58,830 bases of DNA from Deltaproteobacteria bacterium (GCA_016209145.1 JACQWT010000043.1:1-58830); one strand, 5' to 3'. Shown: positions 1 to 58,830, counted from the stretch's first letter. Program-made: numbers and translations. The notes: generated from the sequence alone by a model not told the origin.

Positions 1-651
1 GAGCCCAAGACTTCGACCCTCCAGATCGTTCGCTGCTTCGGCTGGGCCGCCGCCATCCTGGGCATGAAGGTGCCGCCTCTGTACTTGGCGGTCGACTGGA
101 CGGGCACGCTCGAGCTCGTGCCCGTGGTGCCGCCCGCGACGCGCATCGGCAGGCAAGCGCTGGCGGATCTGGGCGCCCGCGAGCTGGCCTTCATGGTGGG
201 CTGCCATCTTTGCTGGTTCCGCAAGGAGCATGTGCTGGGCAGGATGGCCGGCTCGCTGCACCGGCTGGAGGACGTGTTCCTGGCGGCGCTGATGGTCGGC
301 AACCCCGGCCTGCCGGTGACGGCCGAGGTCAAGCAGCGCATCGAGCCGCTGGCCCGCAGCATCATGCCGCTGCTCGAGCCGCCGGTCGTCGAGACGCTGC
401 GCGACTGCTTCACGCGCTTCGTGGAGCAGGGCGGGCGCACGAACCTGTCGCAGTGGCGCCGGGCCATGGAGCGTACGGCGCTGCGCACGGGCATGCTCCT
501 GGCCAACGATCTGAGCGCGGCCCGGACGATCCTCGGGCTCGAGGACGCCGCGGCCTGCGAGGGGCGCATGGACGAGCTCATCGCCTTCTTCACGGGAGAG
601 CGGTGCAGCCTGCTGCGCAAGCGCATCGGGATCGCCGTGCGGGAGGGCTAG
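1..651 (+). CDS. C-terminal part of a TPR-type hypothetical protein (partial)
   Basis: The frame is open from base 1, so the ATG at 64 is probably internal and the gene starts outside the window. The visible 216 residues are mostly alpha-helical and contain no signal peptide or catalytic motif. Stretches such as ELAFMVGCHLCWFRKEH and the run around WRRAMERTALRTGMLL, ending in ILGLED, resemble the C-terminal region of long myxobacterial tetratricopeptide-repeat proteins of unknown function. That resemblance is from memory, not a search. The stop at 649-651 lies 13 bases before the next gene on the same strand, so the two are probably cotranscribed. No function is assigned. Confidence 0.6.
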   Translation, partial: EPKTSTLQIVRCFGWAAAILGMKVPPLYLAVDWTGTLELVPVVPPATRIGRQALADLGARELAFMVGCHLCWFRKEHVLGRMAGSLHRLEDVFLAALMVGNPGLPVTAEVKQRIEPLARSIMPLLEPPVVETLRDCFTRFVEQGGRTNLSQWRRAMERTALRTGMLLANDLSAARTILGLEDAAACEGRMDELIAFFTGERCSLLRKRIGIAVREG

Positions 652-664
652 ATAGGGGTCGGTC

Positions 665-1444
665 ATGTCCATGCGCATGCTGGTTTGCCGTGTTGCTGCC
701 CGCCGTCGCCGCCCCTGCCTGGCGCATGTCGTGTGGGCGGCGCTTGCTCTCGGTCTGCTCGGCTGCTCGCGCGGCAGCGCAGGGCCGGGCGCGACCGAGC
801 AGGGGACGGCGCCGCCCGCCACCGTTCCCGCCGCCGCGAGCACGACGCCGGGCCGAGCGCGCGAACCCGGCGGGGAAGATGCGGCGCCCGCCCGCGCCAC
901 CGGCGAGAGCACCGCGACGGCTGCGGCGGCCGGTCCGGGGCCAGCGGGCACGGTGCCGGTCGCGACGGCGCCGGCTGCGCCGCCGGCGGCGACGGCGAGC
1001 GCCAGCGCAACGGCCAGCGCGGCGGCGAGCGCGGCGCCGGCCGGGTCGGCCTCCGCCGCGGCGAGCGCGGCGCCCGTGCCGAGCGTCCAGGGCAACGCCG
1101 TGGCCGACGCGCCCTACGCCGCCTATCTCGCCGGCAAGGCCGCCTACCGCGCGGGCGAGCCGGCCGCGGTCACGGTCGTGCTGGAGGCCAAGGGCGGCTA
1201 CAAGTGCAACGAGCGCTACCCCTACAAGTTCAAGCTGGATCCGCCCCCGGCCGGCGTGAGCTACCCCGAGCCGGTGGCGCGTGGCATTCAGTACGGCCCC
1301 AAGCGCTCGACCATGCCGGTGGCCTTCGTTGCGGCGCGGCCGGGCAAGGCGACCATCGCCGGCACCTTCCACTTCTCGGTCTGCACGGCGGAGCTGTGCA
1401 AGATCGAGCGGGCGCCGCTCTCGCTCACGGTGCGGATCGAGTAG
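665..1444 (+). CDS. Lipoprotein with Ala/Pro linker and DsbD-N-like C-terminal domain
   Basis: The 259-residue product starts with an Arg-rich n-region and a hydrophobic core ending in the lipobox LGLLGC (Cys about residue 34), so it should be a lipoprotein. Residues 35-140 are a low-complexity Ala/Pro/Ser linker of the kind that holds a domain away from the membrane. Residues 145-259 form a beta-rich domain with a GYKCNERYPYKFKL segment and a late CTAELC motif. The spacing of that C-x4-C pair resembles the N-terminal immunoglobulin-like domain of DsbD-type thiol carriers, so a redox role is possible but unproven. It follows the previous gene by 13 bases and precedes the GMC oxidoreductase by 20, suggesting an operon. 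The start is uncertain because ATG 671 is also available. Confidence 0.75.
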   Translation: MSMRMLVCRVAARRRRPCLAHVVWAALALGLLGCSRGSAGPGATEQGTAPPATVPAAASTTPGRAREPGGEDAAPARATGESTATAAAAGPGPAGTVPVATAPAAPPAATASASATASAAASAAPAGSASAAASAAPVPSVQGNAVADAPYAAYLAGKAAYRAGEPAAVTVVLEAKGGYKCNERYPYKFKLDPPPAGVSYPEPVARGIQYGPKRSTMPVAFVAARPGKATIAGTFHFSVCTAELCKIERAPLSLTVRIE

Positions 1445-1464
1445 CAAGGCTCGGGCTCTCGCCC

Positions 1465-3366
1465 ATGGATGCGGACATCTTCCCAGATCCGGCGGGGCGG
1501 CCCGCGGCGCTCGCCCTGGCCCGAGCGATCCTGCCTGGCGGCGGCCTGTTCCCGGGAGCGGACGAGCGCAGCGTGGTGGCGGCGCTCGGCCTGCTCGGCC
1601 GCTCGCCCGGCATCGTCGGGACGACCGGAGCGCTGTTCCGGATGCTGGACCTTGCCGCCGTGGCCTACACCGGCGCCCGCTTCAGCGCCCTCGCGCCGGA
1701 TCGGCAGGAGCAGCTCCTGCAGCGCTGGGAGCAGGATCCTGTGCTGCGCCGCCCCCTGTTCCTTGCCACCTTCCTGCTGAAGACGGCGCACTTCGACCAC
1801 CGCTCGGTCTACGACGCGGCCGGCTGCGTCTACGAGAAGGGCGGGCCGCCCGAGCCGGCGCGCTGGCTGCGACAGGTCGTGGCAGGGAACGAGATCGAGG
1901 ACGGGCTGGAGCTGGAGTGCGACGCCGTGGTGGTGGGCACGGGCGCGGGCGGCGCGGTCGTGGGCAAGGAGCTCGCCGAGCGGGGCCATGCCGTGGTGTT
2001 TCTCGAGGAGGGCGAGCTTCACCGCCGCGATTCCTTCAAGGGCAGCGTGCTCGAGGCCAAGCGGCGCTTCTACCGCGCCCAGGCGCGCATCGCGGCCGTG
2101 GGCAATGCCTTGATCCCGACCTTCATGGGCCGCCTGGTGGGCGGATCGACGGCCATCAATACGGCGACTTGCTTCCGCACGCCCGACTGGATCCTGGACG
2201 AGTGGTGCAGCAAGCTCGATTCTGACGCATTGGCTCCGGAGCGGATGCGACCGCACTTCGAGCGGGTCGAGCAGGCGCTGTGGGTTGCGCCGGTCAAGCC
2301 GGAGCTCAGGGGCCCAGTCGCGCGCCTCGTCGCCCGCGGCTGCGACCGGCTCGGCTGGCACCATGCGCCGATGCTGCGCAACGCACCCGAGTGCGACGCG
2401 CAGGGCGTGTGCGACTTCGGCTGCCCTTCGGGGGCGCGGCGCAGCATGGACCTGAGCTACGTGCCCTCCGCGCTGATGCGCGGCGCAGTGCTCCACACGG
2501 GCGTGCGCGCCGAGCGCGTGCTCACCGAGGCCGGACGAGCGACCGGCATCGAGGCCCGCGCGGTGGCGACCGGCGCCGTGCTGCGCGTGCGCGCTCGCGC
2601 CGTGGTGCTCGCGGCCGGGGCCGTGCCCACGCCGCTGTTCCTGCTGCGCCAGGGGATCTGCAACCGCAGCGGCCTGGTCGGCCGCAACCTTTCGCTGCAT
2701 CCGGCGACCTCGATCTCGGCGCTCTTCGACGAGCCGGTCAAGGCGCACGAGGGCATTCCCCAAAGCTGCTACTGCGGCGAGTTTCACCGCGAGGGGATCC
2801 TGCTGAGCGGTGCCTCTGCGCCGGTCAGCCTGGTGGCGCTCATGATCCCCATGACCGGGCGGCGGCTGGCCGCGGCGCTCGGCCAGTTCGACCGCGTGGC
2901 GAGCCTGGGCGTGATGGTCAAGGACCACACGCGCGGACGGGTGCGGCTCGGGCCGCGCGGGGCGCCGCTCGTGACCTACTGGCTCACGGGCCGCGAGACC
3001 GAGCTGCTGCGCCGCGGCCTCGCCCGGGCCGCCGAGATCCTCGTCGCGGCCGGCGCGAAGCGGATCTACCCGCTGCTCGGGCGCTTCCTCGTGCTGGACG
3101 GCGCAGGGGCGGCGCAGAAGCTGCAACGCGAGCGCCTCGCGCCGTGGGACTTCGTGCTCACGAGCTTCCATCCGCTCGGCACCTGCCCCATGGGTCGCGA
3201 TCCGGCCCGCAGCGTGGTCGGCCTCGACCATGAGGCGCACGAGCTGCGCTCCCTGTTCATCGTCGACGGCAGCACCGTGCCCGGCCCGCCTGCGGTCAAT
3301 CCCCAGATCACGGTCATGGCCATGGCCGACCGCGCGGCGGGCCTGATCGCCGAGAGGCTCGGGTGA
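1465..3366 (+). CDS. GMC-family FAD-dependent oxidoreductase
   Basis: This 633-residue flavoprotein is expected to oxidise an alcohol or sterol group using FAD. The Rossmann dinucleotide motif VVVGTGAGGAVVG lies near residue 153 and is followed by the acidic strand end VVFLEEGE. A mid-protein Cys-rich stretch (CDAQGVCDFGCPSGAR) resembles that of the long-chain alcohol oxidase/cholesterol oxidase branch. The C-terminus carries the family signatures HPLGTCPMG and DGSTVPGPPAVNPQITVMAM, which include the active-site His and the FAD-binding loop. The first 145 residues precede the FAD domain and resemble the gluconate 2-dehydrogenase subunit 3-like extension of fused GMC enzymes. The longer open frame from 685 is rejected because it overlaps the upstream lipoprotein. 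The substrate is unknown. Confidence 0.88.
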   Translation: MDADIFPDPAGRPAALALARAILPGGGLFPGADERSVVAALGLLGRSPGIVGTTGALFRMLDLAAVAYTGARFSALAPDRQEQLLQRWEQDPVLRRPLFLATFLLKTAHFDHRSVYDAAGCVYEKGGPPEPARWLRQVVAGNEIEDGLELECDAVVVGTGAGGAVVGKELAERGHAVVFLEEGELHRRDSFKGSVLEAKRRFYRAQARIAAVGNALIPTFMGRLVGGSTAINTATCFRTPDWILDEWCSKLDSDALAPERMRPHFERVEQALWVAPVKPELRGPVARLVARGCDRLGWHHAPMLRNAPECDAQGVCDFGCPSGARRSMDLSYVPSALMRGAVLHTGVRAERVLTEAGRATGIEARAVATGAVLRVRARAVVLAAGAVPTPLFLLRQGICNRSGLVGRNLSLHPATSISALFDEPVKAHEGIPQSCYCGEFHREGILLSGASAPVSLVALMIPMTGRRLAAALGQFDRVASLGVMVKDHTRGRVRLGPRGAPLVTYWLTGRETELLRRGLARAAEILVAAGAKRIYPLLGRFLVLDGAGAAQKLQRERLAPWDFVLTSFHPLGTCPMGRDPARSVVGLDHEAHELRSLFIVDGSTVPGPPAVNPQITVMAMADRAAGLIAERLG

Positions 3367-3382
3367 TTCTCCGCTCTTTCGG

Positions 3383-4054
3383 TCAGTGCTTGCAGCTCGG
3401 ATGGGAGGCGCAGTCCGGACAGACGCAGCCCTCGAAGTAGGGGTTGCACAGGCCGTCGGCCACGCAGTGGACCGGATCGGCGCAGAACTTGTCCGTGGCG
3501 CAGTCGGGGCACACGCAGTCGTCCGCGAGCTTCTTGCCGTAGTCGAAGCAGATGTCGTCGGCCGTGCAGCCCTCACACAGGCACTTCTCCTGGTTGGCGA
3601 CGTCGCAGGCCGGGAAGTCGATGATGGGCGAGACCGTGGCCAGGTCCACGCACTGCAGCGGGCCGGCATCGACGACGGCGCCGTCGCTCCCGTCGTCGCT
3701 CCCGTCGTCGCTGCCGCCGTCGGTGGGGCCGCCGCCGCCACCGGTGCCGGCTGCGCCGGTCGTGCCGCCTGCACCGGCGCTGCCGCCCGTTCCGCCACCG
3801 ACGCCGCCCTCGGCCCCGCCGCCGGCCGCGCCACCAGTCCCGCCCGCCGCGCCCGTACCGGTGCCGCCGCAGTCGCAGGGCCCGAACGTCGACCCGTCGG
3901 CGACGCAACTCTGCGCACCCTGGCAGGCGCCAGGGCCGAAGCACGCCTGTGTCGTGCCCGGCTTGCAGGCCTGCTGGGGCTCGTCACCCGAGCACGACGG
4001 CGGAAGGGCCGCGAGCGCCAGAGCTGCCAGCCATCCGAGCGTTCCGCGATTCAT
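3383..4054 (-). CDS. Cys-rich lipoprotein with Gly-rich linker
   Basis: The start chosen is the ATG at 4054, which gives a 223-residue protein opening with MNRGTLGWLAALALAALPPSCSG, a signal peptide ending in a plausible lipobox (PPSC). A Cys-containing block (CKPGTTQACFGPGACQGAQ) follows, then about 60 residues of Gly/Ala and Asp/Ser repeats (DDGSDDGSDDG). The C-terminal domain has at least 14 cysteines in CxCxxC and CxxC spacings. Such proteins are usually disulfide-stabilised surface lipoproteins in myxobacteria, with no known activity. The gene is convergent with the GMC oxidoreductase; the two stops are only 16 bases apart. Confidence 0.75.
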   Translation of the reverse strand: MNRGTLGWLAALALAALPPSCSGDEPQQACKPGTTQACFGPGACQGAQSCVADGSTFGPCDCGGTGTGAAGGTGGAAGGGAEGGVGGGTGGSAGAGGTTGAAGTGGGGGPTDGGSDDGSDDGSDGAVVDAGPLQCVDLATVSPIIDFPACDVANQEKCLCEGCTADDICFDYGKKLADDCVCPDCATDKFCADPVHCVADGLCNPYFEGCVCPDCASHPSCKH

Positions 4055-4122
4055 GGGTGCGAGATTACGCGCCCTTGGCCGCGCGCTCAAGATCCTGCGT
4101 GGTCGGCGTCCGCTGGTGGGCA

Positions 4123-6453
4123 TCAGTCCTGCTTGGGCCCCTCGTTGTAGCCGCGCGGCCGGTGCTTGGGCTCGACGCCCTTGTGGCGCTCGTGGTTGTT
4201 GAGCGTGTCAACGGCCAGATACGCGAGCCAACTGCCCGGGTGCGCGTCGGCGAGCGCGCGCAGCTCCGCATCGTGGACGAGCAGGCGCTTCTCGTCGTAG
4301 AGGCACTGCAGGGCGAGCGCGATCAGGGCCTTACCGTTGGGATCGAGCCCGAAGCCGCGCGCGTAGTGGGGCCAGGCCTCGTCCGGCCGGTGCATCCGGC
4401 ACAAGGTGTCGCCGGTGTACACGTGGGCCATGGGCCACTCGGGTGCCAGCGACGCGGCGATACGGCTTTCGGCCAGCCGGGTTTCCAGATCTCCGCGCGC
4501 TCCCGTCATCACCGAGTAGTTGAGGTGGGCCTTGGCGCTGCGGGGCACCGCCTTCTTGGTGCCTTCCCAGAACGCCAGGTCGTCGCGATAGTCCATGGCG
4601 TGCCGGTAGGTCTGCACGGCTTGCAGGCCGAAGAACAGGCCCAGCACGGCCGTCGCGAGCCGCGGCTCGTGTGCCGCGGCGCTCGCCGCGGCCCGCCCGA
4701 GATGCAGCTTGCGGCCGAGCCAGCCGAGGCCGAGCGGTAGTCTCCACCAGCGCTCGCCAAGCCACGCGAAAAGCACTGCGAGAACGAGGGATGTGCCGAT
4801 CGCCGGGAAGTACCAGAAACGCTCGGCGCGCACGGTGGGCAGCAGGACGGGGATGTTGGAGTGCGGGAAGTAGCTCACGACGAGCCAGGCCAGGCCGAGG
4901 GCGACGAGCGCGGGCCCCAAGCGGCGCATGGGCCAGGCGCACACCGCCTGCACGGCCACGGGCTGCGAGCGCCAGCCCTCGACGAAAAGGCCCACGCCTA
5001 CGGCGAGGACCAGGGCGGCGTAGGGCCAGAGCCGGATCGAGGACGACCCGCCGCGGTAGATCAGGACCGCCTCGGTCGCCAGGGCACAGAGCCCGGCCAC
5101 GCCGAGGACGAAGCCCGACGCCAAAAGCGGGCGGCGCCAGGGTCGATGGCCGAGGCGGATGAGCGGTGTGCCGCTCGGCTGCGGCAGGACGTAGAACGAG
5201 CCCGGCGCGGCCTGCCGCATGCGTCTGCCGTCGAGCCACTCGCGCGCGCGGCCCACGAGCGCTAGCACGAGCGCGGCGCACAGGGGCAGCGCCATGAGCA
5301 GGCCGCCGGCCACGCTCTCCCAGCGGAAGAGGGTCGCGGGCACGGGCTCCTGCGGGTACGAGTAGTCGCCGCTCAGCCGGAAGGGGAAGAAGACCTGCAG
5401 CAGGCCGCGCCAGTAGACGCGCAGCGCGCCGGCCACGCGGTGCGGCAGATCCGCCTGGCACAGGGGGTTGTTCATCCAGTCGTTGGGCAGCGGCGCCTGG
5501 TGGAACCACACCAGGAGCTCGCGGTAGTGCCGCGCCAGGGTGCCGGCACCCGCCGCCAGCGGCCGGCTCAAGGGCTCCGGCAGCGGCGAAGGGAACCAGC
5601 GCCGGCGCAGCTCCACGTACAGCACGAAGGCGCCCAAGGCGCCGCCGAGGGCGAGGAGCGCGCGCACCAGGCGCGCCGGCCGCTGCGGGTGCAGCATGGG
5701 CGCGCAGAGCAGCGCCGCGAGCGGCACGAGCGGCACGCAGACCATGGCGCTCTCCTTCGAGAACATGCCCAGCGCCACGGCCGCGAAGACCGCGGGGGTC
5801 GTGGCCCAGGCCGGCAGGCGCAGGGCCAGCAGGGCGAGCACGGCGCCGAGCCCGCCCAGCACGTCGGCGATGCCGACGATGCCTGTGACCGCCTCGGTCA
5901 AGAGGGCGCAGACGACGAAGCTTGCGGCCGCGAGCCAGCCCGCGGCCCGGCGGCGTGTGACCGAGTAAGCGAACGAGCCGAGAATCGCCCCGTTCAGGGC
6001 GTGGATCGCGATGTTGTACAGGTGATGGAAGAAGGGATGCCGGGATACGCTCCAGAGCAGCCGCCAGAGCACGTTGGGGATGGGGCGGTAGGAGCCGATG
6101 CTGGCGTTCGGGGGCAAGCCCCAGAAGTCGCGGTGCAGGAAGTCCATGAAGCGCAGGCCGCCCACCGCGTTGACATAGGGATTGCCGAGCAGCGCCTCCT
6201 GCTCGTCGAAGATGTAGTTCGTGCGCGGATGGCGCATGAACAGCACCAGGGCCACGGCCAGCAGGGGCGGGAAGAGCACCGCGACAGAAGGCGAGTTGAG
6301 GTAGGCGTAGCGGCGCGCCGAGCGCGCCAGGCCGGCCAGGCTCCGGCGCAGCCCGGCCGGCGCCCCGCGCACCAGGCCCAGGGCGCGGCGGTGCCAGCGG
6401 GGCTGCATGGGGACGGGCGGCAGGGCGCCGGGCTGGTCGGGCAGGGGGAGCAC
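4123..6453 (-). CDS. TMTC-like polytopic glycosyltransferase with C-terminal TPRs
   Basis: This 776-residue membrane protein has about ten hydrophobic segments. The first large loop contains FDEQEALLGNPYV, then DFWGLPPNASIGSYRP, and later HPFFHHLYNIAIHALNG. These match the acidic first-loop, SYRP and FH..N..IH patterns of TMTC/PMT-type (GT-C fold) O-mannosyltransferases. Residues from about 640 to the end read as tetratricopeptide helices (AKAHLNYSVM..., AHVYTGDTLCRMHRPDEAWPHY). It probably transfers a lipid-linked sugar to exported proteins, which fits a genome rich in secreted lipoproteins; that substrate link is inference. The frame opens with GTG at 6453; ATG 6408 is an alternative, and neither has a clear ribosome binding site. 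It diverges from the Cys-rich/kelch gene across about 105 bases. Confidence 0.75.
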   Translation of the reverse strand: MLPLPDQPGALPPVPMQPRWHRRALGLVRGAPAGLRRSLAGLARSARRYAYLNSPSVAVLFPPLLAVALVLFMRHPRTNYIFDEQEALLGNPYVNAVGGLRFMDFLHRDFWGLPPNASIGSYRPIPNVLWRLLWSVSRHPFFHHLYNIAIHALNGAILGSFAYSVTRRRAAGWLAAASFVVCALLTEAVTGIVGIADVLGGLGAVLALLALRLPAWATTPAVFAAVALGMFSKESAMVCVPLVPLAALLCAPMLHPQRPARLVRALLALGGALGAFVLYVELRRRWFPSPLPEPLSRPLAAGAGTLARHYRELLVWFHQAPLPNDWMNNPLCQADLPHRVAGALRVYWRGLLQVFFPFRLSGDYSYPQEPVPATLFRWESVAGGLLMALPLCAALVLALVGRAREWLDGRRMRQAAPGSFYVLPQPSGTPLIRLGHRPWRRPLLASGFVLGVAGLCALATEAVLIYRGGSSSIRLWPYAALVLAVGVGLFVEGWRSQPVAVQAVCAWPMRRLGPALVALGLAWLVVSYFPHSNIPVLLPTVRAERFWYFPAIGTSLVLAVLFAWLGERWWRLPLGLGWLGRKLHLGRAAASAAAHEPRLATAVLGLFFGLQAVQTYRHAMDYRDDLAFWEGTKKAVPRSAKAHLNYSVMTGARGDLETRLAESRIAASLAPEWPMAHVYTGDTLCRMHRPDEAWPHYARGFGLDPNGKALIALALQCLYDEKRLLVHDAELRALADAHPGSWLAYLAVDTLNNHERHKGVEPKHRPRGYNEGPKQD

Positions 6454-6547
6454 TTCGGGCGCATCCTACTCCAGCCTCCAGCTTTGCACTTGCGCTGCCG
6501 GCTTGGATCGCGGACAATCGATCTTGGGTCTGGGTTGCGAGACGGCG

Positions 6548-6561
6548 AGGAGGGCGACATG
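6548..6561 (+). promoter_or_regulatory. Ribosome binding site and ATG before octamer tract
   Basis: AGGAGGG at 6548-6554 lies four bases before ATG 6559. This is the only good start signal near the Cys-rich/kelch gene. From this ATG the frame runs through the GAGATCGA tract and stops at TGA 6706-6708. The Cys-rich reading frame lies in another phase, so the start is uncoupled from it at the present repeat number. Confidence 0.55.
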
Positions 6562-6573
6562 GCCGGCTACCGC

Positions 6574-6630
6574 GAGATCGAGAGATCGAGAGATCGAGAG
6601 ATCGAGAGATCGAGAGATCGAGAGATCGAG
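6574..6630. repeat. GAGATCGA octanucleotide tandem repeat, 7 copies
   Basis: Seven perfect GAGATCGA units plus one base lie directly after the ATG at 6559. Every three units (24 bases) encode EIERSRDR. Because eight is not a multiple of three, loss or gain of a unit changes the downstream frame. With seven units the ATG frame ends at 6708. With six (or nine) it would enter the Cys-rich frame that is open through 6630-6726. This is the layout of a slipped-strand contingency locus. Confidence 0.9.
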
Positions 6631-6725
6631 AGGGCGAGGGCGGAGGCGAGCCCACCCACCACTCGCCGCCCAACTGTTTCCAGGTCGGGTGCCACAGCAA
6701 GGAGCTGACCTGCTGCGCTGTAGCG

Positions 6726-7907
6726 TTGACGCAGGGCAAGTGCGTCAACACGAAGACAGACAAGGACAACTGCGGCGGCTGCGGCAAGAAGTGCGCGAAG
6801 AACCAGGTGTGCCAGGACGGCAACTGCACCGTCATCTCCATCTTCGATCAGGGGCCTCCGGCGCACGTGTTCTGCTCCCCGCCCTGCCTGCCGGGCGAGA
6901 TCTGCGTCTTCGGGCAGTGCCAGAAGCCGGGAGAGGTCGACCACTTCGCCTGCGAGCTCCTGTGCGCGCCCGAGGCCTGCTGCAACATGACGTGCATCGA
7001 CACGACGAGCGATCCCAACAACTGCGGGAGCTGCGGCAACATCTGCGCGGCGGGGACGACTTGCTGCGCGGGCGCGTGCGTGAACCTCCTGACCAACTGG
7101 GCGAACTGCGGGGCGTGCATGAACACCTGCCTTGCGGTTCAGGACTGCTGCGCCGGCTCGTGCCTCGACGTCTGGTTCAATCCGGCAAGCTGCGGCGGGT
7201 GCGGCAACGTCTGCGCCCCCAACAATCCCAATTGCTGCTTCGGCCAGTGCACCAATAGGCAGACCGACGTGCACAACTGCGGCGTCTGCACGACCGAGTG
7301 CCCGAGTGCACATGCCTGCTGCGCGGGGGCCTGCCAGCCCATCTGTGCCTCTAATCTCGACTGCGAGCCCGGACAGCTCTGCGACAAGGCAACCGGCTGC
7401 TGTGCCGTGTTTGGCCCGGGCACGCCGGGCCTGCCCGCGAGCGACACCTGGTCGCCGACCTCGACCGAAGGGGCGCCGGCGCCGCGGACCGAGCACCGTG
7501 CTGTCTGGACTGGCTCGCGGATGTTCGTCTGGGGTGGCGGGGTCAAGGAGGAAGGACACACCTCCACCGGCGGGCTCTACGATCCGGCTTCCGACACCTG
7601 GACGCCCACATCGACGAAGGACGCCCCGGCGCCCAAGGCCAACTACCCGCCGCCGCTCTGGACGGGCGACCGCGCGATCGTCGCCGGAGGAGACATCCCC
7701 GGCTCCCCGCTCGGGCCAAGCGGGCTCTATGACCCCGAGCCCGACACCTGGACGCCGATTGACCTGGATGCCGCGCCCGAGGGCTTCTACGTCGCGGCGG
7801 CGGCCTGGGCCGGATGCCGGGCCATCTTCGTGGGCTCCCAGTACAACGTTGAGGACCAAAGCTCCCGGCCCGCCGCCTGGGCCTACGAGCCAGCGCCTCT
7901 GAGATGA
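6726..7907 (+). CDS. Cys-rich repeat protein with kelch-like C-terminal repeats
   Basis: The in-frame start available is TTG 6726, which has no ribosome binding site. The frame is open upstream through the octamer tract and encodes further Cys-rich sequence (NCFQVGCHSKELTCC), so the true N-terminus is probably ATG 6559 with a different repeat number. Residues 1-230 contain five or more copies of a 30-40-residue module of the type NCGxCGxxCxxxxxCCxGxC, common in exported myxobacterial proteins and often misannotated. Residues 235-393 contain three repeats of the form SDTWSPTSTEGAPAPR...AVWTGSRMFVWGG...GGLYDP, which match kelch beta-propeller blades. Three blades are too few for a closed propeller, so the C-terminus may be truncated. 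No signal peptide is visible in any phase. Confidence 0.7.
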   Translation: MTQGKCVNTKTDKDNCGGCGKKCAKNQVCQDGNCTVISIFDQGPPAHVFCSPPCLPGEICVFGQCQKPGEVDHFACELLCAPEACCNMTCIDTTSDPNNCGSCGNICAAGTTCCAGACVNLLTNWANCGACMNTCLAVQDCCAGSCLDVWFNPASCGGCGNVCAPNNPNCCFGQCTNRQTDVHNCGVCTTECPSAHACCAGACQPICASNLDCEPGQLCDKATGCCAVFGPGTPGLPASDTWSPTSTEGAPAPRTEHRAVWTGSRMFVWGGGVKEEGHTSTGGLYDPASDTWTPTSTKDAPAPKANYPPPLWTGDRAIVAGGDIPGSPLGPSGLYDPEPDTWTPIDLDAAPEGFYVAAAAWAGCRAIFVGSQYNVEDQSSRPAAWAYEPAPLR

Positions 7908-8444
7908 CGAGCCGCAGGCGCTTGCTCGGCCTGGCAGGCCCCTGCGCCACCCCCCACCCACCCCCATAGGCGCTAAGCGGTTTGGCTCCGAGTGCTTGGC
8001 CGGCCGCTCCCGCTCCCGCTCCCGCTCCCGATTCTCCGGATCTCGGCTGGGACTCGGCGAGCGTTGCGGGAACCGCTTCCACCCGTGCGGCCCGGGTCTG
8101 GCGCCATCAACGTCGTCGAACAGCGAAAGACCGACCCAGCGGGCGCCGAGGTTGTCATCGGCGCTTGGCGTGGGCGCTGCCGCTCCGGGAGCGGGAGCGG
8201 GCAGGTCGCGGAGCAGACGAGCAAGTCGCCGGGATGGCCTCGCCTAACGCCTATGCCCACCCCCTGGGCTTGATCGGCCTTGGTGGTCGCCGGGCTCTGG
8301 CTGCCGGGGCCAAGCGGGACGATGCAACGGCATGGCCGCAGTGAGGGCCCGCGCAGTCTTTTTCAGGTTGGCAAGAGCGAGCTCTCGTGCGAAGTACTCC
8401 CCTCCCGCGCGACCCGCGAAGGGTGCCGCGCGGGGCCCCTGCCC
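7908..8444. other. Intergenic stretch with imperfect inverted repeats
   Basis: No convincing gene lies here; the overlapping frames on both strands are compositional. A run of CGCTCC hexamers at 8005-8030 faces an inverse GGGAGC run at about 8187-8201. A second imperfect pair, CCATAGGCGCTAAGCGG near 7965 and CGCCTAACGCCTATG near 8240, lies outside it. The nested arrangement over about 300 bases could be a degenerate miniature element, but no terminal repeat is clean enough to set ends. Confidence 0.5.
8005..8030. repeat. CGCTCC hexanucleotide repeat, 4.3 copies
   Basis: Four perfect tandem CGCTCC units plus CG. A partial inverse run of GGGAGC units lies about 155 bases downstream. The tract is intergenic, so copy-number change would not alter a protein. 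Confidence 0.85.
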
Positions 8445-9119
8445 ATGAAGACCCTGACCTTCAGCGACTCCAGCGACGGCGGCGAGATCGAGCGAGCCGT
8501 GGCCGCTGCCATCGAGTCGGGCGATCTGGTGTGCCTGCCCTGCGGCGGGAAGTACCGGCTGCTCGCCGACCTCACCAACGTCGATGCGGTGCTGCGCCTG
8601 ATGCAGTCCAAGGGGCGGGTGGGCCGGGCGCCGGCACTCGTGTTCATCGACGGCGAGAGCCGGCTCGGGCAGGTTGCCGACGAGATCGATCCCGTGGCCC
8701 TGCGTCTCGCGCGTGCGCTTTGGCCGCAGCCGCTCACCATCCGCGTGCGTCCGAGCGCCGAGCTGCCGGGCAAGGTCGTGCGCCAGTTGGGCGGCGCCAA
8801 GAGCAAGCTCGGCGTGCGCGTGCCGAGCGAGCCGTGGCTGCGCGCCGTCGTGACGCTGGTGGACCGGCCGCTGCTCGTCTCCAGCGCGAACAAGCAGGCC
8901 CGGGCCGGGGAGAGCTCTGCGGCCCAGGTGCGCCGCTCCTTCGGCTCGTCGGTCGCCCTCCTCGTCGATCGCGGCGATGTGGTCACCGATGGCTGCGAGA
9001 TCGTCCCTGGCCCGATCGGACCAGTGGATCGCCAGAGGTCGCGGCTCTTCCTCGCCGCTCGTCATTCATCACCCGAGCCGCCGAAGCGACCGCGCATCTG
9101 GGCCACGACTTGCTCGTGA
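8445..9119 (+). CDS. Sua5/YciO/YrdC-family protein with disrupted C-terminus
   Basis: The family makes threonylcarbamoyl-AMP for tRNA t6A modification, or is a YciO-type paralogue. Residues 1-183 follow the fold: IERAVAAAIESGDLVCLPCGG, the QSKGRVGRAPALVFID loop in place of the usual KR...KPL, then KSKLGVRVPSEPWLRAV and RPLLVSSANKQARAGES. The conserved ending, normally a PSTVVD segment after the DRGDVVTDG strand, is missing. Instead the frame runs about 40 residues (PGPIGPVDRQRSRLFLAA...) antisense to the start of a ParE gene and the end of its antitoxin. The gene has therefore lost its true 3' end at a junction near 8970-9000 and may be inactive. ATG 8445 is chosen because upstream residues show no family similarity. 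Confidence 0.7.
   Translation: MKTLTFSDSSDGGEIERAVAAAIESGDLVCLPCGGKYRLLADLTNVDAVLRLMQSKGRVGRAPALVFIDGESRLGQVADEIDPVALRLARALWPQPLTIRVRPSAELPGKVVRQLGGAKSKLGVRVPSEPWLRAVVTLVDRPLLVSSANKQARAGESSAAQVRRSFGSSVALLVDRGDVVTDGCEIVPGPIGPVDRQRSRLFLAARHSSPEPPKRPRIWATTCS
8970..9065 (-). pseudogene. 5' remnant of a ParE/RelE-family toxin gene
   Basis: ATG 9065 overlaps the antitoxin stop by four bases (ATGA), as in a normal Phd-ParE operon. The first 31 residues include AIHWSDRARDDLAAIGDHIA, the N-terminal strand and helix of ParE-type toxins. After that the frame is antisense to the YrdC gene and all family similarity is lost. The missing part includes the central sheet and C-terminal catalytic residues, so no active toxin is expected. 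Confidence 0.65.
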
Positions 9120-9355
9120 GCAGTGACGCGGCCGGCTTCGACGTCAGCCAACCCGGCTTCGACGGCCTCGACCAAGCGGCAACGCTCGGTCAGATCGTCG
9201 TAGGCAGCGGGCGCCAGCAGGACTGCTGCCGCCTTGCCGTTCTGGGTGATCACGATCGGTTCAGGGCTTTCGGACAGCCGCTGCAGCCAGTCAGCCGCCT
9301 TCGCCTGGAGCTCGCTGACTGGCACGATGTTCTCCGAGACTCGCAGTGGCCGCAT
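9062..9355 (-). CDS. Phd/YefM-family antitoxin (orphaned)
   Basis: This 97-residue protein begins VSENIVPVSELQAKAADWL, the DNA-binding ribbon-helix region of Phd/YefM antitoxins, and continues PIVITQNGKAAAVLLAPAAYDDL, the family core. The acidic C-terminal helix that wraps the toxin is present (EAVEAGLADVEAGRVTAHEQ). The partner toxin downstream survives only as its first 30 codons, so this antitoxin is an orphan. Starts at ATG 9355 and ATG 9373 are both possible; the latter has AGGG three bases upstream. A TATGAT hexamer lies just upstream, a possible autoregulated -10 element. Confidence 0.85.
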   Translation of the reverse strand: MRPLRVSENIVPVSELQAKAADWLQRLSESPEPIVITQNGKAAAVLLAPAAYDDLTERCRLVEAVEAGLADVEAGRVTAHEQVVAQMRGRFGGSGDE

Positions 9356-9505
9356 GGGTTGCCTCGCCCTCATGGTCCCTGCATCATATCGCATACGGTT
9401 GGCTAGTTGGACGATGTTGAGAACGGCGCCAGCGCGGCGGCGAGCTCGCCCATGGTGGCGAAGCGGCCGAGGCCGCGTAGTGCGGCGGCACGAGAGACCA
9501 CCGGC

Positions 9506-9549
9506 AGGCCGTGTGCGGGAAATCCGCATGCACGGTTTGAAAGGGGGTC
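9506..9549 (+). ncRNA. Group II intron domain V-like hairpin (orphan)
   Basis: GCCGTGTGCGG at 9508-9518, a short GAAAT-type loop and CCGCATGCACGGTTT at 9524-9538 form a 34-base hairpin, followed by GAAAGGGGG. The order, stem sequence and following purine run match the domain V/domain VI junction of bacterial group II introns. The usual AGC triad at the 5' base reads GGC here. No reverse transcriptase frame lies upstream on this strand, so it would be a 3' remnant only. Confidence 0.5.
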
Positions 9550-9599
9550 TTGCTCTCTTTGTCCTCGCAACAGCGGGGAAAGGATAGAAGGATCTACCA

Positions 9600-10355
9600 A
9601 TGGCGCAGTCCGTCCTCCCGGTCCTGCTGGTGGCGCTCGCGGCGGTCGGCTGCGACCGCTGCCCGGCGCCCGTGCCTTCCACTCCCGGCCCGCGGCTGCC
9701 CGTTCCAGTTGCCTCGCCCGCGGCCATTGTCAGCGTGGCGGCCGCCCCGGCGGCGGCCGGCACGAGCGCCCCGAGCGCCGCGCCGGCGTCCGCCGCCGCG
9801 CGGGCGGCGCCGACCTGGCGCGGCGAGTACTGCACGTCCGACGAGCAGTGCGCCTGGGACGATCCCTGCCAGAAGTGGCGCTGTGTAGCCGCGGGCGAGG
9901 CGGCTGCGCCCCGCGCCTGCGCGGGCGAGCCAGCGCGGGCCGCCACGTGCGCGTGCGTGGAGAGCATGTGCACGCGGCGGCCGGCCGATCTCGCGAGCGG
10001 GGCGAGCGCCGCGAGCGGCTGCACCGGCGACGAGCAGTGCGCCGTCGACGTGGCGAGCGGCACCTGCCACCTGGGCGGCGAGACGCTCATCGGGCCCATC
10101 CACGAGCAGGGCCCGGTGTGTACCTGCAACCGCGGCTCGGGCCGTTGCGAGCTTCTCTGGTCCGGGCCGGTGCCCTGCCGGAGCTGGCGCGACTGTAGCT
10201 GGGTGCGCCACCCGCGGCTGCGGCCGGTGCCCGCCACGGTGGTGCCGCGCCCGGTGCCGCGCCAGGTGCGCCCTTGTCGCGACGGCGAGATCGACAGCCT
10301 GTGCGTCGGCCAGGGCACGGACAAGCTCTGCCGCATCGAGGGGTGGAGCTGCTAG
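9600..10355 (+). CDS. Cys-rich lipoprotein
   Basis: This 251-residue protein opens with MAQSVLPVLLVALAAVGCDRC, a signal peptide with lipobox AAVGC. The residue after the lipid cysteine is Asp, the inner-membrane retention signal in enterobacteria; whether that rule holds here is unknown. A Pro/Ala linker follows, then a domain with about 18 cysteines in repeated blocks (CTSDEQCAWDDPCQKWRC; CTGDEQCAVD...C; VCTCNRGSGRC). The paired T-x-D-E-Q-C-A motifs show an internal duplication. AAGGA eight bases upstream supports the start. A strong hairpin follows the stop, so it is probably monocistronic. Confidence 0.75.
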   Translation: MAQSVLPVLLVALAAVGCDRCPAPVPSTPGPRLPVPVASPAAIVSVAAAPAAAGTSAPSAAPASAAARAAPTWRGEYCTSDEQCAWDDPCQKWRCVAAGEAAAPRACAGEPARAATCACVESMCTRRPADLASGASAASGCTGDEQCAVDVASGTCHLGGETLIGPIHEQGPVCTCNRGSGRCELLWSGPVPCRSWRDCSWVRHPRLRPVPATVVPRPVPRQVRPCRDGEIDSLCVGQGTDKLCRIEGWSC

Positions 10356-10391
10356 CACTACTGCCGGAGATTTCGACGGCAGTAGTGCTAG
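10352..10391 (+). terminator. 15-bp perfect hairpin after lipoprotein gene
   Basis: CTAGCACTACTGCCG (10352-10366) pairs perfectly with CGGCAGTAGTGCTAG (10377-10391) around a 10-base loop; the left arm includes the stop codon. No U-run follows, so a transcript-end stabiliser or Rho-assisted terminator is possible. The right arm core GGCAGTAGTGC recurs at about 10442-10452 before the next gene, forming a direct repeat. Confidence 0.65.
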
Positions 10392-10483
10392 GGCGGCCGC
10401 GGAGCGGACGCCCGCGGGGGTGAATCGGAAACGGAGTTTCCGGCAGTAGTGCCAGAGGGCGCGCGTGCTATCATCGAAGGGCC

Positions 10484-11482
10484 ATGAGAAGACGTGCGCT
10501 TGGCGCTTGCTTGGGTTGGCGCGCGCTCGGCGGCGCGCTCGGGGCGCTGCTGGCGAGCTGCGCGCTCGGTGACACCGGTTGCTCGGAGACGAGCGGCGAC
10601 ACGGGGCGTCCGGACGACACGACCAGCAGCACGAGCGGCTGGGGCAGCTCGAGCAGCTCCAGCTCCAGCTCCAGCTCGAGCTCCTCGGGCAAGGGGGGAG
10701 ACGCCGGAGAGGGCGGCGGCGGGCATGGCGGCGAGGGCGGCGAGGGCGGCGCGGGCGGCCACGGCGGCAGCCCCTTCGTGTGCGGCGACGGCAAGATCGA
10801 AGGCTCCGAGGAGTGCGACGACGGCAACGACGAGCCGGACGACGGCTGCTCGCAGTGCATGGTGGATCCGGGCTACCAGTGCTCCTACGAGCCGAGCGAG
10901 TGCGCGCTGATCGAGCCCTTGACCATCTCGGAGGATCCCGAGCCGGGCGTCGACATCCCGGACAACGGCTATGACGGCTCGCTCAAGAGCATGGCGTGCG
11001 TCGGCATGAAGTTCCCCGACAAGGGGCTGCACTCCACGCAGCAGGTGGTGCTCAAGGTCGCCATCGACCACAGCTTCGTCGGCGATTTGACGATCAAGGT
11101 GGTTGCTCCCAACCAGAAGGCATCCACGGTGCTGAGCCGGCCGGGCATGGCGGAGGAGGCCGACGACGGCGCCGACTCCGACATCAACGGCAGCACCGGC
11201 AACGGCAGCAACCTCGCCTCCACGCATCCCGTCACGTTCGCCGACGACGCGCCGACGGACGCCGAGACGCTGGGCAAGGATCTCTGGACCTGGCAGGAGG
11301 CGTGCAAGGACGACCAGAAGTGCGACTACTTCCCCAACCCCGGTGCGGCGGCCGGCAAGAACCTGGCCGACTTCAAGGGCACCGATCCCGTGGGGATCTG
11401 GAAGGTGTGCGCGGGCGATTCGGTCTGGATGTACGGGGGCAAGATCGAGATGGCCGAGCTCACCATCCTGGCCTGGCCGTAG
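10484..11482 (+). CDS. Lipoprotein with DUF4215 Cys repeat and P-type beta domain
   Basis: The 332-residue product has a signal peptide ending LGALLASC (lipobox), then a Ser run (residues 55-70) and Gly/Glu repeats as a flexible linker. CGDGKIEGSEECDDGNDEP plus DDGCSQCMVDPGYQC is the myxobacterial DUF4215-type Cys repeat. Residues 190-330 resemble the proprotein convertase P (Homo B) domain: KVAIDHSFVGDLTIKVVAPN near the start and a VGIWKVCAGDSV... ending, a jelly-roll found on secreted proteases and as a stand-alone surface module. No protease domain is attached, so it is probably a surface binding protein. ATG 10484 lies close to a GAAGG element. Confidence 0.8.
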   Translation: MRRRALGACLGWRALGGALGALLASCALGDTGCSETSGDTGRPDDTTSSTSGWGSSSSSSSSSSSSSSGKGGDAGEGGGGHGGEGGEGGAGGHGGSPFVCGDGKIEGSEECDDGNDEPDDGCSQCMVDPGYQCSYEPSECALIEPLTISEDPEPGVDIPDNGYDGSLKSMACVGMKFPDKGLHSTQQVVLKVAIDHSFVGDLTIKVVAPNQKASTVLSRPGMAEEADDGADSDINGSTGNGSNLASTHPVTFADDAPTDAETLGKDLWTWQEACKDDQKCDYFPNPGAAAGKNLADFKGTDPVGIWKVCAGDSVWMYGGKIEMAELTILAWP

Positions 11483-11491
11483 GACACCCAC

Positions 11492-12211
11492 ATGCCCTGG
11501 GTGCGCGCCCGGCTTCGCGGCCAACTCGTCTACGCCCGCGCCGACGAGCGCGGCGAGCTCGCGAGCGAGTCCGGCCGCGTGGAGATCCGCTACCGGCCCG
11601 ACGACGGGCGGCTGTACCGGGCGGCGGCGCGCAACCTCGAGCTGCTGGGCCAGGCCCTGCTGCCCGACGCGACCTGTGCCCCGGCCGAGCCCGCCAGGCG
11701 ACGCAGCGAGGAGCGACCCGCCGCAGCAGCTCCGGCGGGTATCCGGCCCGACGCGGGCGCGCCCCTCAAGCTCGGCGCTGGCACGGCCGATGCCGTGGTT
11801 GCCTTCACCGATGGGGCCTGCCAGGGTAATCCCGGTCCGGCTGGCCTCGGCGTGGTGGTGCTCGCCCCCGGCGAGCGCATCGAGCTGAGCGAGTACCTGG
11901 GCCGGGGCACCAACAACGTCGCCGAGCTGACGGCCATCCTGCGCGCCGCGGACGAGATCGGCCGCCGGCCGGGGACCATCTTCACCGACAGCAAGTATGC
12001 CATCGGCGTCGTGCAGAAGGGCTGGAAGGCCAAGGCCAACCGCGAGATAGTGGCGGACTTGCGCGCCCGGCTCTCGGGCCGCGGCGCCGCGCGTCTGGTA
12101 TACGTGCCCGGGCACGCCGGCGTGGGCCCCAACGAGCGCGCGGATGAGCTCGCACGCCAGGCCATCCTCCGGCGCGCCTCCAGCCGCGTGGTTCATGCGG
12201 ACAAGCAGTAG
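11492..12211 (+). CDS. rnhA: Ribonuclease HI with N-terminal extension
   Basis: The C-terminal 145 residues are a complete RNase HI that cleaves the RNA strand of RNA-DNA hybrids. The four acidic catalytic residues are visible in order: FTDGACQGNPGPAG, NNVAELTAI, FTDSKYAIG and NERADELA, with the catalytic-loop His in VPGHAGVG. The first 95 residues are not the usual eukaryote-type hybrid-binding domain; they form a short beta-rich stretch (MPWVRARLRGQLVYARAD...) and a Pro/Ala linker of unknown role. The gene starts 10 bases after the preceding lipoprotein and 18 bases before gpmI. Confidence 0.9.
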   Translation: MPWVRARLRGQLVYARADERGELASESGRVEIRYRPDDGRLYRAAARNLELLGQALLPDATCAPAEPARRRSEERPAAAAPAGIRPDAGAPLKLGAGTADAVVAFTDGACQGNPGPAGLGVVVLAPGERIELSEYLGRGTNNVAELTAILRAADEIGRRPGTIFTDSKYAIGVVQKGWKAKANREIVADLRARLSGRGAARLVYVPGHAGVGPNERADELARQAILRRASSRVVHADKQ

Positions 12212-12229
12212 CCACTGGCAGAGCCAACG

Positions 12230-13867
12230 ATGCACAGCCAAGCCCGTCCCCGTCCCGTGGTGCTTTGCGTGCTGGACGGCCTGGGCGAGCGCACCGAAGC
12301 CGCGGGCAACGCGGTGCTCCTGGCGCGTACTCCCGAGCTCGACGCGCTGCGCGCGCGCTTCCCGCACACGGCCCTGCGCGCGAGCGGTCCGGAAGTGGGC
12401 CTCGCCGAAGGAGCGCCCGGCCGCAGCGACCTCGGCCATCTCACGCTTGGCGCGGGCCGCGCCGTGCCGGCGGTGGGCGGCCGGATCGACGAGGCGGAGC
12501 GCGGCCGGCGCCTGGGCGCGAACGACCAGATCGATCTCGCCCTGCGTATCGCTGCCTACGACAACAGCAGGCTGCACCTGCTCGGGCTCGTCTCGGACGG
12601 TGGCGTGCACTCGTCCTTCGAGGCGCTGCTCGCCCTCATCGACGCGGCCGACTTCCGCGAGATCCCGGTGGTGGTGCACGCCTTTCTGGACGGTCGCGAC
12701 TGCCCGCCGCAGAGCGCCATGGGCTACCTGGACCGGCTCGCCCTGCACCTCGAGGGCAAGGGGATCGTCGGCACCGTGGCCGGCCGCCACTACGCCATGG
12801 ATCGCGGCGGCCACTGGGACCGGACCTATGCGGCCTTTCACGCCATCGTGCGCGACCACGTGCTCGGCCCCGAGGCGCCGCGCGCCGATACGCCCTTCGA
12901 CGCGGTCTCCCAGGCGTACGCGCAGGGGCTAGCCGACGCCCAGGTGCCGCCGACGCGGATCGGCGACTACCAGGGCATCAGGGGCGACTTCATGTGCGAC
13001 TTCGCGGCCAGCCGGCCGGAGTGGATCTGGACCGGCGAGGAGATCGGCCTGGCCTTCAACATCCGCGGCGACCGCATGCGGCAGCTCACGAGCATGCTCA
13101 CGGGCCAGGGGCTCGCGCCGGAGATTGCCCTGGATCTGCTCACCGATCGCGGGAAACCCGTGCTCGCTTTCCCCGAGAGCCACTACTTCTGCCTCACCGA
13201 GCCCGGCCCGGGTGTGGCCCTTCCGGTCGCCTTCCCGGCCGAGCCGGTGCGCGCCACGTTGGGCGAGGTGCTGGCCTGGGCCGGGATGAAGCAGCTTCGC
13301 CTCTCCGAGACGGAGAAGGCATGCCACGTGACGAGCTTCTTCAGCGGCGGCAGGATCGAGCCCTTCGCCGGGCAAGAAGACCGCATCCTCGCCTCACCCG
13401 TGCTCGGCGAAACCTACGCGGAGCACCCGGAGATGAGCGCGCCCGCCCTCGCCGAGGAAGCCAGCCGCGCCGCCGGCACGGGCGCGTTCGACTTCATCTT
13501 GGTCACGTTCGCCAACCCGGATGCGGTGGCCCACACGGGCGATCTCTCCGCCACGGTGCGGGCCGTGGAGGCCGTCGATGCGGCCGTGGGGCGGATCGCG
13601 CGCGCCGTGCACGCTCGGGGCGGGGCGTTGCTCGTGACGGCGGCCCATGGCAACTGCGAGCGCATGATTGACGTCGCGGGCTCGCCGGATCCGAGCCACA
13701 CTGCCAGCCCGGTGCCGTTCATCTGCGCTCTCGAGGCGTCCGACCCGACGGCGCTGCTCCAGGGGGGGCAGCTTTGCGACGTGGCTCCCACGATCCTCGC
13801 GTTGCTCGGTCTGGAGCCGCCGGCGGCGATGAAGGGCCGGTCGCTGCTGCGACCGCGGGGTGGCTGA
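12230..13867 (+). CDS. gpmI: 2,3-bisphosphoglycerate-independent phosphoglycerate mutase, divergent
   Basis: The family interconverts 3- and 2-phosphoglycerate through a phosphoserine and two metal ions. Visible landmarks are VVLCVLDGLGE (metal Asp), GRSDLGHLTLGAGR (nucleophilic Ser about residue 66), LVSDGGVHS, HAFLDGRDCPP, GRHYAMDR, NIRGDRMRQLT, NPDAVAHTGD (Asp430, His434) and HTASPVPFI (metal His). At 545 residues the length is normal. One key position differs: the canonical ADHGN, whose Asp and His bind metal 2, reads AAHGN here (GCC at 13643-13645, residue 472), and NSEVGH reads GRSDLGH. The enzyme may be altered or inactive. It sits between rnhA and a pseudokinase gene, 27 bases before the latter. 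Confidence 0.85.
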   Translation: MHSQARPRPVVLCVLDGLGERTEAAGNAVLLARTPELDALRARFPHTALRASGPEVGLAEGAPGRSDLGHLTLGAGRAVPAVGGRIDEAERGRRLGANDQIDLALRIAAYDNSRLHLLGLVSDGGVHSSFEALLALIDAADFREIPVVVHAFLDGRDCPPQSAMGYLDRLALHLEGKGIVGTVAGRHYAMDRGGHWDRTYAAFHAIVRDHVLGPEAPRADTPFDAVSQAYAQGLADAQVPPTRIGDYQGIRGDFMCDFAASRPEWIWTGEEIGLAFNIRGDRMRQLTSMLTGQGLAPEIALDLLTDRGKPVLAFPESHYFCLTEPGPGVALPVAFPAEPVRATLGEVLAWAGMKQLRLSETEKACHVTSFFSGGRIEPFAGQEDRILASPVLGETYAEHPEMSAPALAEEASRAAGTGAFDFILVTFANPDAVAHTGDLSATVRAVEAVDAAVGRIARAVHARGGALLVTAAHGNCERMIDVAGSPDPSHTASPVPFICALEASDPTALLQGGQLCDVAPTILALLGLEPPAAMKGRSLLRPRGG

Positions 13868-13894
13868 CGGGGCGCCGGTCGGCGGGGATGAGCC

Positions 13895-15226
13895 ATGGGC
13901 GACGCGCCGGCTACCGAGCTACTGGGCGGCTACCGGCTCGGCGCGATCGTCGCGCGAGAGGGGCACACGCTCGTGCGCCGCGGCGAACAGATCGCGAGTG
14001 GCCGTCCCGTGCTGATCAAGCTCGCCAGCGACGACCTCGCGACCCCGGCCCGCGTCGCTCTGAACGTGGAGCGAGAGGTCGAGCTGCTGCGCGAGATCGA
14101 TCATCCGCTCTTGCCGTTCTTGCTCGACGTGGTGCCCACCGAACGCGGCCCGGCGCTCGTGCTGCACGACCTGGGCGGAGTCCGGCTGGAGGAGCTGCTC
14201 GGCCGCTCCGGCCGGCTCGATCCCCACGGCGCCGTAGCCATCGCCATCGAGCTCGCGCGGGCGGCGGCAGTGCTGCACCGGCATGGCCGCGTCCTTGCCG
14301 AGCTCGGCGCAGGGCGAGTCGAGCTCGGCCCCGCAGGTGGAGTCCGGCTCCACAGCGTGGGCTCGCCCGCCGCCGCGCCGGAGCAGGAGGCCGGGCAGGA
14401 GCTCGCCTTGCCTGAGGATCTGGCTCCCGAGCAGGTTCTCGGCGAGCCGGCCGACGAGCGCACCGGTGTCTTCCTGCTGGGCGCGCTGCTCTACCGAATG
14501 CTGGCGGGCCCCAAGCCCTTCGTCCGGACGGAGCCGGTCGAGGGGGCGCCGCGCCTGCGCCACGAGTCGGCCCCGCCGCTCGGGCCGGAGGCTCCCGGGC
14601 TGAGCCCGGCGCTCGGACGTGTGGTCATGCGGGCCCTGAGCAAGTCACCCTCGGGCCGCTACCCGGACATGCCTGCGCTCGCCGGCGCGTTGACCGGCGC
14701 GCTGCGGGCCGAGACCGCGGTGCCGATCGATCTGCTCGTCGTGCAGACGCTCGCCGCGGCCGGGTTTGGCGAGCCGATCGGCATGCCCGCGCCAGAGGGC
14801 CTGGCCCGGCCGGCCCGGCCGGCCCGCCGCCTCCCCCGCCGGCTTGCCTTGCCCCTGATCGGGGCGGCGCTCGTGCTCGGCGCGGCGCTCGCGCTTGCCG
14901 TGCTCCTGCCCGAGCGCAACGCCACGCAGCGCGCCGGCGCGCTCGGCGTGGCACAGGCGCCGGCCCAGCTTCGCGTTCTTGCGCACCCGTGGGCCGAGAT
15001 CTACATCGACGGCGAGCTCGTCGACGTGACGCCCATCGGCTACCCGCTGCCGATCGCGCCCGGCCGGCACGAGATCGTCTTCCGGCACCCGAGCGCCCCG
15101 CCGGAGCGCCGCACCATCGAGCCCATCAGCGGGCAGAGCCTCGCGCTCGAGGTGACCATGGCGATCCGGCGTCCCGACGGCGGCGTGGTGGCAGCCGACG
15201 CGGCGGCCGAGGAGGAGGGGCCGTAG
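13895..15226 (+). CDS. Membrane-anchored pseudokinase with extracytoplasmic PEGA domain
   Basis: The first 270 residues have a protein-kinase-like layout: an N-terminal lobe with VLIKLASDD (possible beta-3 Lys) and a helix with EREVELLREIDHPLLP. The catalytic elements are gone. The HRD position reads LHRHGRVLAELGAG, with no catalytic Asp, and the DFG position reads LHSVGS. The late lobe is preserved (GVFLLGALLYRMLAGPKPF; SPSGRYPDM). A transmembrane helix spans about residues 310-335. A C-terminal PEGA-like domain follows (LAHPWAEIYIDGELVDVTP...). The protein is probably a non-catalytic scaffold or sensor. It ends a three-gene run with rnhA and gpmI. Confidence 0.8.
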   Translation: MGDAPATELLGGYRLGAIVAREGHTLVRRGEQIASGRPVLIKLASDDLATPARVALNVEREVELLREIDHPLLPFLLDVVPTERGPALVLHDLGGVRLEELLGRSGRLDPHGAVAIAIELARAAAVLHRHGRVLAELGAGRVELGPAGGVRLHSVGSPAAAPEQEAGQELALPEDLAPEQVLGEPADERTGVFLLGALLYRMLAGPKPFVRTEPVEGAPRLRHESAPPLGPEAPGLSPALGRVVMRALSKSPSGRYPDMPALAGALTGALRAETAVPIDLLVVQTLAAAGFGEPIGMPAPEGLARPARPARRLPRRLALPLIGAALVLGAALALAVLLPERNATQRAGALGVAQAPAQLRVLAHPWAEIYIDGELVDVTPIGYPLPIAPGRHEIVFRHPSAPPERRTIEPISGQSLALEVTMAIRRPDGGVVAADAAAEEEGP

Positions 15227-15297
15227 CTCGCCGTTGCCCGCTCCCCATGCTCCAGCAGCGTAGCGCAGGCACGGAGCGCGCGCCAGCCCGCCGCCGT

Positions 15298-15315
15298 TTG
15301 CCGCGATGGCGGCAA
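15298..15315. terminator. Short hairpin between convergent genes
   Basis: TTGCCGC (15298-15304) pairs with GCGGCAA (15309-15315) around a GATG loop, between the convergent pseudokinase and pentulose kinase genes. No U-run follows, so its role as a terminator is tentative. Confidence 0.35.
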
Positions 15316-15408
15316 CATCCTGCCGTTCCATGGTGTGGAGTGGGTGCAGTGCTGCATTTTCAGGACGAAGTTACTGTCTCGTCGTGGGCTCGGATCTGGT
15401 GGGTGCCG

Positions 15409-17055
15409 TCACGATCGAGGAGCTCGCATGATCTCGCGGTAGGCCATCTGATCCTCGTACATGCGCAGGAACACGGCGTGCTTGGCCTCGTGGTAGCGCG
15501 CCACCTCGCCGCCAGACGGCGCGATGGTTCGCTCGACGCCGCTCATTGCCGCCATCGCCGCCGGCACCGAAGGCTGCAAGCCGGCCGCCACGGCGCCGAC
15601 CATGGCGGCGCCGAGCAGCACGGCCTCGGGCTCGCGCGGCAGCACGACCGGGCAGCCGGTCACGTCGGCGTGCTCGCGCAGCAGCAGCTCGCCCTTCGTG
15701 CCGCCGCCCGTTGCCACGATGGTGCCGATGCGGTGGCCGTGCCGGTTCATCTGCGCGATGATGTGCCGCGTGCCGTGCGCGAGGGCCTGGACGGTGGCGA
15801 GGTAGACAAGCGCCAGGCTGTCGAGCGAGTCGCTCAGCCTCAGGCCGCTGGCCATGCCGCGCAGCGAAGGATCGGCGCGGGGCGAGCGGTTGCCGTGGTG
15901 GTAGGGCAAGACGTGCAGCTCGCGCGTGAGAGCCGCGGGGAAGGGCGCCGCGGCGCCGAGCCGCTCGATCCGCTCGCCGAGCAGCGCGTGGACGCTGCGC
16001 CCCTCTCGTGCCGCTTGCGCGCCGAGCTCGGCCCCGCGCGCGTGTGAGAAGACCACGTGGTCCAGCAGGGCGCCCGTGGCCGACTGGCCGCCCTCGGTGA
16101 GCCACATGCCGGGCACCATGGCCGAGTAGTAGGGGCCCCAGATCCCGGGCACGAACTTCGGTTGGCTGGTGACGGCCATGTGGCAGCTCGAGGTGCCGCA
16201 GATGAGGGCCACGCGCTCCTCGAGCCGCTCCGCGCCGAGCGTCTTGCCCCCGCTCGCGCTTCCGAGCACGCCGAGGCCACCGGCGTGGGCGTCGATGAGC
16301 GAGACCGCGACCGGGATGCCCGGCCGCAGGCCGAGCTCGGCGGCGGCTGTCGCCGTCGTCGTGCCGGCCCGCTCGCCCACCGGCCGGACGCGCGCGCCGA
16401 TGCGGACAAAGCCCTCGTCGGCGAGCTCGCCCAGGCCCACGAGACGGAAGAAGTCCTCGCGCCAGCCGCCCGCGTGGGCGAGATACGTCCACTTGCAGGT
16501 GGTGGTGCACTCGGAGCGCGCGTCGACCCCCGTGGCGCGGTAGACCAAGAAGTCAGGCAGATCGAGGAAGCGACGCGCGCGCCGCCAGCTCGCGGGCAGG
16601 TTCTGGGCGAGCCAGAGGAGCTTCGGCGCCTGCATCTCGGGCGACACCGACCCGCCCACGTAGCGCAGCACCTCGTGGCCGGTGGCGTTGATGCGCGCCG
16701 CCTGCTCCGTGGCGCGATGGTCCATCCAGACGATCACGTTCCAGGCGTCATCCCCGCTCGGGCTCACCGTCACCGGCTCGTCGCGTTCGCCCAGGACGGC
16801 GAGCGAGCAGGTGGCGTCGAAGCCGATGCCGGCCACGGCCTCGGGCGCGACCGAGGCCGCGGCAAGCGCCTGGCGCACCGCTGCGGCGCAGGCGTGCCAG
16901 ATGTCGTCGCTCGACTGCTCGACGAAGTCCTCGGCCGGCCGGAGGAGGCGGACGGGCTCGGTGCCCAGACCGAGCATCCGTCCTCTCTCGTCGAACAGGC
17001 CGGCACGCGCGCTGGCGGTGCCGACGTCGATCCCCAGCAAGACGCGCGCGGTCAT
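15409..17055 (-). CDS. FGGY-family pentulose kinase
   Basis: This 548-residue kinase should phosphorylate a ketopentose such as D-ribulose with ATP. The N-terminal ATPase motif reads LLGIDVGTASARAGLFD. FDATCSLAVL, then NVIVWMDHRATEQAARIN, VGGSVSPEMQAPKLLWL and FLDLPDFLVYRATG match the pentulose-kinase subfamily that includes yeast YDR109C and human FGGY, rather than xylulose or glycerol kinases. The catalytic-base region IDAHAGGLGVLG and the adenosine motif GGGTKGELLL are intact. The gene lies on the same strand as a fucose-isomerase-like gene upstream, separated by an RRM gene; together they could make an isomerase-kinase route for an unusual pentose. That pathway is inferred from proximity only. 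Confidence 0.88.
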   Translation of the reverse strand: MTARVLLGIDVGTASARAGLFDERGRMLGLGTEPVRLLRPAEDFVEQSSDDIWHACAAAVRQALAAASVAPEAVAGIGFDATCSLAVLGERDEPVTVSPSGDDAWNVIVWMDHRATEQAARINATGHEVLRYVGGSVSPEMQAPKLLWLAQNLPASWRRARRFLDLPDFLVYRATGVDARSECTTTCKWTYLAHAGGWREDFFRLVGLGELADEGFVRIGARVRPVGERAGTTTATAAAELGLRPGIPVAVSLIDAHAGGLGVLGSASGGKTLGAERLEERVALICGTSSCHMAVTSQPKFVPGIWGPYYSAMVPGMWLTEGGQSATGALLDHVVFSHARGAELGAQAAREGRSVHALLGERIERLGAAAPFPAALTRELHVLPYHHGNRSPRADPSLRGMASGLRLSDSLDSLALVYLATVQALAHGTRHIIAQMNRHGHRIGTIVATGGGTKGELLLREHADVTGCPVVLPREPEAVLLGAAMVGAVAAGLQPSVPAAMAAMSGVERTIAPSGGEVARYHEAKHAVFLRMYEDQMAYREIMRAPRS

Positions 17056-17133
17056 GGCTGCGGGCGAAGCTGGCCCGGCCTATGGCCGGGCGCAAGCGCC
17101 CTGGCGGGCCGCGCGCGGTAGCCGCTCAGGCTC

Positions 17134-17445
17134 TCAGTATCGATCCCGTCCGCCGCCGCCGCCCCGACGGCCACCGCCGCCGCCTCCTCCGCCGGCCGGG
17201 CGCTCCTGCGCCTCGTTCACCTTGAGCGCACGGCCGTCGAGCATGGAGCCGTTGAGCTGCGTGATGACGGCGTTGGCGTCCTGCGCCGAGCCCATCGTCA
17301 CGAACGCGAAGCCGCGCATGCGCCCGCTCTCGCGATCGGTCGGTATGGAGATCTCGCGAACCTGCCCGATGGCCGAGAATGCGGCTTCGAGCGACTCGCG
17401 CGTGGTGTCGTAGGAGAGGTTTCCGACGTAGACCCGATTACCCAT
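17134..17445 (-). CDS. Single-RRM glycine-rich RNA-binding protein
   Basis: This 103-residue protein is one RNA-recognition motif with a short Gly/Arg tail. RNP2 is RVYVGNLSY and RNP1 is GRMRGFAFVTM; the aromatic residues that stack on RNA are all present. The tail (residues 85-103) is a GGGGGRRGGGGG-type stretch like that of cold-inducible RRM proteins of cyanobacteria and myxobacteria. It probably binds single-stranded RNA and acts in stress or post-transcriptional control. The gene lies between the pentulose kinase and the fucose-isomerase-like gene with its own upstream gap. Confidence 0.92.
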   Translation of the reverse strand: MGNRVYVGNLSYDTTRESLEAAFSAIGQVREISIPTDRESGRMRGFAFVTMGSAQDANAVITQLNGSMLDGRALKVNEAQERPAGGGGGGGGRRGGGGGRDRY

Positions 17446-17475
17446 GGATGCATTGCTTTCACGGCTTCCTGTGCG

Positions 17476-19320
17476 TCAATTGCGTTCTCGGCCTGCCATT
17501 CGAAGAAGCCGTGTGCGGCCGAATGGGGGACGTGCTCGGCGGAGAATCCCGCGGAGCACACGGTGCGTCGTACGGACAGCCGAGCGAGCCGTGGTCCCCC
17601 TCGGTGAGGAGGGAAGAGCAAGAGCATCGTGTCGAGGGTCAGTGACGAATCGTGAGCAGCAGAACCCTACGCCATCCACGCATCGTGCGCAAGCGGATTC
17701 GTATGCGTTCACGCATTGCGGCGCTAGCAACGACGGCTCGCCGAGTCGGCCGCGATCGCGGGGCAGGGGTGACGCGCCCGAAGGGCGCGTCGGGACCCCA
17801 ACCCCGTCCCGAAGGGACGGACTTGCGTCCTCGGCCCGGGTCCTCACGTACAGGAGTACGCTGCGGCACACGTCGCCGTAGGCCACGGCCACGTGGTTCG
17901 AGAGGTAGTGCGCCATGAGGGAATCGCGCGAGACGCCGAGCCAGGCCGCCATGAACGGCCACTGGCGCGTGGTCCCGCGCCACCAAGCCTCCCGCACCGC
18001 TACGGGCAGCTTCACCGCCTCGCCCCGGCCCACGTCCATCCACAGCTCGCCCGCGCGGACGAAGGCGCGCGCCCAGGTGATGGGACCGGGCAGGCTCTCG
18101 CCCGCGAAGGTGCCGCCCGGGTGCGGGAAGTAGAGCGCGGGCTGCCGGTACGAGTGCACGCCGCGTAGCGTGCCCGGGTCGTGGTTGAAGGCGTAGGCCG
18201 AGCAGGAGCCCGAGTTGAGCAGCACCCAGAGGAAGCGCCCCTCGTGCTCGGCGCCCCAGCGCACGTCGTGGAACATCACGGCCTGGTGCAGGCCCTTGGC
18301 GGCGAGGAGCCGCTTGAGCAGCTCCATGGGCAGGGCGTTGCCCTGGTCGGCCTCGGTCGCGCACACGATGGTGTCGCCGTTCGATTCCGGCCGGCAGGCG
18401 GAGTTGAGCAGCCCCTCGGCGAAGTCGGAGGGCGGCCGCAGCAGGGTGAGCCCGAGCTGGTACTGCCAGCCCACGAGGTCGGCCCCGTACTCGCGCACGA
18501 GATCGAGCACCGCGAGGTAGTCGCGCAGTTGCTCGCGGGTGGCCGTCTCGTCGAAGTCCTCGGAGCCCGGCTCGCGCCAGTGGAACTCGACGCCGCGGTC
18601 CCGCACGAAACGGAAGGCGTCCTCGATGCGCGCGCTCGCAATACCCCGGCCGCGCTCGATGAGCCACGCCTGATCGATCTTGTGCTCGGCGAAGCCGTGC
18701 CGGGCGAGCAGGAGCGGGCCAAAGTAGCCGTTTAGCATGCCCATGGACGTGTCGCCCAGCATGAGGAGCAAGGGGCGGCGCGCACGCAGGCCGGCAGCGA
18801 CGGAGCGCGCCGTCGCCGCCGCAGCCGGCGAGATCGGGGCATGGTAGGCAAGGGCGTTCTCGGGATAGCCGATGCGGCCGGTCGTGCACCACTCGCCCAG
18901 CCGGCTCATGAAGATCTCGTCGGCGCAGAAGTCGGCCGAGTCGGTCCAGGCGCGCGAGAACGGGCGGCCGAGCATCTCCAGGCACGCACCGGTGTTGAGC
19001 AGTCCGACCAGCCCCGGCCACTGCCCGGAGAAGTTGCTGGCGAGCAGCAAGGGGTTGTCCTTGCCGACCACGCCTTCGGTGGTGTGCGGCCCGTAGATCC
19101 AGTGCACGCACACGGCCACGAGCGGGTCGTCGATCGGCCGGATCTTGGCGATGGCCTCGTGCGGCTTGGCGATGAAGCCCTCGACGCGATAGCTCTCGCG
19201 GCCAAGCCGGCCGAGCGCGCGCTCGAGCTGGACGGTGGCCGCCTCCACGCTGGGTCGGGCAAGCTCGTTCGGGATGGGTCGCCCGTCTCCGGGCCAGAAC
19301 AACGCGACGCGCTTGGACAT
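17476..19320 (-). CDS. L-fucose isomerase-like protein, 3' end fused to a dispersed repeat
   Basis: ATG 19320 begins MSKRVALFWPGDGR, 10 bases after the thiolase stop. The first 480 residues match the L-fucose/L-arabinose isomerase-like fold: VAVCVHWIYGP, a middle LLMLGDTSMGM region, and VCATEADQGNALPMELLK, where Glu and Asp of the E-A-D signature would bind the active-site metal. After HVAVAYGDVCRS the sequence enters a repeat that also occurs at 41374 and 42120, giving a foreign 115-residue tail (SVLLYVRTRAED... to QCVNAYES...) before the stop. The original C-terminus has therefore been replaced. It is the last gene of the lipid operon, and the nearby pentulose kinase is its likely partner. 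Confidence 0.7.
   Translation of the reverse strand: MSKRVALFWPGDGRPIPNELARPSVEAATVQLERALGRLGRESYRVEGFIAKPHEAIAKIRPIDDPLVAVCVHWIYGPHTTEGVVGKDNPLLLASNFSGQWPGLVGLLNTGACLEMLGRPFSRAWTDSADFCADEIFMSRLGEWCTTGRIGYPENALAYHAPISPAAAATARSVAAGLRARRPLLLMLGDTSMGMLNGYFGPLLLARHGFAEHKIDQAWLIERGRGIASARIEDAFRFVRDRGVEFHWREPGSEDFDETATREQLRDYLAVLDLVREYGADLVGWQYQLGLTLLRPPSDFAEGLLNSACRPESNGDTIVCATEADQGNALPMELLKRLLAAKGLHQAVMFHDVRWGAEHEGRFLWVLLNSGSCSAYAFNHDPGTLRGVHSYRQPALYFPHPGGTFAGESLPGPITWARAFVRAGELWMDVGRGEAVKLPVAVREAWWRGTTRQWPFMAAWLGVSRDSLMAHYLSNHVAVAYGDVCRSVLLYVRTRAEDASPSLRDGVGVPTRPSGASPLPRDRGRLGEPSLLAPQCVNAYESACARCVDGVGFCCSRFVTDPRHDALALPSSPRGTTARSAVRTTHRVLRGILRRARPPFGRTRLLRMAGRERN
17706..17872 (+). repeat. Dispersed repeat, copy A (fused to gene end)
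   Basis: It begins CGTTCACGCATTGCGG and continues with AACGACGGCTCGCCGAGTCG as in the copies at 41374 and 42120. It ends in CTCACGTACAGGAGTACGCT and then joins the isomerase gene. Unlike the others it contains an extra block of about 60 bases with two GAA-loop hairpins: GACGCGCCC/GGGCGCGTC at 17771-17791 and CCGTCCC/GGGACGG at 17804-17820. The right third of the element is missing. Confidence 0.75.
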
Positions 19321-19330
19321 GGAGGGGAGT

Positions 19331-20809
19331 CTAGCCCACCCGCTCCAGCACCGCGCCCGCGCCGAGGCCGCCGGCCGCGCAGATCCCGAGCAGCGCCGTT
19401 GCCTTGCCCGTGCGTGCGAGCTCGTTCGCCATGGTGACAGCCATGCGTGCGCCCGTGGCGCCGAAGGGATGGCCCAGGGCAATCGAGCCGCCGTGCACGT
19501 TGAGCCGCGCGGGATCGATCTCGCCCACGGCCTCATCGCGGCCCAGGCGCGCCCGCGCGAACGCACGGCTCGCGAGCATCTTGACGCTGCACAGCACCTG
19601 GGCGGCGAAGGCTTCGTGCATGTCCACGAGATCCGCGTCACCCAGGCGCAGGCCGGCACGATCGAGGGCCTTGGGCATGGCCAGCGCGGGCGCGAGCAGG
19701 AGCTGATCGGCCGGATCGACCGCCGCGTAGGCCCAGCTCCGGAAGGCGGCCCGGGGCGCCAGGCCCAGGGCGCGCGCCTTCTCCTCGCTCAGGAGGAGGG
19801 CCGCCGCCGCGCCGTCCGTGAGCGGGCAGGAGTTGCCCGCGGTGAGCGTCCCCTTGCGTGCGAACGCCGGACGCAGGCGCGCGAGCTTCTCCACGCTGGT
19901 GTCGCCGCGCACCTGAGCGTCGGCGTGCACCCAGCCCCCGTGCGGCGTCTGCACCGGCGCCACCTCCTCGTCGAAGCGGCCGGAGCGGATGGCCGCCGCG
20001 GCGCGCTGGTGCGAGCGCGCGGCGAGCTCGTCCTGGGCCTCGCGGCTGATTTCATTGCGCCGCGCCATCTCCTCGGCCGCCTGGCCCATCACCTGGCCGG
20101 TGGTGCGCTCGGCGATCTTGGGAGGCCGCGGCAGAATGGAGCCAAGCGGCATGAGCTTCGAGAAGGCCGCGAGGTAGTCGGCCGGGCCGGGCTTGCCAAA
20201 GACCAGCGGGGCCATGGCGTGCACCACCTTCTGGGGCATCTTGAGCTCGCCGTTGCTGGTCGAGTCCGAGCCGCCGGCGATGATGATGTCCGCCTCCCCG
20301 CGCTCGATCGCCGCGGCGGCGAGCGTGATGGCCTGAAGCCCCGAGGCGCAGGCGCGCGTCACGGTCATGGCCTCGACCGAGCGAGGCAGCCCGAGATCGA
20401 GCACGATCTCCCGGGCCACGTTGGGCGCCAGGCTGGGCAAGATGACTCCGCCCCAGTACACGCCGTCGATCTCGCGCACCGGCACGCCGAAGCGCTCGAT
20501 GAGCGCCCGCGTCGCGGCGACGCCCAGGGCGATGGTGTCCATCTTCATGAAGTCGCCGAAGGCGCGCACGAACGGCGTGCGCGCCCCGCCCACGATCACG
20601 GCCCGGCGCCGGTGCTCGTGATGGGGTACGGCCCGGCTCGCCCCGCTCGCGGCGGGGACGGGGGCGGCGCTCGGCACTGACCGCTCCGCTCGGGCCCCGC
20701 GCTTCCTCGGCCGGCTCGCGCCGCCCGCCTCGGCAGGGGCCGGCGTCTTGCGCGCCGTGCGATCCGGTCGTTTGCGGCCGGGCGCTCGCTTCTCATCGCT
20801 CGTCGCCAT
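19331..20809 (-). CDS. Thiolase (acetyl-CoA acyltransferase, FadA2-like)
   Basis: Thiolases cleave 3-oxoacyl-CoA in beta-oxidation or run the reverse Claisen condensation. The nucleophilic Cys is in VTRACASGLQAI; the other catalytic residues are in DMHEAFAAQVL, GGSIALGHPFGATGAR and LLGICAAGGLGAGAV, all intact. At 492 residues it has a 65-residue basic Pro/Ala-rich N-terminal extension before RRAVIVGGARTPF; a later start is possible but no better ribosome binding site is seen. It follows the FabG-like gene by three bases and precedes the isomerase by ten. With the neighbouring dehydrogenase, hydratase and reductase it completes a fatty-acid cycle resembling mycobacterial fadE5/htdX/fabG4/fadA2. 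Confidence 0.9.
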   Translation of the reverse strand: MATSDEKRAPGRKRPDRTARKTPAPAEAGGASRPRKRGARAERSVPSAAPVPAASGASRAVPHHEHRRRAVIVGGARTPFVRAFGDFMKMDTIALGVAATRALIERFGVPVREIDGVYWGGVILPSLAPNVAREIVLDLGLPRSVEAMTVTRACASGLQAITLAAAAIERGEADIIIAGGSDSTSNGELKMPQKVVHAMAPLVFGKPGPADYLAAFSKLMPLGSILPRPPKIAERTTGQVMGQAAEEMARRNEISREAQDELAARSHQRAAAAIRSGRFDEEVAPVQTPHGGWVHADAQVRGDTSVEKLARLRPAFARKGTLTAGNSCPLTDGAAAALLLSEEKARALGLAPRAAFRSWAYAAVDPADQLLLAPALAMPKALDRAGLRLGDADLVDMHEAFAAQVLCSVKMLASRAFARARLGRDEAVGEIDPARLNVHGGSIALGHPFGATGARMAVTMANELARTGKATALLGICAAGGLGAGAVLERVG

Positions 20810-20812
20810 GGC

Positions 20813-22240
20813 TCATGCTCCGATCAGCGCGCCACCGCAGACGCGCAGCACGCACCCCGTGAGACCCGCGGCGCCCGGGCTGGCCAAGAAGGTGACGGCC
20901 TCGCCCACATCCTGGGGCACGCCACCCTGGCTCAGGCTGCTCAGCCGCCGTCCCGCCTCGCGGATCACGAGGGGAATGGCCGCCGTGAGTCTGGTCTCGA
21001 TGAGCCCGGGGGCGATGGCATTGACCGTGATGCCCCGGGCCGCGAGCCGGGGAGCCAGGTGTTGCACCAGGCCGATAAGACCCGACTTGGAGGCGGCGTA
21101 GCCCGTCTGTCCGACGTTCCCGGCGGTGCCGGCCACCGAGGACATGCAGATGATGCGGCCGAAATCGCACAGGGGCCCCTCGACGAGCGCGGCGTTCAGG
21201 CGCGCGAGCGCGGCGAGGTTCACGTCGAGCACCTGGTCCCAGCTCTCGGCCTTCATGTTGGCGAGCAGTTTGTCGCGCGTGATGCCGGCGTTGTGCACGA
21301 TCACGTGGACGCCGCCCTTCTTTCCCAGCACCTCGGTCACGATGGCGGGCGCATCGGGCGACGAGATGTCGCACAGCAGGACCTGTCCCGAGACCTCGCG
21401 CGCCACCTGGGAGAGCGGGCCGTCGTCGGCCGGCCGGTCGAGGCACACGACGTGGGCACCCTCGGCTGCCAGGAGCTTGGCCGTGGCCGCGCCGATCCCC
21501 CGGGCCGCGCCCGTGACCAGGGCCACCTTGCCGTCGAGCACGTGCGTGAAGGGCACGGCGGCCGGCATCCTGGCGGTCTTGGTAAGCTCGATCACCTGGC
21601 CCGTGATGAAGGCCGAGCGCGCCGAGAGCAAGAAGCGCAGCGGCCCGGCCACGCGCTCCTCGGCGCCCGGTGCCACGACGAGGAGTTGCGCGGTCGCGCC
21701 CTTGCGGCCGATCTCCTTGGCGAGAGAGCGCACGAAGCCGCTCAGGCCTTGCTGCGCCGCCGCGGCCTCGGGGCTTTTCTGGGCCGCGGCCGGCCGGCCG
21801 AGCACCACGGCGCGGCCCGAGCGCGGGAGCTTGTTCGCCCACGGATGGAAGAAGTCGTACAGGGCGCGCAGCGCGGCGGGCGAGTCCACGCCCGAGGCGT
21901 CGAAGACGAGCGCGTCGAAGCGCAGCCCCTCTCCCTGCTCGGCATCGACCAGGCGGGGTGGCCGGCCGTGGGCCTCGCCGGCCTCGCGGTACGCCGCGGC
22001 GTCCACGTCGCCCCACAGAAGCGGATTCGCGCCGGCGCCGGCCAGCGCCGCGGCAATGGCCGGGCCCAGGGTGGCGCCGGCCGCGGCGCCGACTAGGACG
22101 CCGCGGTCGTGCAGCGGCCGCTCCTCCCAGGGGCCGGCGGCGCGCTTGAGCTTCTCGGGAAGCGGGATGGGCAGGCCCAGGCTCTTGATGAGCTTGCGGG
22201 CCCGCGGGTTCTGTCCGAGACTAACCAGCATGTCGCTCAT
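20813..22240 (-). CDS. High-molecular-weight FabG (3-oxoacyl reductase, FabG4-like)
   Basis: This 475-residue protein has two Rossmann halves. The N-terminal half (residues 1-210) is a degenerate flavodoxin-like domain without a nucleotide motif. The C-terminal half is a complete short-chain dehydrogenase: VALVTGAARGIG, HNAGITRDKLLANM, the catalytic Ser in CMSSVAGTAGNVGQTGYAASK with Tyr and Lys, and VNAIAPGLIETRL. This architecture defines HMwFabG (FabG4), which reduces 3-oxoacyl-CoA with NADH. GGAGA five bases upstream supports ATG 22240. It lies 12 bases after the MaoC gene and 3 before the thiolase. Confidence 0.92.
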   Translation of the reverse strand: MSDMLVSLGQNPRARKLIKSLGLPIPLPEKLKRAAGPWEERPLHDRGVLVGAAAGATLGPAIAAALAGAGANPLLWGDVDAAAYREAGEAHGRPPRLVDAEQGEGLRFDALVFDASGVDSPAALRALYDFFHPWANKLPRSGRAVVLGRPAAAQKSPEAAAAQQGLSGFVRSLAKEIGRKGATAQLLVVAPGAEERVAGPLRFLLSARSAFITGQVIELTKTARMPAAVPFTHVLDGKVALVTGAARGIGAATAKLLAAEGAHVVCLDRPADDGPLSQVAREVSGQVLLCDISSPDAPAIVTEVLGKKGGVHVIVHNAGITRDKLLANMKAESWDQVLDVNLAALARLNAALVEGPLCDFGRIICMSSVAGTAGNVGQTGYAASKSGLIGLVQHLAPRLAARGITVNAIAPGLIETRLTAAIPLVIREAGRRLSSLSQGGVPQDVGEAVTFLASPGAAGLTGCVLRVCGGALIGA

Positions 22241-22252
22241 GGTGTTCTCCGT

Positions 22253-23188
22253 CTACTCGTGGCTCGCCGCCGTGGCGGCCGGCGGCGTGCGCAGCTCCAG
22301 CTTCCCCTCGAGATAGGCGCGCCCGCCGGGCGCGTCGCCCACGTACACGAGGCCCCCGTCCGCCAGGTACAGGCCCACCTTGGCGGGCAGCACGAGCGGC
22401 CGAGTGAACTTGACGTCGAAGGCGGCGATGGCGTTCACGTCGCCCGACAGGACGTTGCGCACCACGCCCTCCATGGCCCGGGCCATGGTCGAGAAGCCGT
22501 GCAGGATGGCGCCGCGGAAGCCGAACGCCCGGGCGTACGGGGCCAGCCAGTGCACCGGGTTGATGTCGCCCGTCAGAAGCGCGAAGTCGCGGCCCGCGCG
22601 CGGGCCTATCCTCCAGAAGGCCAGCTCCTTGGCCGCCGTGGGCACGCGCGCCGGCTCCTTCTTCTCGCTCTTCGCGCCGCCATCGTCCTTTCTCGGCAGC
22701 GGCACGAGCGCGTACAGGTGCCCGACCACGGCCTCGGGCTGCTCCTTCGTGCCCGTGATGGTGCGCGCGTGGAAGATGGCGCGCCGGCCGTTGTCGTCGA
22801 TGCTCTCCAGCCGGGTGCGCACGAGCCAGGGCCGGTCGGCGGGCAGCGGCGCATTGAGCTCCAGGCGGCAGCCGGCGTTCAGGGCCTTGTGCAGCTCGTA
22901 CGGCAGCGCGGCTAGAGCCCGCGCCGCCTGGGCGTAGCCCCATTGCGGGTACATGTGCCCGGGCACGCGGCCGCGGTAGCTCGCGGGCTCGGCGCCCACG
23001 TGCTTGATGTAGCTGCGGACCAGATCCTTGGGGGGGGGAGACATGGTCCGCACGATCTCCGGCCCGGGCAAGGGCGGGGCGGGCGGCCTGCGGCCGGTCT
23101 GGTGCCGCCACAGGGCGACGGTGGCCGTCCGGCCGAGCGCGGCGATGACGGGAAGTTGGTGGACGAGGAAGCGACGGGGAATGGCCAT
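22253..23188 (-). CDS. MaoC-like (R)-specific enoyl-CoA hydratase, HtdX-like
   Basis: This 311-residue protein has a double-hotdog layout. The hydratase-2 motif is FALLTGDINPVHWLAPYA followed by FRGAILHGFSTMA, which supplies the catalytic Asp and His. The N-terminal half (PGHMYPQWGYAQAARAL...) is the second, non-catalytic hotdog typical of HtdX/HtdY proteins. It should hydrate trans-2-enoyl-CoA to the (R)-3-hydroxyacyl form that FabG4-type reductases use. It starts 18 bases after the acyl-CoA dehydrogenase stop with no good Shine-Dalgarno sequence; translation may depend on coupling across a heptamer repeat. Confidence 0.88.
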   Translation of the reverse strand: MAIPRRFLVHQLPVIAALGRTATVALWRHQTGRRPPAPPLPGPEIVRTMSPPPKDLVRSYIKHVGAEPASYRGRVPGHMYPQWGYAQAARALAALPYELHKALNAGCRLELNAPLPADRPWLVRTRLESIDDNGRRAIFHARTITGTKEQPEAVVGHLYALVPLPRKDDGGAKSEKKEPARVPTAAKELAFWRIGPRAGRDFALLTGDINPVHWLAPYARAFGFRGAILHGFSTMARAMEGVVRNVLSGDVNAIAAFDVKFTRPLVLPAKVGLYLADGGLVYVGDAPGGRAYLEGKLELRTPPAATAASHE

Positions 23189-23199
23189 TTTTGAAGCCG

Positions 23200-23234
23200 T
23201 TGGCTGTTAGCTGTTAGCTGTTGGCTGTTGGCCC
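23200..23234. repeat. TT[AG]GCTG heptamer tandem repeat at a stop codon
   Basis: On the plus strand it reads TTGGCTG, TTAGCTG, TTAGCTG, TTGGCTG, TTGGCCC. On the coding strand it contains the last codons and the TAA stop of the acyl-CoA dehydrogenase and most of the gap before the MaoC start. A change in copy number would shift the dehydrogenase C-terminus and the stop-to-start spacing by seven bases. Confidence 0.85.
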
Positions 23235-25123
23235 AGCGCCGCGAGCAAGCGGGTGCCGGTCGTGGTGATGAGCTCGTAGAGGTACCGGCAGCGGGGCTCG
23301 GCGCGCTCCAGGTAACGCTCGCATGCTTCGCGCCGATCCGGGTGGCGCCGGGCTTGCGCCCAGAGCAGCTCGATGATGGCCTCGTCCGCGAGCAGGCGCG
23401 TGAGATGCTCGGCGTGGAGCAGCGCGTAGGCGAAGTCGCGCTTGGGGTCCCAGCTCTTGAGGAAGGCGGCCGGCCACTGTGCCAAGGGGCGGCCCGGCAG
23501 CGAGCGCAGCTTGTCCGCTGCGGTGTGGGCCATGAGGTGGCTCTGCGCGCCGAGCGAGAGGAGTTGCACGCGTGCCAGGCGCCGCTCCAGAGGGTCGCGG
23601 GCCGACAGGGCCCGCCAGCGCGCCTGCGCTTGGCGCCGCACGAAGGCTTGCGGGTTCTTCATGACGGCGCCCAGTGTGTCCTTCATGGCCATCAGCGCCT
23701 GGATCTGGCTCGTGCCCTCGTAGATGGGCATGACCAGGGCGTCGCGCAGGAGCTTCTCCGCGCCGAACTCCTTGCTGTAGCCGTTGCCGCCGTGGATCTG
23801 GAGTGAGCGGCCGCTCATCTGCACGGCCTTCTCCGCGCCGAGGAACTTGACGAGCGGCGTCACGCGCCTGGCCTGGCGGGCATGAAACGCGGCGCGCTTC
23901 TCCAGACGCTTGCGCTCCAGCTCATCCTGCGGCGGGAGGTGTCGCAGGCGCAGGGCGAGCTTCTGGCCCAGCTCCTCGTGCATGGCGCCGTGCATCGCCA
24001 GGGCGCGCAGGCCCTGGATGTCGCAGCTCATCTCGTCGAGCCAGTCGGCGATGATCTCGTGCTTGTCGATGGTCTTGCCCATGCTCGGCCGCTCGGCGGC
24101 GTAGGCGCGCGCCAGGCGCCAGGCCACCTCGCACAGGCCGAGGCACTCGAAGCCCACGGCGAGCCGGGCGCTGTTCATCAGGCGCAGCATGTGCTGGAAG
24201 CCCTCGCCGCGCTTGCCGATGAGCTCGGCCGGGGCGCGGTCGAAGCTGAGCGAAGCCGTGACCGAGCCGTGGTGGCCGAGCTTCTCCTCGAGCCGATCGA
24301 TGGTGACAAAGCGCTTGCGCCGGCCCGACTCGTCCTGCGCGTAGGCCGGCACGAGGAACAGCGACAGGCCCTTCAAGCCGGCAAGCGGGTTCGCGGCGTC
24401 CCCTGTCTTCTCGGTGCGTGCGATGACGAAGTGGTACTTGGCGTGCCCGGAGGTGATGAAGATCTTCTGGCCGCTGACGTACCACTTGCCCTGCTCGTCC
24501 TGCTCGCCCACGGCCTTCAAGGCGGCCATGTCGCTGCCCGCGTCCGGCTCGGTGATGTCCATCGAGCCCCAGGCATCGCCGCGCAAGATCTCGGCAATGG
24601 GCTCGGCGAAGCGCGTGCGCACGATCCGGCCCGTGCTCCGATCGATCTCCGAGCTGCCCTCGAACAGCGAGTAAGTCAGCATGGCCATGGCCATGCCGCC
24701 GTGGAAGCCGTGGTGGGCGAGGATGGCCACGTCGGCCCGGCCGATGAGCTCCGCCGTCACGAAGTACATGAGCATGGGGCAGTTCATGCCGCCGAGCTCC
24801 CGCGGCATGCACATGCCGTGCAGCTCCAGGCCTTTGATCTTCTCGAAGACGGCGCCCAACGCGGCGGGCACGACCGGCTCGCCGCCCACCAGGCGCACGC
24901 CCTCGCGGTCGATCTTGGCCACCTGGGGAGCGATCTCGCTCGCCACGAACTCGCCCACCATCTCGGCGACCTCGCGGTAGTAAGCCACGGCGTCGGCCGC
25001 GCTCTTGAAGCCGTCCTCGGAGCGCGGGCCGAGCTCCGTTGCCTCTACGAGGGCCTCCCAGTCGATGCCGCGCTCGAAGTAGTAGAGAAGATCGTCGTTG
25101 TCCTTGAAGTAGTTCTCGCTCAT
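23207..25123 (-). CDS. Acyl-CoA dehydrogenase (FadE5-like)
   Basis: The 638-residue flavoenzyme oxidises acyl-CoA to enoyl-CoA. Visible motifs include GSMDITEPDAGSDMAALKA and KIFITSGHAKYHFVIART (FAD and substrate contacts), RLAVGFECLGLCEVAWRLA, SLQIHGGNGYSKEFGAEKL, and the catalytic-base region PIYEGTSQIQ. The N-terminal leader SENYFKDNDDLLYYFERGIDW and a long C-terminal domain after 480 fit the larger FadE5-type class. ATG 25123 overlaps the TetR stop by four bases (ATGA), so the two are translationally coupled. The longer frame running upstream to 25447 is a shadow over the TetR gene. Confidence 0.92.
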   Translation of the reverse strand: MSENYFKDNDDLLYYFERGIDWEALVEATELGPRSEDGFKSAADAVAYYREVAEMVGEFVASEIAPQVAKIDREGVRLVGGEPVVPAALGAVFEKIKGLELHGMCMPRELGGMNCPMLMYFVTAELIGRADVAILAHHGFHGGMAMAMLTYSLFEGSSEIDRSTGRIVRTRFAEPIAEILRGDAWGSMDITEPDAGSDMAALKAVGEQDEQGKWYVSGQKIFITSGHAKYHFVIARTEKTGDAANPLAGLKGLSLFLVPAYAQDESGRRKRFVTIDRLEEKLGHHGSVTASLSFDRAPAELIGKRGEGFQHMLRLMNSARLAVGFECLGLCEVAWRLARAYAAERPSMGKTIDKHEIIADWLDEMSCDIQGLRALAMHGAMHEELGQKLALRLRHLPPQDELERKRLEKRAAFHARQARRVTPLVKFLGAEKAVQMSGRSLQIHGGNGYSKEFGAEKLLRDALVMPIYEGTSQIQALMAMKDTLGAVMKNPQAFVRRQAQARWRALSARDPLERRLARVQLLSLGAQSHLMAHTAADKLRSLPGRPLAQWPAAFLKSWDPKRDFAYALLHAEHLTRLLADEAIIELLWAQARRHPDRREACERYLERAEPRCRYLYELITTTGTRLLAALGQQPTANS

Positions 25124-25809
25124 GGGCGTTGTTCTCCGGCGGGTGTCTCGGCGCCTGGTGCCGCCTGTTCCGGCCGCGGCGGCGGCGGGCGGCTCCCGAC
25201 CTCGACATGCGGGTGGCGGAACAGGGCCTGGCGCGCCACGCGCACGAGCTCCCGCACATGGCGCTGCTCCGGCCGCTCGTCGCTCCGTCCGGCCGGCAGG
25301 AGCGCGCCCGCGAGGCTGGCCGCGCCCGCCACGCCGCTGACGACCATGCCGACGACGTGCACGACGTAGGCTTCGGGATCGACCTCGTCGTGGATCTGGC
25401 CGTGGCGCTGCCCCGTGCGGATGTAGTCGGCCACCACGCGCACCCACGGGGCCACGTGCCGCGCGAGCTGGCGGCGCATCTGCGCCGGCCGATCGAGGAT
25501 CTCGCGCAGCAAGAGCCGCGCCCGATCCGGATCCTCGGCGAAGAAGCCGGTCATCTCGTGCATGACCGCCTCGAAGCGGCGCTCGCCGCTCGCGGCGGCC
25601 ATGAGCAGCCGCGGCAGCACCTCGTTCCAGCGCTCCAGCACCTCGCCCAGCACGGCCTTGAGCAGGGCTTCCTTCGTGGAGAAGTGATAGAGCAGCGAGG
25701 GCTTGCGGATCCCGACCGCGTCGGCGATCTGTCGCAGCGACGTGCCGTCGAAGCCGCGCGCGGCGAAGAGCTTCGTCGCGGCGCGCAAGATCTCGGAGCG
25801 GGCGTCCAT
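25120..25809 (-). CDS. TetR-family transcriptional regulator
   Basis: This 229-residue repressor has the family helix-turn-helix in residues 5-50: ILRAATKLFAARGFDGTSL, then RQIADAVGIRKPSLLYHFSTKEAL. The rest is a helical ligand-binding domain with a Pro-rich tail. As first gene of the operon, coupled by ATGA to an acyl-CoA dehydrogenase, it probably senses an acyl-CoA and represses its own operon. A palindrome fitting a TetR operator lies 19-43 bases upstream of its start. Confidence 0.93.
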   Translation of the reverse strand: MDARSEILRAATKLFAARGFDGTSLRQIADAVGIRKPSLLYHFSTKEALLKAVLGEVLERWNEVLPRLLMAAASGERRFEAVMHEMTGFFAEDPDRARLLLREILDRPAQMRRQLARHVAPWVRVVADYIRTGQRHGQIHDEVDPEAYVVHVVGMVVSGVAGAASLAGALLPAGRSDERPEQRHVRELVRVARQALFRHPHVEVGSRPPPPRPEQAAPGAETPAGEQRP

Positions 25810-25827
25810 GCCGTGCCTACCAGGCGA

Positions 25828-25852
25828 ACGGTGGATGTCTACCGTCCGGTAG
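25828..25852. promoter_or_regulatory. Probable TetR operator
   Basis: CTACCG TC CGGTAG (25839-25852) is a perfect 6-2-6 palindrome. A further ACGGT half-site at about 25828 is spaced to make a second inverted pair with the ACCGT inside it. The position just upstream of the regulator start and the ACCG-CGGT half-site type fit a TetR-family operator. Confidence 0.6.
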
Positions 25853-25913
25853 GGAGCGCGTCAAGAGAATTTGGCGCGGCGCGTCATGCGGGCGCGGGCT
25901 CATGGCCGCGCCG

Positions 25914-25975
25914 TGTCACGGCCCGTGACAACTGAGCCCACCTGCGCTGACCGAATCGTGACCGGATCGTGACCG
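25914..25975. promoter_or_regulatory. GTGAC palindrome and 11-bp-spaced direct repeats
   Basis: TGTCACGG C CCGTGACA (25914-25930) is a perfect palindrome. Downstream, ATCGTGACCG occurs twice, at 25955-25964 and 25966-25975, with an 11-bp period, so the GTGAC half-sites face the same side of the helix. The cluster lies 35-96 bases before the radical SAM start, followed by an AT-rich TATTAAAT. This looks like a regulator-binding region for that gene. Confidence 0.5.
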
Positions 25976-26009
25976 CCGCTTGCTGCCCTTTTGCCCTATT
26001 AAATCGGGC

Positions 26010-27704
26010 ATGAAGGTGCTGCTCGTCTACCCCGAAATCCCCCCGACCTACTGGGGCTTCCAGCACGCGCTGAGGCTCGCCGGCAAGGCATCTTCGCTGC
26101 CGCCCCACGGGCTCATCAGCGTGGCCGCACTGCTGCCCGCGCACTGGGAGCTGCGGCTTGTCGATGCCAACGTTCGGCCGCTCGACGACGGCGATCTCGG
26201 GTGGGCCGACCTCGTGCTCGTGAGCGGCATGCAGATCCAGAAGCACGCCCTGCTCGACGTCGTGCGGCGCTCCCGAGCGGCAGGCCGCCGCGTGGTCGTC
26301 GGCGGGCCGGCGGCCACGGTCGAGCCTGAGGCCTTTGCCGAGGCCGACTGCGTCTTCCGGGGCGAGGCCGAGCAGCGGATCGAGACGCTCGTGCGGGCCA
26401 TCGAGTCGGGCGCACCGTTGCCCGCCGTGCTGGGTCCACCCGAGGGCCGCCCGGCCATGGCGGCGGTGCCGGTGCCCCGCTTCGATCTGCTCGAGCTCGG
26501 CCGCTACGCCTCGGTCAGCATCCAGTTCTCGCGCGGCTGCCCCCACCGCTGCGAGTTCTGCGACGTGATCGAGCTGTTCGGCCGGCGCCCGCGCGTGAAA
26601 TCGTCCGAGCAGGTGCTGGACGAGATGGCCGTCCTGTACGCGCGCGGCTACCGCGGCTCGGTATTCGTCGTCGACGACAACTTCATCGGGCACAAGCCGG
26701 CCGCGCGGGAGCTGCTCGCTCGTCTCGAAGGGTGGCAGGAGGGGCACGGCCGGCCCTTCGATCTGTACACCGAGGCGAGCCTCGAGCTCGCGTCCGATCC
26801 CGAGCTCGTGCGCGCCATGGTCCGGGCCGGGTTCTCCTGCGTCTTCCTCGGCATCGAGACCCCGTCGGCGCAGGCGCTGCGCGAGGCGGGAAAGCGGCAG
26901 AACCTGCGCACCGATCTCGCCCAGGCCGTGCGCCGGCTCACGGCCGCCGGGCTGGAGGTGTACGGCGGCTTCATCGTGGGCTTCGACAGCGACGATGCGA
27001 GCGTGTTCGAGCAGCAGTGGAACTTCATCTCGAGCCTGCCCATGCCCCTCGCCATGGTCGGCGTCCTCACCGCGCCGCCGGGCACGGCCCTGTGGCAGCG
27101 GCTCCGGCGCGAGGGGCGGCTGCGGCAGGGCTCGACCGGCGACCAGTTCGGCCGGCCGAACTTCGTGCCGCGTATGGACGAGGGTGCCCTGCTCAGGGGC
27201 TACCGCGCCCTGCTCGCGCGCCTGTACGAGCCGGAGGCGTACTTCCGGCGCTGCGAGCGCTACCTCGCCGAGGTCGGTTCGGCCCGCCCCGGCCGCGGCG
27301 TGCGGCGCCGCGAGGATCTCGCCACGCTGCTCCGAGCCATGTGGCACCTGGGCATCGTCGGCCGGCAACGGGCGTGCTTCTGGCGCCTGCTCGGCCGTTC
27401 GCTCCGCCGCTCACCGCGCCTGCTGCCCTGGGCTGTCGCCAGCTCGATCCGGGGCGAGCACCTCATCCGCTACACGCGCGAGGACGTGCTGCCCCGGCTC
27501 GATCGCGCCCTCGCGGAGCTGGGCCGGGCACCGGCGCAGGCCGAAGGTATGAGTAGTCAGTGCTTGCCGCTCGGATCGGAGAGCAACGCATTGACGCGGC
27601 CGCGTCCCGGACCCACCGCGAGCTTCGCCTCCGATCCGGCCACGAACCGGCCCGGCGGTGCGAGCCAACGCCCGAGCGTTGAGACCAGCCAGGCCACGAT
27701 GTAG
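26010..27704 (+). CDS. B12-binding-domain radical SAM protein (DUF4070 type)
   Basis: ATG 26010 begins MKVLLVYPEIPPTYWGFQHA. Residues 1-145 form a Rossmann-like domain of the cobalamin-binding class (LISVAALLPAHWELRLVDAN, VVVGGPAATVEPEAF). It lacks an obvious DxHxxG, so cobalamin may bind base-off without the His or not at all. The SAM-cluster motif is SRGCPHRCEFCDVIELFGRR, giving the Cx3Cx2C that holds the 4Fe-4S cluster. Later segments GFSCVFLGIETPS and GLEVYGGFIVGFDSD follow the family. The C-terminal 150 residues fit the DUF4070 tail, and the last 35 residues are low-complexity. The substrate is unknown. TTG 25980 is an upstream alternative start. Confidence 0.85.
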   Translation: MKVLLVYPEIPPTYWGFQHALRLAGKASSLPPHGLISVAALLPAHWELRLVDANVRPLDDGDLGWADLVLVSGMQIQKHALLDVVRRSRAAGRRVVVGGPAATVEPEAFAEADCVFRGEAEQRIETLVRAIESGAPLPAVLGPPEGRPAMAAVPVPRFDLLELGRYASVSIQFSRGCPHRCEFCDVIELFGRRPRVKSSEQVLDEMAVLYARGYRGSVFVVDDNFIGHKPAARELLARLEGWQEGHGRPFDLYTEASLELASDPELVRAMVRAGFSCVFLGIETPSAQALREAGKRQNLRTDLAQAVRRLTAAGLEVYGGFIVGFDSDDASVFEQQWNFISSLPMPLAMVGVLTAPPGTALWQRLRREGRLRQGSTGDQFGRPNFVPRMDEGALLRGYRALLARLYEPEAYFRRCERYLAEVGSARPGRGVRRREDLATLLRAMWHLGIVGRQRACFWRLLGRSLRRSPRLLPWAVASSIRGEHLIRYTREDVLPRLDRALAELGRAPAQAEGMSSQCLPLGSESNALTRPRPGPTASFASDPATNRPGGASQRPSVETSQATM

Positions 27705-27754
27705 TCCCTTCAAGAGAATGTCTTTGCAGTTCCAGGAAAGACTTGCTGGTCAGG

Positions 27755-27801
27755 GCGAACGGGGTTGGGGCCCCGTTCGCGGGGTCTGGGGCGAAGCCCC
27801 A
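27755..27801 (+). terminator. Tandem GC-rich hairpins after radical SAM gene
   Basis: GCGAACGGGG (27755-27764) pairs with CCCCGTTCGC (27771-27780), and TGGGGC GAA GCCCCA follows at 27787-27801. The pair lies 50 bases after the radical SAM stop. GAA-loop hairpins of the same style also occur at 17771-17820, so these may be members of a repeated palindromic family as well as transcript ends. Confidence 0.55.
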
Positions 27802-27936
27802 GCGTGAAATCCCCTCACTGCCGGTGGTCCCCGGTGACGGGATGACGGGCGGGCCCGTTCACGGCGACGAGGTGGCGGTGGGCGAGGTGCCCGAGCGGGG
27901 GGCTGAAAGCCCTGGCTCGCATGACCGCATGATGGC

Positions 27937-28239
27937 ATGATCCGATTGATGGATTCCTGCACGCAGATCAAGGTCGTTGGAAAGAGTGGCCAGATCTCGC
28001 TCGGCAAGCGGTACGCCGGCAAGCCGCTCCGCGCCGAGTACCGCGCCGACGGCGTCGTCGTGCTCACGCCGGTGGCCTTGGTCCCCGAGGCCCAGCTCTG
28101 GACCCTGGCGGAGCCGCACCGGACACGGATCGCCGAGGGCATGGCATGGGCCGCCCTGAACCCGCCGGCCGAGACCGACCTGGATGCCTTGCTCCGGCGG
28201 ACGCGCTCGCGGCGGAGGAACAGCCGTGCCGCTCGGTAG
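27937..28239 (+). CDS. AbrB-like antitoxin
   Basis: The 100-residue product has an N-terminal swapped-hairpin type segment (IKVVGKSGQISLGKRYAGK followed by DGVVVLTPVAL), as in AbrB/VapB-like DNA-binding antitoxins. The C-terminal half is acidic-helical, then ends in an Arg-rich tail (RRTRSRRRNSRAAR). It overlaps the next gene by 14 bases. Starts at ATG 27937 and ATG 27949 are both possible. The family is recognised by pattern only, so the antitoxin call depends on the toxin-like neighbour. Confidence 0.65.
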   Translation: MIRLMDSCTQIKVVGKSGQISLGKRYAGKPLRAEYRADGVVVLTPVALVPEAQLWTLAEPHRTRIAEGMAWAALNPPAETDLDALLRRTRSRRRNSRAAR

Positions 28240-28537
28240 GAGGATCGTGCTCGATCTCAACTCGCCGGCGTTTCTCGATGTCTTCCTGCGACTCGGCCCG
28301 GCCGACCTGGCGCAAGTCGCCACGACGCTCGACCGCCTCCGCCGGCTCGACTGGCCCGCGCTCTACCGGCACGCCGGCTTCCGCTGGGAGGCCGTCGACC
28401 ACGTCCCGACACCAACTGGCGCGAAGGCCCATTCGGTTCGGCTCAGCCGCAAGATCCGCGCGATCGGCTACCGCGACGGTGACTACCTGCGGCTCGTGTC
28501 GCTGCACCCGGACCACGACTCGGCCTACGGGCGGTGA
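28226..28537 (+). CDS. ParE/RelE-like toxin
   Basis: GTG 28226 is preferred: GGAGG at 28214-28218 lies seven bases upstream, and the start overlaps the antitoxin gene by 14 bases. The 103-residue product has a helical N-terminus (DLAQVATTLDRLRRLDWPAL) and the ending SVRLSRKIRAIGYRDGDYLRLVSLHPDHDSAY, whose strands and basic residues fit the RelE/ParE superfamily fold. That would make it an mRNA interferase or gyrase inhibitor. It is the second toxin-antitoxin locus in the window, and unlike the one at 8970-9355 it looks intact. Confidence 0.7.
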   Translation: MPLGRRIVLDLNSPAFLDVFLRLGPADLAQVATTLDRLRRLDWPALYRHAGFRWEAVDHVPTPTGAKAHSVRLSRKIRAIGYRDGDYLRLVSLHPDHDSAYGR

Positions 28538-28645
28538 GCGCCGCGCGGCACGGTCGGCAGAGCGGGTTGCCTATGCCTGGCACCCGGCGCCCGGATCGGG
28601 GTAGTAGTAGGGGGCAGGGCTCGGGTCATCACAGGGAGCAGGCAC

Positions 28646-31108
28646 ATGGCAGATCGCATCGCCGCGCGGTGCGCCATTGCGGCGCTGGGGCTGGTACTGG
28701 GCGGGTGCACGGACGAGACCGACGCGCTCGGGCCGGGCAAGCCGGCCAAAGAGGAGCCGCTGCCCGGCGCGGCGCTCTCGCTCGTCGCGCCCCAGAAGAC
28801 GCTCACCGCGACGGCCGAGCAGGCCGTGGCCCTCGCGCCAACGTGGCTCGCGCCCGACCTGCGCGCCAACCTCGTCGTGCTCGAGCCGGAGCTGCAGGAT
28901 AGTCTCGCGGCGCTGCTCACCGGGCTGGAGGAACCGCGCGCGCGCGACGAGGTGGCCTTCTGCCTGGCGCACATCTCGCCCACGCACCTCGCTTCGGCCC
29001 AGTTCCGCCCGCAGCTCATCGTCGACAACGTGGCCTCGCTGCTCAAGATCGATGGGGCCATCGCCTACGCCGACATCGTGGACCACGCCGATGCCACGAA
29101 CGAGGGCAACTACTACTCCACCATCCGCTACCGGACGTCGCCCGACGGCGAGAGCGTGGTCGAGCGAGAGCTCGATCGGGACATCTACTACTGGTACGTG
29201 GTCTTCCCCACGATCGAGGACGAGCGGCCGGCGTACATCAACCCCAAGAACGGCAAGGCGGCCGATCCGCCGGTCGGGCGCTTCTGGCGCGACTACCTCT
29301 TCTGGGACGCGGACGAAGGCTACCAGCCGCTAGCGGCGTACCTGGCGGGACAGGATCTGCTCTGGAAGGGCCGCGCCTACAACAAGGACGACAACGGCGC
29401 GATTGGCGACATCATCCAGTGGGTCCAGGACGTGATGGTGTTCGGCTCCGACCAGGAGCGGCCGGTGCAGCCCGTGCGGATCTACGCCAAGCACCTCGGC
29501 CGCTGCGGCGAGCACGGCGATCTGACGAGCGCGGCGGCGCGCGCTGCCCTCATTCCCAGCCTCAACGTCAGCGCCTGGGCCAACGACCACGTCTGGAACG
29601 AGTTCTGGGACGGCCGCTGGATCCAGTGGGAGCCGGTCAACACCTATGTCGAGCACTATTACTACTACGCCGACAAGGACAAGAACTACTACCGCAACGG
29701 CCTGGGCGTGGACAACGATTGCGACGGCGAAGTGGACGAGAACAGCGAGCTCGCCCAGCCCGAGGCCGACACCGACCAGGACGACGTCAGCCGCGGGGCG
29801 GGCGATTGCGACGACACCGACGCGAGCGTTCATCCCGGCGCGGCCGAAGTGCCCAACGGCAAGGACGACGACTGCGACGGGGAGGCGGACGAGGGAGCGG
29901 GCAAGGCGGACGCCGACGGCGACGGGTACGGCATTGCCGCCGGCGACTGCAACGACTGGGACGCGGCCATCCATCCCGGCGCGCCCGAGAAGATCGACGG
30001 CAAGGACAACGACTGCAACGGCGTCGCGGACCAGGGCACGGCCGACGCCGACGCCGACCAGGACGGCAAGAGCATCGCTCAGGGGGACTGCAACGACCAC
30101 GACGCCGCGATCCACCCGGGCGCGGCCGAGATCGCCGACGGCAAGGACAACGATTGCGACGGCGCGGCCGACGAGGGCGCGAGCGAGGCCGACGGCGACG
30201 GCGACGGCTACAGCATTGCCGAGGGCGATTGCAACGACCGCAGCAAGGATACGCACCCGGAGGCCGACGAGGTATGGCCGTCGAACAACCGCAATTTCGC
30301 GGTGTCGGCGTGGCGGGGCGACGGCAAGGTCTGGACGGTGACCGAGCGCTATGCCGGCACCTTCACGCTGGACGTGCACGTGACCGACGCGAACGGCGCC
30401 CCCGTGGACGGCGCCATGGTCCTCATCGCCGGCTACAGCACGGTCTATCCGGACAACCCGGGGGTGGCTCCGGCCACCTGGGCGGCGACCGACGGCCAGG
30501 GCCGCGCCCGGTTCGAGCTGGGCGAGGCCAACAAGTACTACGGCCGGGTCGAGTCGGCGCTGGGGAGCTTCCCCAGCGCGAAGGACAAGGTCACGTCCCT
30601 GTTCGACGATCCGGTCAAGGGCGAGAAGCGCTCTTGGGAGGTGAAGCTGGGCGGCGCGGTGGGCGGCCGGCAGGTCGATGTCGTTCCCGCCGCGGGCGAG
30701 AGCCCGTGGTTGCTCGACATCGACTACGACTTCGAGCCCGGGTTCACCACGGGCACGAACTTCTTCACCAAGGCGCAGTTCCGCGAGCGCACCAGGGGCG
30801 GGGCCGACATCTACATCGTGGACGAGGCGGGCCTGGCGAAGCTGCGCGCGGGCGAGCCGACCGACGCCACGAGCGCCCTGCCGGACGCCGGCGCCGGCAG
30901 CTTCGTGCTCGGCGTGCCGGCGGCGGGCGCTCCCTGGTACGTGGTGGCCGCGGCGCGGCCCTCGCTCGCCGGCGTGGTGGGCGGCTGGCTGCGGGTGGAC
31001 GCGCTCTGGGGTGGCCATTCCGTGGCGACGCAGCAGATCGCGGCGCCGCTCGTGGCCGGCGATCTTCTGGCCATCAAGTTCGAACCGCTGGCGCCGGCCG
31101 CGCCGTAG
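28646..31108 (+). CDS. Lipoprotein with transglutaminase-like domain and MopE-like Ca-binding repeats
   Basis: The 820-residue protein has a signal peptide ending LGLVLGGCTDE (lipobox). Residues 100-350 carry a transglutaminase-like fold with the triad visible: Cys in HLGRCGEHGDLTSAAARA (about 286), His in WANDHVWNEFWDG (about 314) and an acidic residue in IQWEPVN. A Tyr-rich YVEHYYYYADKDKNYY follows. Residues 357-540 contain five MopE-type units (NDCDGEVDE; DDCDGEADEG; NDCNGVADQG; NDCDGAADEG) alternating with ADxDGDGYGIAxGDCND loops that should bind calcium. The C-terminal 260 residues are beta-rich (TFTLDVHVTDANGAPVDGAM), resembling a carboxypeptidase-regulatory-like domain. It is probably a surface peptidase or cross-linker. 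CAGGGAGCAGG before ATG 28646 supports the start. Confidence 0.85.
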   Translation: MADRIAARCAIAALGLVLGGCTDETDALGPGKPAKEEPLPGAALSLVAPQKTLTATAEQAVALAPTWLAPDLRANLVVLEPELQDSLAALLTGLEEPRARDEVAFCLAHISPTHLASAQFRPQLIVDNVASLLKIDGAIAYADIVDHADATNEGNYYSTIRYRTSPDGESVVERELDRDIYYWYVVFPTIEDERPAYINPKNGKAADPPVGRFWRDYLFWDADEGYQPLAAYLAGQDLLWKGRAYNKDDNGAIGDIIQWVQDVMVFGSDQERPVQPVRIYAKHLGRCGEHGDLTSAAARAALIPSLNVSAWANDHVWNEFWDGRWIQWEPVNTYVEHYYYYADKDKNYYRNGLGVDNDCDGEVDENSELAQPEADTDQDDVSRGAGDCDDTDASVHPGAAEVPNGKDDDCDGEADEGAGKADADGDGYGIAAGDCNDWDAAIHPGAPEKIDGKDNDCNGVADQGTADADADQDGKSIAQGDCNDHDAAIHPGAAEIADGKDNDCDGAADEGASEADGDGDGYSIAEGDCNDRSKDTHPEADEVWPSNNRNFAVSAWRGDGKVWTVTERYAGTFTLDVHVTDANGAPVDGAMVLIAGYSTVYPDNPGVAPATWAATDGQGRARFELGEANKYYGRVESALGSFPSAKDKVTSLFDDPVKGEKRSWEVKLGGAVGGRQVDVVPAAGESPWLLDIDYDFEPGFTTGTNFFTKAQFRERTRGGADIYIVDEAGLAKLRAGEPTDATSALPDAGAGSFVLGVPAAGAPWYVVAAARPSLAGVVGGWLRVDALWGGHSVATQQIAAPLVAGDLLAIKFEPLAPAAP

Positions 31109-31132
31109 GCCCACCCCGACGCGCCTCGCGCG

Positions 31133-32098
31133 TCACCCCAGCACATCGACGAGCCGCGCCACGGGGCGAACCTGCACCGTGCGCTCGGGACCGAGCCGGA
31201 TCTCGATCGGGGCATGCTGGGGATTGGCGCTCATGAGCTTGAGCCGGCGCTGCCGGCCGATCTCCTCGACCCGGACCCGCTTGACGCTGTACGCGCCGCC
31301 CGTCTCCGGATCGTCGAGGCCACGATGCTCGAGCAGCATCACCGCGCCATCTTCCAGAGCGTCCGTCGCGGCGAAAAGGCAATAGGCGCCGTCGGGAATG
31401 AGCGGCTCCATCGAGCGGCCGCTTGCCCGCGCCACGAACATCCCGCGCCGCAGCCGCCGCTCGGTCTGCGGAACCACGTACGCCGCCGCCTCGACCGCGC
31501 TCGGCGCCCCCGCCCGGCCCGCCGCGGCACGCAGCGAGAGCAGGGGTACGCACCGGGAAGCGCCGTCGGAGAAACGCGCCAGCCGGAACGGCGGGCCGAT
31601 CGGCACCGGCTCCGCCGCGGCGGCACGCGGCGGCCGACCGGGACGGACCTGCATCTCGCGGGGAGGCTCGATCAGTGCCGCCAGGGGCACCTCGAGCTCG
31701 CGGGCCAGCCGCAGCATGGTCTTCAAGGTGAGGTTCTGCAGGCCGCGCTCGATGCGCTGGTAGTACTTGGGGGCCACGCCCAGGCGCACGGCGAAGCTCT
31801 CCTGGGTGTGGCCCCGGGCGCGCCGCAACTCGGCGACGCGCCGCCCGACCTGCCTGATCGTGGCCCGCTCCTCGTCCACGCCCGCAGCTTCGGCCGGCCG
31901 GCTTGGCGCGAACACTCCTGCCCAGGGTTCCCATTGGCCGGCCGCCGCCCGCAGCCACTCCTCTCCCGGCGAGCGCGCGCACAACCCCCGGCTGGGGTAC
32001 GTCGAATTCGGCAGGGGATCCCTCAGGCGGCTGGAGCGAAGAACCCCCGCGCCACGAGCTCCCCCCATGAGCACCCCCGCGCATGCCCGCAAAGACAC
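31133..32098 (-). CDS. XRE-type regulator with S24 (LexA-like) autoprotease domain
   Basis: The helix-turn-helix lies at about residues 85-140: VAELRRARGHTQESFAVRLG, then VAPKYYQRIERGLQNLTL. The C-terminal half has the LexA/CI-type serine-lysine protease fold. ARASGRSMEPLIPDGAYCLF gives the nucleophilic Ser, and GGAYSVKRVRVEE the general-base Lys. An AAAGRAG stretch before it could supply the Ala-Gly cleavage site. The protein is thus likely a self-cleaving repressor responding to DNA damage or stress. The first 72 residues look like non-coding extension; GTG 31879, just before the helix-turn-helix, is a plausible later start. It is divergent from the SPFH operon and probably controls it. Confidence 0.85.
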   Translation of the reverse strand: MSLRACAGVLMGGARGAGVLRSSRLRDPLPNSTYPSRGLCARSPGEEWLRAAAGQWEPWAGVFAPSRPAEAAGVDEERATIRQVGRRVAELRRARGHTQESFAVRLGVAPKYYQRIERGLQNLTLKTMLRLARELEVPLAALIEPPREMQVRPGRPPRAAAAEPVPIGPPFRLARFSDGASRCVPLLSLRAAAGRAGAPSAVEAAAYVVPQTERRLRRGMFVARASGRSMEPLIPDGAYCLFAATDALEDGAVMLLEHRGLDDPETGGAYSVKRVRVEEIGRQRRLKLMSANPQHAPIEIRLGPERTVQVRPVARLVDVLG

Positions 32099-32295
32099 GC
32101 CCGACGTGCCGGAAGCCGGCCCCGTGCCGGGGTCGGCCTATGGGCAAAGTCTGGAAGCGGTCCAGACAAACGCCGGACAAGGAGGGCAAGCACACTGCAT
32201 CATGGCACAGTCCTGCGGGCTTGCAAGGCATACGGGGTCCCCGCGCCTGCCGCCGAGGGCTTCACAAAGACAACTTCACAGAGTACCCTTTTGCC

Positions 32296-34575
32296 GTGTC
32301 CGGGGCGAAAGCAGTGGGCGGTGGGCGTGGCCGGGCGCCGGGAGCGCGGCCGGCGGAGCAGGCAGCGCGTGGCGGAGCCGAGCGCCGCGTGCTGGGCCGG
32401 CCGATCGAGCAGGCCGAGAGCTTCATGGCCGAGGTGGCAGCGCTGTTCGCCGAGGGCGCCGCGCGCGAGGCGCAGGGCTTCGTGCGCCTGCGGCAGCTCG
32501 AGGCGGAGCTCGCCCAGGCCGAAGCCGGCGGGCGCGAGCTTGGCCCCGGCCTGGCTGCGGCGCAGCGCCGCGCCGCCGCCGCCGCCGAGGAGCTTGCCGC
32601 GATCCAGCAGGCCGGCCCCGGACCGGCCGAGCGGCGCTTCCCCGTGCTCGTCGGAGCGGGAGTGTTCGGCCCGTGCGTGCTCTTGGCGGTGCTCGCGGTC
32701 GCGGGCTTGCCGGGCACGGGCTTCCTGCTCGGCGTTGCGGGTTTTGCGGCGTGCGTCGTGGTGGCCGTGGTCCAGCGCAACGCCGAGCGCGCGGCCCGCG
32801 CGAGCCGGCAGCGCGAGGCCGCGGGGCGGAGCGCGGAGGCGCACGCGCAGTGCACCGCCGCGAGCCAGAAGATCGAGCAGGCGCGCGGGCGCCAGGCCAC
32901 CCTCACGAAGGAGCGCGAGCGCGTCCGTCCCCAGCGGCGGCTCAAGGTGGTCGGCCGCGTGCACGTGCCCGTGACCGTGGTCGAGCTCGCCGGCTATCCG
33001 ATCGTCGTGGACCGCTCGGGCGCGAGCCCTGCGGTGGCGCTGCGGCTGCCCGACCTCGCCGCCAGCCCGGCCGTGCTGGAGCGCGTGGAGCGGGCCGTCG
33101 CGCGGGCCAAGGCCAGGCCCGTGCTGCTCGAGCCGCGCGGCGCGGAGCCGAGCGAGCTCGGCGCTCTGCACGGCGAGGAGCGCGAGCTGCAAGAGGCGCT
33201 GGCGAGCTTCTCCGAGATGCTGGCCGGCACGCCCACGGTCGAGGTCAGCCTGCCGGTGCTCGCCAAGGGCTCGGGGCTGGTGCGCTACCTCGAGGCGCAC
33301 CAGGAGCACGCCGCGCCGGCCGACGCCCCCGCCCTGCTGCTGCGCGCCCGCTCCGACGACGCCGCGGCCATGGCGCGCGTCTCGGAGGTGGCGGCGCGGC
33401 TGCGCGGCTTCGGCCGCAAGATCGACGCGGCGGTGCGCGGCGCGCACCAGGGCCTGCGCGAGGTGCTCGACGCCTACCGTGATTTACGCGCGGACGCGCT
33501 GCAAGAGCTGCACGCCAAGCTCCACGAGGTGCTCTTCCGCACCGATCTCGCCTACGTCGTCTACCACTGCCCCAAGTGCAACCGCGTGCCCGCTTACCTC
33601 TTTCGCCGCGTCGGCATCGACGAGCAGGCCGCGCACGAGATGGACCCGGAGACGCTGCTTCGCGCCCTGCAGGAGGAGTCCGAGACCCGCGAGCGGCTTG
33701 CCGCCGATCCGCAGCTCCTCACGGAGCTGGGGCAGTCGTGGAGCGCCCTGCGCGGTCTCGATGCGGGCATCACCGCGCTGCGGCCGCAGGCGGGCGGCGG
33801 CGCGCCGGCCGATGCCGGCCTGGTCGCGGTCCACGCGGGAGAGTCGCGCCTTCGCGCCATGCAGGCCCAGCGCGCGCGGGCGCTGGAGCAGTTTCGCGCC
33901 TGCCTGCGCAAGGCCGTGACGGGCAACGCCCGGCCGCTGCTCGACCTGTCGACGCAGGCCCGCCTGCTGCTCGATCCGGACACCGGCGCCTGGTCGTGCG
34001 CTCTGTGCCGCACGAGCTTCGACGATCCGGAGGCGGCGCGCCTGGGCCGGATGCTCAAGGTCAAGAGCGAGCTGCTCATGCCCATGTGGAACCACCTCTG
34101 GACGGAGAAGGACGACTTCCGCAAGTCGGAGCTGTTCCGCACGAACGAGCAGATCCAGCGCTTCATCGAGAAGGAGGTCGCGGCGCTGCGCGAGGTGAGC
34201 GAGCAGTACCGGGCGGACATGCGGCCGGTGCGCGAGAACCTCATCCTGTCCACCACGGACGCGGCAACCAAGCGCGAGCAACTCGAGGCGACCGTGCAGA
34301 GCCTGGTGGCCCTCGGGGCGATGCCCGCCGAGCAGGCCGAGCAGTCGGTCGGACGCATCGCCGCCCTGACGGGCGGCGACCTAGCCGCCTTCCGCCGGCA
34401 CGCCGAGCTGCGGGAGACCGTCCTGAACCAGATCCCGCAGGCGGTGCTGGGCCTGAGGCTCCCGGCGCTCGATCCGCTGGACGTGCTCTTGACCCCTGAG
34501 GCGCTGTTCCGCGAGGCGCAGGCGCAGGAGCGGCTGCGCCTGGCCGAACCGGGCAGTGCGGGAGCGGAGCGATGA
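32296..34575 (+). CDS. Membrane-anchored coiled-coil protein with two CxxC knuckles
   Basis: The frame is open upstream to 32083, but that part overlaps the divergent regulator; GTG 32296 is a plausible start without a good ribosome binding site. The 759-residue product has an N-terminal coiled coil (FVRLRQLEAELAQAEAGG), a hydrophobic hairpin at about 118-158, a second coiled coil (AARASRQREAAGRS), and a long mixed domain. VVYHCPKCNRVPAYLF (Cys about 425 and 428) and WSCALCRTSF (about 568 and 571) could form one zinc ribbon. The C-terminal 200 residues are helical. The stop overlaps the next ATG by four bases. No known family is recognised, although zinc-ribbon membrane partners of SPFH proteins (as in Bacillus ydjG) are a functional parallel. 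Confidence 0.7.
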   Translation: MSGAKAVGGGRGRAPGARPAEQAARGGAERRVLGRPIEQAESFMAEVAALFAEGAAREAQGFVRLRQLEAELAQAEAGGRELGPGLAAAQRRAAAAAEELAAIQQAGPGPAERRFPVLVGAGVFGPCVLLAVLAVAGLPGTGFLLGVAGFAACVVVAVVQRNAERAARASRQREAAGRSAEAHAQCTAASQKIEQARGRQATLTKERERVRPQRRLKVVGRVHVPVTVVELAGYPIVVDRSGASPAVALRLPDLAASPAVLERVERAVARAKARPVLLEPRGAEPSELGALHGEERELQEALASFSEMLAGTPTVEVSLPVLAKGSGLVRYLEAHQEHAAPADAPALLLRARSDDAAAMARVSEVAARLRGFGRKIDAAVRGAHQGLREVLDAYRDLRADALQELHAKLHEVLFRTDLAYVVYHCPKCNRVPAYLFRRVGIDEQAAHEMDPETLLRALQEESETRERLAADPQLLTELGQSWSALRGLDAGITALRPQAGGGAPADAGLVAVHAGESRLRAMQAQRARALEQFRACLRKAVTGNARPLLDLSTQARLLLDPDTGAWSCALCRTSFDDPEAARLGRMLKVKSELLMPMWNHLWTEKDDFRKSELFRTNEQIQRFIEKEVAALREVSEQYRADMRPVRENLILSTTDAATKREQLEATVQSLVALGAMPAEQAEQSVGRIAALTGGDLAAFRRHAELRETVLNQIPQAVLGLRLPALDPLDVLLTPEALFREAQAQERLRLAEPGSAGAER

Positions 34576-35753
34576 GCAACGGCGGCGTCACCGAGAGCCA
34601 GGTGCACGCCATCGTGCGCGGCTACGTGGAGCCGGTCGCGCGGCAGGTGGGCGCGCTGGAGGAGGAGATGGGACACGTCGGCAGGGCCGTCGAGCACATG
34701 AGCGACAGGCTGGCGGAGGGCTTCAACAAGCTGCTCGGCGAGGGGCACTCGCTGCGCGAGCTGACGCGCGAGATTGGCGTGGGCACTAGCGCCCAGCTCA
34801 CTAGTCTGCGCGGCGAGAGCGCCAGCGGCTTCGCGTCCGTGACCGGGGGGCTGGCGGTGGTGGACGCACAGGTGAAGCAAGTCGACGAGAGCGTCGAGGA
34901 AACGACGAGCGCGGTGGAGCAGATGACGAGCGCCGTCGTGCAGATGGAGGTCATCCGGCTGCTCAACGAGGCCAAGGGCCCGATCGAGCGGGCCAAGGGC
35001 TTCGTGCAGGAGATCGATCAGCGCTTCGCCAAGGCAATCGAGAACGTCGCCTTCGTCCAGGCCCAGTACGACGAGCTTCTGGCCAAGGTGACGGCCGAGT
35101 ACGACCGCAAGCTGCGGACCATCGGCGAGCACATCTTCCGGATCTACGAGCAGGACTTCCGGGAGCGGGCCGAGATCCCGATGACGACCCCCGCGGAGGC
35201 GCATCTGGATCTGGCGCTGGCGGTCGACGAGCGCTGGCTCAAGGCGCGCTCGGACGGCTTGGAGACGAACCTGGCCGAGCTCGGCGAGGCCGTGCTGGAG
35301 CCCCTGCTGCGGGCCCACGCCGAGTTCGAGGACGCGCTGGCGGGGCAGCTTGCCTGCCAGGCGCCGGTCGTGCAGGGGGAGCTCGCGCTGCCCGCGGCCG
35401 TGCGCGTCGTCGTGGAGGACGGCGTCGAGCGGCTCCAGGTCGTGGCGGGAAGCCGCATCGAGCCCGTCGCGCGACCGCAGGCAGACGCCGCGGGGCCGCC
35501 CTTCCGCTTCGCACGCGCCGCCGCGGCCGAGGAGATCGCCGCCCTGGTCGAGCGCCGCGCGCCGGCGATCCTCGAGGCGCTCGGCCTTGCCACGAAGGCC
35601 CTCGGGCCTGCCGGGATCGAGGCGCTCAAGCAGGAGCTGGCGAAGATGGCGGAGCAGGGCCTGCTCGAAAAGACGCTCCTGCCGGGCTACGCCGACTACC
35701 TCGACGCCTTCGGCCTGGAGGTGGTCACGGACGCGGAGGTCACGCAGCGATGA
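34572..35753 (+). CDS. Coiled-coil protein of SPFH operon
   Basis: The 393-residue product is predominantly alpha-helical. Residues 30-140 have dense heptads, including VVDAQVKQVDESVEETTSAV and EQMTSAVVQMEVIRLLNEAK, resembling methyl-accepting or syntaxin-like helical bundles without a known signature. A middle segment (EHIFRIYEQDFRERAEIP) and a Glu/Leu-rich C-terminus follow. No signal peptide or membrane segment is present. ATGA overlaps on both sides show translational coupling to the upstream knuckle protein and downstream beta-helix protein, implying fixed stoichiometry. It could play the structural role of PspA, but the length and pattern do not match PspA. Confidence 0.75.
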   Translation: MSNGGVTESQVHAIVRGYVEPVARQVGALEEEMGHVGRAVEHMSDRLAEGFNKLLGEGHSLRELTREIGVGTSAQLTSLRGESASGFASVTGGLAVVDAQVKQVDESVEETTSAVEQMTSAVVQMEVIRLLNEAKGPIERAKGFVQEIDQRFAKAIENVAFVQAQYDELLAKVTAEYDRKLRTIGEHIFRIYEQDFRERAEIPMTTPAEAHLDLALAVDERWLKARSDGLETNLAELGEAVLEPLLRAHAEFEDALAGQLACQAPVVQGELALPAAVRVVVEDGVERLQVVAGSRIEPVARPQADAAGPPFRFARAAAAEEIAALVERRAPAILEALGLATKALGPAGIEALKQELAKMAEQGLLEKTLLPGYADYLDAFGLEVVTDAEVTQR

Positions 35754-36802
35754 GCGAGCGGCGGGACGGAGACCGCGTGGTCGTGACCGGCTACAGCGCC
35801 GGGAGCCACTTCCCGCGCACGCAGGCCGAGACGCAGCAGCGCTTCGAGGCCAACGGGCTGTCGCCCGAAGGGCCCTTCTACATCGACGGCTCGGTCTACG
35901 GACGCGACCTGCGCCTGCGCGGGCCGGGCACGGTGGCCGGCCCCGTGCTCGGCCGGGGCGACGTGACGCTCGACCACGACGGCAAGGGCGTGCAGCGGCT
36001 CCTGGGCGGCGTGCACGCCAACGGCAACCTCGTGGCGCTGAGCCGCGGGGCCGGGCTGCGCCGCTCGCTCGTCGCGGCCGTCGACGCCGCCAAGTACGTG
36101 GTGCGCGGCGACGCCGGCGGCGAGCACGTCTCGCTCCAGAATGCCGTAGTGCTGGGCAACGTGCACGGCGGGCAGATCCAGCTCGTGCACTGCATCATCT
36201 TCGGGCAGGTGCTCGCCAAGGAGGCCGTGGTCGTCACGGCGAGCACGCTGCTCGGCTACGGTGCGCCCCGCGTCACGTTTCTCGGGCCCTGCGCCGTGCT
36301 GTTCGCGTCGGGCGTGAGCGACGCCCGCCCCGAGCTCGGCCCCTGGCGAGACGGCGACGGCCAGAGCTGGGAGCCCGACGTGCGGCTCCACCCCGTGCTG
36401 CGCGCCGCCGGCTACGGCGCGCTGACCAATCGGCCCTGGGAGATCGAGGGAGCGGCCGGGCGGCTGTGCCCGGCCGACTGGGTGCGCATCGACGCCGAGA
36501 GGCCGGTGCGCAAGATCCGCGACGGCCGGATGGTGGAGAGCATCGAGCCGGTCGAGCGCTACGTGCTCTCCATTGCGGGCCGGGTGCTCAACCTTCGCCC
36601 CATCGCCGAGCAGATCGAGCACGTCTCGTGGATGCTGCGCACGGCGCTGGAGCTCGATCACTACCACCCCAACACCCAACAGGAGATCCGGCGCCGCTGG
36701 GCCGAGCGCTGCACCGCCGACGAGCGGCAAGTGCTCGAGCTCGCCACGCAGCTCGAGGCGGGCGGGCCGGCGCCCCTGGCGGCAGCGGGGTCCAAGGCGT
36801 GA
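35750..36802 (+). CDS. Beta-helix, bactofilin-like protein of SPFH operon
   Basis: In this 350-residue protein, residues 45-190 consist of short beta rungs rich in Gly and Val: GSVYGRDLRLRGPGTVAG, GGVHANGNLVALSRGAG, AAKYVVRGDAGGEHVSLQ, NAVVLGNVHGGQIQLVHC. This pattern is like polymer-forming bactofilins or pentapeptide-like solenoids. The remaining half is mixed and ends in helical heptads (ADERQVLELATQLEAGG). It could form a filament or patch under the membrane. ATG 35750 overlaps the preceding stop by four bases, and a gap of 33 bases precedes the SPFH gene. The bactofilin analogy is from pattern, not homology search. Confidence 0.65.
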   Translation: MSERRDGDRVVVTGYSAGSHFPRTQAETQQRFEANGLSPEGPFYIDGSVYGRDLRLRGPGTVAGPVLGRGDVTLDHDGKGVQRLLGGVHANGNLVALSRGAGLRRSLVAAVDAAKYVVRGDAGGEHVSLQNAVVLGNVHGGQIQLVHCIIFGQVLAKEAVVVTASTLLGYGAPRVTFLGPCAVLFASGVSDARPELGPWRDGDGQSWEPDVRLHPVLRAAGYGALTNRPWEIEGAAGRLCPADWVRIDAERPVRKIRDGRMVESIEPVERYVLSIAGRVLNLRPIAEQIEHVSWMLRTALELDHYHPNTQQEIRRRWAERCTADERQVLELATQLEAGGPAPLAAAGSKA

Positions 36803-36835
36803 CGGCCCGGCGGCGGGGCGGCGAGGGCGGCTAAC

Positions 36836-38491
36836 ATGGGCCTGTTCGGTTTCGTCAAGAAGTCGGTCTCGGATCTGTACGTCGCGCGTCCCGACGCCGC
36901 GGCGCAGCTCCTCGTGTGGCGCTACCCGGATCAGAGCATCCCCAATGGCGCCAAGCTCACGGTGCGCGCCGACGAGACCGTGCTCTTCTTCAAGGAGGGG
37001 CGAGTGTTGGGGGAGCTGCCGCCCGGCACGCACCAGCTCGAGACCAAGCACCTGCCCTTTCTCGGCGACCTCTTGGTTTCGCCGCTGACCGGCGACAACC
37101 ACTTCCTGACCGAGCTGTTCTTCGTGCGTCGCACCGAGCACCTGCACCAGGTGCCCCACGACGTGCAGCAGCACGGGCCCCGGCCGCTCGGCAAGTTCAG
37201 CGACGTGGCGTCCCGGCACGTCGTGGGCCTCTACTTCGTGGCCCGCGTTGGGCTGCGCGTGACCGACGCCACGCGGCTCATCCTCGCGCTGGGCGGCGTG
37301 CAGGAGGGGGCCGCGGACCAGGTGGCCGCCTTCCTCGATGCGCGCCTGTCCTCGCTCGCGGCGGCCGAGGTGGGCAAGCTCGTGGCCTCCGAGCCCATCA
37401 TGCAGGTCGCTTCAAACCAGTACAGCGAGGAGCTCGGGCAGCGGCTGGTGGAGCGGGCGCGGCCGGCGTTTGCGCCCGACGGGCTCGAGATCACGCGGTT
37501 CCTGGAGCTGGAGCTTCACCTGGATCGCGAGTCCGAGGAGGCGCTGCGCGACTTCGGGCGCAAGATGGCCGAGCTCAGCGTGCAGCGCGAGGGGGCCGAG
37601 GTCGCGGCCCAGCCCGGCTTCGCCCAGTACCATCTCGTCCAGGGGCAGCGGGCGGCGATGGAAGGGGCCGCCGCGGGCATGGCGCAGCACGGCCTGCCGC
37701 TCCTCGGCCTGGGGCTCGGCGCGGCGCCGCTCGGCGGCGTGCTGCCGCTGGGCGGCATGCCAGCCGCGTCGCTGGCTCCGTTCGGCGCTGCGCCTGCTCC
37801 CGCGCGCCTGCCGGCCCCGCCGCGCGCGGCCGCGGCGCGCTGGTATCTGCGCTCGTCCTCGGGGATCGAGGGACCCTACGGCGCGCGCCAGCTCGTGCTG
37901 CGCGCGCGCGCCTGCAAGCTCGAGGCGGCCTCGGCCCTGGTGCGCCAGCAGGGCGCCGAGGACTGGATAGGCGCCGACGAGGACCAGGATCTTGCGGCCG
38001 AGTTCCGGCGCCGCGCCGCAGGCGAGACGACCCCCACGCCCACGCCCGCCGCCCTGGCGGCGCGCTCCGAGCGGGACGGTTTCGAGCGCGCGCTCGGCGT
38101 GGCGGCGGCCGACGGGGTGCTCACGGCCGACGAGCTGGGGCTTCTGGCCGACATGGCCGCGTCGATCGGGCTCGCCCCCTGCGCCGAGGACGCCCAGCGC
38201 TACGTCCTGTCGCGCGCGCGAGCCCTGGGCTGCCGCATCCCCGCCGAGACGGCCCCGGGCACGCTGGCGGCCGGCGCGCCCACCGCAGCGGCGCCGCTGG
38301 CCGCGCCCGGCGCCGAGCCGGTCGGCCCCTCCGGCACGCCCGCGCCACCGGCGGGCGAGAGTGCGGCCGACCTGGAGCGGCAGCTCGATCAGCTCGGCGA
38401 ACGGCTGGCCGAAGGCAAGATCGGCGAGGAGACGTACCACAAGCTAGCCGCGCGGCTGGAGGCGCGGCTGGCGCGGGCAAGAGGGGCATAG
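36836..38491 (+). CDS. YdjI-like SPFH/Band 7 protein with GYF_2, TerB-like and SHOCT-like modules
   Basis: The N-terminus is diagnostic: MGLFGFVKKSVSDLYV, then LLVWRYPDQSIPNGAKLTVR, ADETVLFFKEGRVLGELPPG and THQLETKHLPFLGDL match the YdjI/virion-core branch of SPFH proteins. SPFH helices continue to about residue 260. Residues 333-385 (RWYLRSSSGIEGPYGARQLV...) are a GYF_2 domain. Residues 405-450 (FERALGVAAADGVLTADELG) resemble the TerB helical fold. Residues 513-550 (LERQLDQLGERLAEGKIGEE) are a SHOCT-like bihelical end. YdjI in Bacillus acts with PspA in membrane stress; an oligomeric membrane-patch role is likely here. GAGGG before ATG 36836 supports the start. It is the last gene of the operon. 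Confidence 0.85.
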   Translation: MGLFGFVKKSVSDLYVARPDAAAQLLVWRYPDQSIPNGAKLTVRADETVLFFKEGRVLGELPPGTHQLETKHLPFLGDLLVSPLTGDNHFLTELFFVRRTEHLHQVPHDVQQHGPRPLGKFSDVASRHVVGLYFVARVGLRVTDATRLILALGGVQEGAADQVAAFLDARLSSLAAAEVGKLVASEPIMQVASNQYSEELGQRLVERARPAFAPDGLEITRFLELELHLDRESEEALRDFGRKMAELSVQREGAEVAAQPGFAQYHLVQGQRAAMEGAAAGMAQHGLPLLGLGLGAAPLGGVLPLGGMPAASLAPFGAAPAPARLPAPPRAAAARWYLRSSSGIEGPYGARQLVLRARACKLEAASALVRQQGAEDWIGADEDQDLAAEFRRRAAGETTPTPTPAALAARSERDGFERALGVAAADGVLTADELGLLADMAASIGLAPCAEDAQRYVLSRARALGCRIPAETAPGTLAAGAPTAAAPLAAPGAEPVGPSGTPAPPAGESAADLERQLDQLGERLAEGKIGEETYHKLAARLEARLARARGA

Positions 38492-38829
38492 GCGCTCGCC
38501 AAAAACCCCACGATGGCAACGACGGCGGCCGATCCATCTGCGCGGGCCGGCGCGGCGCCTCGGCCGCCGGGCGATTGCCTGCTTTGTGCCTATGGGCAAG
38601 AGGGGGCTGAGCGGGCGCACGCCAGGCGCGCCGCGACACCTGTCCGTTCACTGCCGCTTGGCGGCACGCTGCGCAACCCAGGAGCGATCCCGGGTCGAAT
38701 CACACAAAGCGTGTGATTCGACGGTCGATCGCCGACCGTTCGCCATCCGAATCACACGTTTTGTGTGATTCACCGGTCGAACGGTCGCACGAGGGAACCC
38801 TCGCGCCGCGGGGGTGCGGCATTCGTGGA
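38492..38829. other. Intergenic region between convergent operons
   Basis: No supported gene. The first 200 bases are GC-rich without clear structure. The last 130 bases contain three hairpins: two with identical GAATCACAC arms and one with ACGGTC/GACCGT arms between them. They probably end transcription from both directions. Confidence 0.6.
38697..38771. terminator. Pair of identical GAATCACAC hairpins (bidirectional terminator or operator)
   Basis: GAATCACAC (38697-38705) pairs with GTGTGATTC (38711-38719) around AAAGC. The same arms recur at 38749-38757 and 38763-38771 around GTTTT. Between them ACGGTC/GACCGT forms a third small hairpin. The arms are markedly AT-richer than the surroundings. 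The position between convergent stops favours a bidirectional terminator; two identical 9-bp palindromes could also bind a repressor. Confidence 0.6.
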
Positions 38830-40653
38830 TCAGTGCGGCGCGGCGGCCGGCAGCGCGCCGATGAGCGGGACGAGCCGGCCGCCCGCCAGCCGTTCGAGAT
38901 CCCCTGGATCGGCGTTGCGGCCCGAGGCGAGCGTGCGCACGACCCGCGCGGCGAGCCCCGAGCGCTCCCGGTGGGAGGCGTACCAGCTCTCGATGCGGCG
39001 CCGCTCGCTCTCATCCGGCTCGGCCTCGAGGTCGAGAGTCACGACGGGGCCGGAACATTCGACCGTGGCCGCCCCCAAGGCGCGCAGCCACAGATCGAGC
39101 ATCGCGTTCTTGTGGTCGCGCTCCACGCCGGGGCGCTCCTTGACCAGTGCGGCGAGCGCGGAGCGGATCGATGCCTCCTCGTCGTGCAGGTGGGCGCTCC
39201 AGTCCCGCCGCAGATCGCCAAGCGTGCGCTCGGCGCTTTCGGATGCCTCGGCGTCCCGGGCGAGCAGGGCGAGGCGTAGGCGAAAGCCGTGCTCCTCGGT
39301 CCAGGGCACGAGCCCGCTTCCGGCGCCGCGCAGCCCCGGCGCGACGTCCTGCACCATGGAGGCGTCGCGATCCGCGGGCACGAGCTTCAGCTCCCGCAGC
39401 TCGGAGAGCCGCATCTGCTCGAAGACCAGGTCGAGCGCCGCGGCGACCGAGGCGGCGCCCGGCAGATCGCCCGAGCCCACGGCCGCCTTGACCCAAGAGT
39501 AGCCCGCCAGCGGCGCGCCAAGCTCGCCGAGGGCCCCGGCGGCCGCGCCCGGCTCGGATGCCGGCCGGTCGTAGGCGCGCACCAACTCGTCCACGGCCGC
39601 GAGCTCGCCCGCGAGCCAGTGCCCCTCGACGAAGGCCAGCGACGGCGCCTCGCCGCCGCACTGCCCGGCCGCCTCAGGCGGCGCGCGGCAGCCTCCGGCG
39701 TGCTCGCCCCAGCTCCGCTCGGCCAGCGGCGGATCGAGATCGGGCAGCGCCCGGCCCGCCGCCGGGAAAATCCGCGCCTGCGCCGGCCTCTCGCCACCGG
39801 CCCCGAGCGAGACGACGAAGAAGGAGCTGTCCTTGCCCAGCCCGGCCCGCGCCAGGTTTCGGCCGCAGCGCAGCGCGAGCTGTGTGGCCGCGAGCCGCGG
39901 CCCGAGCGCCCGGGCGAGAGGCCGTAGGTCTACCTCGCCCGGGTCGGGGCCCACGTTCATGAGCGCGCGGTAGACATCGCTGCCGTCGCCGGCGCAAGCC
40001 GCCTCGGAGAGCAGCGACCAGAGCGCCGCCTCGGGCAGGCTTGCCGCGTCCCGGTGCGAAGGCAGGGCTGCCTGTGTGACCAGCGCCGCCCGCTGCATGG
40101 CGCACGTGCTCCGGGGCAGCCGCGCCGCTTCGTACGGCACGAGCGGCTCGCGGCCGAGCAGGCGGACCCCGACCAGCACTGCCGCGGCGACCGCCGCGAC
40201 GGCCACGAGAGCGATGGCCGCCGCGACACGCACGCGCGGCACGCGCCGCGGCTGCGCCCGCCCCGGCCCGCGTGCCGGCGCCGCCGCCACCTTCTTGGCC
40301 GGGGTGCGAGAGGCGGGAGCGAGTGCGGGTACATCGAGGACGGTATCGGCGACAGCCGCGGCCACGGCTTCGGCGCACACAATCGTCGATCCCGGCGGGG
40401 TGTCGGCCGCAAGAGCCGGTGCCGGCTCGTCCGGCGGCGCGGCAGCAGCGGCCCCCGGTGCCGGCTCGTCCGGCGGCGTCGTCTCGGCGAGCAGCTCCGC
40501 GAGCGGCACCCACGGCTCGCTGCCCTGCGCCCTGGCGCGCGCCTGCGGCGGCAGCTTGCCGGAGGCGAGGGCTCTGCGGATCTGGTCGATCGTGACCGGC
40601 CCGACCACGCGCTCCTCGTCGATCGCGACCTCGTAGCGGACGGCGTCGTCCAT
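38830..40653 (-). CDS. GYF_2-domain membrane protein
   Basis: ATG 40653 begins MDDAVRYEVAIDEERVVGPV, then TIDQIRRALASGKLPPQARA and EPWVPLAELLA, a complete GYF_2 domain (residues 1-55). A Pro/Ala linker follows, then one transmembrane helix at about 145-170 (VRVAAAIALVAVAAVAAAVLVG). The remaining 430 residues lie outside the membrane and contain several cysteines (CRAPPEAAGQCGG). No enzyme motif is seen. The GYF_2 domain, shared with the convergent SPFH protein, suggests the two bind the same Pro-rich or polymer partner. The longer frame to 40920 lacks coding character. Confidence 0.75.
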   Translation of the reverse strand: MDDAVRYEVAIDEERVVGPVTIDQIRRALASGKLPPQARARAQGSEPWVPLAELLAETTPPDEPAPGAAAAAPPDEPAPALAADTPPGSTIVCAEAVAAAVADTVLDVPALAPASRTPAKKVAAAPARGPGRAQPRRVPRVRVAAAIALVAVAAVAAAVLVGVRLLGREPLVPYEAARLPRSTCAMQRAALVTQAALPSHRDAASLPEAALWSLLSEAACAGDGSDVYRALMNVGPDPGEVDLRPLARALGPRLAATQLALRCGRNLARAGLGKDSSFFVVSLGAGGERPAQARIFPAAGRALPDLDPPLAERSWGEHAGGCRAPPEAAGQCGGEAPSLAFVEGHWLAGELAAVDELVRAYDRPASEPGAAAGALGELGAPLAGYSWVKAAVGSGDLPGAASVAAALDLVFEQMRLSELRELKLVPADRDASMVQDVAPGLRGAGSGLVPWTEEHGFRLRLALLARDAEASESAERTLGDLRRDWSAHLHDEEASIRSALAALVKERPGVERDHKNAMLDLWLRALGAATVECSGPVVTLDLEAEPDESERRRIESWYASHRERSGLAARVVRTLASGRNADPGDLERLAGGRLVPLIGALPAAAPH

Positions 40654-41137
40654 CCCCGCCACTCTAGCGTCAAGGGAACTATGACGGGAGGTGTTACCTC
40701 GGAAATGGCGTCGGTGTCGAATGATGAGCAATTCGTCGGCGCCTAGAGCGAGGGCGGCCGTGACGAGGCAGGCCGCCGGCGAATTGCGGCGTTGAACAAG
40801 CCCGAAGCGGCGGGGCGCGGGGCGGGCCAGGTTAGGACCACCGGCACGAGCGTTGCTTCTTAAGAAGGGGATTTCGCGGCGGTGGCGCGGGTGGTAGGCA
40901 CACACCAGCCGGGCCGCCAACGAGGGGGCCTACGGCGCCGCGACGGTATTCCCGAAGTCGGTTGCGAGCGCCGTCGGTGCCCGTAGGAACCGTCGCCTCG
41001 TGGCTGTCGTCCAAAGCCCTCCAGCCGCCAGCGTGGCAGGAGGGTCGGGTGGGCACCGGCTCGTCCGCGTGGCCGAGGCTTTCAGTCTAGCATGCTTCGC
41101 AACAGGCAAGAACCCCCGCCGCGGAGCGGCTTAGTTC

Positions 41138-41241
41138 AACGCGCGCTTTTCGTGCACTCGGGTGCCGACCTCGCCCAGGTCGCCATGCGAACGCGCGCTT
41201 CTCGTGCACTCGGGTGCCGACCTCCGGCGATCGCCGCGCCT
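41138..41241. repeat. 52-bp tandem duplication
   Basis: Two adjacent units begin AACGCGCGCTT at 41138 and 41190 and share CTCGTGCACTCGGGTGCCGA apart from one base (TTTTCG versus TTCTCG). The second unit diverges after GCCGACCTC. It lies in non-coding sequence. Confidence 0.85.
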
Positions 41242-41373
41242 GGCGCGGGCCCTTGGCCTTGGCGCGCCACGTGCAAGGCGGAGGTCGAGCAGGCGGCCCA
41301 GGACGCGTACGCGGCGTGCCAGGCGGTGCACCACGGGCGCCGCCTCTTTGGACGTACCAGCCGACCCAGCAAC

Positions 41374-41511
41374 CGTTCACGCATTTCGGCGCCAGCAACG
41401 ACGGCTCGCCAGGCGGCCGTGATCGCGGCTTTCGTCCTCGGCCCGGCTCCTCACGTACAGGAGTACGCTCCGGGCCGGGCCTCCGGGCGCGCTCGCGCTG
41501 ACGGCCGCCTG
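41374..41511 (+). repeat. Dispersed repeat, copy B
   Basis: It runs from CGTTCACGCATTTCGGCGCC through ACGACGGCTCGCC, CGTCCTCGGCCCGGCTCCTC and ACGTACAGGAGTACGCTCCG to GGGCGCGCTCGCGCT. Inside, GGCCCGG/CCGGGCC flank an inner CTCCT/AGGAG hairpin around CACGTAC. It lies in the same orientation as copies A and C, 160 bases before the small retropepsin-like gene. Confidence 0.8.
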
Positions 41512-41671
41512 GCTGAAGTTGTCATGGCGCAGCCGAGGGCCAGCGAGGGAGCGGGGCAGCCGCCAGGATCCCGGCGGGTCGGGCACATGTATCGGGTGCG
41601 CCGGCCCCGACGGGTGGGGCGCCTCATCCGCGAGGATCTCCTCCGGCGGCGCCTGCAGCAGGAGCGCGAGC

Positions 41672-42109
41672 GTGGCGGTCAGGGTCCGGCTGCGCATTGA
41701 GCCGCTCAAGGGCAGCGGCGGTGCGGTCGTCGAGGCTGTCGCGCTCGTCAACTCAGGCTACGAGGCGGAGGACGAGGAGTGCGCGCTTCCCGTGGGCCTG
41801 GCCGAGCGCCTGGGCCTGTGGCCTCCGCCCGCGGACGCGCGTCGGGCCGAGTACCGCGGCTTCACCGGGTCGGCCGTGCTGCACGAGGTTCCGGCCGCGG
41901 CGCGCGTGAGCGTGCTGGCGGGGGATCGCGAAGGAGCGAGCGCGGTCACGCGCGTCGTGCTCTCGACGACCGATGACGAGGTGCTGGTGAGCGACTTCCT
42001 CGGCGGCGCGCTCGGTCTCGTGCTCGTCGACATCCGCACGGGGATCTGGCGCTTCAGCGACGATGCGGGCGACGTCTGCCGCCGGACCGAGGCCCCTCAG
42101 CGCTGGTAG
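41672..42109 (+). CDS. Small retropepsin-like (clan AA) protein with altered active-site triplet
   Basis: GTG 41672 has AGGAG seven bases upstream. The 145-residue product VRVRLRIEPLKGSGGAVVEA...ALVNSGYEAEDEECALPVGLAERLGLWPP resembles single-domain clan AA aspartic-protease-like proteins. In these, a D-T-G triplet follows a hydrophobic strand and a LAERLGL helix follows later. Here the triplet reads N-S-G, so proteolysis is doubtful. TTDDEVLVSDFLGGALGLVL and GIWRFSDD complete the fold pattern. The longer frame from 41519 is repeat-derived. Two copies of the dispersed repeat flank the gene in direct orientation. The family call is from pattern memory and needs structural confirmation. Confidence 0.6.
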   Translation: MAVRVRLRIEPLKGSGGAVVEAVALVNSGYEAEDEECALPVGLAERLGLWPPPADARRAEYRGFTGSAVLHEVPAAARVSVLAGDREGASAVTRVVLSTTDDEVLVSDFLGGALGLVLVDIRTGIWRFSDDAGDVCRRTEAPQRW

Positions 42110-42119
42110 CTGGAGTACC

Positions 42120-42259
42120 CGTTCACGGCATTTGCGAGCCAGCAAGGACGGCTCGCCGAGTCGACGGCGATCGCGGCTTACGTCCTCGGCCCGGCTCCTC
42201 ACGTACAGGAGTACGCTCCGGGCCGGGCCTCCGGGCGCGCTCGCGCTCGCCGCCGCCTG
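42120..42259 (+). repeat. Dispersed repeat, copy C
   Basis: It starts CGTTCACGGCATTTGCGAGC and contains GGACGGCTCGCCGAGTCG, TCCTCGGCCCGGCTCCTCAC and GTACAGGAGTACGCTCCGGG, ending in the GGGCGCGCTCGCGCT block. Just beyond, at 42276-42287, GAATGCGTGAACG is the reverse complement of the left end CGTTCACGCATTC, suggesting terminal inverted repeats. Confidence 0.8.
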
Positions 42260-42295
42260 ACGAGCCGGCTGGGAGAATGCGTGAACGCTTACTAG

Positions 42296-42408
42296 GAGTG
42301 TGTCGGAGAAAGCGTGCTCGAAATGGTCCAAGTTATCGAAATCGCTCACTTTACTCTGACGCTGGAACCGAACAATTCCGCGCACTTAGTTTTTTCTCCG
42401 ACAGACTC
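42296..42408. mobile_element. 113-bp MITE with 16-bp TIRs and CTAG duplication
   Basis: The left end GAGTGTGTCGGAGAAA (42296-42311) and the right end, reverse complement GAGTCTGTCGGAGAAA (42393-42408), differ at one base. CTAG flanks both sides (42292-42295 and 42409-42412) as a target duplication. The 80-bp interior is far more AT-rich than its surroundings and has no gene. CTAG (YTAR) targets are typical of IS5-group transposases, so this is probably a non-autonomous derivative. The remaining bases 42413-42524 hold no supported gene. Confidence 0.8.
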
Positions 42409-42524
42409 CTAGCTGGAGCCGGCCGGGTCCCAGCGCAGCCGCAGCCAAGGGCCCTCCTCGGTCGTGCCCTCCTCCGGCCCTGAGCCCGGCCTGGCGAGTT
42501 GCCGGGGCGGCTCGAGGCGGCCGG

Positions 42525-44540
42525 CTACCTGACGCACCGGAGCCCGATCTTCGCGCTCCTCGACTCCGGCTTCTCCGCGCCCCGCTTCGACGTCCGGATC
42601 CACCGCCCGCCAGCCACCGACCAGTCCCCGCCCCGGAAGACCTTCATGCCGGTGCTCTGCCCCGGGCCGGCCGGATCTGTCGCCGCCGCCGCCGTGTACC
42701 CGACCGTGTCGTACCAGTCCGCCACCCACTCCCCGACGTTGCCGGCCATGTCGAGCGCGCCGGCCGGCGAGGCGCCGTTCGGGTACGCCCCCACCGGGCA
42801 CGTCCCCTCCGAGAGCAGCCGCTTCCAGCACACGCGCTCGGCCGGATGGTCCGCTCCCCACGGGAAGATCCGTCCGTCGCCACCGCGGGCCGCCATCTCC
42901 CACTCGGCTTCCGTCGGCAGGCGTCTGCCCGCCCACTTGCAGTACGCACGAGCCTGCTCCCACGTCACGCAGTTGATCGGATGGGCGTCCTTGTCGGCCG
43001 CTGCACCATTGCAGCCCTTGCCGGCGTGCGCCGCGGTGCAGCCCCCGGCCTCGACGCACCGGCGATACGCCGCAACCGTGACCTCGGTGCGATCGAGCGA
43101 GAAGCCCGTCACGGTCACCGCGTGGGTCGGCTTCTCGTCATCCATGCACTGCTTGTCGCTCGGAGCGCAGCCCATCGTGAACGTGCCGCCCGGCACGGCC
43201 ACGGCATCGGCCGCGGAGCCCGCGGCTGCCGCTGCGCCGGTGGCCGTGGCCGCAGCCGTGGTTCGGGCGGCCGCCGTGCCTGCCGTCCCAGCCGCCGCAC
43301 CTGGGCGAGCCGATCCACCACGCGCTTCCACGCATTGCCCCGACTCGCAGACGCGGTCGTCCTTGCAGTCGGTGTCCCGGGTGCAGCCCCCTTCCGAGGA
43401 GCCGCCGCCGCGGTCGCAGGCGGCCAGCAGGGCGGCCGCGAGAAGCAGCGGGACACAGCAACTTGGACGGTTCGACCAGACATCAGCAAAGGCCATCTCG
43501 CTCCACCTCCCATTGTCCCCGCCGGCCCCCTTGCTCACCCGCTCGATGACGAACCGGACCTTGCCCGTCGCCTTGCCGATGGCCACGCGCTTGTGCACGC
43601 CGCGGTCGCTCGCACGCTCGAAGGTGACGACGTCCGAGCCGCCGTCCCACTCCACCCGGAGCTTGCTCACGACGTGGGATAGCTCCCACATGTCGCCGCT
43701 GTCGCCGCGGATGCGAGCCGCCGTGGGCGAGTTGAAGGCCCAGCCGCCCGTGACCTCGACGGCGCTGACCGTGAAGCCCGGCTCGATCTCGGCCTCGATC
43801 CACTCGCCCGTGCCGTCGCCGGGCTTGCCTTCGCACCAGGCCGTCTGCTCGTCCTTGTCGAAGGCGCGGTCAGGGGGGTTGGAGGAGAGCTGGCTGGAGG
43901 CGCGCGCTCCCTTGAGCGCCCGGAGGGTCTGATCCGGCTCGCCGCCCGAGGGCGCGGCCGCCTGGGGAGGCGGCAGGGGGCGGTAGACCACGTAGTTCGG
44001 AAACAGCCGGTCGGGCTGCTTGTCGAGCGCGTGCGTGAAGTCCTGCTTGCGCTCGTCCGAGGCGAACATCGCCCCGGCGCCGCGGCGGCCGTTGCGGTCG
44101 ATGAAGACCACGACCTGGCCGTCGGAGAAGCCATGGTCGCGCAGCTTGGTCTCGACGTAGCTGCCCGCGCCGTCGCCGCCGTCGCCGCAGCCTTGCGCCG
44201 TGGCCACGAGCAGGAAGTAGCCGCAGGCGTCTCCCGGCTGGCACACGGCTCCCGGCGCCATCTTGCGCACCGGGCCGAAGCGCGGGCCAATGGGCGGCCG
44301 GCCTTCCGCGCAGTCCGGATCTGGAGGGAAGGGCGACGCAGCGACCGTGGTCGCCGTGGACGCGGCTGTGGGCGCAGCAGAAGCTGCAGCGGCAGCCGTG
44401 GGTGCACCTGTCGCGGCCGTCGCGGGCGACGCCGGCAGCGGGCGAATCGGGACGTCGTCGTCCGCCGCCTTCTCCTTGTTGCAGGCTACGGCCGCCACGC
44501 TGGCGGCCAGCACCAGGGCCCCGATTCTCGTCTTGCTCAT
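42525..44540 (-). CDS. In-frame fusion of a discoidin-like lipoprotein and an FGE-like lipoprotein
   Basis: The 671-residue frame starts with a lipoprotein signal (SVAAVACNKEKAADDDVPIRP; Cys 20). Residues 205-355 (GARASSQLSSNPPDRAFDKD, then EWIEAEIEPGFTVSAVEVTG) resemble the NADase-type/discoidin glycan-binding fold and end at GRWSEMAFADV. Directly after, NRPSCCVPLLLAAALLAACD (Cys 375) is a second complete lipoprotein signal, followed by CTRDTDCKDDRVCESGQC. Residues 440-671 are an FGE/sulfatase-modifying domain (PGGTFTMGC, RRLPTEAEWEMAARGGDG, DMAGNVGEWVADWY, FRGGDW). Two genes appear joined by loss of a stop. A GGAGG-GGAG pair before ATG 43496 could allow separate translation of the second half. 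Confidence 0.75.
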   Translation of the reverse strand: MSKTRIGALVLAASVAAVACNKEKAADDDVPIRPLPASPATAATGAPTAAAAASAAPTAASTATTVAASPFPPDPDCAEGRPPIGPRFGPVRKMAPGAVCQPGDACGYFLLVATAQGCGDGGDGAGSYVETKLRDHGFSDGQVVVFIDRNGRRGAGAMFASDERKQDFTHALDKQPDRLFPNYVVYRPLPPPQAAAPSGGEPDQTLRALKGARASSQLSSNPPDRAFDKDEQTAWCEGKPGDGTGEWIEAEIEPGFTVSAVEVTGGWAFNSPTAARIRGDSGDMWELSHVVSKLRVEWDGGSDVVTFERASDRGVHKRVAIGKATGKVRFVIERVSKGAGGDNGRWSEMAFADVWSNRPSCCVPLLLAAALLAACDRGGGSSEGGCTRDTDCKDDRVCESGQCVEARGGSARPGAAAGTAGTAAARTTAAATATGAAAAAGSAADAVAVPGGTFTMGCAPSDKQCMDDEKPTHAVTVTGFSLDRTEVTVAAYRRCVEAGGCTAAHAGKGCNGAAADKDAHPINCVTWEQARAYCKWAGRRLPTEAEWEMAARGGDGRIFPWGADHPAERVCWKRLLSEGTCPVGAYPNGASPAGALDMAGNVGEWVADWYDTVGYTAAAATDPAGPGQSTGMKVFRGGDWSVAGGRWIRTSKRGAEKPESRSAKIGLRCVR

Positions 44541-44750
44541 GCTCTCCTCACCAGTTGCTCAGCACCTGCGGTGGCGGATCGACCACCCGTAGCTCCACGC
44601 GCCGGTTCTTCGCGCGCCCGCTCGGCAAGTCGTTGCTGGCGATCGGCCGGTACTCGCCGAACCAGGCGACCCGCAGCCGCGTCCGGTCGATGCCCTCGCG
44701 CAGCGCGAGGTGATCGAGGACACTCTTCACCCTGTCGCGCGAGAGCAGCA
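44519..44750. repeat. Duplicated segment, copy 1 (OmpA 3' end)
   Basis: The start of the fused lipoprotein gene and the last 65 codons of the OmpA gene recur at about 52963-53197 with about 85% identity by eye, including the non-coding junction ACCAGTTGCTCAGCACCTGC. This is a segmental duplication. Confidence 0.75.
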
Positions 44751-46587
44751 TGTTCGCCTGATCGTCGCCCTCGCTGTCGGTGTGCCCCTCGACGGAGAGC
44801 ACGCGCAGCGCAGCGGGCTGCTCCCGCATCACGCTGGCGATGTCCCGCAGCAGGCCGTAGGAGGCGGGCGAGATGACCGCGCTGCCAATGCCGAACTGGA
44901 TCGCGGCGTCGATCTCGACCCCGCGCGCCGTGAGCCGCGCCTGGCCATAGCGCCTCGGGCAGCCGAGGCGGTCGGGCGTGACGCCCTCGCGCAGGCCGGC
45001 CTCGTTGCGGCAGCGGTCGACGCGGTCGGCCACGCCGTCCATGTCGCGGTCCGGGCAGCCGCTCTCCCGCGCATACACGGAGAACACGCCTGCCTCCCCC
45101 GGGCAGGCGTCCTCGCGGTCGACCACGCCGTCGCGGTCGGAGTCCTTGCCGATGGCAAAGGCGAAGAAGATCCGCTCGCCCTCCTGCGCCACAAGCCGCA
45201 GCGGCATGCGGAAGCTCTTGCCCGCCAGCCGTCCGCCCAACATGGCCTCGATGAGCCGGCCGTCGTCTCCCGCCGTGGGCTGGAACACCTGTACCCAGCC
45301 GCGGTACGTCCCCTCCATCGGCCTCTTGGTCGGGGGCGAGAAGATGTTCTCGACGTTCTGCGCCGGGCAGTTGGTGCCCGAGCCGAAGTCGCCCAGGCAG
45401 TCCACGTCGAGCTCCAACCCCGCCCGGCCCCCCTGCCGGTTCCGGAAGAAGACGTGCACCCCGTCCGGGCCGATGACGTGCAGATCGAGATCGTCGCCCG
45501 TCTTCCAGGCGAGCGTCCACTGCAGGGCGCCGCTCCGGTAGCCGCAGCCGATGTCGTACAGGCCGTCGCAGTCGTTGTCGATGGCGTCGAAGCACACGTC
45601 CGCGCCCTCGGGCGCGCACTCGGTGCTGAAGGCGCTCCGCGCCACCGGGTCACCGTGCACCACGCCTTCGAACTCCTGCTGGTCGGCCTCCCGGCGGGCG
45701 GCTGCCTCGGCAGCAACGCGCGCCTGCTCTTCGGCCCGTTGTCGCGCCTCGATCTCGGCCAGCTTGCGCGCCGCTTCCTCGTGTCGCTGGCGCCTGCCTT
45801 CTGCCACGGCCTTGGCGTACGGCTCGATGCTCACCTCGCCCAGGACGTCCCCGACGGTCACGAGGGCAGCCGCGTCGCCGGGCACGTTTGCGATCTTGAT
45901 TGTGGCTTTCTTCGACGCATCCACGTCTGCCACATCGGGCAGCTCGAAGCGCACCGTGCCGTCCGGCGCCACCGTCGCGGTGGAGCGCTCCAGGGCGGGC
46001 CATGCCTCGATCGCGAGTTCCAGCCCCTCCGGGCTGCCCGTGCCGCAGGCGACCGGGGTCTCGATCTTGCGCAGGCTGTCGTACTTCGCCGAGTCCTTGC
46101 TCGTCGTCTCGGTCGCGCGAGCGAGGCCGGCGACGGCGCCGGCGGCGATCCCGAGACCGCCGATCCCAAATCCGAGCATGGGAAACGCCATGAGCTGGCC
46201 CGCCGTTTCGTCGGGGATACTCCCGGCGAAGTAGAACAACGTGGCGGCTGAGCCTCCCATGACCCCGAGCCCCAGCACGAGCCAGGTGACGTTGCCGGCC
46301 ACATTGGATTCCGTGGTCGTCGTCTCCCTCGTCCGAAGCTCCTGCCTGACCTCGCGGGCGCAGGTGCTGGCCCAGGCGAGCTTGCCCTCGAGCGCGCGAC
46401 CGTCCGAGCCCCACGACCAGCTCGCCTGAACCGTCGGATCGGACAGCACGGGGCGGAGCCTGGTCGTGGCCGGGCCGGCAGGTACCTCGGCGGTTGTGGT
46501 CTCGGTGTGCGTGCACCCGGCCGCAAGCACGAGCAGCAGGCAGGTCGCCCCTACCCCGCGTAGCAACTCTCGATCGCCCCAGTCCAT
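44548..46587 (-). CDS. OmpA-family lipoprotein
   Basis: The 679-residue product opens with a signal peptide ending LLVLAAGCTHTE (lipobox). Two hydrophobic segments at about 100-165 are unusual for an outer-membrane lipoprotein and may form a hairpin. A coiled coil rich in Ala/Glu/Arg follows (AEIEARQRAEEQARVAAEAA). Residues 340-500 are beta-rich with a MopE-like DNDCDGLYDIGC and DxDxDG-type repeats (DSDRDGVVDREDACPG, DRDMDGVADRVDRC), as in the TSP3/OmpA linker. The C-terminal domain is the OmpA peptidoglycan-binding fold: LSVEGHTDSEGDD, RDRVKSVLDHLALREGID, RAKNRRVELRV. It should tether the outer membrane to the wall. Confidence 0.88.
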   Translation of the reverse strand: MDWGDRELLRGVGATCLLLVLAAGCTHTETTTAEVPAGPATTRLRPVLSDPTVQASWSWGSDGRALEGKLAWASTCAREVRQELRTRETTTTESNVAGNVTWLVLGLGVMGGSAATLFYFAGSIPDETAGQLMAFPMLGFGIGGLGIAAGAVAGLARATETTSKDSAKYDSLRKIETPVACGTGSPEGLELAIEAWPALERSTATVAPDGTVRFELPDVADVDASKKATIKIANVPGDAAALVTVGDVLGEVSIEPYAKAVAEGRRQRHEEAARKLAEIEARQRAEEQARVAAEAAARREADQQEFEGVVHGDPVARSAFSTECAPEGADVCFDAIDNDCDGLYDIGCGYRSGALQWTLAWKTGDDLDLHVIGPDGVHVFFRNRQGGRAGLELDVDCLGDFGSGTNCPAQNVENIFSPPTKRPMEGTYRGWVQVFQPTAGDDGRLIEAMLGGRLAGKSFRMPLRLVAQEGERIFFAFAIGKDSDRDGVVDREDACPGEAGVFSVYARESGCPDRDMDGVADRVDRCRNEAGLREGVTPDRLGCPRRYGQARLTARGVEIDAAIQFGIGSAVISPASYGLLRDIASVMREQPAALRVLSVEGHTDSEGDDQANMLLSRDRVKSVLDHLALREGIDRTRLRVAWFGEYRPIASNDLPSGRAKNRRVELRVVDPPPQVLSNW

Positions 46588-46656
46588 GCCGAGGGCGGCA
46601 TCCTACCGGCCGGGTTTCCCCAAAGCAACTCTAAAGGAAGGCGTTTCGCCCCTTGC

Positions 46657-47262
46657 CTATCGCACCTCGAGCACCGTGCGGATCACCTCGATCCGCTCGC
46701 ACAGCGGCCAGGCCCCCGTCTTGAGCGCGGCGTCCGCGTCCTTGGCGAGGCGCTCGGCCTGGCAGCGGTTGCGCGCGATGGCGGCGAGGATCCGCTTGTT
46801 GTTTTTCAGGGCCTCGACGAGCCGCACGCCCTTGTAGTCGGGCTTGGCGCGCAGGATCTTCTGCACGTCGGGGTGGTCGTAGGTGTCGGGCACGTGCGCC
46901 CCGACGAACATGAGCTGCACGAAGAGATCCGCGCTGCAGCCGGTGTCGAGCTGCGAGCCGCAGGGGACCTGGTCCTCGGCGCCTCCGGCCGCCGCGGAGA
47001 CACTGGCGGCGGCAGGGGTGGCGGCCGGGCTGGCGGCCGGGCTGGCGGCCGGCGGGGGAGCCGCCGGCGGCCGCGCCGCGAGGGGCTCGCAGCGGCCGAG
47101 CACGCACACGCGTTCGCCCTTGCAGTCGATGTCCTTGGTGCATCCCGGCCGCGGCTCGGCGTTGCCGCCCTGGTCGCACGCGCCCAGAACAACCGTAGCG
47201 AGCGCAAGGCAGCAGGTCGCCTGCCGCCGCCAAAGACAGCGCCTATGTTCCTGCTTCGTCAT
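46657..47262 (-). CDS. Lipoprotein with short Cys module
   Basis: ATG 47262 has AAGGAGAG upstream. The 201-residue product has an Arg-rich n-region, a hydrophobic core and lipobox VVLGACD. A PGCTKDIDCKGERVCVLGRC module follows, nearly the same as one in the second half of the fused gene at 42525 (CTRDTDCKDDRVCESGQC), so the two are related. After an Ala/Pro linker, residues 110-201 form a helical domain (SADLFVQLMFVGAHV..., NNKRILAAIARNRCQAERLA). No function is recognised. It belongs to the one-strand lipoprotein array. Confidence 0.75.
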   Translation of the reverse strand: MTKQEHRRCLWRRQATCCLALATVVLGACDQGGNAEPRPGCTKDIDCKGERVCVLGRCEPLAARPPAAPPPAASPAASPAATPAAASVSAAAGGAEDQVPCGSQLDTGCSADLFVQLMFVGAHVPDTYDHPDVQKILRAKPDYKGVRLVEALKNNKRILAAIARNRCQAERLAKDADAALKTGAWPLCERIEVIRTVLEVR

Positions 47263-47323
47263 CTGTTCTCTCCTTCTTGCTTGGCCAGGGCGAGACCTGA
47301 CACCTGAGACCTCCCGCACCGGC

Positions 47324-48340
47324 CTACCGGTAGGCGAAGGCGGCTGGATCGAAGCGCAGCACCCGCTTTACCCGGCCGCGCTCGTCCACGACCTCGGCGC
47401 GCTTCGGTGCCGCTCCAGCGAGCCTCAAGTCGAGCGCGGGATCCAGGACGTTGTGCGTGACGCGGTCGACGACCACAGTGTCCTCGAACTCGAGCAGTCG
47501 CTCGATCTTCCCGCGCTCGGCCGAAAGCACGACCACACGGGTGGTCGCCCCGATGTCGCCGTTGCAGTCTGGCGCCGTCACGCTCCTCACGATGGCGTCG
47601 TCCAGAGCAGGGGCATGCACCGGCTCAAAGCGCACGTCGAAGGACCCATCGGCCACACAGGACTCGACGGCGGCGTCGTGGCGCCCGAGCACCGCAAGTC
47701 CGGCCCCGGTCGGGTCCAACCACGCCAGGAAGTGGGTCTCGGCCGAGCCCGGCTGCCCGTCGGGCGCGGCCGACGCGAAGGTCAAGTGCACGACCCGATC
47801 GAGATCCGCGTCGCGGTCGAGCTGCTTGACGTAGAGCTCCGCGCGCGTGAGCCGCGCTTCTGCCGGCGATGGGAGCTGCGCGGCGTCGAAGCCGAGCCGG
47901 CCGAGCAGCCCACAGCCCGCGGCCACGTCCGAGGCGCTGCGGATGGAAGCGAGCGCCACCTCCAGCTCGGCCGGGTCGGGCACGCCCGGCGACGCCAGGG
48001 CAGGGGGCGGCGGTGCGACCGGCTCGGCCGGCCCGCCCAGCCCGGTTTCCGGCGCGGGCGCCGGCGCGCCGGGAGCCGGGGCAGATCCCTGCGCGGGGGA
48101 GGGCACATGCCCTTCGCCGGAAACAGCGGGCGCAGTGCCTGCAGGGATACCGCCCTGGCCAGGCTTGGCAGTGACCTGGCTCGCCGGCTCACCGGGCGCC
48201 GCCTGCGGCGGCGCGATCGGCGCCCGGGGCTCGGCCTCGCCGGACGGCCCCTGGCCAACCGGAGCGCGCGGGCCTGCTCCGGCCTGGCAGGCGGCAAGCG
48301 CGGCCAGCATCAACGTCATCCACTTCCCTGTCATGGTCAT
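47324..48340 (-). CDS. Lipoprotein of the RFDPxAxxYR family (paralogue 1)
   Basis: ATG 48340 (MTMTGKWMTLMLAALAACQAG) has GGAGGA just upstream. The 338-residue lipoprotein has lipobox LAALAAC, a Pro/Ala linker of about 100 residues and a C-terminal domain ending RVKRVLRFDPAAFAYR. The ending and the DIDxNGxxx-type segment (TAPDCNGDIGATTRVVVLS) parallel the protein at 48770-49783, so they are paralogues. The 5' end, with signal peptide, is duplicated at 51234-51331. It follows the small STGIKEC lipoprotein with a 40-base gap, the same spacing as in the second copy. Confidence 0.75.
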   Translation of the reverse strand: MTMTGKWMTLMLAALAACQAGAGPRAPVGQGPSGEAEPRAPIAPPQAAPGEPASQVTAKPGQGGIPAGTAPAVSGEGHVPSPAQGSAPAPGAPAPAPETGLGGPAEPVAPPPPALASPGVPDPAELEVALASIRSASDVAAGCGLLGRLGFDAAQLPSPAEARLTRAELYVKQLDRDADLDRVVHLTFASAAPDGQPGSAETHFLAWLDPTGAGLAVLGRHDAAVESCVADGSFDVRFEPVHAPALDDAIVRSVTAPDCNGDIGATTRVVVLSAERGKIERLLEFEDTVVVDRVTHNVLDPALDLRLAGAAPKRAEVVDERGRVKRVLRFDPAAFAYR

Positions 48341-48380
48341 GGTCTCCTCCGTCCGGCCGAGGCACCGCACGAGGGCTCGC

Positions 48381-48773
48381 CTAGTGGCACGCCGGGTTGG
48401 CTGCCAGTGAATCGGCGGCCTGCTTGCAGGCCGAGGCCCAGGCTGCCTTCGTCTCGGCGGGGACGTCGGCCCTCATGTACGACTCGCGGGCACTCTTGAG
48501 GGCCTGGCCCATCGCCGCCTTGCCTGGCTCGGGAGTGTTCTTCACGCACTTCTCGAGCACGCCCAGGTAGTCGTCGCACTCCTTGATGCCGGTACTTCGC
48601 CCCGGGCCGGCCACCGGCAGTGCCGGTGCCCTTCCGGGCGGGGAAGCTCCTCGCTCGCCGCTCGCGAAGCGGTCGCGGGGATCGCTGCACGCGGTCGCAA
48701 CGAGGATGGCCAAGGGCACCAGGCCCCGCAGCGCCCGCCGCGCAGCCAGCCCTGCCGGCAACCCGTCCCTCAC
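48381..48773 (-). CDS. Small lipoprotein of the STGIKEC family (paralogue 1)
   Basis: GTG 48773 is chosen because GTGA overlaps the stop of the upstream gene and GGAGG lies just before it. The 130-residue product has signal peptide ALRGLVPLAILVATACSD with lipobox ATAC. It continues DPRDRFASGERGAS and APALPVAGPGRSTGIKECDD, then a four-helix-like domain with three cysteines (YLGVLEKCVKN, ASACKQAADSL). A paralogue at 51317-51667 matches closely through RDRFASGE and STGIKEC. The function is unknown; the paired Cys positions suggest a small disulfide-linked helical protein. Confidence 0.75.
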   Translation of the reverse strand: MRDGLPAGLAARRALRGLVPLAILVATACSDPRDRFASGERGASPPGRAPALPVAGPGRSTGIKECDDYLGVLEKCVKNTPEPGKAAMGQALKSARESYMRADVPAETKAAWASACKQAADSLAANPACH

Positions 48774-49783
48774 CGGTACCTCCACGCGCTCGGGTCGAAC
48801 CGGAGGCGCCGGAGGCGCTTCGTGGCCCCGCTCGGGTCGCTCGTGATGACTCTCGCCTCCTTGGGGAAGCCTTCGCCCCATTCGAGGGACTCAAGAACGA
48901 GAGAGCTCGTCAGCCAGTCGAGCAACACATCCAGTCGCTGGCGCCCCACAGACAGCACCCGCACGCCGTTGCTGTCGATGTGCGAGCAGTTGTATTGCCA
49001 CGAGATCACCGCGTCATCGTACTGCGCGTCGTGGACACGCTCGAACGACACGTCCGCCTCTCCCGGCAGCATGCAGCCCTCATTTGAGAGGTCCAAGACA
49101 TGCACGCCAATGCGACGCAGCCCTGTCGGGCCTGAATCGTACCATATCAGACAGAGCAGGCGGACCCCGCCCCCCTGGTCCTCGCCAACCTCGACCAACA
49201 GCTCCACGACCGATTCCTCTTCGGCATCTCGGTCCATGTTCCGCGGGGTTCGCTTCCCTTGGGCGCCACCTTCTGCGGCCGATGACAACCGTGCCAGATC
49301 CTTCGCGGGCACGCCGAAGGCTTTCAACAGTGTCGACAACGTCGGTAGATCCGCGCTCGACACGGCGGCGATCGCTCGGTCGAGCGTACGCGCATCGACC
49401 AAGCCGAGGTCGGCGGGCAGGGGCTCGGCCGCCGTCGGCGTCGGCGTTGCGGGCGTCGGCTCAACGGCGCTGGCGGAGCCCAGTCGCGGCGGCGAAGGTG
49501 AGCCCGCGTCGCCGGCAGCGCCGCCTGGCCACCTGTTCGCAGGCGCCGCCGAGTCAGGCACAGAACTCCCGGCCAACGCCGCCTCGCGCCGCGGCCCAGC
49601 CTCGCTGCCCGGGGACGGTGATGTTGCTGGTCCCCCTACGCCCGCAGACGGCGGCTGACGGTCGGCCGGCGATACGGCCGGGGTTCCCACGCCTGGCCCG
49701 CTCACCTGCTGTGCACACGCGACCTCATCAAGCAGGGCTGCCGCGACCAGCAGCCCCAGGCCCAGCCTCGTTCCGGCGCTCAT
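48770..49783 (-). CDS. Secreted protein of the RFDPxAxxYR family (paralogue 2)
   Basis: ATG 49783 has a GGGAGGCGGAG stretch upstream. The 337-residue product has a signal peptide (LGLGLLVAAALLDEVACAQQ) whose cleavage could be by signal peptidase I or II. A 100-residue Pro/Ser/Ala linker follows. The C-terminal domain has VVELLVEVGEDQGGGVRLLC, then DAQYDDAVISWQYNCSHIDS and the ending TKRLRRLRFDPSAWRYR shared with the gene at 47324. Its stop is coupled by GTGA to the small STGIKEC lipoprotein. No function is recognised. Confidence 0.75.
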   Translation of the reverse strand: MSAGTRLGLGLLVAAALLDEVACAQQVSGPGVGTPAVSPADRQPPSAGVGGPATSPSPGSEAGPRREAALAGSSVPDSAAPANRWPGGAAGDAGSPSPPRLGSASAVEPTPATPTPTAAEPLPADLGLVDARTLDRAIAAVSSADLPTLSTLLKAFGVPAKDLARLSSAAEGGAQGKRTPRNMDRDAEEESVVELLVEVGEDQGGGVRLLCLIWYDSGPTGLRRIGVHVLDLSNEGCMLPGEADVSFERVHDAQYDDAVISWQYNCSHIDSNGVRVLSVGRQRLDVLLDWLTSSLVLESLEWGEGFPKEARVITSDPSGATKRLRRLRFDPSAWRYR

Positions 49784-49924
49784 ACTCCGCCTCCCTGCCT
49801 TCCCGAGCCCTTTCGCGCGGGCCACGGCCGCCAGCGCCAGGGCCGGTGCAACCCGCCAACACCGTCGGTCCTGGTCGATCGTCCTCGCATCCTCCGTTCC
49901 GCTGCCAGCCCGGGCCGAAGCGCC

Positions 49925-50938
49925 TCACCGCGCACCGTCCCTGGCGCACCTGAACCCCACCGCCGCGTGGCGGACGCCGGGGGCGAAAGCAGGCCGGTAG
50001 GTCGTCCGCAGGTACTTGGCGTCGTAGTCGCTCCAGCCTCCCCCGCGGTACACGCGGGCCGACCCGGCCGCCGGGCCCTTGGGGTCACGGTCGGGCGACC
50101 TCCCGTAGTAGGTTGGGCTCTGCCAATCCGACACCCACTCCCAGACGTTGCCGAGCATATCCATCGCGCCAAAGGGCGACCTGCCATCGGGGAAGCTGCC
50201 GACCGGCGCCGTGCCCGCAAAGCCGTCGCTGTCCTGGTAAAGCATGCCCCACGGCCTGCCCCTTCTCACGAGCTCGCCCTGGCACGACGAGTCGCAGGCA
50301 TTGAGCAGTCTCGGCCCAGGCTTCTCGCTGCCCCACGGCAGCTTCCGGCTGTCGCCGCCGCGGGCGGAGTATTCCCACTCCGCCTCGGTTGGCAGTCGCT
50401 TGCCGGCCCACTGGCAGCACGCCTCGGCCATCGGGTAGTCGACGCAGTTCATGGGATGCCTCTCGCGGCCAGGCTTCTGCCAGTTGCAGTAGGGGCTCCA
50501 GAGCTTCGCCTCGTCCTCGGCGATGTCCTTCCAGATCACGTAGTCACCAGCTCCGCACCGTCCGTCGTCGACACACTTCTTGTACAACTCGACGGTAACC
50601 TCGAACTTGTCGATGAAGAACGGCGACAACGCAACCCGGTGGACGGGGTCCTCGCCGAGCCGCTTGACGGCAGATCCCATGTCGAAGGAGCCGCCCGGGA
50701 TAGCCACCATCGTACCGGTGCGCTCGTCGGCGATCTCCTGCGCGGTTTCGCCGGCCGCCGCTCGCGTCGTGGCCGACGCCACTGGGGCGGGCGCGGTGCG
50801 CCGTGCCGCTGCGGTCAGGCTCGCAGGTCGGATGGGGATGTCGTCGTCGGGGGGCCTCTCCTTGGTGCAGGCCACCGGCGCTGGCGACAGACACAGCGCC
50901 AAGACAAGCCACCTGGGGTACCGCTCTACGTCGGTCAT
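49925..50938 (-). CDS. FGE-like (SUMF1) lipoprotein with DDDIPIRP tag
   Basis: ATG 50938 gives a 337-residue protein with signal peptide LVLALCLSPAPVAC and the tag TKERPPDDDIPIRP right after the lipid Cys. Residues 95-337 are an FGE/sulfatase-modifying-factor domain: MVAIPGGSFDMGSAVKRLGE, FFIDKFEVTVELYKKC, HPMNCVDYPMAEACCQWAGK, RLPTEAEWEYSARGGDSRKL, DMLGNVWEWVSDW, YRGGGWSDYD, AVGFRCARD. Such lipoproteins generally lack the copper-binding Cys pair of true formylglycine generators and may act as binding modules. The frame is open upstream through the remains of another lipoprotein. Confidence 0.85.
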   Translation of the reverse strand: MTDVERYPRWLVLALCLSPAPVACTKERPPDDDIPIRPASLTAAARRTAPAPVASATTRAAAGETAQEIADERTGTMVAIPGGSFDMGSAVKRLGEDPVHRVALSPFFIDKFEVTVELYKKCVDDGRCGAGDYVIWKDIAEDEAKLWSPYCNWQKPGRERHPMNCVDYPMAEACCQWAGKRLPTEAEWEYSARGGDSRKLPWGSEKPGPRLLNACDSSCQGELVRRGRPWGMLYQDSDGFAGTAPVGSFPDGRSPFGAMDMLGNVWEWVSDWQSPTYYGRSPDRDPKGPAAGSARVYRGGGWSDYDAKYLRTTYRPAFAPGVRHAAVGFRCARDGAR

Positions 50939-51276
50939 CTCCCGTGCCCTCCATGGATCCAAGAGCCTTTGCCGCCGCTCATGGCGCATGTACCGACAGT
51001 AGGCTTGGCAGCTACCGGGGAACCTGTTGAAGCACCAGGTCTCGCCCGAGCGGGCGTTGCATCCATCCGCAGCAGGGAGGCGCCGGCAGTCCTCGTTGCT
51101 GAGGGCCATGCACTGCGTCCAGCCTGCGCGGCTCTCGTGGCCGGCGCCTGCTCGCCCGTCTGCTGGGGGGCGGCCCAGCCGGAACCCGTCTGCATGCTTG
51201 GGCGGCAGGAGGCAGTGGCGAGGCAGGCCGCAAGCGCGGCCAGCATCAACGTCGCCCACTTCCCTGTCATGGTCAT
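50939..51276 (-). pseudogene. Frameshifted lipoprotein (duplicate of the 47324 5' end)
   Basis: The signal peptide MTMTGKWATLMLAALAAC at ATG 51276 is nearly the same as that of the 47324 gene. A linker follows in one frame, while a Cys-rich segment with coding character (WTQCMALSNEDCRRLPAADG, GETWCFNRFPGSCQAYC) lies in another. One indel near 51110-51150 separates them. The Cys-rich frame has no stop before the downstream FGE-like gene and would fuse to it if restored. Confidence 0.6.
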
Positions 51277-51316
51277 GGTCTTCTCCGTCCGGCCGAGGCA
51301 CCGCACGACGGCTCGC

Positions 51317-51667
51317 CTACTGGCACGCCGTCAGCCCAGCCATGCCCTGCTTGCAGCCCTCCGCCATCGCCTGCTTGGCCGCATCGTTCGGCGCCGCGGC
51401 AATCGACTTCTTTATGGTTTCAACGGCTTGCTCGAGAGCTGCCTTCGATGCCTCGGGCATCCCCTTGCAGTCCTTGAGCTTCTGGAAGTACTCGTCGCAC
51501 TCCTTGATGCCGGTACTTCGCCCCGGGCTGGCCACCGGCAGTGCCGGGGCTTTCTCGGCCGGGGAGGATCCTGGCTCGCCGCTCGCGAAGCGGTCGCGGG
51601 GGTCGTGGCAGCCGGCCGCAACGAGGACGGCAAGCAGGGCGAGATGGCGTGCGCCCACGGCAATCAT
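51317..51667 (-). CDS. Small lipoprotein of the STGIKEC family (paralogue 2)
   Basis: The 116-residue lipoprotein begins MIAVGARHLALLAVLVAAGC with lipobox AAGC, then HDPRDRFASGEPGSSP, RSTGIKECDEYFQKLKDCKG and a helical end (AKQAMAEGCKQGMAGLTACQ). It is the closest relative of the gene at 48381-48773, sharing the linker and first Cys helix. ATG 51667 overlaps the stop of the upstream membrane-protein gene by four bases. The stop lies 40 bases before the next signal peptide, the same as in the other copy, showing that the block was duplicated. Confidence 0.78.
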   Translation of the reverse strand: MIAVGARHLALLAVLVAAGCHDPRDRFASGEPGSSPAEKAPALPVASPGRSTGIKECDEYFQKLKDCKGMPEASKAALEQAVETIKKSIAAAPNDAAKQAMAEGCKQGMAGLTACQ

Positions 51668-52935
51668 GGCTCCTGGTAGGGAGGAGCCGTCGCCTCGTCC
51701 GGCGGCGGAGCAACGCCGAGGAAGCGCCCGCGGATCCTCGCGAGCGCCGGTGCTCCCACGGCCGCCCACATGCCCACGGCCACGAACACGCCGAGCAGCA
51801 CAACGACGCTCTGGTCGAGCCAGGCGATCGCGGCGAGCGCGGGCGACGCGAGCAGCGCGCCCGGGTCGAAGGGACTGAAGACGAGCGGCGGGCCGCTGCC
51901 CTGAAGCCACAGCGGCACGACGAGCAGGCCGTAGGCCGCGATGGGCAAGGCGAGCAGCGAGCGCCAGAAGAACACCAGGCCGAGCAGCGCGAAGAGCAGG
52001 ATCCGCTGCAGCGCCGCCGGATCGAGCAGCCCGGTGACCGCCCGGCCGGCGAAGCCGAGAAGCTGCGAAAGCACGAGCGCCGGAGCATCGAGGATGCCCA
52101 GGGAGGTGCGCTTCGCGTCGCCGCCGCCCGGCAGCGCCAGGGCATCGAAGGCGGCCGGCGAGGTGGCGTACACGATGGCGAGCGCGGCCAGCAGCAGCCA
52201 GAGCCAGCGCGACCGGCCGGCCGTGGCGCGGAAGCCCTCCCAGGCCAAGCCCAGCACGACGAACAGAACCAGGGCGCCGGCCCCGAGGACGAAGATCCGC
52301 CCGAACGCGCCGTGACCGTCGGCCTTGAGCTCGTTCTGCACCGCCAGGGCGACGTCCGCCTGCTTGGCGGACAGGTCGAGGCCCCTGCCGGCGACCGCGA
52401 GCAGGGTCGCCGGACCGAGCGGGCTGGCAGTGGCATCGTCCGGCTCCGGCACGAACGCGCGCGGCGACACGAGCTTCTGCAGGTCGCCGCCGCCCGGCAA
52501 GAGCGACCATGGCACGTCCTGCCCGTGCTCGGAGTAGGCCACACGGGTGCTGGCGAGCCGGGCGCCCGTTATCCCGAGCTTCACCAGCCGATTCACCGCC
52601 TCCTGGGCGGCGGCGGCGTAGGGCGTGCGCGCGTTCAGGGCCTTGATGCAGTCCTCGCTGCCGAATGCCACGGCGTTCGCCGCCGGGTCGAAGCTGCAAT
52701 CGGAAGGCCAGCGCTCTGCCAGGCCCGCGATGTGCTTGGCGACGCCGAGGTCCCCCTGGGCGGCATCGAGCACGGCGTTCTGCGAGTCGCGCAGCAGCGT
52801 CGGCGTGGGCATGACCGAGTAGGCGACCTTCTTGGCGAGCCAGCCGCACAGCGCGTTCGTGCCGAAAAGCGCCAGGCCGGCGGCCAGGAACACCAGCAGG
52901 TGAAGACGTCTCCATAGCTCTCGCAGCAGCATCAT
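51664..52935 (-). CDS. Polytopic membrane protein of unknown function
   Basis: The 423-residue product has an N-terminal membrane anchor (LHLLVFLAAGLALFGTNALC), a soluble outer domain at residues 40-210 with a Cys pair (PSDCSFDP, GSEDCIKA), then five or six hydrophobic helices (IFVLGAGALVLFVVLGLAW, WLWLLLAALAIVYAT, ILLFALLGLVFFWRSLLALP, VVVLLGVFVAVGMW). It ends in a charged Pro-rich tail. No catalytic or transport signature is recognised. It is the only polytopic member of the lipoprotein array and is coupled (ATGA) to the small STGIKEC lipoprotein, so it may anchor or export that complex. Confidence 0.75.
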   Translation of the reverse strand: MMLLRELWRRLHLLVFLAAGLALFGTNALCGWLAKKVAYSVMPTPTLLRDSQNAVLDAAQGDLGVAKHIAGLAERWPSDCSFDPAANAVAFGSEDCIKALNARTPYAAAAQEAVNRLVKLGITGARLASTRVAYSEHGQDVPWSLLPGGGDLQKLVSPRAFVPEPDDATASPLGPATLLAVAGRGLDLSAKQADVALAVQNELKADGHGAFGRIFVLGAGALVLFVVLGLAWEGFRATAGRSRWLWLLLAALAIVYATSPAAFDALALPGGGDAKRTSLGILDAPALVLSQLLGFAGRAVTGLLDPAALQRILLFALLGLVFFWRSLLALPIAAYGLLVVPLWLQGSGPPLVFSPFDPGALLASPALAAIAWLDQSVVVLLGVFVAVGMWAAVGAPALARIRGRFLGVAPPPDEATAPPYQEP

Positions 52936-52962
52936 GGTTGTGACTCCTCGTGCAGCAGCACC

Positions 52963-53197
52963 CCGATTCTCGCTTCGCTCATGCTCATGCTTTCCTCACC
53001 AGTTGCTCAGCACCTGCGGCGGCGGATCGACCACTCGCAGCTCCACGCGCCGGTTCTTGGCGCGGCCGGCCGCCGTGTCATTGCTGGCGACCGGCCGGTA
53101 CTCGCCGAACCAGCCCACCTGCAGCCGCGCCCGGTCGATGCCCTCGGACAGCGCCAGGTGGTCGAGGACGCTTCTGACGCGATCGCGCCGGAGCATC
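52963..53197. repeat. Duplicated segment, copy 2 (OmpA 3' end)
   Basis: This matches 44519-44750, including the first codons of a lipoprotein gene (ATTCTCGCTTCGCTCATG), the junction ACCAGTTGCTCAGCACCTGC and about 65 OmpA codons. The lipoprotein part has decayed to a few codons. Confidence 0.75.
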
Positions 53198-53283
53198 GGG
53201 CCTCCACTGCGGCGCGCCGCCGCCGCCCCGCCGTCCCAGTCCCTCGCCGGCCAGCTCGGCTGCCCGGTCACGGTGGCCATCAT
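52996..53283 (-). pseudogene. 5'-truncated OmpA C-terminal remnant
   Basis: Only the last 65 residues (RDRVRSVLDHLALSEGID, WFGEYRPVASND, GRAKNRRVELRVVDPPP) match the OmpA protein at 44548. The first 30 residues are unrelated. The missing upstream part includes the GHTD strand of the peptidoglycan-binding pocket and the whole lipoprotein portion. It is probably a non-functional duplicate, although the frame itself is intact. Confidence 0.75.
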
Positions 53284-53304
53284 GACATCTACCCCCCACT
53301 CGGC

Positions 53305-54228
53305 TCAACGCTGGTATCTCCCCTCGTCCAGCTCGCTCCGCTCGGCCGCCGGGGCGCTGCCCCGGCCGATGTAGCTTGCCGACAGGCCAAACTGCCAAGA
53401 GAAGACGAAGATGCCTGGGTCGGGCGCGAACGCGAAGCGGTAGCTCGGCGCCATCACCTCGAGCAGCACGGGCCCGAGCTGGTAGGCGAAGCCAATCAGG
53501 TCCGCGCGGAGCTGGCCCAGAAGTTTGGTATTGACGGCCACGAGGCCCGCGCCGAAGCGCAGCGGCCAGTAGGACTGCTCGCCGATGCGCGGGTAGCCGC
53601 CGATTGTCGCCTGAAGCTGGAGGTGGGTCTCGTCGTCGAAGCCGGACACCCAGGTCCCGGGCGAGAATTCCAGACCGAGCTCTGTCTGATCGAAGATCGC
53701 TCCGGCGCGCAGTGCCAGGAGGAAGGAGCCCTGGAGCGCGTCGCCGCCGCCGGCGTAGAAGGAGAACCCTGGCGCCGCGGTCAGGCCGATGTAGCTCCGG
53801 GTGCCCTCCAGGCCGCCCGGGCTGCCGCTCACCTCCGCGCCGGCGTCACACCCTGGCAGCACGGGGGGCACGCACAGGGCCTGAACGCACACGCGCTGGC
53901 GGCAGCGCAGGCCCTTGCCGCAGTCGGCAGTGGCCGCGCAGCTCCTGCCCTCGCGTTCGCTGCGGCAGACGTTGAAGATGCAGTGAAGCTCGGGCAGGCA
54001 GTCGCTGCGCTGCTGGCATGATTCCCCGGGCTCGCCGAGGGAAGGTGCGGCCGCCGGCTCGGCGCTTGCGCTCGATGGCTCGACTGCCCCGGCGGGCGCT
54101 GCCGGCGCAGCCTCTGCTGCGGGCTCGTCTTGGCCGCGCGCCGGCGCTGCCGTGCCAAGCAGCACCACCCCAATGGTTGCAGCCGGCAGCAGCGCCGGCG
54201 ACCTGGACGAATGCATCCTGTCGAACAT
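53305..54228 (-). CDS. Secreted protein with Cys module and beta-barrel-like C-terminus
   Basis: ATG 54228 with GGAAGGT upstream is preferred. The 307-residue product has a signal peptide (ATIGVVLLGTAAPARGQ), an Ala/Pro linker, and a Cys module (CQQRSDCLPELHCIFNVC, CAATADCGKGLRCRQRVC) that duplicates a C-x5-C-x5-C-x4-C unit. Residues 140-307 are alternating strands with aromatic residues (SYIGLTAAPGFSFYAGGG, LQLQATIGGYPRIGEQSY, GIFVFSWQFGLSASYIGRG), as in small outer-membrane beta-barrels. It follows the next upstream gene by four bases. Confidence 0.72.
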   Translation of the reverse strand: MFDRMHSSRSPALLPAATIGVVLLGTAAPARGQDEPAAEAAPAAPAGAVEPSSASAEPAAAPSLGEPGESCQQRSDCLPELHCIFNVCRSEREGRSCAATADCGKGLRCRQRVCVQALCVPPVLPGCDAGAEVSGSPGGLEGTRSYIGLTAAPGFSFYAGGGDALQGSFLLALRAGAIFDQTELGLEFSPGTWVSGFDDETHLQLQATIGGYPRIGEQSYWPLRFGAGLVAVNTKLLGQLRADLIGFAYQLGPVLLEVMAPSYRFAFAPDPGIFVFSWQFGLSASYIGRGSAPAAERSELDEGRYQR

Positions 54229-54232
54229 GGCT

Positions 54233-55357
54233 CTACCTTCCCGGGGTCGGGGCATCCTCGTCGTACGCCCGGTCGGGCGCGTTCTGGGCTGCGGTCATGG
54301 CCGCGACCAGGCGCTCGGCCAGGAGCTCGGCTGCGCGCTCCGCGGTTGGCGCGCGCACGTGTAGAGAGGCCAGCCAGAAGGTCTCGTCGGTCGCGGCGTC
54401 GCGCAGTTTGACGACCGCGTCGAGGACCTTGGCCGCACTCTCGAGACGCGCCTTGCGCTTGTGCGCCCGGTCGAGAAGCGTCTTGGGTGAGGGAGCCAGC
54501 TTCAGCCTCTCGGCGATGGCCGCCTCCCGCTCCTCGCAGGCCTGCCCGAAGCGCCCGTAGGCCTCCTGGGCCACGGCAGCGGCCCGTCCGTACGGGTCGT
54601 CGCTGCCGATCCTGCCGCCCGACTTGAGGAACGCCCGGATCTCCTCGTCGTAGCGGTCGCGGGAGCTCAGGCAGCGGGCCTGCACGACATCGAGATGCCG
54701 CTGCGTTCCTGCAAGATACTGCTTTCGGGCGGCGTCGTACGCCGCGAGATCCTCGGCGGCGATTTCCAGCGGAACCTCGACGACGCGCTGCTCGACGCCG
54801 GCGCGCACGTGGCCGTAGAGCACGAAGTCGGCGCCGCTTGCCGGCGCGACGAGGCTGAGGGCGGCGAGCTTCGCGTTGAGCGTCACCGTGCCTTTGATCG
54901 CGCCCTTTGCGGCCCCGGGCTCCTGGCGCTGCACGCTGCCCTGCACCTCCACGAGCGCGCTCGCGGGGATGAGCCGCGAGACGCCGCGGTCGATGAGTCG
55001 CACGGTGAGCACCTGCTCGATCTGTGCGCCGAGCGGCCCCTCGGCGAGCGGTGCAAGCGCGAGCAACTTGCCGCGCAGCTCCGGCATCTCCCGCGACTTG
55101 TGGATCTCGATCTCGCCCGCCTCCGCCCCGCCCGCCTCCAGCATGGGCGGCCGGGCCTCGGGCGCGGCCGGCGGCGGCGGCACGTGCAGCTCCGGCAGCA
55201 GGGCAGGCGGCCCCAGGGTGAAGGGCTTCGGCCCGCAGCCGGCCGCCGCGAGCGTCCCGAGTGCGGCCACGAGAAGCGCGAGACGGCGCTGGCAGCCGCC
55301 TAGCGGCCAGGACACCGGCGAGCCGACGGAGCGTGCACCTCGATTCGCGTCGTGCAT
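54233..55357 (-). CDS. Lipoprotein with central beta/alpha domain (paralogue of 55369)
   Basis: ATG 55357 lies seven bases after GAGGAGAT. The 374-residue lipoprotein has lipobox TLAAAGCG, a Pro-rich linker and a central domain: IEQVLTVRLIDRGVSRLIPA, VQGSVQRQEPGAAKGAIKGT, GADFVLYGHVRAGVEQRVVE. This resembles the CsgG/LpoB-like fold used by outer-membrane assembly lipoproteins. A basic helical segment follows (RAHKRKARLESAAKVLDAVV), then WLASLHVRAPTAERAAELLA. The next gene upstream has the same order of elements, suggesting paralogy. The CsgG/LpoB analogy is tentative. Confidence 0.65.
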   Translation of the reverse strand: MHDANRGARSVGSPVSWPLGGCQRRLALLVAALGTLAAAGCGPKPFTLGPPALLPELHVPPPPAAPEARPPMLEAGGAEAGEIEIHKSREMPELRGKLLALAPLAEGPLGAQIEQVLTVRLIDRGVSRLIPASALVEVQGSVQRQEPGAAKGAIKGTVTLNAKLAALSLVAPASGADFVLYGHVRAGVEQRVVEVPLEIAAEDLAAYDAARKQYLAGTQRHLDVVQARCLSSRDRYDEEIRAFLKSGGRIGSDDPYGRAAAVAQEAYGRFGQACEEREAAIAERLKLAPSPKTLLDRAHKRKARLESAAKVLDAVVKLRDAATDETFWLASLHVRAPTAERAAELLAERLVAAMTAAQNAPDRAYDEDAPTPGR

Positions 55358-55368
55358 CTTCGATCTCC

Positions 55369-56385
55369 TCAGTGAAGCTGGCCGGCAAGCCGCTCCAGCA
55401 GCGCTGGCGCCGCCTCGGCGGTACTGGCTCCCGCCAGGGTTGCGCTTGCGACCCACACGACCGCGCTGCGCGCCGTTTCGGTCAGCGTGGCCGTACAGCG
55501 CACCCGCGCCTGCTCCCGCGTCTCGCGACGGGTGCGCGCCTCGGCGCGCGCCTTCCACTGCTCGGGATCGACGGTGGCCTCACGCGCATCCTGGGCCTTG
55601 CCCCGCAGCGCCTCGACCCGCTCCAGCAGCGCATCGTGCTCCCGCATGGCGCGCTGGCCGGCCGTGGGTTCGAGGATCCCCTCGTAGGATCCGCCCTTCC
55701 TCTCGTACTCGGCCTTGGCGGCGGCGAAGCGGTCCTCGTATTCCTCCAGCTTGCTGCCGAGCTCGCGCAGGTACTCGTCAACCCGCGCGCGGTGCTGCGC
55801 CACTGCCTGGCGGTAGAGCTCCAGCGCCGGCCCGGGCACGGCGTAGCGAACGGACTGCGTGGCCTGCTGCGCCTCCGATTCGAGGCGTACCGCGAGCACG
55901 TAGTCGACGGGGAGCACTGCGGCGACGCGCAGCATCCGGTCGAGCGCGCCGCTGAGCGACACGCTGCCCCCGCCAGCTCCGCGCTGCACCGTTGCCTGGA
56001 TCTCGGGCGCGACGGAGAGATCCACTAACTGACGGAAGCCGGCCGAGAGCAGCGAGGCGATGAGGCGGCTCGTCCAGATCTCATCCTCTGCGCCGCCGGG
56101 CTGCGTCCCTGCTGCGCCGCGCTCGGCATAGACGAAGACGCCGAGCGAGCGTCGCTTGAGGCTCGCCTTGCCGAACTGGTCGGCCACGCGCCACTCGCCC
56201 TCCCCGCTCGCCCCTTCCGGGGCCAGGGCCACTGGCTCGGGCGGTACGGGCGCGGCCATCGCCGCCCGCAGCGGCAACTCAGGAGAGGACACCGGACCGA
56301 AGGGATGGGAGGCGCAGCCGCTCGGCGCGACGAGCAGGGCCGCGACGAGCGCGGCGCGGCCTCCAGGCCCCCACGCGTTGCTCAT
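55369..56385 (-). CDS. Lipoprotein with CsgG/LpoB-like domain and coiled coil
   Basis: ATG 56385 shares its A with the TGA of the upstream gene (TGATG), so the two are coupled. The 338-residue product has lipobox VAPSGCAS, then SLGVFVYAERGAAG, IWTSRLIASLLSAGFRQLVD, EIQATVQRGAGGGSVSLSGA and LPVDYVLAVRLESEAQQ. This is a strand-helix order like CsgG/LpoB periplasmic lipoproteins. Residues 195-290 are a charged helix with heptads (LEEYEDRFAAAKAEYERKGG). The end (VVWVASATLAGASTAEAAPA) mirrors the tail of the downstream paralogue. The role is probably structural in the envelope; no direct evidence. Confidence 0.65.
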   Translation of the reverse strand: MSNAWGPGGRAALVAALLVAPSGCASHPFGPVSSPELPLRAAMAAPVPPEPVALAPEGASGEGEWRVADQFGKASLKRRSLGVFVYAERGAAGTQPGGAEDEIWTSRLIASLLSAGFRQLVDLSVAPEIQATVQRGAGGGSVSLSGALDRMLRVAAVLPVDYVLAVRLESEAQQATQSVRYAVPGPALELYRQAVAQHRARVDEYLRELGSKLEEYEDRFAAAKAEYERKGGSYEGILEPTAGQRAMREHDALLERVEALRGKAQDAREATVDPEQWKARAEARTRRETREQARVRCTATLTETARSAVVWVASATLAGASTAEAAPALLERLAGQLH

Positions 56386-57353
56386 CACATCCCCCCGAAC
56401 CCCCGGTGCACCCGGATCTCCTCGATCCGCTGCACCTTGCCCGAGCACGACCAGGTGTAGCGGTGCGTCACGAAGGCCACCTTGCCGGCCCTCTCGGTCG
56501 TGGCGCGGCAGTCGGCGGTCCAGATGGCCTCCTCGCCGGGGCCGGGCGCGGGCTGGATCGCGACCTCGCAGGTGTCGTAGACCGTCCACTGGTCGCGCTC
56601 GGCGGCGAAGATGGCGTCGTACTTGGCAACCATCGTGTCGTGGTCGTAGCTCTTGCCGAAGAAGTTGATGGTCTCGTCGATGAAGGGCCCGAGGGCGGCG
56701 CCCGCGCGCCTGGTCATGCCGGCCTCGTAGCGCGTCATCTTGTTCGACGTGGCCGCGAGGAAGGTGCGGTTCTCGTTCTGACTGCTGATGCCTACGCCTC
56801 TCTGGCAGCAGGCGCCGGCGCGCGCAGGGCTGCGCTCGCTCCCGCGGGCGAGCTTGCGGCCGGAGCAGCCGCCTTGCCCGCCGCGGACCACGAAGTCGTC
56901 GGTGCCCGAGAAGGTCACGGTCCACGTCTCGATCGCGCCGACCGCCGCGTCCTCGCCGCAGGCGCGCTCCCACTGGCTCTCGGTGCAAAGGGCCAGGCCG
57001 CGCTCGGCGCAGCGCGCGAATGCCTGGAGCACCGTGGCGTTCTGGTCGCCGTCGTCCCGGCGGATGCTGAACTTGGGCAGCCACACGCGGCCATCCGGGC
57101 TGCTGCCCGGTGGGACGGGCGTGGCGGCGAGCACCGGGATGGCCGCGCTCTGGCCTGGCGGGAGCGCGGTGGCGGGCGCGCCGGTCGCCGCGGCCGGGGC
57201 CGCGCTCACGGCCGGCGCCGCTGGCGTCGGTGCCAGGGCCGACGGGCGGATCGGGACGTCGTCGTCGCGCGGCCGCTCCTTGCTGCACGCCCACGGCGCC
57301 AGCGCCAGCGCCAGAGCGAGCCACGAACGAGACGGTATGCCGTAGATCCTCAC
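56385..57353 (-). CDS. DDDVPIRP-tag lipoprotein with degenerate FGE-like segment
   Basis: The 322-residue product has signal peptide WLALALALAPWAC and the tag SKERPRDDDVPIRP. Residues 95-200 contain pieces of an FGE domain: FARCAERGLALCTESQWERA matches the FGE pattern around the conserved TEAEWE, and VRGGQGGCSGRKL the RGGSW loop, but the N-terminal PGG and GNVWEW parts are missing. The second half (TINFFGKSYDHDTMVAKYDA, TVYDTCEVAIQPAPGPGEEA) is unrelated. It therefore shares the tag and part of the domain with the genes at 42525 and 49925. It is followed directly by a coupled gene. Confidence 0.72.
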   Translation of the reverse strand: MRIYGIPSRSWLALALALAPWACSKERPRDDDVPIRPSALAPTPAAPAVSAAPAAATGAPATALPPGQSAAIPVLAATPVPPGSSPDGRVWLPKFSIRRDDGDQNATVLQAFARCAERGLALCTESQWERACGEDAAVGAIETWTVTFSGTDDFVVRGGQGGCSGRKLARGSERSPARAGACCQRGVGISSQNENRTFLAATSNKMTRYEAGMTRRAGAALGPFIDETINFFGKSYDHDTMVAKYDAIFAAERDQWTVYDTCEVAIQPAPGPGEEAIWTADCRATTERAGKVAFVTHRYTWSCSGKVQRIEEIRVHRGFGGM

Positions 57354-57354
57354 G

Positions 57355-58830
57355 CTACTCCCTCTCTACACAGGCGATGAACAGCGTGGCGCCGGTGGCG
57401 CCCTTGCCCTCGCCCACGAAGCGGATCATCCGCCGCTCGGTCTCCGGGCAGCTCTTCACGATCTCCGCATTGCCGACGGGTGGCATCGCCGTCTGGTCGA
57501 TGTAGCACCAGCCGTGGATCTGCCTGCCGCCCTGGCACATGTTGCCGTCCATGACGGGCTCGGACGGACACATCTGGCAGGCATGCAGCTCCGTGCCGGC
57601 GAGCTGCACGAGCTCGCAGAAGCAGTCCTGGCCCTGCGCGACGGGGCTCAGCATGGCGGCGACCACAGCCTGCTGGTGGGCCGCCTGCACCGGCTGGCGG
57701 GCCTTGCCGGAGCACTCGCACTTGCCGCCCGTCTTGCGTGCCTCGAGGATGAGGCACGGCACCTGGCCGTCGGCGTTCGGCGTGAGCGAGCGGCCCAGGC
57801 ACTGCCCGCCCAGGGCGAGCTTGAGCCGGTCGATGACGGCGCGCACCGCCGCCCGGTAGCCGTAGTCCATGCCCGGCGTCTCCATCTGCTTCGGGCAGAT
57901 GGAGGCCACGATGCCTTGCTCGCCCACGCTCTTCAGCAGCGAGAGCTCGCGCAGGCCCGGGTAGGCCTTGGCCCGGTATTGGACCTGCTGGTCCGGCTGG
58001 GGCTTGCACAGCGGGTTGTCGTTCTCGGGACTGGCGCAGTCGCAGGCCGTCTGGCTCGGGTCGGTGCAGTCGCGGCTCTGCTTCAAGTTGAACACGCACG
58101 CATACTGCAAGTCGTTGCGATCCGGGATGCTGTACTCGTGGCCGTTGATGGGATTGGCGTCGGGCGGTGAGCCCGGCGGCGCGACGGCGTCGCCCGTCAC
58201 GGGGTTCGTCCCCTGCCGCGGCTCGATCGACTCCTGCATGAGCGGATCGGTGGGCTGCTTGTAGCTCGCCGGATCGCCCAGGATGATGTCCCAGGTGCCG
58301 CTATCGCTGAGCTCCTCCGCGTTCTGGAAGCCGCCCACCGGCTGCCCTTCCTTGTTGAGCCCCTCGATCAGGTCGGGCTCGCCCTTGCTGTTCTTGCGCG
58401 CGATGTCCTGCCACGGCACGCCCACGATGCCGGCGACGAACACCAGCCCGGGGTCGCGTACGTTGCTGATCTCGTCGCTCGGATTGAGGTCCTGGAATAC
58501 CGGGTTGGGCACGGTCTGGCCCTTGCTGTCCGGCACCACCTGCGACGTGAGCCCGGTGACGTAGCGATCGATGGGGTTCAAGAAGTTGATGCCGAAGCGC
58601 CGCTTCTGGTCGAAGCAGCGCAGGTTGATCTGATCGTCCTCGGGCGCGAGCGAGCCCGAACAGTCGTCCTTGCCCGAGTCGCAGCCCTCGCCCGCCGCCT
58701 GGCCGCAGGAGCGGCAGCAGGCGTCGTTCGGATCCTTGGCGCACGCCGCGCGCGGCTTGGGCAGGTGGTAGGGCGCGCTCTGCGAGCCGGGGGCGTAGAT
58801 CTGCGCCGCGAAGTAGTACTGGCCGCCGTC
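57355..58830 (-). CDS. C-terminal part of a VWA-type surface protein (partial)
   Basis: The frame is open to the window edge; the TTG at 58581 is internal. The visible 491 residues include YFAAQIYAPGSQSAPYHLPK, a Cys cluster (CAKDPNDACCRSCGQAAGEG), DDQINLRCFDQKRRFGINFL and NPIDRYVTGLTSQVVPD, then RDPGLVFVAGIVGVPWQDIA. These blocks are typical of the region after the von Willebrand A domain in long myxobacterial secreted proteins; that comes from memory of the family. The C-terminal 200 residues have about 16 cysteines (ICPKQMETPGMDYGYRAAVR, CECSGKARQPVQAAH). The VWA domain itself lies outside the window. It is one base from the next gene downstream. Confidence 0.75.
   Translation of the reverse strand, partial: DGGQYYFAAQIYAPGSQSAPYHLPKPRAACAKDPNDACCRSCGQAAGEGCDSGKDDCSGSLAPEDDQINLRCFDQKRRFGINFLNPIDRYVTGLTSQVVPDSKGQTVPNPVFQDLNPSDEISNVRDPGLVFVAGIVGVPWQDIARKNSKGEPDLIEGLNKEGQPVGGFQNAEELSDSGTWDIILGDPASYKQPTDPLMQESIEPRQGTNPVTGDAVAPPGSPPDANPINGHEYSIPDRNDLQYACVFNLKQSRDCTDPSQTACDCASPENDNPLCKPQPDQQVQYRAKAYPGLRELSLLKSVGEQGIVASICPKQMETPGMDYGYRAAVRAVIDRLKLALGGQCLGRSLTPNADGQVPCLILEARKTGGKCECSGKARQPVQAAHQQAVVAAMLSPVAQGQDCFCELVQLAGTELHACQMCPSEPVMDGNMCQGGRQIHGWCYIDQTAMPPVGNAEIVKSCPETERRMIRFVGEGKGATGATLFIACVERE

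Follow-up and report, generated by a model that had tools for sequence, protein, structure and literature searches.

A rare and apparently undescribed four-gene operon of Myxococcota with a three-gene core kept in the same order in archaea

The locus considered here lies between positions 31133 and 40653 of the window, i.e. the whole analysed stretch of 58,830 nucleotides, a single contig from a draft genome of 7.9 Mb (Deltaproteobacteria bacterium). It raises the question of which of its six genes, g1 to g6, belong to one system and what such a system might do. A sequence-only reading had proposed a self-cleaving XRE-S24 regulator divergent from four same-strand genes, with a convergent GYF_2-TM gene added, as a stress- or phage-responsive membrane machine induced by damage. 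The genes are the following.

31133..31879, minus strand: g1, XRE-S24 regulator, a neighbour only (HTH_3 7.6e-13, Peptidase_S24 4.1e-9; PHROG repressor 1e-18)
32389..34575, plus strand: g2, membrane-anchored zinc-ribbon coiled-coil protein, with orthologues at seven other Myxococcota/marine loci and six archaeal loci
34572..35753, plus strand: g3, soluble helical/coiled-coil protein with a conserved GEHI(F/Y)..DF core (hhalign to archaeal h3 5.4e-8)
35750..36802, plus strand: g4, beta-solenoid, bactofilin-like protein (hhalign to archaeal h4 4.9e-15)
36836..38491, plus strand: g5, SPFH (Band_7_1, 1.7e-15) protein with GYF_2 and a conserved helical module
38830..40653, minus strand: g6, convergent GYF_2-TM protein, a neighbour only (GYF_2 6.8e-7)

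The four plus-strand genes, g2 to g5, were found as had been read and span 32389-38491. Coupling of three of them was likewise borne out, the g2/g3 and g3/g4 junctions being ATGA overlaps (-4 and -4), and the gap from g4 to g5 is 33 bp. GTG 32389 is the likely start of g2 (alternatives 32296 and 32425) and was picked by alignment with the M(K/R)IxGxxVEGA starts of its relatives. All four are regarded as real genes, because their frames are open, their third positions are dense in G/C (about 0.91-0.95) and they have diverged homologues.

The earlier proposal depended mainly on whether the genes occur together in other genomes, and the same gene order was indeed found elsewhere. Six other Myxococcota genomes (L043, L044, L045, L046, L050 and L073) carry g2-g3-g4-g5 in the same order and on the same strand; in L046, g2 is truncated by the contig end, and L073, which has all four genes, belongs to a different class of Myxococcota. 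A marine MAG contig (L051) holds g2-g3 and then ends. L050 and L051 came from a scan in which conserved blocks of g2 were compared with about 85,000 species genomes, and L073 from a phylum sample queried with g4. Protein identity of g2-g5 among the Myxococcota loci was about 30-55%, and L043-L046 showed about 33-63% identity to the window per aligned segment. The g2-g3 and g3-g4 junctions were mostly between -8 and +11 bp across the loci, the longest being 65 bp, and the flanks of the operon were unrelated from locus to locus; the tight junctions and differing flanks indicate that the operon structure is kept while its surroundings change. Since this order is kept, the flanks vary and homologues of g1 and g6 are missing at the other loci, the conserved unit is g2-g3-g4-g5. 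The operon had thus been recognised correctly, but its limits had been set too wide, as the S24 gene and the GYF_2-TM gene fall outside it.

Both of these genes are real. In g1, the predicted domains were detected together with the Ser (31414-31412), the Lys (31282-31280) and the Ala-Gly (near 31522-31517) of a self-cleaving regulator. The g1 ORF drawn to 32098 is overlong, probably by about 200 bp, as the HTH begins near 31850, and a GTG start at 31879 or 31915 is more likely. No g1 homologue was obtained by tblastn in L043-L046, L050, L051, L053, L061-L066, L073 or L079. The sole resemblance to g6 at homologous loci was a GYF_2 domain at the C-terminus of g4 in L044. Because both are missing from every homologous locus, the S24 gene and the GYF_2-TM gene are regarded as local neighbours; the former was dropped as a component of the system and the latter as a partner, and the description of the operon as S24-regulated is unsupported. 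That the operon is a defence or stress cassette under S24 control, inducible by damage or phage, is therefore very improbable. Such a cassette would account for the divergent XRE-S24 gene with its Ser, Lys and Ala-Gly, for the patchy distribution and for the transposase-type genes found near several archaeal copies, but besides the lack of g1 elsewhere, the PADLOC matches of g2-g5 amounted to weak coiled-coil similarity only, the neighbours did not resemble defence islands as judged by the ORF lists of the loci alone, and the region between g1 and g2 contained only G+C-rich palindromes and no clear operator or sigma-70 site. No carriage by, or relatives in, viruses, phages or plasmids were found for the queries tried, and g2, g4 and g5 had no PHROG match. 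With an S24 gene that is not conserved, no convincing defence match and no viral relatives, the proposal of a damage-induced, stress- or phage-responsive machine was not upheld. A Ser/Thr kinase was also rejected as a recurrent partner; it was seen at three bacterial and two archaeal loci, but the motif occurred in six of the ten SPFH loci used as controls, and no kinase enrichment near the operon in Myxococcota was shown relative to these controls.

The g2 block scan also returned an archaeal locus, L053 of Halonotius aquaticus, in which an ORF with a short g2 match precedes two further ORFs, for a coiled-coil and then a beta-helix protein. Sampling of archaeal genomes with the third of these proteins (h4) yielded L061-L064 and L079, so that the trio h2-h3-h4 is present at six archaeal loci (L053, L061, L062, L063, L064 and L079). 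Comparison of bacterial and archaeal families by hhalign gave 2.3e-19 for g2/h2, 5.4e-8 for g3/h3 and 4.9e-15 for g4/h4, against 0.004-0.18 for reversed sequences and 0.06-0.78 for cross-family pairs, and HMMs of one domain of life retrieved solely the matching family in the other, in both directions. Next to the archaeal trio no SPFH gene was observed; its neighbour in L053, L061 and L062 is a gene for a protein with TM and HEAT repeats. That each of the three genes has its own counterpart, independently and in an unchanged order, points to g2-g3-g4 as a functional unit which either predates these lineages or was passed between them, and the order of the trio in archaea suggests an old membrane-scaffold machine.

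The genes are rare in both domains. In samples of 22-99 genomes, on which these figures rest, g3 turned up in five of the 97 genomes from the window's order (the window's own included), always with g2, g4 and g5; a match was found in one of 22 genomes of the order of L073; and h4 was matched in 6/99 Halobacteriales genomes. One archaeal copy is interrupted, h2 of L061 apparently by a transposase-like gene, and two are fragmentary; transposase-type genes lie close to several archaeal copies. Patchy distribution and the interrupted h2 of L061 fit an accessory role better than one in core cell architecture. These observations, and the apparently aquatic origin of several bacterial MAGs, which we infer, could also be explained by a selfish or accessory cassette that spread horizontally between halophilic or aquatic archaea and bacteria and encodes a niche-specific surface or buoyancy-type structure. 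We consider this unlikely, as the bacterial and archaeal families share only about 17-23% identity, which speaks against recent exchange, and no surface-structure genes were consistently adjacent.

The membrane anchor of the proposed unit would be g2, in which the following features were located.

32644..32763, plus strand: N-terminal TM segment(s) of g2 (hydropathy 2.0-2.5)
33568..33579, plus strand: first half of the zinc ribbon, CPKC (CPxC in 11/11, bacteria and archaea)
33997..34008, plus strand: second half of the zinc ribbon, CALC (W-x-CxxC in 11/11, bacteria and archaea)
34087..34122, plus strand: signature WNHLWTEKDDFR, nearly invariant in bacteria and archaea

A TM segment close to the N-terminus was present in all full-length g2 and h2 proteins examined, and the four ribbon cysteines were kept in all 11 g2/h2 sequences compared. 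The two cysteine pairs are about 140 residues apart in bacterial g2, whereas in archaeal h2 they are separated by about 20 residues, the spacing of a normal zinc ribbon. Because the archaeal copies place the same pairs close together, bacterial g2 carries one zinc ribbon with an insertion of about 120 residues; of the membrane protein with two CxxC knuckles described before, the TM segment and both CxxC motifs hold, but not the two separate knuckles. The ribbon cysteines are followed in g2 and h2 by a near-invariant (W)xxLWxEKxDxR motif, and the signature from this part of g2 served to retrieve family members among the approximately 85,000 genomes. Neither g2 nor g3 had a convincing model in Pfam, NCBIfam, PADLOC or PHROG, and the AF2 model of g2 (mean pLDDT 61) was too uncertain for use of its fold.

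The coiled-coil nature proposed earlier for g3 agrees with a low-confidence AF2 model (mean pLDDT 47), which predicted it to be mostly helical. It had no TM segment. As a substitute for PspA or ESCRT-III, g3 was rejected: no PspA_IM30 match was found, and the AF2 model was too poor for fold comparison.

The beta-helix assignment of g4 was supported through its archaeal homologues, but not by a direct Pfam match of the window copy, which had none. The h4 protein of L053 exceeded the cut-off of Pfam Bactofilin (PF04519, 1.3e-6), while the other five archaeal copies were sub-threshold for Bactofilin or left-handed beta-helix (LbH) families, some of them matching the latter equally well or better. 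Since most copies are sub-threshold for either, bactofilin-like beta-solenoid appears to be a fair description of g4, and its polymerisation is only putative. C-terminal fusions of g4 were found to GYF_2 in L048 and to DUF6982 in L047. No TM segments were found in g4 and g5, except that a C-terminal extension of each holds a single hydrophobic stretch of borderline strength.

On the 3' side of g4 in 7/7 Myxococcota loci lies g5, in which two domains were delimited.

36914..37552, plus strand: SPFH domain of g5 (Pfam PF13421, residues 27-239)
37841..37981, plus strand: GYF_2 domain of g5 (Pfam PF14237, residues 336-382)

PF13421 was matched by the four g5 relatives scanned with values of 2.6e-14 to 8.7e-13. 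GYF_2 was sub-threshold in the window copy (0.0023) but above the cut-off in L052 (5e-6) and L073 (3e-11). A weak SHOCT-like match (0.19) was obtained at the C-terminus of the window copy alone, and at this place the aligned relatives have a second GYF_2-like sequence. No Pfam model for TerB was matched by the window copy at E up to 1 or by the four relatives at E 0.1-0.5. Of the modules previously assigned to g5, SPFH and GYF_2 therefore hold for the family, TerB fails, and the SHOCT-like tail is weak and confined to the window copy.

The pairing of an SPFH gene with one for a zinc-ribbon TM protein recalls Bacillus subtilis, in which YdjI, an SPFH protein, is placed at the membrane only with the help of two membrane proteins, YdjG and YdjH (PMC8581546); YdjG has a zinc ribbon and TM (PMC11237479). 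The operon might thus be a variant of the pspA-ydjGHI membrane-repair module acting in envelope stress, with g5 as YdjI, g2 as the anchor and PspA supplied from elsewhere. The YdjI-type Band_7_1 domain of g5 agrees with this, as does the union of a zinc ribbon and TM in g2, which YdjG shares (PMC11237479; PMC8581546). A PspA would also be at hand; its absence, as stated earlier, is true of the cluster, where no PspA (PF04012) match was found in g1-g6, but not of the genome, which encodes three PspA_IM30 proteins, all on other contigs. Such a variant nevertheless seems doubtful. Neither PspA nor a TPM-domain protein was found in g1-g6 or recognised in the homologous operons, Pfam giving no YdjH-type TPM match in g2, g3 or g4 at E up to 1; g2 matched no NTF2/YpeB-like and g5 no zinc-ribbon model of Pfam; and no SPFH gene was seen adjoining the archaeal trio, so that the SPFH part lies outside the conserved core.

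We give a probability of about 0.5 to the reading that the four-gene operon encodes a membrane-anchored cytoplasmic scaffold. The TM segment of g2 would lie in the cytoplasmic membrane, with its coiled coils, zinc ribbon and LWTEKDDxR motif facing the cytoplasm; g3 would be a soluble coiled-coil linker, and g4 a bactofilin-like beta-solenoid capable of self-assembly. In bacteria, g5 would form an SPFH membrane-associated assembly held by g2, much as YdjI needs YdjG/YdjH, and its GYF_2 modules may hold partners. Acting together, g2-g5 would lend order or stability to a membrane patch. The g2-g3-g4 core may be ancestral or may have moved between the domains, SPFH having been added in bacteria or lost in archaea. 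The physical complex, its polymerisation and orientation and the membrane-organising function are what we infer from the encoded proteins. Against a scaffold stand the frequent occurrence of g5-type SPFH proteins without the trio (they were found in 15/20 related genomes, and the loci fetched from these lacked g2, g3 and g4), the window g4 without Pfam match, the archaeal copies closer to left-handed beta-helix families, the AF2 models of g2 and g3 too poor for use, and the patchy distribution with the interrupted h2 of L061. More tentatively, g2 might hold a bactofilin-type polymer at the membrane by way of the g3 linker, with SPFH added in bacteria, and this might constitute a so far unrecognised cytoskeletal membrane system that extends across Bacteria and Archaea.

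The main interest lies in a rare, putative scaffold operon of four genes whose three-gene core has the same order in Myxococcota and archaea, and the order of three unrelated proteins kept between these groups is strong evidence for joint action. If confirmed, the operon would tie bactofilin-type scaffolds genetically to SPFH membrane proteins, and the way in which bactofilin-like proteins attach to membranes could be tested in both domains. The haloarchaeal members could allow such testing, as genetic tools exist for related haloarchaea.

Among known systems, the B. subtilis pspA-ydjGHI operon likewise combines a YdjI-type SPFH protein and a zinc-ribbon TM protein, likely in a membrane-associated complex; the present operon differs in having no PspA and no TPM-domain YdjH, in its extra coiled-coil and bactofilin-like genes and in an archaeal version without SPFH. 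The operons of PspA with band-7 and CesT/Tir proteins (Ravi et al. 2024, PMC11237479) share band-7 and sub-membrane assembly partners and SHOCT-like tails, but they are all PspA-centred and the g2-g5 set is not described in the excerpts of that study; the word 'bactofilin' does not occur in PMC11237479. SPFH, coiled coil and zinc ribbon also recur in archaeal membrane machines, as in the SPFH-ESCRT contexts of PMC10936438, but no ESCRT-III/Vps4 was recognised at the g2-g5 loci, and no bactofilin is found in PMC10936438. Profile searches against the PDB gave no meaningful match. A full-text search of a limited collection found no literature pairing 'bactofilin' with 'SPFH' or 'flotillin', and the rare four-gene operon is apparently undescribed. 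To the bactofilins (PF04519), finally, the g4 family is similar in its beta-solenoid and in one archaeal member above the cut-off; it differs from them in a window copy below detection, in its greater length, in its conserved C-terminal part and C-terminal fusions, and in being encoded together with g2 and g3.

Homologues of the zinc-ribbon TM protein g2, the coiled-coil protein g3 and the bactofilin-like g4 form an archaeal trio, flanked in three loci (L053, L061 and L062) by TM proteins with C-terminal HEAT repeats, which may be its archaeal partners:

L053:5706-6800, HEAT-repeat TM protein
L053:10429-11688, HEAT-repeat TM protein
L061:7300-8592, HEAT-repeat TM protein
L062:5164-6150, HEAT-repeat TM protein

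The g2 homologue of L061 (10310-12999) appeared to be split by a transposase-like gene on the opposite strand (11845-12660), suggesting that the trio is dispensable in this locus. Fragments of g4 homologues, apparently decayed copies, were observed where g2 and g3 were absent:

L065:8988-9170, g4 fragment; a TnpB-like gene lies at 6510-7838
L066:8646-8930, g4 fragment

Kinases were located near the trios of L053 and L079, as in the bacterial locus L073. Among bacterial loci and in the window, the following genes and regions were recorded:

L073:1356-5761, two overlapping genes immediately after the operon, one for a Ser/Thr kinase and one for an M48 protease-TPR protein, each with a zinc ribbon
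L048:12061-14007, directly downstream of g5 (SPFH and GYF_2), protein that combines a zinc ribbon with a TM segment at its C-terminus, resembling nothing in the other loci
window:28646-31108, protein resembling a lipoprotein, in which a transglutaminase-like core is accompanied by five motifs of the MopE copper-binding type
L051:980-1730, proline-rich GPPPL/GPPALD repeats in the long N-terminal extension of the marine g2

The last of these, the repeat extension, is a possible GYF ligand.
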